46,995 bases of DNA from Thermoplasmata archaeon. Its GTDB lineage: Archaea; Thermoplasmatota; Thermoplasmata; Thermoplasmatales; Thermoplasmataceae. Of the stretch, positions 1 to 46,995 are shown piece after piece; position 1 is the stretch's first letter; each line of letters starts with the position of its first letter. The translations under genes were made by a program, and so were the position numbers. The stretch lies in the NCBI GenBank assembly GCA_021818765.1, contig JAKATM010000002.1, forward strand, positions 1 to 46,995. Reading direction: 5' to 3'. Under the pieces are notes generated by a model, which was not told the DNA's origin, ran no database searches, and was given only the letters and a program-made list of their open reading frames with translations.

Positions 1-32
1 CCGATCTTTCAATCTCCTCCAACGGATTCAGA

Positions 33-485
33 ATGGTTAACGTTAGAAATGTTCAATCTGCTTCATTAATTGAAAAGGTCAGTGAAGAGCTGCAGAAAGA
101 CGACAGGATCAAGGTTCCTGAATGGGTTGATCTGCTTAAGGCAGGAATTCACAGGGAAAAGTCATGGACACAGCCTGACTGGTATCACAGGAGAATGGCC
201 TCGACCCTCAGAAAAGTTTACCTTAAAGGTCCCATTGGTATCTCAAGGTTGAGTGCTGAATATGGCGGTCGCGTGGATAGGGGATCACAGAAATACCATC
301 CAGCAAGAGGAAGCAGATTCATAGTAAGGCACATGCTTGAGGAACTCGAGAGGCTTGGATACGTGAAGAAGGACCAAAAGGGGAGATCAATATCGCCCAA
401 GGGAGAATCTTTCCTTTCGAAGGTATCGGCAGACATAGTAAAGAATCTGGTAGAAAAGGACGAGAAATTCAAAAAATTCATGTAA
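33..485 (+). CDS. rps19e: 30S ribosomal protein S19e
   Basis: Translation carries S19e hallmarks (VPEWVDLLKAGIHREK, DWYHRRMASTLRKVYLKGPIGISRLSAEYGG, HPARGSRFIVRHMLEELERLGYV); next to PDCD5, L39e, L31e and aIF6 genes. Confidence 0.96.
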   Translation: MVNVRNVQSASLIEKVSEELQKDDRIKVPEWVDLLKAGIHREKSWTQPDWYHRRMASTLRKVYLKGPIGISRLSAEYGGRVDRGSQKYHPARGSRFIVRHMLEELERLGYVKKDQKGRSISPKGESFLSKVSADIVKNLVEKDEKFKKFM

Positions 486-511
486 ATACACGCACTGTTA
501 CATGGAGGAAG

Positions 512-868
512 GTGAAGCTTATGGACTCTGACGACGAACTTGAAGAAATTAGACGCAGGAAAATGCAGGAACTTCAGAGATCAGCAGGCGATGAGCAGGC
601 CGTCGAGGAACAGAGAAGACGCGCCGAAATGGAGAAGGCAAGGAAGCAGCAGATACTCAGGCAGATCCTTACGCCGGAAGCCAGGGAGCGCCTGAGCAGG
701 GTAAGGCTAGTCAAGCCGGAGCTTGCCGAAAATGTGGAAAACCAGCTAATCCAGCTTGCTGGAATGGGCAGGGTTAACAGGATGATCGGAGACGAGGAAG
801 TAAGGGAGATACTTGATAAACTCACGGCGACAAAGAGAGAATCAAAGATAGAGTGGCGGGGAAAATGA
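512..868 (+). CDS. PDCD5-family DNA-binding protein
   Basis: [14 protein letters not shown]...[36 protein letters not shown] motif; archaeal ribosomal gene context; real start may be the internal ATG at about 521. Confidence 0.93.
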
Positions 869-1020
869 GTAGAAATAAGGAAACAGCCAGAAAAATAAGG
901 TTGATGAAAAAGGTCAGAAGTAATAGAAGGGTGCCTGGTTGGGTAATGATGAAAACCAACAGGAAGCTCACGCAGAACGACAAGAGACGACACTGGAGGA
1001 GAAACTACCTTAAACTGTAG
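865..1020 (+). CDS. rpl39e: 50S ribosomal protein L39e (51 aa, absent from the supplied ORF track)
   Basis: Hand translation [55 protein letters not shown] overlap with the PDCD5 stop. Confidence 0.95.
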
Positions 1021-1030
1021 GTGAAATGAC

Positions 1031-1300
1031 ATGGCAGACGAAGATGTAACAGCAGAAATTCTAATGAATATCCCGCTCAGGGACGCGAAGGACTCCCCAG
1101 TAACAAGAAGGGCAGACACGGCAGTCTCAATAATCAGGAATCACGTAGCAAGACACTCCAAGACACCCATCGAGGATGTCTGGATCGATCCGAAGGTTAA
1201 CGAAAAGATCTGGGAACATGGCCGTAAAAAGATATCTTCTAGCATTTCCGTCAAGGTGATCAAACTACAGGACGGGACAGCCGAGGTAATATTTCCCTGA
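1031..1300 (+). CDS. rpl31e: 50S ribosomal protein L31e
   Basis: NIPLRDAKDSPVTRRADTAVSIIRNHVARH...VWIDPKVNEKIWEHG; follows L39e. Confidence 0.94.
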   Translation: MADEDVTAEILMNIPLRDAKDSPVTRRADTAVSIIRNHVARHSKTPIEDVWIDPKVNEKIWEHGRKKISSSISVKVIKLQDGTAEVIFP

Positions 1301-1302
1301 AA

Positions 1303-1956
1303 ATGATTGAAAAGTTCAGTGCGCTTAGCAGCGATTTTATTGGAGTCTACATGCGCGCATTCGATGACATCACTTATATTCCTGCCCCGATGAGCAGCGA
1401 ATCTGAATCCGAGGTGGGCAGGATACTCGGTACCGAAACGCAGAGAGTCATGCTTGCCAATTCTTTTCTGATTGGTTCCATGATGACTGGCAACAGCAAT
1501 GGCATGATATTGAGTGCAATGGCCGATCAGGACGACATAAAGAAGGCAAGCGGGTCGAGAAACATTCTTGTGCTTAAGGACAAGGTGAATGCAATCGGAA
1601 ATGACATTGTGACCAACGATCATGCAGCGATAATCCACAGGGGATTCTCGAAGACAAGCATAAAGAAAATTGAGGATTGCCTTGGCGTCGAAGTAATCAA
1701 AACGTCCATAGGTGGCATCAAGACCGTCGGAAGCGTTTCTGTGCTCACCAAAAAGGGCATGATTGTAACACCTACCGTAACGGAGGATGAACTTGAATTC
1801 CTATCAAATCTTTTCAAGGTCGAAGCAAAGCCAGGGACTGCGAACTTTGGCAGCATATACGTCGGCTCGTCAATAGTCGCAAACTCCACAGGTGTCCTGG
1901 TCGGAACCAAGAGCACTCCTATAGAGATAGGAAGAATAGACGAAGTACTTTCTTAA
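1303..1956 (+). CDS. eif6: Translation initiation factor aIF6
   Basis: aIF6 pattern (VGRILGTETQRVMLANSFLIGSMMTGNSNGMIL, GNDIVTNDHAAIIHRGFSK, GTANFGSIYVGSSIVANSTGVLVG). Confidence 0.95.
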   Translation: MIEKFSALSSDFIGVYMRAFDDITYIPAPMSSESESEVGRILGTETQRVMLANSFLIGSMMTGNSNGMILSAMADQDDIKKASGSRNILVLKDKVNAIGNDIVTNDHAAIIHRGFSKTSIKKIEDCLGVEVIKTSIGGIKTVGSVSVLTKKGMIVTPTVTEDELEFLSNLFKVEAKPGTANFGSIYVGSSIVANSTGVLVGTKSTPIEIGRIDEVLS

Positions 1957-1963
1957 CGCATTG

Positions 1964-3010
1964 TCAATGAATAGGAATGGATGCTTTCCTTATCCTGTTC
2001 ATGATCGCAAGGCCAATGCCTGATTCCGGAAAACCATGTATGATGCCACTCTTATATGATCCCGAATCAAGTCTCCTGAATGCAGGGAATAGGTTCTTTG
2101 CGATTTCATAAAGATCTTTCTCTGTACCGAGCGTTATGCAATGCAATCCAATGGAGGAAGCCACCTCGTCGGAGCATATTATTCCCATGTCACCAGGAAG
2201 TTGCTCTTCAACGTAAGAGATGAAAGCACCCTTGTCCTCTATCCTGTACAGTGTTTTTCCGGGTGAATAGTGCCTGTATTTCATTCCAGGAGTTATAGGT
2301 TTGTCGACAGATTCGGCAGCCCGTGCGGCGGCAGAGACAAATATTCTGCCTAGAAGCGGCTCAAGATCCTCGACTCCTACCGCTCCTGGTCGTAGTATCT
2401 CATATCCACCCTCGACCTGCCTTAGGACAGTGCTTTCCATCCCGAAGAAGGTCTCCCCGGCATCCAGGATCATGTCGACTTTTCCATCGAGCTCTTCAAT
2501 CGCCTCCGCGGATGAAACGATGCTTGGCCTTGTTGAGATATTAGCACTAGGTGCGGAGATAGGAACTCCTGCGCTTTCAATAAGAGCAAGCGCGACAGGA
2601 TTTGCAGGCATTCTCGATCCTGCAGTTGGAAGGGAAGCTCTTGCAACAATGGATATTTTAGACGTTGATTCCAGGATGAACGTTACCGGCCCAGGCCAGA
2701 TATTCCTGGCAAATCTCTCTAGATCTGGAGGGACATGAACGTATTCCCTCATCATGTCGAGCGATGAAAAGTGGACTATGAGGGGGTTATCGGGAGGTCT
2801 TCCCTTTGCCCGGTAGATCTTCATAACGGAAGAGTCATTCGTTGCGTCCGCTCCGAGTCCGTATACCGTTTCCGTGGGAAAAACAACCGTGCCTCCGTTT
2901 CTGATGACTGAAGCTGCCCGTGCAATAATTGCAGGGTCCGGGTTGATCTGGTCAACCTTCCTTATTTCAGTCATTGTTTGCGATAGCATGCCATAATTAA
3001 TAGTATCCAT
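1964..3010 (-). CDS. Threonylcarbamoyl-AMP synthase (Sua5/YrdC family, with C-terminal Sua5 domain)
   Basis: GGTVVFPTETVYGLGADATN, KGRPPDNPLIVHFSS, SAPSANISTRPS, RPGAVG, TPGMKYRHYSPG; true start probably an internal Met. Confidence 0.93.
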   Translation of the reverse strand: MDTINYGMLSQTMTEIRKVDQINPDPAIIARAASVIRNGGTVVFPTETVYGLGADATNDSSVMKIYRAKGRPPDNPLIVHFSSLDMMREYVHVPPDLERFARNIWPGPVTFILESTSKISIVARASLPTAGSRMPANPVALALIESAGVPISAPSANISTRPSIVSSAEAIEELDGKVDMILDAGETFFGMESTVLRQVEGGYEILRPGAVGVEDLEPLLGRIFVSAAARAAESVDKPITPGMKYRHYSPGKTLYRIEDKGAFISYVEEQLPGDMGIICSDEVASSIGLHCITLGTEKDLYEIAKNLFPAFRRLDSGSYKSGIIHGFPESGIGLAIMNRIRKASIPIH

Positions 3011-5410
3011 GTGATATCAATCCTTATGAAGATTGTAAGCTATGATCTGCACTTCAACTTCCAGAAATCCAGTGATTACATTAACGGAAAGGAGAAGATT
3101 TCCGCACACCTTAACGGAGAGAAGATTGAACTGGATGCAGTTGACACTAATATCAAAGGCATCAATATCAACGGAGAGCCCCAGAAGTTCAGCATGGACA
3201 GCAAGAAGGGCCTTGTAACAATTGAAGGCGACTTCAATGGACCGTGCGACATCGACATAGAATTTGTCTCCAAAGTGACGCACGCACTCAGGGGAATGTA
3301 CCGTGTTCGCCTCAACGATCATGAATTCCTGACAACAGACTTTGAACCTACCGGTGCCAGAAGACTTTTCCCCTGCATAGACAGGCCGCAGTACAAGGCA
3401 GAATTCCGTGTCTCCGTGCTGGTTGACAACGACCTTGATGCAATTTCCAATATGCCGATCCGCGGCACAACATCTGTGTCAGGCAGGAAGCAGATTGAAT
3501 TTGAGTCTACCCCTCCAATGTCCACATATCTATTCTACCTGGGCATAGGCAACTTCGATCATTTATCAGGAAAGCTTGGGAAGAAGGATGTAACACTCAT
3601 TGCGCCAAAAGGCACCCTATATTCCACGGATTTCCCGGTTAAGTCTGCAATAGCGAGCCTGAAATTCTATGAGAGCTACTTCGGCATTCCGTATCAGCTT
3701 CCGAAACTTCACCTTATATCTGTTCCAGACTATGCTGCCGGTGCCATGGAAAACTGGGGCGCTATTACTTTCAGGGAAAGATATGTCCAGGCGGCAAAGG
3801 ATACAAGCGCCGCAACTTTAAGCGCCATAGACGAGGTAGTGGCCCATGAACTTGCACACCAGTGGTTTGGAGATCTTGTCACGATGAAGTGGTGGAACGA
3901 TCTCTGGCTCAATGAGAGCTTTGCGACATTCATGGCATACAAGACCGTGAACAAGCTGCATCCGGAGTATGACATCCTTAATGATCTCATAGATTCCGAG
4001 AAGCGTGGCGCCCTGCTTGGCGATTCCCTTAGCAGTACGCATCCTATCGACGTGAACGTGGTGGAGCCTGAGGAGGTTTCACAGATATTTGACGAGATCA
4101 GCTACGGCAAAGGTGGAAACATACTCAGAATGCTGGAGAACTACCTTGGAGAAGAGGACTTCAGGTCCGGTATCAGATCATACCTGAAGAAATATTCTTA
4201 CAAGAATGCAGCGGGGAGTGATCTGTGGACAGAACTCGAAGCGGTCACAGGAAAGCCCGTATCCGAGATAATGAAGGCATGGATAATCAAGAAGGGATAT
4301 CCGACGATATCCGCAAAACTTCAAGGGTCGAAGATTAAGCTGCGCCAGGAGAAATTCACTCTTCTTGGCAAAACCGATGAAGAATTATGGCCCATCCCGC
4401 TGATTGTATGGAGAGAAAACTCGAAAGATGCACTACTTTTCGACAAGAGGGAAATAGAGATACCATCGAAGGAATTTATCAAGCTGGACTCCGGGAGTAC
4501 CGGGTTCTACCGTGTAGAGTATGACGGAGCACTCATGGAAAACATAACGAAGCATGTATCTTCATTAGGCATTCTTGACAGATGGGGAATCCTGAACGAC
4601 ATGACCGCGCTCTTCATGTCCGGGAGGAAAAGTTTCAAGGATTATCTTTCAGTGCTTGATTCAATGTCTAACGATAAGGAGCCTCTTGTAATGAATTCTA
4701 TTGCAGGTGATCTGTTTTCGCTATACACGATTGATCCAACAAATTCCGTACTAAAGGATAAATTGCGTAACTATCTCCAGAAATTCAACAAGACGCTTGG
4801 AGAACCCGCTAAGGATGAGAAGCACTCCCTAACGGTGACGAGAGGAAGCATCAGGACCATGCTAGTCCAGCTGGATAAGGAATATGCTAGCAAGCTGGCA
4901 AAGAACTTTTCCTCATATGACAGCTTTGATCCAAACCTGAGGAGATCTCTTGCTGTCGCATATTCGCTGACGGCGAATTCCGCAGCAGACATAATAGAAA
5001 AGATAAAGGCAACGAAGAGAGATGATGCCAGGCAGCACCTGATCTATGCACTTGGATTATCCAGGGGAGAGAAAAACTACACGGCCATGAAGAAGAGCAT
5101 TGACGAGGAGATAGTGCCAAGGCAGGACTCAATTACAGCCTTCGTTGCTGCATCCATGCAACCGGAAAACAGGAAGATTGTTTTTGACGACTATGACAAC
5201 ATCATGGCAACTATTGAAAAGATATTCACCGGTTCCGGTTATCTATCCAGGTTTATTGAAATAACGGCGCCCATACTCGGAATAGGAAGGGAAGAGGAAA
5301 TGAAGCGCGAACTATTCAGCGTGCATTATCCTGAGGCATCCACTGGTGTCAAGAAGGGGCTTGAATACCTTGACATAATGTCAAGAGCAAAGAGAAGCAT
5401 GCAAGCATGA
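3011..5410 (+). CDS. M1 family aminopeptidase, tricorn protease interacting factor F2/F3-like
   Basis: GAMENWGAITFRE and HELAHQWFGDLVTMKWWNDLWLNESFA zinc motif; about 790 aa; start probably ATG 3026. Confidence 0.93.
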   Translation: MISILMKIVSYDLHFNFQKSSDYINGKEKISAHLNGEKIELDAVDTNIKGININGEPQKFSMDSKKGLVTIEGDFNGPCDIDIEFVSKVTHALRGMYRVRLNDHEFLTTDFEPTGARRLFPCIDRPQYKAEFRVSVLVDNDLDAISNMPIRGTTSVSGRKQIEFESTPPMSTYLFYLGIGNFDHLSGKLGKKDVTLIAPKGTLYSTDFPVKSAIASLKFYESYFGIPYQLPKLHLISVPDYAAGAMENWGAITFRERYVQAAKDTSAATLSAIDEVVAHELAHQWFGDLVTMKWWNDLWLNESFATFMAYKTVNKLHPEYDILNDLIDSEKRGALLGDSLSSTHPIDVNVVEPEEVSQIFDEISYGKGGNILRMLENYLGEEDFRSGIRSYLKKYSYKNAAGSDLWTELEAVTGKPVSEIMKAWIIKKGYPTISAKLQGSKIKLRQEKFTLLGKTDEELWPIPLIVWRENSKDALLFDKREIEIPSKEFIKLDSGSTGFYRVEYDGALMENITKHVSSLGILDRWGILNDMTALFMSGRKSFKDYLSVLDSMSNDKEPLVMNSIAGDLFSLYTIDPTNSVLKDKLRNYLQKFNKTLGEPAKDEKHSLTVTRGSIRTMLVQLDKEYASKLAKNFSSYDSFDPNLRRSLAVAYSLTANSAADIIEKIKATKRDDARQHLIYALGLSRGEKNYTAMKKSIDEEIVPRQDSITAFVAASMQPENRKIVFDDYDNIMATIEKIFTGSGYLSRFIEITAPILGIGREEEMKRELFSVHYPEASTGVKKGLEYLDIMSRAKRSMQA

Positions 5411-5478
5411 TATAAAACATGCAAAAAATTCATACAATCTGCAAATTTGCATTTATAAAAATAATTTAATAGGAAATT

Positions 5479-6351
5479 TTGGTATCATATGCAATGGCAG
5501 AGGAAAGTCACAAGCTCAAGCGATGGCTTCCTGTTATAGTCGCAGTTGTGATAGTTGCAGCTGGGCTGGGAGTTCCATATGGGCTAGGCATTGTAACTTT
5601 TATGCACGGCCAGAATACACAAAACAGGGCAAATGTTAAGCCTGTCACAATTCCATTTGGCAAGTTTTACGAGATTTCGAATGTAGACTATGCTCCTGCA
5701 TCACAGGTCAACGTCTATCTGTCATCATGGTATGGCTGCCCTATAGGCGCGGCAGATTCATGGATGCTCCTGGACTATTTTTCACAATACGTCAACATGT
5801 CATCCAACATTCAACTGAACAAGGCTCCTTTTGCAAACGATACTGCTGTTCCGGGCCTGCTTTTCAGGACGTTTTCATACGTTCACGCGGCAACAAATGA
5901 TTCCAGCAAGTTTACTGTAAACTTCTATCCATATTATCTGTACAACCTTTACCTCAATGCAACTGCCGACGGTTTGAACAATGTTGAAGGCGGAACTCCC
6001 ATCAACTCGAGCCAGCTCGTCTCTACCGGGCTTTCAGAACTCAACTTCTCCGGCATACCTGACCCGATCGTAAGGATAGTGCAGAACATCACTACCGTTG
6101 ATCGCCTGAGTGGAACCAATACATCCTCTGCTTTCCTTTATTCACCGCATAAGATAAACACCGTAATGGTCATAACCGGGCCGGGAGGGACCTGGATCCT
6201 CAATATGTATGTTATAGATCCCGGATCGCTTACCTCTTACACTCCGCAGTATATGCTTGATCACTATGCTACTATGCCTTCTGTAATTAGTGCAGAAGCA
6301 AGCTTCGCGTCCGCTATGTCTGATGCATCGTCTCCGCCTACCTGTGTTTGA
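5479..6351 (+). CDS. DUF929-like membrane-anchored/exported protein
   Basis: N-terminal TM segment (WLPVIVAVVIVAAGLGVPYGLG) then VNVYLSSWYGCPIGAADSWMLLDYFSQY, DUF929-like. Confidence 0.75.
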   Translation: MVSYAMAEESHKLKRWLPVIVAVVIVAAGLGVPYGLGIVTFMHGQNTQNRANVKPVTIPFGKFYEISNVDYAPASQVNVYLSSWYGCPIGAADSWMLLDYFSQYVNMSSNIQLNKAPFANDTAVPGLLFRTFSYVHAATNDSSKFTVNFYPYYLYNLYLNATADGLNNVEGGTPINSSQLVSTGLSELNFSGIPDPIVRIVQNITTVDRLSGTNTSSAFLYSPHKINTVMVITGPGGTWILNMYVIDPGSLTSYTPQYMLDHYATMPSVISAEASFASAMSDASSPPTCV

Positions 6352-6360
6352 TATGCCAGA

Positions 6361-7665
6361 TCAGAATGACTTGGATATGCTTACGTCACGCACATGGACA
6401 TAGGGCATAAAAGAAGAATGGATTTCCTGCCACCATTTGACATTCATCTGCTCCTTTGATACCTGATCTATGTTCATCAATATCCTTGGAATTTCATCAC
6501 TGATCCTTATTCCCCTGACGGATCCTGTTATCTCTCCATCCTCCACCGTGAAGATGCCGTCCCTTGGTACGGTCGAAAAGATGCCGTTTCTGTAATCCTG
6601 GAACCTTGTATACCAGGCATTCTTTATGAAGAGGCCGCTCTTCATTTCATGTAAAATGCTATCAAAGCTCTCTTTTCCAGGAAGCATGTTCAATTGCCAT
6701 GGATGCGGGGATATTACGCCTGCATTTCCCGTTGTCTTCGCCCCAAACTTTCTGGCGGTTGAAGTGGAGTGAAGATATGTCTTCAGCACACCGTTCTCAA
6801 TCATCGGAAGGCGTTTTGTCGGAGTTGCTTCCTCATCTACCTGGACAGCCGCATCCCCATTGAAGTTAAGAGGATCGTCGACAAGGTTAACAATGCTTGA
6901 AGCAACCTTCTGGCCTACCTTGTTCTCGAAGCAGCTCATGCCAGCATCGACACTGTATGCAGAGAAGAGAGACGATCCATAGGTCATGAGGTTCCCCACC
7001 AGGTATGGTGACATTAGAACATCATATTTCCCCGGCTTGCCCTCGGAAACCTTTCCGCCGAGTTTTGCAGTTTCTGACGCTTCCCGTCCCATCCTTTCGA
7101 GATCCTTTGTACTCCTCTTCGAATCAAAACCTAGATGGCAAGACTCCTGTCCCGTACCTTCCCCGACAAAGGAGCGAACCAGCAAGTGCAGACCACCCTC
7201 TGAATATTCAACCTCATTTATCTGAGTATCCAGATACACGGTCGAGAATTCATTGTAAACTAGGCCTGCGACTCTGTCAGAACCTGCATTTAAGGCAGAA
7301 GTCAGGACAGTAGAAGCCATATCATCTATGTTTAGATCAATCTTCTTGAATTTTCGGAGAGAACCGTAAGAGTGTTTCTTATCGCTCAGTCCCATGTAAT
7401 TAGTGTTCTCAGGCAGTGTGTTAAGGACCGAAACCGCCTTGTCTATCTCCTGCTCCGGCATTGCTACATTCGATATGGTGGTGGAAAATATCTTCCTTCC
7501 CCGTGATATAAAAATTGCGGCTGACTTCTCTGACCAGTGATTGAAGAGGTCTTTCGAGTCAGCAGAGAACCTGACCTGGTCAGTGTCAGTTACTGAGGTT
7601 GCGACGATGTACTCACTCAGATCCTTTTTTCTCAGTATTTTCAATATGTTTTCATTGAATTCCAT
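6361..7665 (-). CDS. pmbA: TldD/PmbA family metalloprotease subunit, TldE (PmbA)-like
   Basis: Next to a TldD gene; lacks HExxxH; GNAGVISPHPWQLNMLPG and DGIFTVEDGEITGSVRGIRISD fit TldE. Confidence 0.88.
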   Translation of the reverse strand: MEFNENILKILRKKDLSEYIVATSVTDTDQVRFSADSKDLFNHWSEKSAAIFISRGRKIFSTTISNVAMPEQEIDKAVSVLNTLPENTNYMGLSDKKHSYGSLRKFKKIDLNIDDMASTVLTSALNAGSDRVAGLVYNEFSTVYLDTQINEVEYSEGGLHLLVRSFVGEGTGQESCHLGFDSKRSTKDLERMGREASETAKLGGKVSEGKPGKYDVLMSPYLVGNLMTYGSSLFSAYSVDAGMSCFENKVGQKVASSIVNLVDDPLNFNGDAAVQVDEEATPTKRLPMIENGVLKTYLHSTSTARKFGAKTTGNAGVISPHPWQLNMLPGKESFDSILHEMKSGLFIKNAWYTRFQDYRNGIFSTVPRDGIFTVEDGEITGSVRGIRISDEIPRILMNIDQVSKEQMNVKWWQEIHSSFMPYVHVRDVSISKSF

Positions 7666-7674
7666 TCTTTCACC

Positions 7675-9060
7675 TCACTGTATGTACAGGTCCCTGAGCC
7701 TTGCATGCGGGCCACCCATCCAGACGTCCACTCCCTGTTCGGGATCACCCTTTCCGCATTGACCGGCAAAGAATTCCATGTCTCTCGCGACTGCATCAAT
7801 TGCTGAATAGAATTTTATCGTGTTTGTCTCTATTACGGGCCTTCTGATCTGTTCAGCAATCTTTCCGTTACTGATCCGGTAAGCCTCTTTTCCGACATAC
7901 TTTTCATTGAACCTGATATCGTCAATGTTCCACTCAGTGAAGTTCTTGACATAGACGCCTTCCTTCACGCCCTCCACAAGTTCCTCAAAACTGTAATCAC
8001 CCGGCTCAATGTATGTCGTGCTCATCCTGGGTAAAGGTTCCATGTTCCAAGATGATGATCTGCCTCCTCCATTCGGTTCCACTCCCTGCCTCGCGGCACT
8101 TTCCCTGTTGTGTATGAACTCGTCTGTATAGCCCTTCCTGTAAAGATATCTTTTTCGGGACATGATGCCTTCGTCATCGTATACATAGAAACCATAGCTT
8201 CCTTTCATTGATGGATCATCGATAACGCTCACCGCATCCGAACCGATCTTCATGGGTAGTTTTTTTCCGGTCAGAAATGACTCCCCTGCGAGTGCTCCCT
8301 CTCTTCCAACTATCCTGTCGTATTCGGTAGGATGACCGGCGGATTCATGTGCAACGATCCCAGAAATCTCAGGGCCGATTACAAGATCCATCTTTCCTGG
8401 TTTCATGTGATTCGCATGCATAGCTTTCTTTATTGCTCCGATATCGCCTGTTATTCTATCCTGAAGGTTCAATGTATCAAAATACTCATATCCACCGGTG
8501 GATCCGAATTCTCCTGTTGACTGCTCAAATTCGCCTGAATCAAGGATGCCAGCGAAATAGAAATAACTGACTCGTGAGAATTCTCCCCTGATCTGCGAGC
8601 CCTCGCTATTCATGAATGCCTGCTTCACCTTTCTGTCTGAAATGTAGTTCATTCTCACGCTTGCACCAAGAGTCTCCATAAGTGAGTCATTGTCCCTGAG
8701 CATTGAGATCTTATCATCCAGAGAAACATTATCGACCTTTTTTGATCCTGATACCACCCAATCCTTCTTCCCGTCGCTCTTCGTTACTATCCGGGACTTA
8801 CCCTGGACCATGGATCTCTTGACTGCAATGTCAAGTGCCTTCAGGAGTTCATCGAAGTTTTCAGAATTTGAGAAAGATATGGCTAGGGAATTGTTCAAGA
8901 CCCTCAGAGAGTAACCGGAAGATTTAGAATATGCTGCACCCTCAAATGACCCATTCCTGTAGGCAGCACCCGATCCTTCAAGCTCCATGAACCTGACTTC
9001 TGCATATCTGCTTTTCTTCTCTGCGGCATCAAGAAGCTTTTCACAGAACTCCCCTGACAT
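7675..9060 (-). CDS. tldD: TldD family zinc metalloprotease
   Basis: HESAGHPTEYDRIVGREGALAGESFL (HExxxH), GSYGFYVYDDEG; paired with TldE. Confidence 0.92.
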   Translation of the reverse strand: MSGEFCEKLLDAAEKKSRYAEVRFMELEGSGAAYRNGSFEGAAYSKSSGYSLRVLNNSLAISFSNSENFDELLKALDIAVKRSMVQGKSRIVTKSDGKKDWVVSGSKKVDNVSLDDKISMLRDNDSLMETLGASVRMNYISDRKVKQAFMNSEGSQIRGEFSRVSYFYFAGILDSGEFEQSTGEFGSTGGYEYFDTLNLQDRITGDIGAIKKAMHANHMKPGKMDLVIGPEISGIVAHESAGHPTEYDRIVGREGALAGESFLTGKKLPMKIGSDAVSVIDDPSMKGSYGFYVYDDEGIMSRKRYLYRKGYTDEFIHNRESAARQGVEPNGGGRSSSWNMEPLPRMSTTYIEPGDYSFEELVEGVKEGVYVKNFTEWNIDDIRFNEKYVGKEAYRISNGKIAEQIRRPVIETNTIKFYSAIDAVARDMEFFAGQCGKGDPEQGVDVWMGGPHARLRDLYIQ

Positions 9061-9062
9061 AT

Positions 9063-10160
9063 CTATGCCTTCTCTTTGATCTTGGAGAGACGTTTCTCGT
9101 AACCGTCAAATATGTCCGAGACACACTTCCCGAAGTTCCAGTTGTGGGCATCCATCGACAAATTGATTCTTCCAGAAAAAAGCCTGGTTCTCACTGAATA
9201 CTTTGTCTTACCCTGCGTCTTGTATTTCTGCACATTGATATTGAGCTGGCCATTATTGTGCCCGGTAAGCTTGTGAAATCTCGTCATGAACTTGTCCGCG
9301 AGGAAATATGCAATATCATACAGGTCTTCTTCCCCCGGCTCAAGTCCGCTGATATTGACAAGGACACCTTCACCTTCATTGGAACCTGCTACAGTGTTCA
9401 CGATAGTGTTCATCTCAACTATTCCAACAAGCTTGTTATCTGGATCGGTGATCGGTGCAATATGAACAATATTGTCAACCATCAGCGAAGCTGCCTTTTC
9501 AAGAGAATCCTCCTTTCTTAGGGCAGGGAGCTCAGATAGAAGCGAGGAGCATACTATATTTACAGTCTGCTTTCCGGGGGAGTATTGCCCAAATTTTATC
9601 CCCTTCTCTTTACCGAAGAGCTCACGGGTGGCATCGTCCAGCTTGAGTATTCCTGTGTATTTCCTGCGGTCATCTACAAGAGGTATCTCTACTAGATCCA
9701 TGGATCGCATTGCTTCGACTGCAGAATCCACACCGTCCTTTTCATGTACAATCACCGTGTCATTAATCATTAGGTCTTCGCATGTCAGGCTTTTTATGTT
9801 GTATATCTCTGAAAGATGCTTCACTATGTCCGTTCTTGACACAATACCTACAATCTTGTCCTTCTTGAGAACAGGCAGGGCTACAAGTCCGCTTTCCACA
9901 AGGCTTTTGGCAACGGACTCAACATTATCATCCTCAGCGATTCCTGGAGATGGAATTGCATAATGTACGACCTTTGCGTTTGGACGAATACTGTGCCTTT
10001 TAAGAAGCTCCCTGTACGTAAGTACGCCGACATATTTTCCATCCCTGAGTATTGGGACGGTCTGGACCGAATTATCGCGCATTTTTGCAATTGCTTCTGT
10101 TATCACTGTGTTCTCATCCAGAGAGATAACTTCCCTGGTCATGATTTCCATAGCCTTCAT
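9063..10160 (-). CDS. Four-CBS-domain protein with C-terminal HPF/YfiA-like domain
   Basis: Repeated CBS patterns (VQTVPILRDGKYVGVLTYRELL, LVALPVLKKDKIVGIVSRTDIVK, LVEIPLVDDRRKYTGILKLDD, IVHIAPITDPDNKLVGIVEMNTI); tail QLNINVQKYKTQGKTKYSVRTRLFSG resembles a dsRBD-like/HPF fold. Confidence 0.85.
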   Translation of the reverse strand: MKAMEIMTREVISLDENTVITEAIAKMRDNSVQTVPILRDGKYVGVLTYRELLKRHSIRPNAKVVHYAIPSPGIAEDDNVESVAKSLVESGLVALPVLKKDKIVGIVSRTDIVKHLSEIYNIKSLTCEDLMINDTVIVHEKDGVDSAVEAMRSMDLVEIPLVDDRRKYTGILKLDDATRELFGKEKGIKFGQYSPGKQTVNIVCSSLLSELPALRKEDSLEKAASLMVDNIVHIAPITDPDNKLVGIVEMNTIVNTVAGSNEGEGVLVNISGLEPGEEDLYDIAYFLADKFMTRFHKLTGHNNGQLNINVQKYKTQGKTKYSVRTRLFSGRINLSMDAHNWNFGKCVSDIFDGYEKRLSKIKEKA

Positions 10161-10163
10161 TTT

Positions 10164-11408
10164 CTACCTCCAAAATTCAATTCTTAGCGATGATACTAAA
10201 TCTGCAACACGTTTTAATACATTGTTACCAGCCTGCACCTGAGATATGAGGTCCGCTATCCTCTCCATGTCAGAAAATCCCATTCTTGAAATCTCGGACG
10301 TTCCGATCCTGCCGTCACGGTCAACAATTATTCCGCTCTTTTCCATTTTACTGGAGAACTTTATAAAATCCTGGATCCCGGAAGGCGAAAGAAGGACCTG
10401 ATGTGATCTTGAATACCATGGCCCGAATCTTACGGGTATACCGAGATCATCAAGCGCTTTTCCAAGGTTCTGGGAATTCTTCTCCACAAGAGCAGCATAC
10501 TCTTCCCCATGCCTCAGCATTTCTTCAGCAGCCACTCCCAAAGCAGCCACCCTGTTTGGATGCATGTTGTCCATAGTCATCCATGTCAGGTTTCTCTCAA
10601 TCTTGGGGACAAGATCCAAATTATTTGTGAGTATCAGGCCGCCCTGGGGTCCAAAGAATGACTTGTGGGTAGATCCCACCAGGACATCTGCCTTGGACGA
10701 TGCATCAGGCTGGAACTTGCCCCCTGCAATCAGGCCCATGACATGGGAGCCGTCGTACAAAATCTTTGATTCAGATTCCTCGGCTATTTCCGTTATTCTC
10801 TTAAGATCATAAGGTTTTACAAAAGCAGATTGTCCCAAAACAATCAGGTCTGGTTTTTTCTTCCTGACAGCCAATGCCATGGAATCATAGTCAATTTCCT
10901 GTTGTTCCGGCAGGTAAGGGATCTTCTCCATCCTGAGGGAGAGCATATCGGGAATGTACTCTTCCTGGTAACCAGGATAACCTCCGGCTTCTGAACCAAT
11001 TGAATATATTGTATCGCCTTTTTTGGTAAGGGACTTAATTGCTGCCAAAACGGCAATATGACCACCAACAGGTCTGACATCTGCATATCTGACATGGTAA
11101 AGATCCTGAATACTTGTCCGGGTTTTTTCATAAATCTCTTCAAAGTATCTCGCTCCTCCATAGGAATTATTGCCATCGGGCATAATGTGCGAGTACCTGG
11201 ACGCAAGATCACTTGATAGCGCCTCTTTCACGTCCGGGCTTATCTTGTTCTCAGAAGCCTGCAAATTAAGTGTTTTCGTTCGATACGTGTCATTTTTTCT
11301 AACAAGATCAAGAATTCCTGCCAAAATATTCCCTCTTATTAAAGAGAGGTAATAACTCTCTTGAATAAAGTTAAGTCGTTCAATGCGGCAAGTTTGGGCC
11401 AGAATCAA
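10164..11408 (-). CDS. Serine hydroxymethyltransferase-family PLP enzyme
   Basis: LQASENKISPDVKEALSSDLASRYSHIMPDGNNSYGGARYFEEIYE and PLP-Lys site VGSTHKSFFGPQGG; divergent from canonical GlyA. Confidence 0.85.
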   Translation of the reverse strand: MILAQTCRIERLNFIQESYYLSLIRGNILAGILDLVRKNDTYRTKTLNLQASENKISPDVKEALSSDLASRYSHIMPDGNNSYGGARYFEEIYEKTRTSIQDLYHVRYADVRPVGGHIAVLAAIKSLTKKGDTIYSIGSEAGGYPGYQEEYIPDMLSLRMEKIPYLPEQQEIDYDSMALAVRKKKPDLIVLGQSAFVKPYDLKRITEIAEESESKILYDGSHVMGLIAGGKFQPDASSKADVLVGSTHKSFFGPQGGLILTNNLDLVPKIERNLTWMTMDNMHPNRVAALGVAAEEMLRHGEEYAALVEKNSQNLGKALDDLGIPVRFGPWYSRSHQVLLSPSGIQDFIKFSSKMEKSGIIVDRDGRIGTSEISRMGFSDMERIADLISQVQAGNNVLKRVADLVSSLRIEFWR

Positions 11409-12097
11409 TCGTTTAATGAATGAAGATAAAGCGATATGTAAGGCTCCATTGCCTTCAATAGCTTATTCCTTGCCTTGTTTATATGCTCCTGCATGGTAGA
11501 TTTTGACAGGCCGCTTGATCTGGCCAAGTCCTCAATTTTCGCCTTTCTTGGTGAATTGAACAGTCCTAGGGCAATTGCATCCCTTAGGTACCTGACCTGC
11601 TTGGACGACATACTTTCGAAGATATCGCCCAGCGATATGCTATAAACTTCCCGCAGTGAATCAGGCAAGATATTTTTCTTCCTGACAAACTGTATGGTCC
11701 CCTCCATTGAAGCCGCGTCAAAGAAACCCTCCAGGTCTTTCTGCGAGAAAGAGATCAGTCTCAACGTTTCCTTTCCATTGCCATAGACGGCGGGCGCTTC
11801 CCATAACAGATTCATGGATTCAGCTAAACGTATGCTTGAGTTATGCGTTGTGCATCTGCATGAAATGGCAGATTCGCTGTGAGTACCGATCAAGCCGGAG
11901 TTGAGAATCCGGCTGTGTATTGCACTGGTAACCTCTGCGAGTCTCCTGTATGCTTCCTTCATCCTATCCTCTTTTCCGTACATCTCTACATAATCGATAA
12001 CGGAATTGCACCACCTGAATATAGTGATTTCTGGAAACTCCTTTGATAGTTCACAAAACGGTGTCAGGTTATCCAGCTTCAATTCGATTTCTTCCAT
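11405..12097 (-). CDS. HTH_10 (bacterio-opsin activator-type) transcriptional regulator
   Basis: C-terminal SSKQVRYLRDAIALGLFNSPRKAKIEDLARSSGLSKSTMQEHINKARNKLLKAM; 4-nt overlap with the SHMT-like gene. Confidence 0.85.
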   Translation of the reverse strand: MEEIELKLDNLTPFCELSKEFPEITIFRWCNSVIDYVEMYGKEDRMKEAYRRLAEVTSAIHSRILNSGLIGTHSESAISCRCTTHNSSIRLAESMNLLWEAPAVYGNGKETLRLISFSQKDLEGFFDAASMEGTIQFVRKKNILPDSLREVYSISLGDIFESMSSKQVRYLRDAIALGLFNSPRKAKIEDLARSSGLSKSTMQEHINKARNKLLKAMEPYISLYLHSLND

Positions 12098-12234
12098 AAT
12101 ACCGTTCTAAAATGGCACCTGATATAACTAATTTCACATGTTATTTTTGTCTATTTGGGGTGAACAAGATAAATCATAATCCACTGACTGTTGAGCTGCT
12201 GATATTGCTTTTCTCCTATAAAGCATAGAAGAAA

Positions 12235-13023
12235 CTAGTGCACGTATAACGAAAGAATGAACAGCAGTACTGACAGAGAGCCAAAGAATATTATCACATA
12301 ACCCTGTATGAACCTCAGGCTAATATGGGGTGCTTTCACGATTATGGATGTTCCAGCCAATCCACCAAGCACAGCGCCAACTATGAGGGGCGGGGCAAAA
12401 GTCAGGCTGATTGATCCCGATATGTAGAAATGTAAAGATGCACCCATTATCGTTATGGGAAGCGTTGCGGCAACGACCGTCGCAATTGCAGTTTTAGCGT
12501 CTATCTTCTTGATTGCAGTCAGGTATGTGCCCATTATACCGCCTATCCCAATTCCAACAAATCCAGATACAGCACCAGAGACAATAGCAACCAGGCCGGT
12601 GTCGCTAGTGTGTGCCGTGCTGCTTTCCTTCTTTTGCAAGTTATACTTCCGCTGCCTTCGGGATGAATAAAGCGAGAATAGGCCCAGGGAAATCAATATT
12701 ATTGCAAAGACGCCCTTGAAAACAATAGTCGAAACGTAATTCGTTATTTCTGTCCCGAGAATGCTTCCTACGACTCCTATTGGGGCTATGACCAAAAGAA
12801 GTTTCCTGTCTACCAGTCCCTTCCTTATGTCCTGGACGAATCCTACAAGGGTGCTGAATACGATTGTCAGAAGGCTGAGGCCTGCCGCGTCAATAGGTTT
12901 GAAACCGTATCCATAAACTAGGACAAGTACTATCATGACCCCGCCGCCTATGCCGGATATATTGCCAAGAAGCCCGACTGCAAGACCAATGGCGAAGATT
13001 GCGATAACCAGGATTAAGAGCAT
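12235..13023 (-). CDS. TauE/SafE family anion exporter
   Basis: Multi-TM; GLAVGLLGNISGIGGGVMIVLVLVYGYGFKPIDAAGLSLLTI and SGAVSGFVGIGIGGIMGTYLT. Confidence 0.9.
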   Translation of the reverse strand: MLLILVIAIFAIGLAVGLLGNISGIGGGVMIVLVLVYGYGFKPIDAAGLSLLTIVFSTLVGFVQDIRKGLVDRKLLLVIAPIGVVGSILGTEITNYVSTIVFKGVFAIILISLGLFSLYSSRRQRKYNLQKKESSTAHTSDTGLVAIVSGAVSGFVGIGIGGIMGTYLTAIKKIDAKTAIATVVAATLPITIMGASLHFYISGSISLTFAPPLIVGAVLGGLAGTSIIVKAPHISLRFIQGYVIIFFGSLSVLLFILSLYVH

Positions 13024-13187
13024 AGAGGGTCATTACAAGTTGGTTCATATATCTCAACGCATATCCAGTTATGCCAAGATCGTTGGTGTAATATATTCTC
13101 TCTACTAACTTGCAACCTTCCTTGCTGAGCACATTAATGCTGTAAAACTACTTCAAGCTTATCTATTTAGTAATAATTCTAGATTGC

Positions 13188-13706
13188 ATGAAGGACAACA
13201 ATTCTATTGAGAGCATGCTATCAGAAGTATCGCACCTGATTATAGGCAACAGGATACTCGATGTCGGCACGGGATTCGGTACTGTCGTAAACAAGCTTAT
13301 GAATAGACCCGGCATGAAGATTGACACCGTGGACCCGGAAGCATGGTCATTTGATTCTCTTAATTCCATGCACAAGGATCATATAAAGTCTGGTCGCCTG
13401 AACCTCGTCAGGTCACGAATAGAAGACGTCGATTTAGGAAAAGAGACCTTTGATACATCAATTGCGATAGCATCACTGCACCATCTTAAGGATCCGGTAG
13501 CTGGACTAAAGAAGATGGAAGAACTGACCAGAGGGAGTGTAATAGTTACTGACTGGAACGAGTCATCCGCTGGAATTCACAATCCTCATTCAAGTGAAGA
13601 TTTGGGAGAAAAAGAAAGATCATTGAAAAAGTATGCGAATGAATCAGGATACTCTATATCGGACCACAAATACTGGTATGTCCTGCATAAAAAGATGGAA
13701 AAATAG
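13188..13706 (+). CDS. Class I SAM-dependent methyltransferase
   Basis: ILDVGTGFGTVVNKL motif I, DTVDPEAW motif II, ASLHHLKDP. Confidence 0.82.
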   Translation: MKDNNSIESMLSEVSHLIIGNRILDVGTGFGTVVNKLMNRPGMKIDTVDPEAWSFDSLNSMHKDHIKSGRLNLVRSRIEDVDLGKETFDTSIAIASLHHLKDPVAGLKKMEELTRGSVIVTDWNESSAGIHNPHSSEDLGEKERSLKKYANESGYSISDHKYWYVLHKKMEK

Positions 13707-13855
13707 GAGATTTGGCTCGGGTAGATTTTATGAGCCTCATCGTGCCTGAAACATGTGAAAGGACATTCCTGATTTAGTAAAAAATTCATTTTCAGAAAAG
13801 AGTCATGTCTAAATCGCAACATGAACATTCGGATCGTAGGGTGGAACCAAGGTTC

Positions 13856-14632
13856 TCAAGTTACTCCAACCCTCACCTTCTTGTAGAGAAGAACTGCGAT
13901 GGCAACCATGGCAATTGTCTCTATGACCGTAACCATGAGCTCAACTAGATCCGTACCGACTATTGTTGACGTGTACCCAGCTCTTACGACGTCTGCAATG
14001 TAGGTTAGTGGATTAATGTAAAACAATACTTTCAGCGCTTCTGGCGTTGTCGGCGATATAGGGTAGAATACTGTGCTCGCAAAATCGACCAGGAATATTA
14101 TCAGGATAGTGAGACTATTGTATGCCTGGTTTGACTTTACCTTTGCAGCAATAGCTAGGAACATGCATCCAAAGAACAGGCTTCCCAGTGAGATGCTAAC
14201 GACAATGAGACCGATGCCTTCCAGTGAAATTGGAGTATAGTTGAGGAATGCTTCTGATACAAGCATCATGATCCCTGATCCAAGAAAGCCGAATACGAGT
14301 GTTGTAAGGAGAATCCCGAACAAGTATTCAGCTCTCGTGTACGGGCTGCTTAATATCTGCTCGAACATTCCGTATCGCCTGTCGGACCAGAGAAGGCCGC
14401 CTGCAACTATTCCTGCGGTAGCAGTTTCAAAAGCAGCTATTCCAGGCGAAAGAAATTCCCTGTAGTTTATTGAAGTGGTACCAACCGGGATCTGGCTGAT
14501 GAGTGTTCCAAACATATAACCCATGAAGATCAGGTATATCGTCGGCATAAGTACAAGAAAAACAAGTGTGCCAGGATCCGTATTGACCCTTACGTTTCTT
14601 ATCATTAGCCTGTAGGAGTTAATTATGTTCAT
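13856..14632 (-). CDS. ABC-2 type transporter permease
   Basis: Multi-TM; FLSPGIAAFETATAGIVAGGLLWSDRRYGMFEQILSSPYTRAEYLFG; abuts ATPase gene. Confidence 0.9.
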   Translation of the reverse strand: MNIINSYRLMIRNVRVNTDPGTLVFLVLMPTIYLIFMGYMFGTLISQIPVGTTSINYREFLSPGIAAFETATAGIVAGGLLWSDRRYGMFEQILSSPYTRAEYLFGILLTTLVFGFLGSGIMMLVSEAFLNYTPISLEGIGLIVVSISLGSLFFGCMFLAIAAKVKSNQAYNSLTILIIFLVDFASTVFYPISPTTPEALKVLFYINPLTYIADVVRAGYTSTIVGTDLVELMVTVIETIAMVAIAVLLYKKVRVGVT

Positions 14633-15595
14633 TCAAGCGCCTCCCGCAATTGTGCTGATGAAAACATCCTCCAACGATACCGCCCTGACGTTAAGCCATT
14701 CAACCTGCACAGACTCTGATGCTGCAAGCTTGATTATCTCCTGCATGGTCTCCTGTGTGTTACCTGTTACTATCCTGTAAGGCATTCCATTCTCAAATGG
14801 AGGTTCCACCCGCCCAGAGCTGACCTTGGAAAACATGGGTCCCGCTCCATTCTGATCTCCAGATAACTTCACCTCGACTGTTTTTAGACCATTGTAACCC
14901 GTCTTCAAAGCATCCACGGTGTCGCTCGCCAGGATTTTTCCATTGTTCATGATGGCGACTCTTTGGCATAGATAGTCAGCTTCTTCAAGGTTGTGTGTGG
15001 TAAAAAGAACGCTCAATCCATCCCTTGTCAGGTCCTTGATCATGTTAAGTATATTCCTACGCGCAATCGGATCGAGTCCGGAAGTCGGTTCATCGAGAAA
15101 GAGCACTTCCATGTCATGCATAAATTCCCTGGCAACCTGAACCCTTCTCTTCTGACCTCCGGAAAGATCCCACATTCGTTTTTTTCTGACGTCTGTAAGT
15201 TCGAAGGTTTTCAAAAGTGACTCTTTTTTTTCGTCACGCTCGCTTTTGCTTACTCCCCAGATAAAACCATAAACGTCAAAGGCCTTTTCAACGGTTGTGA
15301 AGTCAAAAGATTCATCCTGAAGGACAACTCCGATTCTTTTCCGAATATGGTTCCCTGCTGTACTTGGGTCCAATCCTAGAACCTGGGCAAACCCTGAACT
15401 TCTTTTAAGGAGAGTAGAAAGTATCCTGATAGTTGTTGTCTTGCCTGCGCCATTCCTGCCGAGCATTCCAAAAACCTCACCCTCTTTCACGGAGAAACTT
15501 ATGCCGTCAACGGCATACTTCCTTCCATCGTATGTGTATTTCATGTCTCTGACTTCAATTGGAAAACTGGTCAATTCAAAAACCTCGCCTGTCAT
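14633..15595 (-). CDS. ABC transporter ATP-binding protein (DrrA-like)
   Basis: Walker A GRNGAGKTT, LSGGQKRRVQVAREF signature, Walker B VLFLDEPTSGLD. Confidence 0.95.
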   Translation of the reverse strand: MTGEVFELTSFPIEVRDMKYTYDGRKYAVDGISFSVKEGEVFGMLGRNGAGKTTTIRILSTLLKRSSGFAQVLGLDPSTAGNHIRKRIGVVLQDESFDFTTVEKAFDVYGFIWGVSKSERDEKKESLLKTFELTDVRKKRMWDLSGGQKRRVQVAREFMHDMEVLFLDEPTSGLDPIARRNILNMIKDLTRDGLSVLFTTHNLEEADYLCQRVAIMNNGKILASDTVDALKTGYNGLKTVEVKLSGDQNGAGPMFSKVSSGRVEPPFENGMPYRIVTGNTQETMQEIIKLAASESVQVEWLNVRAVSLEDVFISTIAGGA

Positions 15596-15655
15596 TGGAT
15601 CTTAATAAAAATAGGTTTTGATAGACGAATTCCACAAAAATCGTTCTAGTGCTTT

Positions 15656-16483
15656 TCATCTATTATCCTCCCTGATATTCTTTTTCCTAACAATTGCATT
15701 TTCTGACATCTTCAAAGTGATCGCTTCAGCATAGTCGACTTCACAACCGTCCCCAAGCATGATATCATCACCGATGATCCTTTTGGCTATCACGCCCTCA
15801 AGTTCAGCTGTCCGGCAAGTGATTTCATCTATCTTTATGCTTGCAGAGTGAAATCTGCGCCACTGTCTGCTGATATTTACAGTATTGCAACGCAGGATTG
15901 TTATCTTTCCACGCGTAGAGCCAAGGTCTATTTGAATCGAATTGCATTCCACTATATCTGATTCAATCACACCGTCAATGTCTATGACATCAGCTTTTAT
16001 TCGCTTCTTGATTGTGAGCGAACCCGAAGAGTCAATTTTTCCTGAATCAAGTTCTTCAGCTTTCAGGGACCCTGCCAGATCAAGAGATTCACATGAAATA
16101 CTACCGCCAGCCACCAGGCTTCCGGAAACATCAAGACTTCCCGATAAAGTGATCTTACCCCCAATGCTTGCTGCACCTGACACATCCATATTTGAGACGT
16201 CTACATTGCCTGAAACCTTTACAGACCCTGAAACGCTTAACTCCTTGGCGTAGATCTCATCGAATTTCCCCAGCCCCATTACGTTGACTGTTGAAGTTCT
16301 TTCTGGTTCCTTATTTTCATGCTTTTCCTCAGAACGTTTTTCTTTCTTGCTACCTTCATCTTCAGGAGTCTTCCACCTCGTTAGTATTTCATCATATAGC
16401 TCTTGTGTTATAGTTCCTTGATCCAACTTTTCTTTCAGCTTTCTTTTCAGGTCTTCATCCATACTAGTCAAACGCTGATTCAA
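15656..16483 (-). CDS. Bactofilin-like/polymer-forming beta-helix protein with N-terminal SHOCT-like motif
   Basis: Repeating short beta-helix pattern ELSVSGSVKVSGNVDVSNMDVSGAASIGGKITLSGSLDVSGSLVAGGSISCESLDLAGSLKAEELDSGKIDSSGSL; N-terminal KRKLKEKLDQGTITQELYDEILTRW. Confidence 0.72.
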   Translation of the reverse strand: MNQRLTSMDEDLKRKLKEKLDQGTITQELYDEILTRWKTPEDEGSKKEKRSEEKHENKEPERTSTVNVMGLGKFDEIYAKELSVSGSVKVSGNVDVSNMDVSGAASIGGKITLSGSLDVSGSLVAGGSISCESLDLAGSLKAEELDSGKIDSSGSLTIKKRIKADVIDIDGVIESDIVECNSIQIDLGSTRGKITILRCNTVNISRQWRRFHSASIKIDEITCRTAELEGVIAKRIIGDDIMLGDGCEVDYAEAITLKMSENAIVRKKNIREDNR

Positions 16484-16607
16484 AGGTATTATAAATATTT
16501 ATTTTGAACTTAATATTTAATTCGTGCAATTATTTTGTTAACCGATTCAAAAAATCAATTGGGTCGAGCAACAAAAAAGTTGATATTATACGAATAACTG
16601 CAACTTT

Positions 16608-17024
16608 GTGATTTCTCCAGTACATACGCTCACATCCAGAGCTAAGATGAATATTGTCGAGAGACTCTCAACATCAACATCTCCAGCAAGTCTAGCCGAG
16701 AGAATGGGCATGACCAGGCAGGCTATCGATAAACATCTGAAAGAACTTCTCTTATATGGGATAGTTGAGAAAATATGGGTTACGGGATCAACAAAACCCC
16801 GGCTGGAATATAAAGTCACGAGCCTGGGAGTGAGCTTCTACAAAAAGACGGGTAACTTGATACTGGAATATAGGGAAGAAGGAATAGCAGTATACAATGA
16901 AAAATTAAAATCGTTTGATCTCCGCCTCTTAAATGGGGATATTGATATGGCAAAATATGAGCAGCTCAAATCTTCCTTGAAAGAAGAAATGTCATGGTTT
17001 CTGGAAGAGAATGCAGTATCTTAA
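16608..17024 (+). CDS. ArsR-like winged-helix transcriptional regulator
   Basis: LTSRAKMNIVERLSTSTSPASLAERMGMTRQAIDKHLKELLLYGIVEKI. Confidence 0.82.
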   Translation: MISPVHTLTSRAKMNIVERLSTSTSPASLAERMGMTRQAIDKHLKELLLYGIVEKIWVTGSTKPRLEYKVTSLGVSFYKKTGNLILEYREEGIAVYNEKLKSFDLRLLNGDIDMAKYEQLKSSLKEEMSWFLEENAVS

Positions 17025-17119
17025 GGAAGAATATCCAATGATTCTTCTAATAATCATGAACGACTTCCAGATGCCAATTATCCAATAAATACAATTTTTT
17101 CGCTATAGGTATGCTCTGA

Positions 17120-17839
17120 TCACATGTGCCTGAGTAACTTCTTTGCAAGTTTTGCTTCTCTAGTCCTTGGGTACAGGTCATTGTTAATGATACATGAAGT
17201 TTCATCTTTGTAATACTCATATTTTTCAGAATTTCCCTGCTCAAGATATAGACGAGAAAGCGCTGCGAACCGTATCACAAGCTTTGGAATTATAGATGGA
17301 TCAGACAGTGCCGTTTCCTTATACTTTTCAAGATTGTTTTCGAGGGACTTTATTGCTTCTTGCTCATCCTTGCTTATCCCATTCACAGTAACCTTTGTAT
17401 CGCCGTTAACCTTAAACAGACTCAGCGCATGAATAGCCGATCCGCTGCCTTCAGGGATCGCGACTTTGTATTCCTTCCTGATAAACATAATCACCCCGTG
17501 CCTTGAAGCATACACTATAAAGATCACAATGCTTACTATAAAAGAAGTTGACCAGGCGTAAACTAATATATGCTGGTACTGTGAAGAGTTCTGGAAAGCA
17601 ATGTTTTGTTCGAGAAAGAAGGCAGCAAAAGTGAACGCTAGAGTCACCGCAAGTGGCAGCCACCTAATCATTTCATTGACAATTTCTAACAACATATTAA
17701 TTTTGGCTCTTGATTGATCTTTCAGGGAGATTACAGTGAATTCATGGTCAATGCTGTCTGAAAAGGTTCCTTTATCTCTTATTTTCCCTTTTTTCATCCA
17801 TTCTTCATGGAATTTCCATTGATTAGGCTGTCTTCCCAT
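17120..17839 (-). CDS. Hypothetical membrane protein (two predicted TM helices)
   Basis: Open frame; hydrophobic segments WLPLAVTLAFTFAAFFLEQ and AWSTSFIVSIVIFIVYASR; predicted N-terminus overlaps the transposase remnant tail, so the start may be internal. Confidence 0.55.
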   Translation of the reverse strand: MGRQPNQWKFHEEWMKKGKIRDKGTFSDSIDHEFTVISLKDQSRAKINMLLEIVNEMIRWLPLAVTLAFTFAAFFLEQNIAFQNSSQYQHILVYAWSTSFIVSIVIFIVYASRHGVIMFIRKEYKVAIPEGSGSAIHALSLFKVNGDTKVTVNGISKDEQEAIKSLENNLEKYKETALSDPSIIPKLVIRFAALSRLYLEQGNSEKYEYYKDETSCIINNDLYPRTREAKLAKKLLRHM

Positions 17840-18170
17840 TCTTTTTCTTCCTTATCATGCACATGAGGTAGTGCCTAAGGCACATGAACATGCATTTCAC
17901 CCATATCCTTGGGATGGTGGTAACGAAGACATGACCACCATGGAATATTGTCTTTCACCCCTGGATCGCTTCCTTGTTATCTGCATGTTGTGGCGGATGC
18001 TCTCCACAGGCAGCTTGTACCCTTCAGGGATCTATCCATAGTTGCATCCATTCCTCTTCCATGGGCGCCGAAGTATCCCTTGTACCTGTAGTTCATGATG
18101 CCGGGTATGTCTGGTCTGTCTGTGAATCACCTATAGCAAACATGAACGGATGCTGTTGTAACTGTATATT
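17823..18170 (-). pseudogene. Degenerate DDE-type (IS4/IS5-like) transposase C-terminal remnant
   Basis: Minus-strand fragments in shifted frames: QHPFMFAIGDSQTD / DIPGIMNYRYKGYFGAHGRGMDATMDRSLKG / KLPVESIRHNMQITRKRSRGERQYS / FHGGHVFVTTIPRIWVKCMFMCLRHYLMCMIRKKKNGKTA*. Confidence 0.75.
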
Positions 18171-18222
18171 TGTGATTACATTTGTTTTTATGTTTTGTTA
18201 TACGTATTGAAAAGCAGAATTT

Positions 18223-20598
18223 TTGGTAAGTTCATATAGAGAGAAATGGATACCTCTTCCAATGAAAGTATCTTTCAGGTTGATGGCAGCGTCATACAGG
18301 AGAGACGATGTTGCCGTGGAATTATTTGGCCGGACCAAAGAAGGTAAATCTGTCACGGCTCTATATAAAAACTTCAAGCCATATTTTGATCTTATAGATC
18401 CTCCAGATTCTTACTTGGCTGAACTAAAAAAATCAGAGGAATTTGTCAAAGCGGAAGACAAAACTCTATGGGTAGACGGCAGGAACAGAAAGATAAAGAG
18501 AATATACATAAGGTCGCCTTGGAAAGTCCCAGAATTCAGGTCATCATCGCCCGCTGACGTTTTGGCTGCGGACATCCCTTTTCATCACCGGTTCATTTAT
18601 GACTTTGACTTGGGCGCATGTGTTGAAGTAGACGGATTCGAGGACCCGGAAGAGAAGAAAAAATTCACAACAGATATAGTCTTAACAGCGGATTCAGTTA
18701 AGAGCGTGGATGATTACAGTGTATCGGTGAAGGTTTTCAGCTTTGATATTGAGAACATAATTGAAACGAAGCAGATCCTTGTAATAGGATGGTCAATGGC
18801 TCACGGTGAGGAGAGGAGTACTGGAAGTTTTACCGGTAATGAACGTGACATACTCACGCAATTCAAGAGCTTCGTGAATCGCGAAGATCCTGATATTATC
18901 ATAGGGTACAACATTGACGGTTATGATCTTCCCCTGCTTACGGAAAGAATGAAGGCAAATAACATAAGAGCTGAATTCGCGAGAGATTTTTCATCTCCAC
19001 ACAGGGTGCAGGATAGATACTGGAGGATGCATGGCAGGATCATAAGCGACGTTTGGTGGAACGTGAAAAAATACCTGCATCCCAAGTCGGAGACACTTAA
19101 TGCAGTTTCTCGTGAGCTCTTGAATGAAGGAAAGGACAATATAAATCGCCTGAAGATAAAGGAGGAGTGGGATAACCGCCAGGACGAGGTCATAAAATAC
19201 TGTATCAAGGATGCTGACCTCACTCTCCGGATATATGAGAAGCTCAGAATAGTAGACAGGAACATGTTCATGTCGACTGTGACTAAACTTCCCCTGGACG
19301 ACGTAACTAACGGTGGTACCAGCAATTATGTAGATTCAATCCTCATACGTGAAGCGGACAGGAAGAACATCGGGGTAAAACTCACATATCGGGTGGATAA
19401 GACGGCGCCTATAGAAGGCGGATATGTGAGATCGATTGGGGCAGGTCTATATTCAAACGTTGTAGTGCTCGATTTCAAGAGCATGTATCCATCAATGATT
19501 ATCAAGTACAATATTTGCTTCACGACGCTTAACCCGGAAGGAAATATAATTGCGCCAAACGGTGTGCATTATCTCGATAGAAGCCAGAAGGAAGGCCTGA
19601 TACCTAAGATCCTGCAGGATCTGATGAGGCAGCGGGATGAGGTTAAGAAGATGGCAAAAAATGCATCCTCGGCAAGTGATCGTGACTACTACGACGGAGT
19701 ACAGGGAGCAATAAAGATATTGATGAACACGTTCTATGGCGTACTGGCATCATCTTTTTACAGATTCACTAACCCGGAAATAGGATCCTCTGTTACGCAT
19801 TACGCACGCAACACGATCCAGAACGTAATGGACAAACTTGAAAGAAGTGGTCACAGGGTCATTTATGGCGATACCGATTCGGTATTCATTGAATCAGGAA
19901 AACCCAATGTCGACGAAACTGTGAAGTTTGGAGAGGAACTCAGCAAAAGCCTTTCTGCGGAGGAAGGAATACTCCTTGATTTTGAAAAGGTCCTGGATCC
20001 ATTCTTCTCGCATGGTGCAAAGAAGCGATATGTCGGTCGGATCGCCTATCCAAAAGATCAGGAAGGCAAGATACTTATCAGGGGATATGAAGTACGCAGG
20101 ACAGATTCATTTGATCTTCAGAGTGAATCGCAATCCAAGGTGTTTGAATTCATCATGAATCGTGACCCGGAGGGGGCAGTCGAATATGCGAAGGACATCA
20201 TATCCAAGATATCAAGGGGCGATTCTTCTATCCCAGTGCAGAAACTGGTCATATCCCGTTCTGTCCGGGATGAATCTGAATACTCTAACTCTGATTCTCT
20301 CGCCAACGTCAGAATAGCACGCAAGCTGAAGGAAATGGGAGAAACTTTCGTATCTGGAATGAAGGTGTCATGGATTGTTACTAACAGCCGCAAAACGCCT
20401 CAGGAAGTTGAACCCTACATAGAAGGACAGGCATTTGAATATGCGCCGGATTGGCTCTACTATTCCAAGAGGGTGAGCGAAACGCTGAACAGAATACTTG
20501 AGGGTTTTTCATTAAATGTTCTTTCAGATGCAAGGGGAGAAGCAAAGATAAAAGGAACCGAGGAACATACTAAGATCAGATCGCTGGACAGTTTTTGA
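18223..20598 (+). CDS. Family B DNA polymerase
   Basis: Exonuclease FSFDIEN and IIIGYNIDGYDLPLL, polymerase DFKSMYPSMI, KILMNTFYGV, YGDTDSVFIE, KKRYVGR; start either TTG 18223 or ATG 18262. Confidence 0.95.
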   Translation: MVSSYREKWIPLPMKVSFRLMAASYRRDDVAVELFGRTKEGKSVTALYKNFKPYFDLIDPPDSYLAELKKSEEFVKAEDKTLWVDGRNRKIKRIYIRSPWKVPEFRSSSPADVLAADIPFHHRFIYDFDLGACVEVDGFEDPEEKKKFTTDIVLTADSVKSVDDYSVSVKVFSFDIENIIETKQILVIGWSMAHGEERSTGSFTGNERDILTQFKSFVNREDPDIIIGYNIDGYDLPLLTERMKANNIRAEFARDFSSPHRVQDRYWRMHGRIISDVWWNVKKYLHPKSETLNAVSRELLNEGKDNINRLKIKEEWDNRQDEVIKYCIKDADLTLRIYEKLRIVDRNMFMSTVTKLPLDDVTNGGTSNYVDSILIREADRKNIGVKLTYRVDKTAPIEGGYVRSIGAGLYSNVVVLDFKSMYPSMIIKYNICFTTLNPEGNIIAPNGVHYLDRSQKEGLIPKILQDLMRQRDEVKKMAKNASSASDRDYYDGVQGAIKILMNTFYGVLASSFYRFTNPEIGSSVTHYARNTIQNVMDKLERSGHRVIYGDTDSVFIESGKPNVDETVKFGEELSKSLSAEEGILLDFEKVLDPFFSHGAKKRYVGRIAYPKDQEGKILIRGYEVRRTDSFDLQSESQSKVFEFIMNRDPEGAVEYAKDIISKISRGDSSIPVQKLVISRSVRDESEYSNSDSLANVRIARKLKEMGETFVSGMKVSWIVTNSRKTPQEVEPYIEGQAFEYAPDWLYYSKRVSETLNRILEGFSLNVLSDARGEAKIKGTEEHTKIRSLDSF

Positions 20599-20933
20599 TT
20601 GTGGTTGTTATGGATTACACGGATTCATGGAACACGCTCGTGGGGCTTGCAATAATTTCTGGTTCCATTCGCATATCAAAGGAGTATGTTTCTAACATTG
20701 GGGATCCTGTCGAGAGTGGACTATTCCTCAGATCTATAGGCATGCAGAAAGGGCAGATAGCGGATTTCAGGGCATCTATAGAAGGATCTTCCCTCGCGGT
20801 GCATCTTGTTGAATTCTCAGACGAATATGAATTGCACTTAGACAGGTTCGATCCATCCAAGAATCTCTTGTCACATATTGTTTTTGACTACCTGCCAAGC
20901 ATGCGTGGCCGCCGAATCATTAGACGAAGATGA
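20595..20933 (+). CDS. Conserved-looking hypothetical protein translationally coupled to polB
   Basis: Overlaps polB stop; probable start ATG 20610 (MDYTDSWNTLVGLAIISG...). Confidence 0.6.
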   Translation: MIVVVMDYTDSWNTLVGLAIISGSIRISKEYVSNIGDPVESGLFLRSIGMQKGQIADFRASIEGSSLAVHLVEFSDEYELHLDRFDPSKNLLSHIVFDYLPSMRGRRIIRRR

Positions 20934-20972
20934 ATTCTTCAGGCTCAATAATAAGAAAATCCCTTCAGCTAG

Positions 20973-21857
20973 CTACTGGAGTTTGTAGTATTCTCCAGGG
21001 TCCACTACATTATGCTCTAATCCATCCATAAACTTGCGCGCATTTCGGCAGGCGTTCAGAACTGCCTCGCTGAAGTCCCCCGGGACCTCGCTCCCTTCAT
21101 GCGGCGTAAAGATACAGTTTTCAGGTACATCATCAACTATAGCGGGTTCATTCCACCACACGTCTGTTGCGTAGATCCTTTCCGGGTAACGTTTCAGGTA
21201 CCAGAAAATATCCGCCTTGTTTACAACTTCCGCCTTTGATATATTCACTATAAGGTTGCCGTTAAACATGTTCAGGGCGTCGCTGTTTACAAGGCCACGG
21301 GTCGAGTTTGTTAATGGTAGGCATATTACCATGATATCGGACTGTGCAATCAGCCTGGCAGCTGAGGCGGCAAATTGATCCACATTAAGATCTTCCTTCT
21401 GTGTTCTTGTATAGGCAATAACGTTCATCTGAAAGGCCCTGGCTATCTTAGCTATTCTTGACCCGACTTCACCATAACCGAGGATCCCGATAGTCTTATT
21501 CTTAAGGGTCTGCACTGGCTCCTTCTTGAAGATACGCTTATGTGTCCTTAAATTGTGGTAAAATACCTTCTTTACGGCAGGGAGAATCAATGCGAATGCC
21601 TGTTCAGCAGCTGAATCCGCGAATGCACCAGGATTGTTGCATACCTTTACCTGTGGAGGAATGTCTTTGAGGTTGAGGTTATCTAGACTGGCGTATATGC
21701 TCTGTATCAGTTTTGTGTTGGCGTTGATAGCATACTTAGTTGCCACTATCTCCACATCGCCACTACCGTCACGGTCCACTGTAACAGGCTCCCCAAGTAT
21801 TTCAGCACACTGCTTGAGGAGATCTGCATCTACGTTAAATGTTATAGATACTGGCAT
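20973..21857 (-). CDS. D-2-hydroxyacid dehydrogenase family protein
   Basis: KTIGILGYGEVGSRIAKIARAFQMNVIAYTR Rossmann motif, DVWWNEP, FTPHEGSEVP. Confidence 0.88.
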   Translation of the reverse strand: MPVSITFNVDADLLKQCAEILGEPVTVDRDGSGDVEIVATKYAINANTKLIQSIYASLDNLNLKDIPPQVKVCNNPGAFADSAAEQAFALILPAVKKVFYHNLRTHKRIFKKEPVQTLKNKTIGILGYGEVGSRIAKIARAFQMNVIAYTRTQKEDLNVDQFAASAARLIAQSDIMVICLPLTNSTRGLVNSDALNMFNGNLIVNISKAEVVNKADIFWYLKRYPERIYATDVWWNEPAIVDDVPENCIFTPHEGSEVPGDFSEAVLNACRNARKFMDGLEHNVVDPGEYYKLQ

Positions 21858-22007
21858 TTTGATTCAGTCAGCGAAGGGTTATTTAGAGTCTGTTCATAAA
21901 CATATCTTTGAGAGGGCTCGGTTACATCGGTCAAATCATTGCGGAAATCTAGTATAAGGGTTGATCGATGATACTTATAACAAGCTGCACATTCCTATTT
22001 AGGCATA

Positions 22008-23033
22008 ATGTCAAAAGATCCAAAACCGCTGAATGAAAGGCAGAAGCGGATAAGATATTACATACTGCTCAAGCGCCTCAATACCGACTTCCTGATCGGC
22101 GAGATTGCGATCGCCGTCATAGGGCAGCTTCTTTTCAGTTCTGCCTCAAAGGCATACCTATGGCTTATCCCATTACTTCTTGTGTTGCTAGCCTTCACAA
22201 TCCATTCGTATCTTATTTCCCTGGCTAATAGAAAATACAGGAACATAAAATCCGGCATGCTTGATAGTGCACGTTCAATCAAGTCAATCCTCATATTCCC
22301 GCTTTTGGTTATGCTTTCTTTCCACGTTCCGGCAATGGCACACTCCTTGCCAGGTTATTTTGGTCTCATCACTGGGATCTGTGTTGCAACATCAGTATCG
22401 ATTTTCATCTATTTTTTTCCCATGATACAGGAGAGCAGGATTCTTGGAAGAAACTCCAAGTATGTTTTCATGGATAGACAGAACCTGAAGGCACTTAGAG
22501 AAATATTGCCGGAGACAATGAGGGATGCCACTATTGTTTTGACAGAAAAAAGAGGGAAAAATTTTGCCAACGCATTTGTCATAGGCAATAAAAAGCCCAT
22601 AATTCTGATAACAAAGTATATGGAATCTAATCTTACTCATGATCAACTATCGGCCGTCATCGCGCACGAATATGGTCATTTCGTCCATGGCGATAATCGG
22701 AGATTGAGATTGGGCTACATAGCTTTTATTCTGGTATACTTTAATCTGCTTGTTCTTTTTTCCTTCATTATTCCTGGATTGATTATTCTTTACTATCTGG
22801 TTGCTTATGTCGTCTTTTACTTTGTGTCGCTGAGCTCAGCCGGAAAACAGAGGAAAATGGAGTTGAGGGCAGATATCTTTGCAGCAAAATCAGGTCTTGC
22901 TGAACGGTTGAAATCGGCACTTACAAGAGTGGACGATCTTAACTTTATGCCATCCGACATACCTGAGGGTGCAGGAAACACGCATCCCAGTACCATTACA
23001 AGGTTCAACTGGCTCGAGCAGAATAATTTTTAG
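22008..23033 (+). CDS. M48 family (HtpX/Ste24-like) membrane metalloprotease
   Basis: VIAHEYGHFVHGDNRR zinc motif, several TM helices, MELRADIFAAKSG. Confidence 0.9.
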   Translation: MSKDPKPLNERQKRIRYYILLKRLNTDFLIGEIAIAVIGQLLFSSASKAYLWLIPLLLVLLAFTIHSYLISLANRKYRNIKSGMLDSARSIKSILIFPLLVMLSFHVPAMAHSLPGYFGLITGICVATSVSIFIYFFPMIQESRILGRNSKYVFMDRQNLKALREILPETMRDATIVLTEKRGKNFANAFVIGNKKPIILITKYMESNLTHDQLSAVIAHEYGHFVHGDNRRLRLGYIAFILVYFNLLVLFSFIIPGLIILYYLVAYVVFYFVSLSSAGKQRKMELRADIFAAKSGLAERLKSALTRVDDLNFMPSDIPEGAGNTHPSTITRFNWLEQNNF

Positions 23034-23093
23034 ATGCGATTAGCTATGTGCTGTAACAGAATAAGATTTTATCCTGTGATTAAATGATCTGCT

Positions 23094-24230
23094 GTGCTGG
23101 ATGCTTTGATAGTGGGCGCGGGGCCTTCAGGTTCATATCTGGGGCACCTTCTTTCGGAGAAAGGATTCAATGTAAAGATACTCGAAGAGCATCGAGAGGT
23201 CGGGCGCCCGGTTGAGTGCACCGGCCTTGTTTCCGAGCGAGTTTTCAAAATGGCTCATTCCAGATCGAAAGTGAACAGTGTATCAGGTGCAAACGTTTTC
23301 TTTCCTAACGGCAAGAGCATACATATTGCAAAGGGAGAGAAGACAATAGTTATGGACAGGGATCAGTTCGACAAGGACGTTGCTGCAATGGCAATAAGTT
23401 CTGGCTCGGACTTTTCCATACATTCAAAGGCAATTGCCGCAAAGGTGGGAGAGGACGCGGCAACCGTGACTTACAGGGAGGACGGAGAAAAGAAGGAGAT
23501 CAAAGCAAGTATGGTGATCGGGGCGGACGGAATAAACAGCGTTGTACGCAAAGACCTGTTTTCAACAAGGCCGGGAAGGATAATTTCATGCTACCAGGTT
23601 GACTCTGCTGCAGAGCTCGAGGACCAGGACAGCGTTAATGTGTACGTTGGATCTGATTCATCCAGCGGGTTTTTCGGTTGGGCTACCCCAAGCGGCAAAC
23701 TTACCAGAATAGGTGTCGGGAGCTATCATTCACCAGCTTACAGGTATTTCCTCAAGATCAACGAGAGATTTGGTAAGGACAAGATAGTAGGCATTAACGG
23801 TGGGAGCATACCCGTGAAATATCTGAAGAGAACATATGGAGACAGGGCGCTGCTTGTCGGAGATGCTGCAGGGATTGTTAAGCCATTAAGCGGGGGCGGG
23901 ATCTATACGGGTATGGTGTCATCAGTTCACGCTGCTAAAGCAATTGAATCCGCATTTGATGCCGAAAACTTCTCTGCGAAACATCTTTCCGCATATCAGA
24001 AAGCATGGAAGCATGAACTTGGCAGGGAACTCTGGTTTGATGGAATGATCCACAGGCTTTTTGGCGGGATAAGCGACAGGAAGTTCAACGCGCTTTATGA
24101 CGTGCTTGCAACTCCTGAGAGCATAGATATTATCAATGGGACAGGTGACATCGACTACCCATCCAGGGTTGTCATATCACTCTTCCTCAAGCGTCCCAGG
24201 CTTGTTTCAAGAATGCTTTTTACGAGATAA
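23094..24230 (+). CDS. Geranylgeranyl reductase family FAD-dependent protein
   Basis: GTG start; DALIVGAGPSGSYLGHLLSEKGFNVKILEEHREVGRPVECTGLVS; LLVGDAAGIVKPLSGGGIYTGM. Confidence 0.92.
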   Translation: MLDALIVGAGPSGSYLGHLLSEKGFNVKILEEHREVGRPVECTGLVSERVFKMAHSRSKVNSVSGANVFFPNGKSIHIAKGEKTIVMDRDQFDKDVAAMAISSGSDFSIHSKAIAAKVGEDAATVTYREDGEKKEIKASMVIGADGINSVVRKDLFSTRPGRIISCYQVDSAAELEDQDSVNVYVGSDSSSGFFGWATPSGKLTRIGVGSYHSPAYRYFLKINERFGKDKIVGINGGSIPVKYLKRTYGDRALLVGDAAGIVKPLSGGGIYTGMVSSVHAAKAIESAFDAENFSAKHLSAYQKAWKHELGRELWFDGMIHRLFGGISDRKFNALYDVLATPESIDIINGTGDIDYPSRVVISLFLKRPRLVSRMLFTR

Positions 24231-25132
24231 TGTCAAAAAATCTTTACTACTCGTTATTGCTTTTGCTAGTCACTTTCTTCTGGGGGGTGACTTTCCCTCT
24301 TATCAAGGTCTCTTTGGAATACATCAGCCCTCTCCCGTTTTTGGCCCTGAGATTCTCCGTCTCTACAATAATAATACTGCCGTTTATTGCACGAAAGAGA
24401 CAGTTAAGGGAGCGCAAAGCAATGATTTATGGATTCTGGGCCGGTTTCTACCTCATGCTTGGATACGTGTTTCAGACAATTGGTCTCCTTTATACCAGTG
24501 CTGGCGCCTCCGGTTTGATTACCGGCCTGTATGTCGTTATCCTCCCGATCATATCAATTGTGTATCTGAAAACGAGGGTAAGCGCCGTCATTATAGTTTC
24601 GTCAATAATTGCGTTCACCGGTCTCATAATAACATCAGCAGGCGCTGTTTCAGGACCTCTAGGTTGGTTTGGAGACATACTAACGATGGTATGTGCAATA
24701 GCTTATGCCATGAACCTTGCCTATCTTTCAAAGAGGGCCGCCGATTTTGACAGTTACGTCTTCAGTTTCTACCAGCTCTTTATTGTTGCAGTGTTTTCGG
24801 CCATAGCGATACCCTTCATTCCTGGAGAACATTTTGTAATAAACTCCTATGTTGTATTTACGATTATATTCACGGCGCTTCTCGCAGGGGTACTTGCAAT
24901 ATTTGTCACTACAAGGGCAATGATCTACGTGGAACCTTCTGTTGCGGGCATAATATTTGTTGGAGAGCCGATATTTGCCGCACTTACTTCCGTGTGGCTT
25001 ATTAACGAGCACCTTTCATTGTATACAATAATTGGTGGAAGCATAATGGTTATAGCAATTTTCATAGTATCCCTGAGCAAATACATTGAAAGCAGAACTT
25101 CTGCATCAGTTTCCAGGCTGCCCGACACCTGA
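24230..25132 (+). CDS. EamA/DMT superfamily transporter
   Basis: Ten-TM-like, TFFWGVTFPLIKVSL, VGEPIFAALTSVWLINEHLSLYTIIGGSIMVIAIF. Confidence 0.88.
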   Translation: MSKNLYYSLLLLLVTFFWGVTFPLIKVSLEYISPLPFLALRFSVSTIIILPFIARKRQLRERKAMIYGFWAGFYLMLGYVFQTIGLLYTSAGASGLITGLYVVILPIISIVYLKTRVSAVIIVSSIIAFTGLIITSAGAVSGPLGWFGDILTMVCAIAYAMNLAYLSKRAADFDSYVFSFYQLFIVAVFSAIAIPFIPGEHFVINSYVVFTIIFTALLAGVLAIFVTTRAMIYVEPSVAGIIFVGEPIFAALTSVWLINEHLSLYTIIGGSIMVIAIFIVSLSKYIESRTSASVSRLPDT

Positions 25133-27031
25133 CCGGATGTCTATGGCAACCCCTCGCCTGAAATACCTGATTTCCCTGCCAGATACAGTTGACTTGCCTA
25201 TCGCTATCATGGTACCAGTATGATCAACAACAAGAGTGTCATTCCCGGGAACTATCTCCTTGTCTGAATCCATTATGAACTTGAAGAAAACGTTCTTGCC
25301 CTGAAGATTGAAATCCCTGCTCTCATCTGATACCATTACCCTGCACTTCATACCAGGGAGTGCCTTCTCGAGGAGTTTTGCTCCCGCCGTTGTAAATGTC
25401 AGGAACCCGTCGCTTGCACGAAGGGTTGCGATCAGATCCTCTCCATATGATACAGTCCTGATGCGATCTGTTTTTCTTGACGTCCTGATAGTGCAGGAAT
25501 CAGGGAATATCTGCGATGAATTCGCAGTAGAAAACTGGTATCTGGCTATCATTCTGATTTTCTCCAGGTCAAATCGCCTTTTTCCTTCTGCATTAGAAAG
25601 TTTAGCAGGATCATCAAATTCAATTATCGCTCTGCGTGGAAACAGTCTTGAAAGCACTGCCTGCATATTGCGCTTCCCTGCCGAGCGGGACAGAATGCTC
25701 TGCTGCACCGGATAAGTATCCCATAACTCTATCGGGACAGGTATCCCATTCCAGTTCCTAACGAAAACAGCAGTTGAATTTTCATAAGCCATTACCAGCC
25801 TGGATTCCATTGAAAGAACCGGTGAAACCAGGGCATCATCGACTATCAGGATCTGCTCATTACTGCGTGCAATTTCCTTTATGCAGAAATTCCTGAGCCT
25901 CTGGTATATCGGGTCCCTGGCATCCTCTGCATCTGTATAGTAGAAGGGTGTTTTCCTGGAATAGGGTTCGAATGCGCTGACGTCCTTGTAACCAAGGAAT
26001 TTCCTGTATGCATCCATTAGGTACGGATGTGACCTTGCCTTTCCTTTCACGTATCTCCTGAGAGACTGTTCAGCTATGCGCTGCTTGATCTCTGATATCT
26101 CGGCAAAAATGGCAAACAGGTTATGTGTTGCAAGCGCCTTCGTTTTCTCCTCTCTCTCAAGGTTTCTGAGCTCGCTTATAGTATACCTGTCGGCAAGCGG
26201 GCTCCATGCTGGCATCTTTTCCATGTCGGAAAGATCGAGAGTACGATCCTGCATAAGCACGCGGTCATCCCTCGCATACTTTATGTACGAAGCCGAATCA
26301 AACATGTCCACCCCTGCGAGCACGGATAAGGCGAGAAACATTGGGTGCCCTCCGCCAAAAAGGTGAATCGGCTTGGAAAAATCGGCATTCATCTTGGCAG
26401 AATGTATTGCCGAAACGAGGTCTGCATATGCATAGGATTCAAGCATTGGAACAACACCGCCAATTGGGAGGTACCTGACATTTGAACTGCTCATTATTCT
26501 CGCAGATCTTCTCCTAAGCGACGGATATACCGATCCCTGGATGGTGCCAGCGTATATCGTTCCGTCATCAGGCAGTTCCTTTGCTCTTTTATACGTCTCC
26601 TCAACGGCGTATTTAGCCCTGGAGAATCCATCGTCTGGAGTAGAGAATATGTCTAGAATTGTGCAAATGTCGCTTCCTATTCTCTTCTGAAAATCAAGCA
26701 TATCCACGTTGCTGTATTCAATGCCGCCGTATACATAGGACTGGAATGTTCCAGAATCCGTCATGATAGGTCCATCAAATCGGACAAGTGCATGCACGCC
26801 TTCCCTTACAGCCCTTTCAGCTAGATCCGGTGTTCTCTTGATTATATAACTATTCGTGATGAGCGCCTGCATTCCAAGCTTCTTCATTTCGCTTGCACTG
26901 AGTACGATTATGTTTGGATTGACAACGGGCATTACACCGGGCGTTTCTATCATCCCATGTGGAGTCTGGAACTTTCCTATTCTCGCCAACCCATCACGAT
27001 CAATAATCTCAAAAGTTCCATTCTCAGCCAA
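25106..27031 (-). CDS. tgtA: Archaeosine tRNA-guanine transglycosylase (with C-terminal PUA-containing region)
   Basis: GKFQTPHGMIETPGVMPVVNPN, MTDSGTFQSYVYGG, YAGTIQGSVYPSLRRRSA, LPIGGVVPMLESYAYADL; about 640 aa as in ArcTGT. Confidence 0.93.
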   Translation of the reverse strand: MAENGTFEIIDRDGLARIGKFQTPHGMIETPGVMPVVNPNIIVLSASEMKKLGMQALITNSYIIKRTPDLAERAVREGVHALVRFDGPIMTDSGTFQSYVYGGIEYSNVDMLDFQKRIGSDICTILDIFSTPDDGFSRAKYAVEETYKRAKELPDDGTIYAGTIQGSVYPSLRRRSARIMSSSNVRYLPIGGVVPMLESYAYADLVSAIHSAKMNADFSKPIHLFGGGHPMFLALSVLAGVDMFDSASYIKYARDDRVLMQDRTLDLSDMEKMPAWSPLADRYTISELRNLEREEKTKALATHNLFAIFAEISEIKQRIAEQSLRRYVKGKARSHPYLMDAYRKFLGYKDVSAFEPYSRKTPFYYTDAEDARDPIYQRLRNFCIKEIARSNEQILIVDDALVSPVLSMESRLVMAYENSTAVFVRNWNGIPVPIELWDTYPVQQSILSRSAGKRNMQAVLSRLFPRRAIIEFDDPAKLSNAEGKRRFDLEKIRMIARYQFSTANSSQIFPDSCTIRTSRKTDRIRTVSYGEDLIATLRASDGFLTFTTAGAKLLEKALPGMKCRVMVSDESRDFNLQGKNVFFKFIMDSDKEIVPGNDTLVVDHTGTMIAIGKSTVSGREIRYFRRGVAIDIRSGVGQPGN

Positions 27032-27043
27032 GCAGCAGCACCG

Positions 27044-28822
27044 TTACTCCTCATAATAATAGTTGCCAGTGGCTTTCTGCTCACGGTCGAGCGCACTTCC
27101 TACCTTGTTTATTCTTGGCCTGTTTGTAGTCTTGTCTCTCCTGAACGTGATACCGACTGTCTTGAGAAAAGTATTCATCCCGCTCTTCATTGGCAAGGGC
27201 CCTTCTGATTGCCCGAATTTTCCGGGCTCTCCATTGAATACGATAAGACTATCGGATACGAGGTCAATGAAATATATGTCATGATCAATCACTATTGCGC
27301 TCTTCCTGTTCCTCTCCATGACCTTTTTCAGTATCTTCGCTGCCTCCATCCTGTACGCTGAGTCTAGATGCGCTGAAGGTTCGTCCAGCAGATACAGATC
27401 CGCGTCAATGGCAAGGTTGAGCGCTATAGAGAGACGTTGAAGTTCACCGCCCGAAAGTTCAGGTACATTTTTCAGCATGATGTCGTCGATGCCCAGTGGA
27501 TGAAAGACCTCTGCCTTAACGAACGAATCCGAGAACTTCTCCTTCAGGGCAAGCATGAGCATATCCTGGCATGTTCCATCAAAATTCGTGGATATGTACT
27601 GCGGCTTGTATGCAATCTTGATGTTCTTATCTATTTCACCGGAATCCGGGAGCATCTCTCCCGCGAGGAGTCGAGCAAAGGTGGTTTTGCCAAGTGCATT
27701 TCTGCCGAGGCAGCCTACTATCTCACCGGAATGAATCTTCCCTTCGTCAACAGAGAGGGAAAAACCATTAAACTCCTTCGTGAGCTTTGACCATTTAGTA
27801 ACCTCGAAGCCGCTTTCATAGCGGTGCATTGATCTTGATTCAAACTTTATCTCATCCGGTCTTATTCTTATATTTTCCTCTCTTAGGAAGCCTGAAAGGA
27901 ATGAATTAATTGCCCTGCTTGAAGTGCGTATTTCCGTAATGACGCCATAAGCGCCGGGCGTTCCATACACAATGTGAACGTTCTCAGCTATCCAGTCCAT
28001 AAGCGCCAGGTCATGCTCTACAATCATGACGTTCTTTTCCTGTGCAAGTGAAGAAATGATCTCCGCCACCTTAAGGCGTTCTCCAACATCCAGGTATGAT
28101 GACGTCTCATCGAAAAGGTATGTGTCTCCTTCCCTGATGACCGAAGCTGCAATCGCCATTTTCTGGAGTTCTCCACCAGAGCACTCCTTAACATCCTTGT
28201 TCAGCGAATTCGTGAGTGAAAGCTTCTGAATCATATCATCAAGCTTACCATTTTCCTCTGTTTTTTTAAGAATGCTCCCGATGGTTCCGCTGACAACCTT
28301 GGGGATCTGGTCGACATACTGGTTTTTCAATATGACCTTGTTCTTTCCACCGTATAGATCCTTGAAATATTTTCCCATTATATTATTGGAAAACTTTTCC
28401 AGTACTAAATCAACGTCACCTGGCTTCTCATATTTGCCGAAGTTTGGTACGGTTATCCCGCTGAGAATGTTGAGTGCCGTGGTCTTTCCTGTTCCATTCT
28501 GGCCAAGAATGCTTGTAACTTTTCCCTTGTTAAGCGTTGGATAAAAATAAAGCCTGAACTGGTTCTCGCCATACTGATGGAAGACCTCTTTATTCAACTC
28601 ATCAGGCAGCGTGATTATTTTTATTGCGTCAAAAGGACACCGCTTTACGCAGATCCCGCAACCAATGCAAAGAGATTCCGTTATTACTGGTTGTTCATTT
28701 TCGACTGGGAATTCTATGGTCGGGATGCCGCTCCTAACGGGTGGGCAATAGAACCTGCACTCATGATTGCATTTCTTCGGGTGACACTTTTCCTTTTCCA
28801 GGATTGCAACATGCATTTGCAA
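27044..28822 (-). CDS. abce1: ABCE1/Rli1 ribosome recycling ATPase
   Basis: N-terminal Fe-S cysteines (CHPKKCNHECRFYCPPVR, CIGCGICVKRCPFDAIKI), two ABC cassettes (GQNGTGKTTALNIL, GRNALGKTTFARLL). Confidence 0.96.
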   Translation of the reverse strand: MQMHVAILEKEKCHPKKCNHECRFYCPPVRSGIPTIEFPVENEQPVITESLCIGCGICVKRCPFDAIKIITLPDELNKEVFHQYGENQFRLYFYPTLNKGKVTSILGQNGTGKTTALNILSGITVPNFGKYEKPGDVDLVLEKFSNNIMGKYFKDLYGGKNKVILKNQYVDQIPKVVSGTIGSILKKTEENGKLDDMIQKLSLTNSLNKDVKECSGGELQKMAIAASVIREGDTYLFDETSSYLDVGERLKVAEIISSLAQEKNVMIVEHDLALMDWIAENVHIVYGTPGAYGVITEIRTSSRAINSFLSGFLREENIRIRPDEIKFESRSMHRYESGFEVTKWSKLTKEFNGFSLSVDEGKIHSGEIVGCLGRNALGKTTFARLLAGEMLPDSGEIDKNIKIAYKPQYISTNFDGTCQDMLMLALKEKFSDSFVKAEVFHPLGIDDIMLKNVPELSGGELQRLSIALNLAIDADLYLLDEPSAHLDSAYRMEAAKILKKVMERNRKSAIVIDHDIYFIDLVSDSLIVFNGEPGKFGQSEGPLPMKSGMNTFLKTVGITFRRDKTTNRPRINKVGSALDREQKATGNYYYEE

Positions 28823-29254
28823 TCACTGGGTGGGTTTCCAAAAATCCTCTGGCATCTGGTCGTAGATCTGGAAATCTTCGGACTCCTCAACCAACTTTTC
28901 CTCTACCTTGTATTTTGAGAGAACATCTATCTTGTTTACATTAAGAATCCAGTAATGGATCCTCCACTCCCTGCCATCGTAAAGAGTTGTTTCTTCCCTC
29001 TCGGTCTGAAGAACACCGATATCTTCCATCGTATAGAAGGCATCCCTGTCTTCGGGCTCAAGCATGTTGTCTATAACCCTATCGTTGTAACCAAAAAAGT
29101 TGATGAGATGTTCTGCGGCATCTATTGCCTCATCGCTGCTCATTCTCCTGTTTTGAAGGCTTAGACCCTTGCTTATAGCCGATGACAGCTTAAAAATATC
29201 AGTGTAATGTCTATTTGACGAGTCGTTATTTGCGCTTTTAGTAACATTCTTCAT
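28823..29254 (-). CDS. Hypothetical protein (possibly DUF6015-like) directly upstream of ABCE1
   Basis: Open frame directly abutting ABCE1; AAEHLINFFGYNDRVIDNMLEPEDRDAFYTMEDIGVL reads as a folded conserved domain. Confidence 0.65.
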   Translation of the reverse strand: MKNVTKSANNDSSNRHYTDIFKLSSAISKGLSLQNRRMSSDEAIDAAEHLINFFGYNDRVIDNMLEPEDRDAFYTMEDIGVLQTEREETTLYDGREWRIHYWILNVNKIDVLSKYKVEEKLVEESEDFQIYDQMPEDFWKPTQ

Positions 29255-29528
29255 AAAACACCATATTTTGATCTTTATTAGCCACAGGAGAGTGCAAAAA
29301 CATTTATAAGGTTATTGTGGAATTTTCGCAACTTTCTCTTATGAAACGATTATGAGGCACTTCAGCCAGTATGTTGCAAAATATCCGCTAAAGCTGGCAC
29401 TTTTCATTAGAAAGATTTATTAGCAGCAAGCATACTGGATTTGATTGGAGTATTTTTCCACGAGAAACCAAAAAAAATATCACCATAGGAAGATACGGCT
29501 TAGTTCGAAAAAACAAATTAAAGCGTTC

Positions 29529-30800
29529 TCAAGTCACTGTAATGCTGACCCTTCGAGGAAGAATTGGTATTATAACTATCGAAACAACTCCTATTAGTAT
29601 TAGAAGCCACATAGAATCCGATAAAGAGACATTCAGCACCCTGTAGAGAAGGGAAAAGAGCCCTATCCCCACTGCGCCTCCAATTGTACTACCCAGACCC
29701 CAAACAAGACTGTTGGAGGAAGCTGATACCGATTCGGGTGTCAATTGTTTCACGTACTCGATAAGTATCGGAAAGATGCTGAATACGAAGAATGCAAAAA
29801 GTGTAAGAAAAATAACCATGAGGTAAAAATTTGTAGTCAGCATAAGCAGAACAGTTGAAATAACGGCAAAAACGCTTGTCAGCGTGACAACAACTTTTCC
29901 TCCCCAGGCCGAGGTTAGATACCCAAAAAGTATCTGGCCAACGACAGGAGCAAGAAAAGCAAGTGAAATAACCTCAGTTACCAGATTGCTATTTTTCAGA
30001 ACGCTGTTGAAGTAGTATGGCATAAACGTGTAAAGTCCAGTAGAGAATATGGAGCGAACAAAAATAACAATCATGAGAAGATAAATGAGGGGCATGGTTT
30101 TTGTTGCTCCCGCTGTGGCCTTTTTCTTTTCGCTTTTTCTGTGCGGAGTGCTATTCCTCCTGAAAGCAGATAATCCGCCAAGGACAAGTATGGAGGCTGC
30201 AATTTCATAAAGTGCTATTACGTAGAGAGAGCTAGTAATTCCAAAGAGCGGAAGCAGTGCTGCAAGTATTAGCGGTACAACGGATCTTCCTATACTGCCG
30301 ATAGAGCTGTTGACACCGAGAAGTGTTCCAGAAGACTTGCCCTTGAATGCGCTGGATAGGACGGATCCTCCTATCGGGTGATATACAGACTGGCCAAGCC
30401 CAAATAAAGCGGTGCCGGAAAGTACAATAACATTGACCTGCTGGATATGCAGGAATGCAAAGGCAAATAGCGACAGAGCAGCACCCTGTATCGCCAAACC
30501 AAGGAAAATGAGCAGACCGTCCCTGTCAAGCATGTCCGCAATTCTTCCAATAAACGGGCTTACAAGTCCTGATATAAGGTTATATATCATGGCGCCAAAT
30601 CCAAGTATTATGAAATTCACATGAAGCGCGGTGTAGTAGTTGATCAGGACAGGAAATATCAGGAGGTTACCGTCATTTGCAAAGTGTGCCACCGACGTGA
30701 ACGTCAACGCTGAAATTTCCCTTTTCATGCACTCCTGAATCGCTTCCCGATATATATCGGAATCACCGTTTATTCTAACATAATGGCGAAAAAGGCTCAA
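29529..30800 (-). CDS. MFS transporter
   Basis: Twelve-TM-like; FIGRIADMLDRDGLLIFLGLAIQG, LFGLGQSVYHPIGGSVLS. Confidence 0.9.
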   Translation of the reverse strand: MSLFRHYVRINGDSDIYREAIQECMKREISALTFTSVAHFANDGNLLIFPVLINYYTALHVNFIILGFGAMIYNLISGLVSPFIGRIADMLDRDGLLIFLGLAIQGAALSLFAFAFLHIQQVNVIVLSGTALFGLGQSVYHPIGGSVLSSAFKGKSSGTLLGVNSSIGSIGRSVVPLILAALLPLFGITSSLYVIALYEIAASILVLGGLSAFRRNSTPHRKSEKKKATAGATKTMPLIYLLMIVIFVRSIFSTGLYTFMPYYFNSVLKNSNLVTEVISLAFLAPVVGQILFGYLTSAWGGKVVVTLTSVFAVISTVLLMLTTNFYLMVIFLTLFAFFVFSIFPILIEYVKQLTPESVSASSNSLVWGLGSTIGGAVGIGLFSLLYRVLNVSLSDSMWLLILIGVVSIVIIPILPRRVSITVT

Positions 30801-30838
30801 TAAAGAACCATTTAATTTATCCTTGACATCAGCAATGC

Positions 30839-31897
30839 ATGGGAAAAGTATTCTTCTTCCCCGCCAGATCCGAAGGTTGCGGTTTAAATGAAACAGGTTC
30901 TTTGCAGTTCGAGGTTTTTTCTTCCGCTTCTCTCAATAAGTTGGATAATAAAGTAATGCTGCATGGAAACAATTTTTTTCATTTCGCTGTCGAAAGAGAT
31001 GAGTTGGAAAGACTGCTTGATAGCGTAGATTTCAGCGAGAAAGAAAGGTCGATTTTTTCATTCATCGCAAAGAATGCAGGAAGGAAAAGACACGGATTTG
31101 CATTTCCATCCCTGATGGCAATAGTAAATTGCACTCCAGACTCTTTCTATCCAGGCTCGAGGGTGGATCCGATGAACAAACTATCGGTGGAAAATATATT
31201 GCAGATGAAAGCCGACATTATAGATATCGGCGGGGAAAGTACCCGTCCTGGTTCCAAGAAGTTGCCCGTTAATGAAGAGATCAATAGGCTGGTTCCTGTT
31301 GTCAGTGATATTTCATGCAGTTCAACCATACCCATATCTATTGATACGAAAAATCCAGAAACACTTGAGCGCATGCTGGACTTTCACATCAAATATGCAA
31401 ATGACATTTCTGGGTTTTCTGAACCACGCATGAGAAAAATTGTCAGGGAGAATAACCTCGAAGCGATCCTTATGCACTCGAGAGGGACACCTGAAACCAT
31501 GCAATCCATGACTCATTATGACGATCTTATTGCCGAACTGGTTGAATTCTTCTTCGACAGGATTTTATTGCTGACTAGCGAGGAAATAGGCATAGATAAG
31601 ATCACACTCGATCCTGGAATAGGATTTGCTAAGACCTGGGGAGGCAACCTTGAAATTCTCAGGCGCATCGATTGTCTGGATCTAGGCCTCAGGATCCTAG
31701 TTGGGACGTCAAGAAAAAGTTTTATCGGTCATGTGACAGGCCAAGCAGTGGAAAGAAGACTTCCCGGAACCATTTCGACTTCAATTTATCTCGCACAGCA
31801 CGGAATAGATATCCTCCGGGTTCACGACGTGAACGAGAACCGTGAGGCTCTGCAAATGATTAGATCAATTTGTGATTTCGGGAATGAGTCCCTTTGA
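30839..31897 (+). CDS. folP: Dihydropteroate synthase family protein with N-terminal extension
   Basis: LMAIVNCTPDSFYPGSR, DIIDIGGESTRPGSK, ISIDTKNPETLERML, YANDISGF, MHSRGTPETMQ, DPGIGFAKT, LVGTSRKSFIG. Confidence 0.88.
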   Translation: MGKVFFFPARSEGCGLNETGSLQFEVFSSASLNKLDNKVMLHGNNFFHFAVERDELERLLDSVDFSEKERSIFSFIAKNAGRKRHGFAFPSLMAIVNCTPDSFYPGSRVDPMNKLSVENILQMKADIIDIGGESTRPGSKKLPVNEEINRLVPVVSDISCSSTIPISIDTKNPETLERMLDFHIKYANDISGFSEPRMRKIVRENNLEAILMHSRGTPETMQSMTHYDDLIAELVEFFFDRILLLTSEEIGIDKITLDPGIGFAKTWGGNLEILRRIDCLDLGLRILVGTSRKSFIGHVTGQAVERRLPGTISTSIYLAQHGIDILRVHDVNENREALQMIRSICDFGNESL

Positions 31898-32299
31898 AAG
31901 GCACTCTCTGCAGTATCCCCTTATAATTACGTCGACATTGTTTACTTTGAAACCCTTTGCCTCGGCGTTTTTGCCCAGATCATTGCACCCAATCTCAACA
32001 TCCTCTATCTTACCGCATGATAGACATACAAAGTTTGCGTGCTTTTCAAGGTTTGTTTCGTACCAGGTAGTACCATTAGCCTCAAAAGAGGTCAATATTC
32101 CTGACATTGTGACTGCCCTGAGTATGTTGTAAACAGTGGCAACGGTGATCGAAGGTTCGACCTTCACCACAGACTTATAAACATCCTCTGCAGTGAAATG
32201 TCCCGGTGATTCGTTGATATATTCTATAACTCTTAATCTCTGTGGAGTTATCTTAAAGTTAAATTTCTTTAGCTTCTCAACTTGTTCTGCTAGAGCCAT
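31865..32299 (-). CDS. Fur/PerR family transcriptional regulator
   Basis: ITPQRLRVIEYINESPGHFTAEDVYKSVVKVEPSITVATVYNILRAV; CLSCG and CREC metal motifs. Confidence 0.92.
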   Translation of the reverse strand: MALAEQVEKLKKFNFKITPQRLRVIEYINESPGHFTAEDVYKSVVKVEPSITVATVYNILRAVTMSGILTSFEANGTTWYETNLEKHANFVCLSCGKIEDVEIGCNDLGKNAEAKGFKVNNVDVIIRGYCRECLSKGLIPEITN

Positions 32300-32418
32300 G
32301 AGACGAGAATCAATTCTCGATTAATAAGTATTTACACTTATATGATAGGACTTATCAATTTCGTCCTAAATTATTTCGCAATCATCGGTAAAAATGAACT
32401 CTTTACAGGCTATATAAG

Positions 32419-33480
32419 CTAACTTGTGGGGATGCTCGTGCTCAATGATCCTGCCTTATTCTGTTTATGCTTTAGCACAATTCCACTCAAATATCCGCAT
32501 TTTTTGCAGTTAGCGTTCCTGTCAAGTCCTCGCACATCGCTTGAAAATCCTTTCCTGTATATAAGAAGGGACCCGCAGGCCGGACAATAAGTTGACTCTT
32601 TTGCGTGTCCTGGAACATTTCCAAGGTAGACGAATTGCATACCTTCCTCTTTCGCAAGTCCATAGTGCTTCTCGAGTGTGTTCAGCGGAGTTGAGGGGAG
32701 GTTCATCATTTTGTAGTCTGGATGGAATCTGAGGAAGCTTAACGGTACCGATGTACCGACCCTGGTTTTTATCTTTCTTATCATTGTTCTTGCGTCTTCG
32801 AGGGAATCACCGACTTCTGGAACTACTAAATCTGTAACTTCAACGTGGATTCCCTCAGTTATGGCCTTTTCAATCGTATCGAAGATAGGATCCGCAGACG
32901 GTACTGAGATGTATTTGCGATAAAAAGCACTGCCAGCGTTTCCCTTAAAATCTATTGTCATGCTGTCCAGAAAAGTGGAAGCGTATTCGATTGCTTCCGG
33001 CGTTTCATAGCCGTTGCTGACGAATATGTTTATCAGACCTTTCTCCTTAGCCAGAATGCCAACGTCATGTGCAAATTCCATGAAGACGGTGGGCTCATTA
33101 TACGTGTATGCAATACCACTGCAGCCAAGTTCAATGGCCATCCGGACTATTTCACGGGGTTCGATAGGGGTTCCATGAACATCTTTTCTCTGGCTCATGC
33201 TGAAATTCTGACAATACTGGCACGCGTAGTTGCATCCAGTTGTACCGAACGACAAAATACGAGAACCCGGTAGCATGTGCAGTACCGGCTTCTTCTCGAT
33301 CGGATCTACCTGGATAGAGTAAGGCATTGAGTAGGTAAGAAGATCAAGCTTTCCACTTGCGTTGACCCTGATTCCACAGAATCCCGATTGACCAGGGCCG
33401 AGTTTGCATCTTCTCAAGCACGCAGTGCATGTGACACGTTGGTCGCGATCCCGGGTATAAAGCACTGCCTCCATATCCAA
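32419..33480 (-). CDS. amrS: AmmeMemoRadiSam system radical SAM enzyme
   Basis: CTACLRRCKLGPGQSGFCGIRVN, radical SAM GTTGCNYACQYCQNFSMSQ, GIAYTYNEPTVFMEFAHDVG. Confidence 0.94.
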   Translation of the reverse strand: MDMEAVLYTRDRDQRVTCTACLRRCKLGPGQSGFCGIRVNASGKLDLLTYSMPYSIQVDPIEKKPVLHMLPGSRILSFGTTGCNYACQYCQNFSMSQRKDVHGTPIEPREIVRMAIELGCSGIAYTYNEPTVFMEFAHDVGILAKEKGLINIFVSNGYETPEAIEYASTFLDSMTIDFKGNAGSAFYRKYISVPSADPIFDTIEKAITEGIHVEVTDLVVPEVGDSLEDARTMIRKIKTRVGTSVPLSFLRFHPDYKMMNLPSTPLNTLEKHYGLAKEEGMQFVYLGNVPGHAKESTYCPACGSLLIYRKGFSSDVRGLDRNANCKKCGYLSGIVLKHKQNKAGSLSTSIPTS

Positions 33481-33511
33481 TGTAACATAATCCTAGCTAT
33501 AACTATTGCTC

Positions 33512-34339
33512 CTATTCTTGATAAGCTACGAAGGATGCATATCCCACGACACTGCTGTAGTCTCCGCTGGAGTCTCCTGAATTGCTGTGGTTCAGGAGCT
33601 TGATTCTGCCATTCATTTTTCTGGTTAGAAGCATAAGGGATGCGATAGGGCCATATCCGCATGCAGAAGCATTTATTCTCTCCATGGTCGAATAGAAGGA
33701 TACCATGTCGAGGGATTCGATTGCTTTAATCATTTCCGAATCCTTGGCATCTGCCTCTTTTGCCGGCTCATAATGAGTCAGATCAGAACTTGCCACAATT
33801 ATACGACCCTGATGCAGGCCTGCCAGGACAGGAGCCAGCTCCGCAGCCCTTTCAATGGTCTGGTCTCCCATTGAGATTGGAAGTATTTCGCAGTCATCTT
33901 TGAAGATATACTGCAGCCATGGTACCTGAACCTCTATGGAGTGCTCTTCGCTGAATGCTTCTGCTGAAGCTCTTATTTGATTACGGATCGAATGCAGGTA
34001 ATTCAAGGCATCCTCATCTATTCTACAGTTTCCAAGAGGAGTCTCCCACTCACCTTCCGGATAAAAATACGTTCCGTATGGATAGCCTGAATGCTTTGGA
34101 CCGACAAGAACAAATTTCCTCCTCCCGTCTCTTTTTATTGCGTTGAAAGCGAAGGAAGCCGTATAACCGGAGTAAATGTAACCAGCGTGGGGCACTATAA
34201 CGCCGATTATATTTCTGAATTCTGCCATTTCCTTGGACCGTGACAGGAGTTGATCTATCATGCCGCTTAAATCAATCCTGTCAGCTGGATAGAACATGCC
34301 GGCTACCGATGGCTTTCTTCTCAACAACGTTAATATCAA
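33512..34339 (-). CDS. amrB: AmmeMemoRadiSam system protein B (Memo family)
   Basis: RKPSVAGMFYPAD, VIVPHAGYIYSGYTASFAFNAI, GPKHSGYPYG, EEHSIEVQVPWLQYIF, VASSDLTHYEP. Confidence 0.94.
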   Translation of the reverse strand: MILTLLRRKPSVAGMFYPADRIDLSGMIDQLLSRSKEMAEFRNIIGVIVPHAGYIYSGYTASFAFNAIKRDGRRKFVLVGPKHSGYPYGTYFYPEGEWETPLGNCRIDEDALNYLHSIRNQIRASAEAFSEEHSIEVQVPWLQYIFKDDCEILPISMGDQTIERAAELAPVLAGLHQGRIIVASSDLTHYEPAKEADAKDSEMIKAIESLDMVSFYSTMERINASACGYGPIASLMLLTRKMNGRIKLLNHSNSGDSSGDYSSVVGYASFVAYQE

Positions 34340-34363
34340 GGCTAGAAATAAAAGATTGTCTTT

Positions 34364-34939
34364 ATGGCAACAAAGTCTGGTGAATCAGCAGAAAAAGGAA
34401 AATTCCTGACATCGCTCGCAAGACAGGCAGTCGAAACCTACATCAAGGAAGGCAAAACGCTCACTGTTCATGACAAAGATCCAATGCTCCAGAGAAAAGC
34501 CGGCGTCTTCGTAACTATCAAGAAAGAAGGCGAGTTACGCGGCTGTATAGGATATACAGAGCCTCCTTGGCCTCTCAGCCAGACGCTTATTAGGGCTGCT
34601 GTCGCGTCTGCCACCGTGGATCCAAGGTTCCGGCCAGTGTCTTCCCGGGAACTTGGGAGCCTGGAGTATGAAGTCACAATACTGACGGAACCAGAACAAA
34701 TACACCCCACTGATCCTGAAGACATGCAGAGGATACAGATAGGGAACAACGGACTGTTGATTGAGTCACTAGGGACAAGAGGACTGCTCCTCCCCCAGGT
34801 TGCCGTCGAGGAAGGATTCAATGCCACCGAATTCCTGGACGCGACATGCGAGAAGGCAGGACTTTCACCCGGTTGCTGGAAGTCCAGTAATGCAAGGGTC
34901 TTCTTGTTTAAAGGGATTGTTTACAACGAGACCGGGTAA
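34364..34939 (+). CDS. amrA: AmmeMemoRadiSam system protein A (AMMECR1 domain)
   Basis: GVFVTIKKEGELRGCIGYTEP, DPRFRPVSSRELGSLEYEVTILTEPE, GLLLPQVAVEEGFNATEFLDATCEKAGL. Confidence 0.94.
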   Translation: MATKSGESAEKGKFLTSLARQAVETYIKEGKTLTVHDKDPMLQRKAGVFVTIKKEGELRGCIGYTEPPWPLSQTLIRAAVASATVDPRFRPVSSRELGSLEYEVTILTEPEQIHPTDPEDMQRIQIGNNGLLIESLGTRGLLLPQVAVEEGFNATEFLDATCEKAGLSPGCWKSSNARVFLFKGIVYNETG

Positions 34940-34977
34940 AAATGAAAAATTGTTATACGTGTCAATATTCATGAGTC

Positions 34978-35808
34978 ATGACTTATTCTGTTGTGGCGAT
35001 GGACTCCGCCGAGGATCTTATCGGCGTTGCTGTTGCCAGTAGATTTATAGCTGTGGGGGCTGTTGTTCCTTGGGTGAGGTATCGTGACGGTGCAATAGCA
35101 ACGCAGTCTTTTGCAAATTACACTTTCGGGCCGGAAGGGCTTGATCTTCTTTCCAATCATTCCGCACAGGAAACGCTGAAAATTCTCCTGGACAAGGATC
35201 CACTCAAGGAGAAGAGACAGGTGGGAATCATAGATAGAGAGGGTCGGGTAGCGTCGTTTACCGGCGAAGAATGTTTTGACTATGCAGGGAGCATAGAGGG
35301 TAAAAATTTCACCGTTCAGGGAAACATACTCACTGGAAAAGCAGTGCTGGAAAGCATGGCAGCGGAGATGGAGACCGATCTGCCATTTATGGATAGAATG
35401 ATCCTTGCCCTTAAAGCCGGCGAGAATGCGGGTGGGGATAGCAGGGGTAAACAATCAGCGGCAATTCTAATAGCAGGAAAAAACCTTGAGTTTGAAGAAT
35501 CTTCTGGTATCGTCATGAATATAAGGGTTGACGATCACCCCGATCCTGTCCATGAACTCGAGCGTATCTCAAAGGTATGGAAAGCAATTTACTGGGATAC
35601 CACGAAGTTGAAGCTTGAAGACAGGAGGAGTGACATAGATGCTTCAATTAAAAGGCTTGGTTATCACGATCTACTGAAATGGGCCAACACGCACGGCCTC
35701 GAGCATAATATAACGAAGTCAGATATAGGCTCACAAACGCTGGATGCACTGCTCTACGAAAGCGAATCTGCTCTTCCTAATAAAAAACCAGGAAGAACAA
35801 AATCATAA
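34978..35808 (+). CDS. DUF1028 family protein (Ntn-hydrolase-like)
   Basis: MTYSVVAMDSAEDLIGVAVASRFIAVGAVVPWVRYRDGAIATQSFANYTFGPEGL; FTVQGNILTGKAVLESM; GGDSRGKQSAAILI. Confidence 0.9.
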   Translation: MTYSVVAMDSAEDLIGVAVASRFIAVGAVVPWVRYRDGAIATQSFANYTFGPEGLDLLSNHSAQETLKILLDKDPLKEKRQVGIIDREGRVASFTGEECFDYAGSIEGKNFTVQGNILTGKAVLESMAAEMETDLPFMDRMILALKAGENAGGDSRGKQSAAILIAGKNLEFEESSGIVMNIRVDDHPDPVHELERISKVWKAIYWDTTKLKLEDRRSDIDASIKRLGYHDLLKWANTHGLEHNITKSDIGSQTLDALLYESESALPNKKPGRTKS

Positions 35809-36036
35809 TTTAATTACCATCAGGGTCTTTGTATCCACTATCCCGCTTATGTTTCTTATCTTGCTGACTATAAAATTCTCCAGGACGGCGTAATCCTTCG
35901 CGTCCACTTTCACTATGATGTCATATTCCCCGAAGAGAGTGTAAATTTCGCTAACGTTCGCCATCGCGGCCAGCTCAGAGTAGACCTTTTCTTCTGCTCC
36001 CGGCTTTGTATTTATCAAAACGTACGCTATGACCAA
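35803..36036 (-). CDS. Lrp/AsnC ligand-binding (RAM) domain-only protein
   Basis: 77 aa, AYVLINTKPGAEEKVYSELAAMANVSEIYTLFGEYDIIVKVDAKDYAVLENFIVSKIRNISGI, no HTH. Confidence 0.85.
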   Translation of the reverse strand: MVIAYVLINTKPGAEEKVYSELAAMANVSEIYTLFGEYDIIVKVDAKDYAVLENFIVSKIRNISGIVDTKTLMVIKL

Positions 36037-36123
36037 TTCGATCTACCGGTCTCTTTAATTGTATTTTATAGATAAACATTGCCCACTAATCTCGGAAAAT
36101 CTGTTAACTAGCATTCACCAAAT

Positions 36124-36158
36124 GTGCCGCAAGCCTAAACTTATGGGTCTTGCGACAC
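36124..36158. repeat. Imperfect inverted repeat/hairpin (GTGCCGCAAG ... CTTGCGACAC)
   Basis: 10-bp arms with one mismatch, 15-nt spacer with further CC/GG pairing; lies between the RAM gene and the ABC operon. Confidence 0.55.
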
Positions 36159-36291
36159 TGACATGGATTAACATTCAATCTCTTCCACATGCATTTCGAT
36201 GAAAATTTATATAATCTGGCGGGATTCGCTTGGCAGCACACTGGACAAACAAGGGTGTGGCTAGATTGGCTGGCGTGTGATATGAACTACA

Positions 36292-37119
36292 TTGAAGGTG
36301 GTGGAGATGAAGAATCCGGCAAACCTGGTTGGAGGAGTCGGATCTGGTCAGCCGATCAGTCTGCTCGAATCGATTGACATCCATTTTTCTTACGAGAATG
36401 GGTATAAAGTATTCGAGAACATCAACATTTCAGTCGGCCAGGACAAATTCGTAGGTATTGTAGGGCCGTCTGGAATTGGAAAATCAACCCTTTTGAGAAT
36501 TATGGGCGGCTTTCTTGCCCCAGACTCCGGTGCAACTTATCTAATGGGAAAAAAGATTACAAAACCCACGCCCAAGCTTGTTTTTGTTCACCAATCGATC
36601 ATAACTTTTCCATGGATGACTGCACTCGAGAACGTAATGCTTTCTCCACGTTCCATTAAAGTTCCGCAGGCAGAAGCGGAAAATATCGCTATGAAAGCAC
36701 TGGAAGATGTTGGCCTTCAGGGATTCGAAGAACTTTATCCAAAAGAGATGAGTGGGGGAATGCGCCAAAGGGTTGCTATAGCCAGGGCGCTTGCTGCTAA
36801 TCCAATGATCCTGCTCATGGACGAACCATTTTCTCACCTGGATGAGTTGACTGCGGAGGGTCTAAGGCAGGATATCTATAATATCCTGTTTCGTGTAGAT
36901 ACTCCTCTCAAGGGCGTTGTACTGGTTTCTCACAACCTGACAGAGGTTCTTGAACTTGCAGATGAAATTTACATTTTAAACAATATACCCGCCACTGTTG
37001 TTGGTAAGCTTGAAATTGACATCCCAAGGCCTCGCAGCATAAGAAACCCGAAGTTTAGCGAATACCTGGACATATTGTACACCAAGCTTTCTCCGCCCGG
37101 TGGTAAGAAGAATGAATGA
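36292..37119 (+). CDS. NitT/TauT-type ABC transporter ATP-binding protein
   Basis: Walker A GPSGIGKST, MSGGMRQRVAIARALA, LLMDEPFSHLD; start probably ATG 36307 after GGTGGTGGAG. Confidence 0.93.
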   Translation: MKVVEMKNPANLVGGVGSGQPISLLESIDIHFSYENGYKVFENINISVGQDKFVGIVGPSGIGKSTLLRIMGGFLAPDSGATYLMGKKITKPTPKLVFVHQSIITFPWMTALENVMLSPRSIKVPQAEAENIAMKALEDVGLQGFEELYPKEMSGGMRQRVAIARALAANPMILLMDEPFSHLDELTAEGLRQDIYNILFRVDTPLKGVVLVSHNLTEVLELADEIYILNNIPATVVGKLEIDIPRPRSIRNPKFSEYLDILYTKLSPPGGKKNE

Positions 37120-38734
37120 GGACCTCATTATTTTTCTGTCAGTTCTCGCGACTGCAGGTCGCGTGCTTGGCCTCGTCCTGCTTTCCATAGTGACAGGATG
37201 GTTCTTGTCATACGGCGCCATTAAGGGAAAGATCTTTGAAAACATATTTATATCAATCTCGGAGGTATTCGAGTCGGTACCAGTAATTTCATTTTTTCCT
37301 GTTGTCCTGATACTATTTATAACAAGAATAGGCGGTCCGTTGGGCGTGGAATTAGCTGCCGATTTCCTGGTTTTCACTGCCGTTGTTTGGAACATCTGGA
37401 TTGCAGAATATCAGGCTTTTAAGACTATACCTCGTGAAATGGTCGAGGTAGGTGAAAATTATCGCCTTGGCTTCTTCTCTATCCTAAGGAATATATACAT
37501 ACCCTTCTCGATACCTAGAATTGTCGCGAACTTATTTCCAAGCATATCCGATGGTTTCTTCTATATAACCGTAAGTGAGGTATTTACTATCGGTGTAACC
37601 TCATACGAGACATTTGGAATCGGAACAGAGATGCAGAAACTGATCGTCGCATCAAATTATAATGGAATCATCCTGGCCTTTATATTTCTTGGATCAGTCA
37701 TAATGGTGATAATATATTTCCTCCGCAGGTTCAGCAGGCACGCTGTTGCAAAGTATACAGTTGATACCGATACGCCGGTGATCAGGAGGGGAAGATTCAG
37801 CTTCAAGAATACAACAAGGCGAATCTCATCAACCGCCGCAACACCATTTACCAGGCTTGCAAAGTATTACAGGCGAAGAAATCCATCTATGAAGAATGAG
37901 ATGTTTGAGGCAGAAAGAACCGGGGTAAATTATTCTCGTTATATCTTAGCGGCAGTAGGTCTCCTTATCCTGGCCGTACTCCTGTATTCATCCACGCTTC
38001 TTATTATAAGTGTTCCAGTATCAGAATGGTACAGTCTTTTCGCCCTGACCCCCCAAATCATTGTCGGTCTCCTATATGACTATGCCCGCGTTGCTGTCGT
38101 AATCGCAGTGACGTTTGTCATTTCCATAACTCTTGGCTATTACATGGCAGTAAACTCTCGCGCCGAGTCTGTAGGCGTACCCGTCATCCAGGTCTTGACA
38201 GCCTTCCCTGCACCAGTGTATTTCCCTTTTATCTACGTGGCATTTTATCCTGATTTTCATGCCGTATTCGGTCCACTTACCAGCGAGTTCTTTGTCATTG
38301 CTCTCGCCTTCATCAGCACATTCTATTATCTCTTTTACTCATTCTGGATGGGTGTTAAGGCAATGCCATCCGAATACCAGGAGCTTATGAAGAACCTGAA
38401 TATGGGATTCTTCAGCAAGATGCGGAGGGTCATAATTCCGTCGACATTCCCCTACCTGATAGCAGGCATATCCTCTACAATAAACAGTACCTGGGGGGGA
38501 CTGATGATAGGCGAATACTGGCCATCAATTTACGGAGATAGAACACTTCAGGTCAGCAATGGTCTCATGAGGTTTATAGATATCAACACAAGGTCCGGTA
38601 ACCTTGGTGCTGCAGCGTGGGGATCTTTTGTATTTGGAATTGTTGTCGTCGTATTCTCAATATTTTTCACAAGGAGGATGATGGACCTAGCAAGGAAACG
38701 CTATGTCGCGGAGGAAGGAGTCTTTGCGGCTTAA
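37100..38734 (+). CDS. NitT/TauT-type ABC transporter permease, two permease domains fused
   Basis: Two copies of the permease loop pattern (YRLGFFSILRNIYIPFSIPRIVANLFPSI and LNMGFFSKMRRVIIPSTFPYLIAGI); start probably ATG 37112. Confidence 0.9.
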   Translation: MVRRMNEDLIIFLSVLATAGRVLGLVLLSIVTGWFLSYGAIKGKIFENIFISISEVFESVPVISFFPVVLILFITRIGGPLGVELAADFLVFTAVVWNIWIAEYQAFKTIPREMVEVGENYRLGFFSILRNIYIPFSIPRIVANLFPSISDGFFYITVSEVFTIGVTSYETFGIGTEMQKLIVASNYNGIILAFIFLGSVIMVIIYFLRRFSRHAVAKYTVDTDTPVIRRGRFSFKNTTRRISSTAATPFTRLAKYYRRRNPSMKNEMFEAERTGVNYSRYILAAVGLLILAVLLYSSTLLIISVPVSEWYSLFALTPQIIVGLLYDYARVAVVIAVTFVISITLGYYMAVNSRAESVGVPVIQVLTAFPAPVYFPFIYVAFYPDFHAVFGPLTSEFFVIALAFISTFYYLFYSFWMGVKAMPSEYQELMKNLNMGFFSKMRRVIIPSTFPYLIAGISSTINSTWGGLMIGEYWPSIYGDRTLQVSNGLMRFIDINTRSGNLGAAAWGSFVFGIVVVVFSIFFTRRMMDLARKRYVAEEGVFAA

Positions 38735-38949
38735 AGATCATAGGGACATAACGCAAATATCAAAAGTCGCCTTTAGATTGTTGCCAATAAACAGAATCCT
38801 TAAATTCAAAATGAAATTATAGGAGATATAAGATGAGTGTTAATCTGCTCCAGTTTTTGTCCCGGCTCGATCAAACATGCGATCTTCAATGGATAGTATG
38901 AAATGTTATGCATTCAGGAGGAGTATTAATATGAGAAGCACCTTGATGC

Positions 38950-39450
38950 TTGCAGCTAGGCTGCTGGATAGTGATAGCACTGGCAGACGTTGTTGATCCC
39001 AACTCAAGAATAGCAGACCTGATAGGACTGCTCTACGTTCTGAATAACATGTTTGACGGAAAAGCAGATCTCTACATGCTCGAGAAAGAGATGGAAGTCG
39101 ATCTTGATGAACTGATGCCGATTGTTTACACCGCATCAATGCTTGGTTTTGTACTTTTTGAAACGGGAGATCTTTCAATAACTGCTCTTGGAAAGGAACT
39201 CATTAAGTCAAGCATCAAGACACGAAAGGAATTGATCAAGAAATCTCTCAAAGATCTGGAACCATTCAAGACGGCACTTAAGCTTGAAGAGTTTGAACTC
39301 GACAATCTCCTTGAAGCACTTCAGGATAATGGCGTTCAGACTTTTAATTCACCAACTGGCCGCCATGACGTGGAACTTACGCTGATTGAATGGGGCATCT
39401 ATTCTGGCCTGTTAAGAAAAGATGGGGATAGCTTCGTCGTAAAACCCTAA
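38950..39450 (+). CDS. Stand-alone AAA-associated C-terminal domain protein (AAA_assoc_C-like)
   Basis: ALADVVDPNSRIADLIGLLYVLNNMFDGKADLYMLEKEMEVDLDELMPIVYTASMLGFVLFETGDLSITALGKEL; possible GTG start at 38971. Confidence 0.82.
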   Translation: MQLGCWIVIALADVVDPNSRIADLIGLLYVLNNMFDGKADLYMLEKEMEVDLDELMPIVYTASMLGFVLFETGDLSITALGKELIKSSIKTRKELIKKSLKDLEPFKTALKLEEFELDNLLEALQDNGVQTFNSPTGRHDVELTLIEWGIYSGLLRKDGDSFVVKP

Positions 39451-39576
39451 GCATAAATCTTCGGTTGTTATTTGTTAACAATATTGTTTAAGGGCACTAG
39501 CATGGATCATGGAATTTACACTCTGGAAATAGAAGTAACTCTAAAATGTAATAAATCCCACTTGATAATGCAAAAA

Positions 39577-39599
39577 GTATAATATATATGCCGAGGCAT
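39577..39599 (+). promoter_or_regulatory. Candidate archaeal TATA box plus small palindrome upstream of the thermopsin gene
   Basis: AGTATAATATATATG followed by ATGCCGAGGCAT palindrome, just upstream of ATG 39608. Confidence 0.45.
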
Positions 39600-39607
39600 C
39601 ACATAAA

Positions 39608-42600
39608 ATGCGTTTAAGCCGCTTAAAAGCAACTATGGTATTTGCTGTTGTAATGGTAATGATGTTATCTGGAATGGCAATACTTGCAGAAAATTCCTCA
39701 GCAACAGGAAGTGTCGCAGGTCCTTTTCAATCAACAGTTTCCAAAGCAATTCAAGATACCTCTGTAAATCATATCTCGCCACCATCGGCTGTTCGCTCTT
39801 CTGGTGCGAAAACTCTTTCCCTGTCGCAGCGCATAAATCTTGAGAAATCAGTGATTCAAAACGCAAAGCAGCAAGGAATACCAATGAAGTATCTCTACCT
39901 GCCTGATTACATGTCACAGTCCACAATAAAAAATGGGCACGTAACACTAGCATATTCGTCTTCTCCAGCTCCGATGGGTATAGGCGATTATGGCCTTATG
40001 AACAATTCAGGAAATATAGTTACATATAACTCGACAACAAGCAGTTTTATGGCATCAATAACACTGAATAACCTTTCTGATTTCTATCTTCCAGATAATG
40101 AACCACAGTCAGTTAGCATGCAGTTGAATGCAATCCTGAACAATGTAGACATTCTGGGTAACGACAGCTACAACATGTGGACGCAGAACGTGCTTGACCT
40201 GAGCGTGAGAACTCATACATTGCTCTTCATTGACAATGTTTGGAATTTTTCCTCTCCAAATGCAGTATTAGAACCCGGAACAATACTCTCTTCATCGGCT
40301 GTTTCCGTTCATCATGGAGTTACATCAACTTACCATTATGGTTATAGTGCAGAATATGGATTTACGTTTCCTCTCACTATCGATATGTACCTGAACTCGA
40401 CGCTTGTCAACGGGAACAGTGCAGTTTTCTTTAACGTCTCAATCCCTGAAGATCATGTCAATTGCAACTACGACGAAGTTGTTTTCAACTCAACACATGG
40501 TCAGCCTTCATCATATTCGGCACCTTCTCCGCACTATTTTGTTAGCGGTACGCAACTATCACCGGATGGTTACACTCCTTATGATGCCGAGATAATGATC
40601 GGCGGCCCCGGCGGAGGAAGTAACGCAGACGTATCAACCATTAATGGTACAATGAATCTTCGTTGCATGAACGCGACGACATCAACATACCAGAATGTCC
40701 GGGCAGCTTACGACATCGGATCAGAAACGGGTGAAACCTCCACGGGGGTTGACGTTTCTTTCAACGGTTCAACGGCTGACTTGCAATCTGGGCCATCCTT
40801 AGTTTACGGTCTCTGGAACAACACTTACAGCCAGACCAAATACACCGTTGATTACAGCGGTCTTAGCAGTTCGCTCACTACACCATTCCTCTTTGTGCAG
40901 GATAATGAATCGTTAGCAGCTTGCCTGCAGTTTGGCTGGTCACCATCTGATAACTTTACGCTGCCAACTGCAAATTATGAGTACAAGGCCCTTCTTAATT
41001 CATATAATATAACAAGCGGAACTCTTTCCAATAGTGGAACAACGAATGTTGCCATGGTGGCTAGCACATCGTTGGGACGATATACACCCACAATAGCAAA
41101 TTCAAACTCCCAGCTTTCTGCAATAGCGTCTTCGGGTAGTGGAACAAGCTCCGATCCATATATAATTGCTCCAATTGGATTACATTATGTCACACTCAAT
41201 CCAATCTTCGGGCAGTTTAACGATTTTCTTTACCAGGTTTTTCCTGGAATCTTGTTGCATGGTACGACAGCCCATGTATTGATTTCTAATGCAGACCCTG
41301 CTTTCGATTACGAAGGTTACTGGTATAATTTTGTATACGAAGTGCTGGATTTGCATTATGGTTTCACTCTTCCTACTGGAAATGATCTCCCTACTGAGCT
41401 CTATGACGCGTCCAATGTGACAATCAGCAATGGATTATTTGCTACCTGGTATTTCTGTGACATCCAATCAACAGATGGTTCTGTGATGATCTGGAACTCC
41501 ACTAACCTCTTGATCACCCAGAATACAATCGGGTCTGTCGGAATAGGTATGCTTGTGTATAATTCCCCGTACCAGATGGCAAACATAACCATATATTCAA
41601 ACACTTTTCTCGGTTATAATGTGTTACTTTTCAAAAGCGAAACAGAAAGTATCGCACAACAGTTACAGTTTGATAGCAGCTTCAACGACGGAACTGACCA
41701 GTTTGGTCTTCAAATGTATAGTGGCGGAAACCTGATTTATGGAAATAATTTCACGACCCAAAATCCAGTTTATAGCCCAGAATTCAACTTTTACTGTGGA
41801 TGTCCTGCCACATACAAGGACTCGTGGAATACTACAAACACTGGAAACCAGTATTGGAACTATAATTCGGAAAAGCCTTTTAATGAAAGCGGTATGATCG
41901 CCAGTGGCGCTGATTACTTCCCGGATTCATTTGTAACGGGCGATAATGTTACATTCAAGACTGGTCTGAGCCAGCAAACAAACATTTCAATTGGAGTTTG
42001 TGGCTTGATCGCGCAGGGAACAAATCAAATAAGCATGTATAAGATCTTCAAGAACGACACAAAATACAGTTATTTTGCTGAATATGGAGATCCTGTTGAA
42101 GGATCATCTAGCTTTACGCCTAACAGCTCTAACTTTGTTGTAAATCTTTCGAGCACTAAGTTATTGGACTCGGTTACATTTGATGAGCAAGGGCTACCTT
42201 CAGGAACATCTTGGTCAGTCAATTTGAATGGAACAACTCTTACATCAACCAGTTACTCTATAAAATTCAATGAAACTGCTGGAACTTATAACTACACGGT
42301 AAAGACGGCTGATGTTTCATATGTAGCTGTCATACAGTTTGGCTCTGTAGATGTAACACCATCGACATATGTGGGCGTAGACTTTTCTTATGCCTATAAA
42401 GTGACTTTCAACGAGACTGGTCTTCCAGCATCTACACCATGGTATGTGAACATAAGCGGAGTGCCAGCGTCGGGTTCAATTATTAATCCAAGCTACACCG
42501 CTTATTTGGCGAACGGTTCCTATAGTGTCTCTATAGCTACGAGCGCGAAAGTTTACGATGCGACTTATAATGCTACCATAACGGTGAATGGTAAAAATCT

Positions 42601-43453
42601 GGTTGAACTTGTCTCGTTTTCTCCCGTCCTATACAAGGTCACGTTTACCGAGACTGGTCTTCCAACATCTACACCATGGTATGTGAACATTACGGGAATG
42701 GCATCATCAGGCGCGATAACTAGCATATCATATTCAGTCAATCTGCAGAATAATTCCTACACATTCTCTGTATCTACGCAGAACAAATCATATTCACCAA
42801 CATATACCTCATCGTTCGAGGTTAACGGAAAACCTGTTCCTGTTGCAATAACGTTCTCTCCAGTCCTATACAAGGTCACGTTCACAGAGACTGGGCTCCC
42901 TAGCGGAGACACCTGGTCATTGACGATTAATGGACAGACCAACACAACATCCTCAACTTCAATTAGTGTAATGGAACAAAACGGAACATACTCTTATTCC
43001 GTATCGACCACGAACACGGGATATAAACCTTCAGTGCCGTCATCCACATTCACCGTAAATGGATCCTCTAATTCTGTTTCAGTAGCATTTACTGCAGTCA
43101 CAGTAACGTCGGCTACATACACTGTGACTTTTACCGAAACAGGTCTACCTTCCGGATCTACGTGGTATCTCAATCTGTCGGATGGTAAATCTCTTTCATC
43201 AAGGAGCTCAACAATTACAGTTACCCTTCAAAATGGCAGTTACAGCTATGCTGCCTCATCCAGCGGGTATAACAATCTCACAGGATCAGCTTCTGTTAAT
43301 GGACATAGCCAGACCGTCAACCTGACATTTACGAAGGTGAAGACGCCAACCACTCCATCGTCAAGCAACAATACATTGTATATTGCAGTCGGAATAGTTG
43401 TAGCTGTTATCATAATTGGTGCCGTGGCTCTGGCCCTTAGAAGGAAGAAATAA
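39608..43453 (+). CDS. Thermopsin-like (A5) acid protease with C-terminal repeat domains and membrane anchor
   Basis: Signal-like N-terminus, MGIGDYGLMNNSGNIVTYNS, ISNGLFATWYF...TQNTIGSVGIGM; five xVTFxExGLP repeats; C-terminal TM IAVGIVVAVIIIGAVALALRRKK. Confidence 0.85.
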   Translation: MRLSRLKATMVFAVVMVMMLSGMAILAENSSATGSVAGPFQSTVSKAIQDTSVNHISPPSAVRSSGAKTLSLSQRINLEKSVIQNAKQQGIPMKYLYLPDYMSQSTIKNGHVTLAYSSSPAPMGIGDYGLMNNSGNIVTYNSTTSSFMASITLNNLSDFYLPDNEPQSVSMQLNAILNNVDILGNDSYNMWTQNVLDLSVRTHTLLFIDNVWNFSSPNAVLEPGTILSSSAVSVHHGVTSTYHYGYSAEYGFTFPLTIDMYLNSTLVNGNSAVFFNVSIPEDHVNCNYDEVVFNSTHGQPSSYSAPSPHYFVSGTQLSPDGYTPYDAEIMIGGPGGGSNADVSTINGTMNLRCMNATTSTYQNVRAAYDIGSETGETSTGVDVSFNGSTADLQSGPSLVYGLWNNTYSQTKYTVDYSGLSSSLTTPFLFVQDNESLAACLQFGWSPSDNFTLPTANYEYKALLNSYNITSGTLSNSGTTNVAMVASTSLGRYTPTIANSNSQLSAIASSGSGTSSDPYIIAPIGLHYVTLNPIFGQFNDFLYQVFPGILLHGTTAHVLISNADPAFDYEGYWYNFVYEVLDLHYGFTLPTGNDLPTELYDASNVTISNGLFATWYFCDIQSTDGSVMIWNSTNLLITQNTIGSVGIGMLVYNSPYQMANITIYSNTFLGYNVLLFKSETESIAQQLQFDSSFNDGTDQFGLQMYSGGNLIYGNNFTTQNPVYSPEFNFYCGCPATYKDSWNTTNTGNQYWNYNSEKPFNESGMIASGADYFPDSFVTGDNVTFKTGLSQQTNISIGVCGLIAQGTNQISMYKIFKNDTKYSYFAEYGDPVEGSSSFTPNSSNFVVNLSSTKLLDSVTFDEQGLPSGTSWSVNLNGTTLTSTSYSIKFNETAGTYNYTVKTADVSYVAVIQFGSVDVTPSTYVGVDFSYAYKVTFNETGLPASTPWYVNISGVPASGSIINPSYTAYLANGSYSVSIATSAKVYDATYNATITVNGKNLVELVSFSPVLYKVTFTETGLPTSTPWYVNITGMASSGAITSISYSVNLQNNSYTFSVSTQNKSYSPTYTSSFEVNGKPVPVAITFSPVLYKVTFTETGLPSGDTWSLTINGQTNTTSSTSISVMEQNGTYSYSVSTTNTGYKPSVPSSTFTVNGSSNSVSVAFTAVTVTSATYTVTFTETGLPSGSTWYLNLSDGKSLSSRSSTITVTLQNGSYSYAASSSGYNNLTGSASVNGHSQTVNLTFTKVKTPTTPSSSNNTLYIAVGIVVAVIIIGAVALALRRKK
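42168..43344 (+). repeat. Five tandem protein repeats (~75-84 aa) inside the thermopsin-like gene
   Basis: SVTFDEQGLPSGTSW, YKVTFNETGLPASTPWYVN, YKVTFTETGLPTSTPWYVN, YKVTFTETGLPSGDTW, YTVTFTETGLPSGSTWYLN; copies at 42395, 42632 and 42869 are spaced by exactly 237 nt. Confidence 0.9.
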
Positions 43454-43621
43454 TGATATATTGTCATCATCTAATTTTCACTAAAAATTTTTATTCTTAA
43501 AAAAAATATAATTTATCTTGCTCTAATTTTATTTATTGTTCTTTTTCGTATAAGTATTCTCCTATTTAGCCAACCTTATGCATAAAGAGGTTTCAAATAA
43601 CGCATAGGAATCCCTCAAGCA

Positions 43622-44554
43622 ATGAGAATCATAGATTTGCATGAAGATTTCGGTATTACGTCATCTACTGAAAATACCTTTACTGAAACAAAGCAATCAT
43701 CTATAGAAATCCTAAAAAAATATGGTGATGTCATCATATTTTCTGCAATTTATCCTTTTCATCGTGTGTGGTCCAAAAACATTGACAAGGTCATGCTCGG
43801 AGAGGAGCATATAGATTACACATGGGTTCCGGATCAACTCGGAATAATGCACCAGGTGAACTTTTATTCAACTTTACGACACAAGGGAATTGTTGACTTT
43901 GTTCGCAGAAAGACTGATATTAGAGAAGAAGGGACAAAATTCTTGATTTCAATGGAAGGGGCGGATACAATAGCTGAACCAACTGATATATATTCCCTTT
44001 ACGACCTGGGAGTCCGTTGCATAGGGTTCACATGGAATTACGACAACAAGTACGCGGCATCCTGTTATTCGAAGAAGGACTATGGATTGACGGGGGCAGG
44101 TGAAGAACTAGTCGATCTATGCAATGAACTGGGTATTATAGTTGATACTGCCCATACGAGCAGGCAGACAACTCTTGAAATATGCAAGTATTCAAAGAAA
44201 CCCGTAATAATGAGTCATTCCAATGTGAAGAGCCTCCACGATCATCCGAGGAATGCCGATGACGAAATGATTGAGGCAATACATTCAAAGCATGGTGTCT
44301 TGGGTGTTAGCGGAATAGCAGAAATGCTTTCCTCAGATCCCACTTTGAATGATCTGGTAAAAAACGTTAACTACATCGGAGAGAACTTCGGCTGGGACAT
44401 GGTTGCCATTGGCTCCGATTTTCTTGGAATGAGAGGAGGAACCAAGTGTTTTACTTCCTTCCAGGACATATCGAGGCTGGGCGAATTAATCGAACAAAAA
44501 GATCAACTACTTCATGCCAACGTTGAGCGCGTAATCAGGGCAGTTCTGAAATGA
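43622..44554 (+). CDS. M19 family (membrane/renal) dipeptidase
   Basis: DLHEDF (HxD), SMEGADTI, VDTAHTSRQT, VIMSHSNVKSLHDHPRNADDEMI, AIGSDFLGM. Confidence 0.9.
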   Translation: MRIIDLHEDFGITSSTENTFTETKQSSIEILKKYGDVIIFSAIYPFHRVWSKNIDKVMLGEEHIDYTWVPDQLGIMHQVNFYSTLRHKGIVDFVRRKTDIREEGTKFLISMEGADTIAEPTDIYSLYDLGVRCIGFTWNYDNKYAASCYSKKDYGLTGAGEELVDLCNELGIIVDTAHTSRQTTLEICKYSKKPVIMSHSNVKSLHDHPRNADDEMIEAIHSKHGVLGVSGIAEMLSSDPTLNDLVKNVNYIGENFGWDMVAIGSDFLGMRGGTKCFTSFQDISRLGELIEQKDQLLHANVERVIRAVLK

Positions 44555-44596
44555 GCTGAGCGGGTAAACATTTTATGCGGTTTGTGATACGATTGC

Positions 44597-45691
44597 ATGG
44601 CGTTCAAGCTTGGAATTGAAAACCTTCTTCAGGATCTGCCGAAGAAGCCAATAGCAATGCTCACAAACGCGTCTGGAGTGACGCAGGATCTTGTTCAAAA
44701 CATTGATCTCATGAAGCAGAAAGGTGCCCAGATCACGAGGATATTTGCACCCGAGCATGGGATTTATGCAGCTTTAAAGAATGGAGAGATAGTTCCGGAC
44801 GAAACTTACGCAGGCATTCCTGTCAAGTCAATCTATACGGAAAAATCGCATACTATAAATCCAAAGGAACTTGAAGACATCGAGGCCGTCGTATACGATA
44901 TCCAGGATGGCGGTGCGAGACCTTATACGTATGTGTCGTCATTGAAGCATCTATTGTCTGCTGCAGCCAGCGCAGGTGCAAAGGTTATAGTTTGCGACCG
45001 TCCGGCACCTCTTTCTGGATCAATAGTGGATGGACCAATGTTGAAGCCTTCTTTCAAATCCTTTGTGGGAATAGATGAATTTCCCCTTAGGTACGGGATG
45101 ACGATAGGCGAAATGGCTCTTTACCTGAACAGGGATGTAAAAGCGGACCTTGAGATCTCAAAGATGTCCGGTTACAAGAGATCTGAATTTTATGATGCGT
45201 ATCTAAAACATTTTGTTCCACCCTCGTTGAATCTTCCAACGCTGAATTCACTGTTTGTGTTTGTCGGAATGGTTTTGGTAGAGTCATCCAAAGTAAGCGT
45301 TGGACGTGGCACTCCTTACCCTTTCTCGCAGTTCGGATACAATGGAGCATGGTCGCTTGACCTTCGGCAAGAAAAGGGGGCATTATTCAGAAAGATAATG
45401 TTCATACCAAGCCTTGATCCATTGGGCGGGCAGAGGTTAGAGGGTTTTTCTATACACATTGAGAACCGCAAGGTGTTTAGAAGCATAACGCTCGCAATTC
45501 GCGTCCTGAAGCACATTTACTCGATCGATCCTGGCAACATCGACCTGAAGCATCTCTCCATTCTCTACGGATCTGACGATCTCAGAAAGTTCCTTGAAGG
45601 CGAAGTGAGTGTGGATGAAATAGCCGCAAGCTGGGCAGAATCGGCGCGTGACTATCTTGAAGCGAGGAGAACATACCTCCTTTATGATTGA
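44597..45691 (+). CDS. DUF1343/NamZ-like (exo-beta-N-acetylmuramidase family) protein, no signal peptide
   Basis: AMLTNASGVTQDLVQNIDLM, RIFAPEHGIYA, VVYDIQDGGARPYTYVSSL, VCDRPAPLSG, VDGPMLKPSFKSFVGIDEFPLRYGMTIGEMALYLN. Confidence 0.9.
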   Translation: MAFKLGIENLLQDLPKKPIAMLTNASGVTQDLVQNIDLMKQKGAQITRIFAPEHGIYAALKNGEIVPDETYAGIPVKSIYTEKSHTINPKELEDIEAVVYDIQDGGARPYTYVSSLKHLLSAAASAGAKVIVCDRPAPLSGSIVDGPMLKPSFKSFVGIDEFPLRYGMTIGEMALYLNRDVKADLEISKMSGYKRSEFYDAYLKHFVPPSLNLPTLNSLFVFVGMVLVESSKVSVGRGTPYPFSQFGYNGAWSLDLRQEKGALFRKIMFIPSLDPLGGQRLEGFSIHIENRKVFRSITLAIRVLKHIYSIDPGNIDLKHLSILYGSDDLRKFLEGEVSVDEIAASWAESARDYLEARRTYLLYD

Positions 45692-46803
45692 TTATCAGAT
45701 CAATAGCTAATAATATTTACCAAAGATTACGGCTTATGAAGATTAAAGGCATTGAATATAAAAAGATCAACATTGAGATGAAAAAGCCATTCAAGATTGC
45801 TCTTGGCTCAACAGACTTTTATGAAGGTTATTTTGTAAAAGTTTCCACGGATAATGGTATCACAGGTTATGGCGAAGCAATTCCAACCCCGTTCATAACG
45901 GGCGACACAATGGGATCGGTCGAGGCAGAGCTTTCTATTTTTGCTCAGGCTTTAAAGGGCATGGATTTTTCTACGGAAATGATAAACGAGAGAATGAAAG
46001 CACTGGCAAAGAGTTCAAAGGCGAGCAGGGCGGCAGTAGACATGGCGCTTTATGATATACTTGGTAAGAAGGCTGATCTCCCTCTTTACATGGTTCTAGG
46101 TGGTTTTAGATCCAGCATGAAGACGTCCTATACTGTCGATCTCGTTGATGCTGCACATGCCAAGGTTCAGGCAAAGGAACTCCTGGATGATGGTGTCGAG
46201 TTCTTCAAGATAAAGCTAGGCAAATCTGTAGATGAAGATTTTGAGAGAGTCAAGGCAGTAAGGGAAGTAATAGGACCCGATCGATGGATATGCGTTGACT
46301 TCAACCAGTCTTACAGTCCAAAGAAAGCAGCTCTACTTTCCGAGAAGATAGACAAGCTAGGCATTGAATTTCTGGAGCAGCCGGTGGCAAGAGATGATAT
46401 CAAAGGCATGAAGTTCGTGCGCATGAGTTCTTCCATACCAGTCATGGCGGATGAAGCAGTATTTACATTGGCCGATCTTAGCAATGTCGTCTATGAGGAA
46501 GCCGCTGACTATGTAAACATAAAGCTCATGAAATGTGGCGGAATCACTGATGCCCTCAAGATCGTAAAAGCAGCACAGGTCTTCAGGATGCCCTGCATGA
46601 TGGGGTGCATGGTTGAGACCAAACTCGCAAATACGGCAGGTCTGCATGTTGCCCTTGCACAGCCAAATTTCGCATATACAGATCTTGATGGTTTCTCGAG
46701 CCTAAAGGAACCGGGCGTAAACGGTGGCCTTAGCTTTGTGAAGGGGATTAACTACCCGCCCAAAGATAGCGGTATCGGTGCGTCTCCCCTCGCCGGTTTC
46801 TGA
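45688..46803 (+). CDS. L-Ala-D/L-Glu-type dipeptide epimerase (enolase superfamily)
   Basis: FFKIKLGK (KxK), CVDFNQSY, FLEQP, PVMADEAVF, YVNIKLMKCGG, and C-terminal TDLDGF (DxD) as in dipeptide epimerases; start probably ATG 45736. Confidence 0.88.
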   Translation: MIIRSIANNIYQRLRLMKIKGIEYKKINIEMKKPFKIALGSTDFYEGYFVKVSTDNGITGYGEAIPTPFITGDTMGSVEAELSIFAQALKGMDFSTEMINERMKALAKSSKASRAAVDMALYDILGKKADLPLYMVLGGFRSSMKTSYTVDLVDAAHAKVQAKELLDDGVEFFKIKLGKSVDEDFERVKAVREVIGPDRWICVDFNQSYSPKKAALLSEKIDKLGIEFLEQPVARDDIKGMKFVRMSSSIPVMADEAVFTLADLSNVVYEEAADYVNIKLMKCGGITDALKIVKAAQVFRMPCMMGCMVETKLANTAGLHVALAQPNFAYTDLDGFSSLKEPGVNGGLSFVKGINYPPKDSGIGASPLAGF

Positions 46804-46808
46804 TAACT

Positions 46809-46994
46809 TCAGAAATATCCAAATGCCCTGAAAACAGCGCCGACTATCGATTCAACCTTTGTGCTGAAGGTTGATATATATCCAGCATTCAAAGGGAACA
46901 ATCCCAGGTCAACTGGCACACCGGTGCTGATGAAGATCGATTTTCTGCCCTTCATCAGCTCAATAATCTTTGTATATCTTTCCTTCAGATGCTC
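46809..46994 (-). CDS. Partial hypothetical CDS running off the window end (C-terminal 61 aa)
   Basis: Reverse-strand frame EHLKERYTKIIELMKGRKSIFISTGVPVDLGLFPLNAGYISTFSTKVESIVGAVFRAFGYF*; convergent with the epimerase. Confidence 0.5.
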   Translation of the reverse strand, partial: EHLKERYTKIIELMKGRKSIFISTGVPVDLGLFPLNAGYISTFSTKVESIVGAVFRAFGYF

Positions 46995-46995
46995 A

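Follow-up and report, generated by a model that had tools for sequence, protein, structure and literature searches.

Gene content at the contig end

The window, i.e., the whole stretch of DNA that was analysed (46,995 nucleotides), is the entire contig C162 of a 1.65-Mb Thermoplasmatota genome (G000), which is 79% complete and has a contamination score of 5.8%. The following genes were found at its end:

43622..44554, plus strand: M19 dipeptidase, 310 aa (Peptidase_M19 profile)
44597..45691, plus strand: NamZ of the exo-beta-N-acetylmuramidase family (GH171), 364 aa (NamZ_N and NamZ_C)
45736..46803, plus strand: dipeptide epimerase of the enolase superfamily, AEE-like, 355 aa
46809..46995, minus strand: 3' end of a GH3/NagZ gene, 61 residues and stop, cut by the contig end

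A preliminary description of this DNA had reported three co-directional reading frames at 43622–46803, and the profile search proposed there confirmed them: the Pfam domains of all three products scored well above cut-off, and the family assignments are certain. These coordinates hold for the trio but leave out the remainder of the cluster, which is truncated where the contig stops at 46995. The overlap between the NamZ and epimerase genes given in the same description exists only with the start codon TTG 45688. The epimerase frame is open from TTG 45688 or ATG 45736, with the stop side at 46803, and its conserved N-terminal sequence (MKIKGIEY...), which aligns with 3jva and 1jpm from residue 1 onwards, is encoded from ATG 45736. 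With this start, the M19/NamZ and NamZ/epimerase spacers measure 42 and 44 bp; TTG 45688 is a less likely alternative start. Since N-terminal hydrophobic segments were absent from M19, NamZ and the epimerase in the window translations inspected, all three proteins are probably cytoplasmic, in agreement with the lack of a NamZ signal peptide noted earlier. Directly upstream of the trio (39608–43453), a large secreted thermopsin with C-terminal repeats is encoded; the same gene lies upstream in the genome G113 and, as a fragment, in G114.

The M19 dipeptidase matched Peptidase_M19 (PF01244) with 225.6 bits against a cut-off of 26 in the Pfam search. All six ligands of the binuclear metal centre (HxD, E, H, H, D), which had been thought to be kept, are intact, namely, H7 and D9 of HED, E112 of MEGAD, H178, H199 and D266. 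Relatives in the PDB include GliJ 5lx0 (E=2e-26), as well as 2i5g and 3neh. M19 probably performs the last step, in which the Ala-Glu dipeptide (L,L or L,D) is cleaved.

The second protein, proposed to be DUF1343/NamZ-like, carries both domains of the NamZ/GH171 family: NamZ_N (PF07075, 202 bits against 26.9) and NamZ_C (PF20732, 99.6 bits against 25). The motifs PEHG, DIQDGG, DRPAP, GMTIGE and VGRGT are kept, the family-invariant residues are present in an alignment of 20 sequences, and the PDB relatives are 4jja (E=8e-41) and 4k05 (E=4e-39). In a tree built by a quick method, the window's NamZ type forms its own deep clade with 100% SH-aLRT support, and a second archaeal NamZ clade stands elsewhere in the same tree.

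In the epimerase, MR_MLE_C (172.1 bits) and MR_MLE_N (49 bits) were detected far over the Pfam cut-off. The KxK and DxD motifs already noted are present as K158-I-K160 and TDLDGF at 315, together with the Asp/Glu/Asp ligands D188, E214 and D239 and the second-side lysine K263; these catalytic residues are invariant among 10 archaeal sequences. The best PDB matches were 3jva, which is the nearest solved epimerase, and 1jpm/1tkk. The specificity for Ala-Glu dipeptides suggested before was not upheld: the equivalog profile for L-Ala-D/L-Glu epimerases, NF041118, gave 237 bits against a cut-off of 500, and G24 of the window enzyme, like G24 of 3jva, aligns to R24 of the B. subtilis enzyme, the arginine that binds Glu there. 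From its sequence, the enzyme is to be classed as a dipeptide epimerase only.

Continuation of the cluster and its enzyme families

The last 187 bases of the window are the end of the NagZ gene on the minus strand and match the G113 gene for NagZ with 86% identity at the DNA level. The end of C162 overlaps contig C175 of the same genome over 152 bp (150/152 identical). Contig C175 contains genes for NagZ, an S15/CocE hydrolase, an AmiE-like serine hydrolase, MurQ, NagA, an SIS-type deaminase and the start of an NlpC/P60 protein. Contig C138 begins inside an NlpC/P60 gene, followed by genes for AnmK, OppABCDF, a DUF218 protein, the protein c22, an S13 peptidase and a LysA-like gene. We infer the junction of C175 and C138, which share no sequence overlap, from the YkfC-like gene split between them and from the genomes G112 and G113, in which the genes follow the same order. 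The BadF-type kinase of G000, matching the solved MurNAc/GlcNAc kinase 8zo3 (E=4e-22), is encoded on the separate contig C154, and LdcA on contig C174. The search for MurQ, AnmK and NagZ suggested in the preliminary description thus found all three in the window's genome, on contigs continuing the cluster. The trio is very probably one end of a larger island for the catabolism of murein fragments.

Family membership was assessed with representative island genes from close relatives and curated cut-offs. MurQ scored 304–312 bits with NF003915 (cut-off 168) and, with 264–266 bits, missed the equivalog cut-off of 302 of TIGR00274; both catalytic glutamates of the etherase are present (ELDPTYG, EGSEDD), and no signal peptide was found in MurQ. 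NagA was identified by TIGR00221 (255 bits against 226), AnmK by a full-length match to PF03702 (266 bits against 24), and LysA by TIGR01048 (332 and 348 bits against 298). The nearest solved relative of AnmK is levoglucosan kinase. LdcA passed the cut-offs of PF02016 and PF17676, and the NlpC/P60 protein with a dipeptidyl-peptidase SH3 domain and the S13 peptidase also passed curated cut-offs; the catalytic Cys, His and His are kept in the YkfC-like enzyme. NagZ retains KHFPGHG, DSH and the nucleophile TDS; its full-length relative gave 206 bits with PF00933 and missed the strict NCBIfam equivalog cut-off by 16 bits. The AmiE-like protein has, above the curated cut-off, the class-C beta-lactamase fold, the family of B. 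subtilis AmiE. It aligns with its counterpart from the Bacillales NamZ locus, and SxxK, YSD and HTG are kept. Accordingly, NagZ, NamZ, a candidate MurNAc-L-Ala amidase, a sugar kinase, MurQ and NagA are encoded together, with the BadF-type kinase of G000 on its own contig.

Genes of DapB were detected in some island genomes, including that of Cuniculiplasma divulgatum, and as a fragment in G000, and were not found in the 99%-complete genomes G063, G074 and G095, all of which have LysA-like genes. The presence of DapB weakens the assumption that LysA always depends on salvaged diaminopimelate (DAP), since in the DapB-bearing island genomes it need not do so. A further murein-peptide enzyme, a DppA-like M55 D-aminopeptidase, is encoded in G074 (L096:371-1192) beside the YkfC-like and LysA genes. 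Genes of a GlcD/GlcF-type FAD and iron-sulfur oxidase are present in the islands of family f5 (L032, L043, L044, L099 and L106), where they may plausibly handle the D-lactate that MurQ sets free.

The protein c22 (L103:7961-9178 and nine relatives in an alignment) is recurrent and was found in ten islands. It has hydrophobic segments at both ends, an Ig/PKD-like domain and an invariant pair of motifs, SEDCAHFVSE and GDV...GH. Matches to Amidase_6 and NLPC_P60 were sub-threshold only, hhalign against the YkfC-like family gave a probability of only 5%, around the His motif, and the AlphaFold2 model, with a mean pLDDT of 43.5, was too poor for use. The protein is a candidate for a membrane-anchored Cys/His enzyme, possibly a murein peptidase or amidase at the surface.

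Distribution and evolution in the order

Among 117 genomes of the order, with a score above 200 bits required for genuine MurQ, NamZ and MurQ were each found in 22 and occurred together in 21 (Fisher p = 6e-21, shared ancestry ignored). About 69 further genomes gave TIGR00274 matches below 40 bits, which were attributed to other SIS proteins and discarded. AnmK is present in 11/117 genomes, all inside the NamZ/MurQ set, and the NlpC/P60 enzyme in 28/117, including all 22 MurQ genomes. Twenty NamZ neighbourhoods share the epimerase, NagZ, AmiE-like protein, NagA, MurQ, S13 peptidase, LysA and Opp transporter in shuffled order. Gene-neighbourhood conservation, proposed as a check in the preliminary description, therefore holds for the set across the order, but not for an intact three-gene unit, with M19 being specific to one genus.

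M19 adjoins NamZ in all five genomes of the window's genus (g1) that carry NamZ and is a cluster member in g1 only; the association of the epimerase with NamZ is wider and reaches beyond this genus. The M19 family occurs in 43/117 genomes of the order, including island-free ones, and LdcA in 62/117, also without the island. Since both are so widespread, they are weak evidence and were rejected as island markers. A second, unlinked M19 gene was found in most NamZ-bearing genomes of the genus; in G000 it lies on contig C27 (26926-27858), and the matched stretch contains an internal TGA.

In the genera g4, g5, g9 and g29, the set is present in some species and absent from sister species, which suggests that the set is gained or lost as a whole. 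The MurQs encoded in the islands of the order group in a single clade (100/99 support) that separates the families within it, and this phylogeny indicates an acquisition long ago, probably from a bacterial source, with patchy loss afterwards. The gene of MurB was absent from all 22 MurQ genomes and was detected in 1/117 genomes of the order, on a contig (L213, G024:C127) that also has a MurC-like fragment and is probably a bacterial contaminant. The contig of L223 (G392:C84), with MurQ beside a RecR-like gene, is probably a bacterial contaminant as well.

The complete single-contig genome G048, taken as that of the cultured wall-less C. divulgatum S5, contains two genes of NamZ and genes of MurQ, the epimerase, NagZ, the AmiE-like protein, NagA, the YkfC-like enzyme, LdcA and LysA over about 30 kb; C. 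divulgatum S5 thus appears to carry the set. The strain's genome paper presents a cell-wall-deficient scavenger whose lysine synthesis is incomplete, and the word ‘peptidoglycan’ occurs nowhere in it (PMC5155288). In G412, from another order of the class, genes for AnmK, MurQ, the AmiE-like protein, NagA, NagZ, BadF, YkfC and the epimerase lie side by side (L220). A second, phylogenetically distinct MurQ was found at L053 (G113:C44), L054 (G053:C41) and L220:12490-13395; in G113 and G053 it adjoins genes of an Opp transporter, and in G053 and G412 paired phosphatase/sulfatase-like genes are close by.

Proposed pathway, alternatives and relation to known systems

In all likelihood, the island serves the catabolism of imported muropeptides in an archaeon without peptidoglycan. 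The presence and linkage of the genes, their families and intact catalytic motifs, their co-occurrence and their trees were established directly; on this basis, we infer the following substrates, sequence of steps, mode of import and role in nutrition. Muropeptides from dead or growing bacteria would be imported via the OppABCDF-type transporter; transporters of the Opp type import ordinary peptides too. In the cytoplasm, NagZ and NamZ would take GlcNAc and MurNAc off the glycan part, the MurNAc-L-Ala amide would be cut by the AmiE-like serine hydrolase, the S13 (PBP4-like) and LdcA peptidases would trim D-Ala, and the YkfC-like NlpC/P60 enzyme would free L-Ala-D-Glu from the diaminopimelate end. 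L-Ala-D-Glu would be converted by the epimerase to L-Ala-L-Glu for cleavage by the M19 dipeptidase, and meso-DAP by LysA to lysine. AnmK and the BadF-type kinase would phosphorylate (anhydro)MurNAc and GlcNAc, MurQ would strip the lactyl ether to yield GlcNAc-6-P and D-lactate, and NagA with the SIS deaminase would lead to fructose-6-P; D-lactate could be oxidised by GlcD/GlcF in some relatives. The least certain steps include the release of fragments outside, in which c22, of no described family, may help, the putative MurNAc-L-Ala amidase role of the AmiE-like protein, based on homology to the Bacillales neighbour gene, the presumed action of AnmK on (anhydro)MurNAc and the substrate of the epimerase.

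The preliminary description had offered two readings, the scavenging of bacterial wall fragments and the repurposing of the enzymes. At the genomic level, scavenging is strongly supported, since MurQ, AnmK and NagZ are present in the archaeon's own genome and the set is conserved in the order. Repurposing for another pool of lactyl-sugars, anhydro-sugars or glycopeptides, e.g., own surface glycans, levoglucosan or ordinary peptides, would fit the levoglucosan kinase as the best solved relative of AnmK, the closeness of the epimerase to 3jva, without R24, and the commonness of M19 and LdcA outside the island. However, MurQ, NamZ, AnmK and YkfC appear and vanish together, with the AmiE-like protein and NagZ adjoining, the catalytic motifs of the island enzymes are kept, and a whole pathway with a lactyl-ether lyase matches no other known compound. 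No role of MurQ is known outside MurNAc metabolism, which makes repurposing much less likely than scavenging, and it is regarded as improbable.

Even less probable is a role in defence or detoxification, in which the island would destroy muropeptides or wall-derived inhibitors, or aid bacterial killing, rather than feed the cell. Bacteria-killing murein hydrolases have been described from archaea, with homologues in Thermoplasmatota among others (PMC12352652), and the presumably membrane-anchored Cys/His protein c22 occurs in many islands; but the trio and MurQ have no signal peptides, and MurQ, NagA, the deaminase and LysA feed central metabolism, although defence and feeding can coexist. Bacterial contamination, for which the score of this metagenome assembly might speak, has a negligible probability: the contig also contains the thermopsin and, judging from sequence, genes of a family B DNA polymerase and an archaeal-type tRNA-guanine transglycosylase, and the set was found in four same-genus genomes and in the complete genome taken as C. 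divulgatum S5. In the trees, archaeal MurQ and the NamZ type of the window each occupy a deep clade of their own, and this, with the genomes of relatives, rules out recent contamination for the window.

Catabolism of muropeptides remains the preferred reading and suggests that a wall-less acid-loving archaeon and at least 20 relatives feed on bacterial wall fragments. Thermoplasmatales probably live partly on murein, obtaining sugar phosphates, D-lactate, glutamate and lysine by means of an acquired island, with c22 possibly aiding release. Among the pools of bacterial necromass, murein is one of the largest, and, to our knowledge, archaea are normally left out among its consumers. If the proposal is true, archaea eating murein that they never make would add a new trophic link to acidic ecosystems, part of the dependence on bacterial extracts and neighbours might be explained, and a long pathway would have been transferred between domains. 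C. divulgatum S5, which appears to carry the set, is in culture, and the proposal is thus directly testable.

The enzymes are of known kinds, and their near-complete set in murein-free archaea appears to be the new part. No report of an archaeal muropeptide-salvage pathway was found in the open-access literature searched. Fidelibacter multiformis uses foreign muropeptides as a source of carbon and energy, with D-lactate released from MurNAc-6P, but it is a bacterium and also builds its own wall from them, whereas the archaeon has no wall (PMC11652737). The archaeal peptidoglycan hydrolases that kill bacteria are likewise aimed at bacterial murein but differ in being secreted enzymes for killing; muropeptides, recycling and salvage go unmentioned in that text (PMC12352652).

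E. coli recycling (AmpG, NagZ, AmpD, AnmK, MurQ, MpaA, YcjG, LdcA) has NagZ, AnmK, MurQ, the epimerase and LdcA in common with the archaeal island, as well as cytoplasmic digestion. AmpG and AmpD were not seen in the archaeal islands, and NamZ, the AmiE-like amidase and the NlpC/P60 peptidase would stand in for them. With MurB absent from all MurQ genomes, products are not returned to the cell's own murein synthesis, so that the pathway is one of catabolism, not recycling. The enzyme families are the same as those of the rescue pathway (NagZ/YbbD, AmiE/YbbE, NamZ/YbbC, MurQ) and YkfABCD of B. subtilis; the AmiE-NagZ-NamZ-MurQ core is encoded by neighbouring genes in Bacillales NamZ loci, and YkfC- and YkfB-like genes serve the peptide part. 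In contrast to B. subtilis, the archaeon makes no murein into which products could be recycled, NamZ has no export signal, nor have NagZ and the AmiE-like protein one in their first residues, and the island adds LysA and S13. No PTS was seen in the islands of the window's order, and entry would be through an ABC transporter, followed by AnmK and BadF-type kinases. Elsewhere in the phylum, the MurQ gene of G135 directly follows a gene for a mannose-family PTS EIIB-like protein (L222:9079-10412, G135:C58), and PTS-like uptake is possible in this archaeon.
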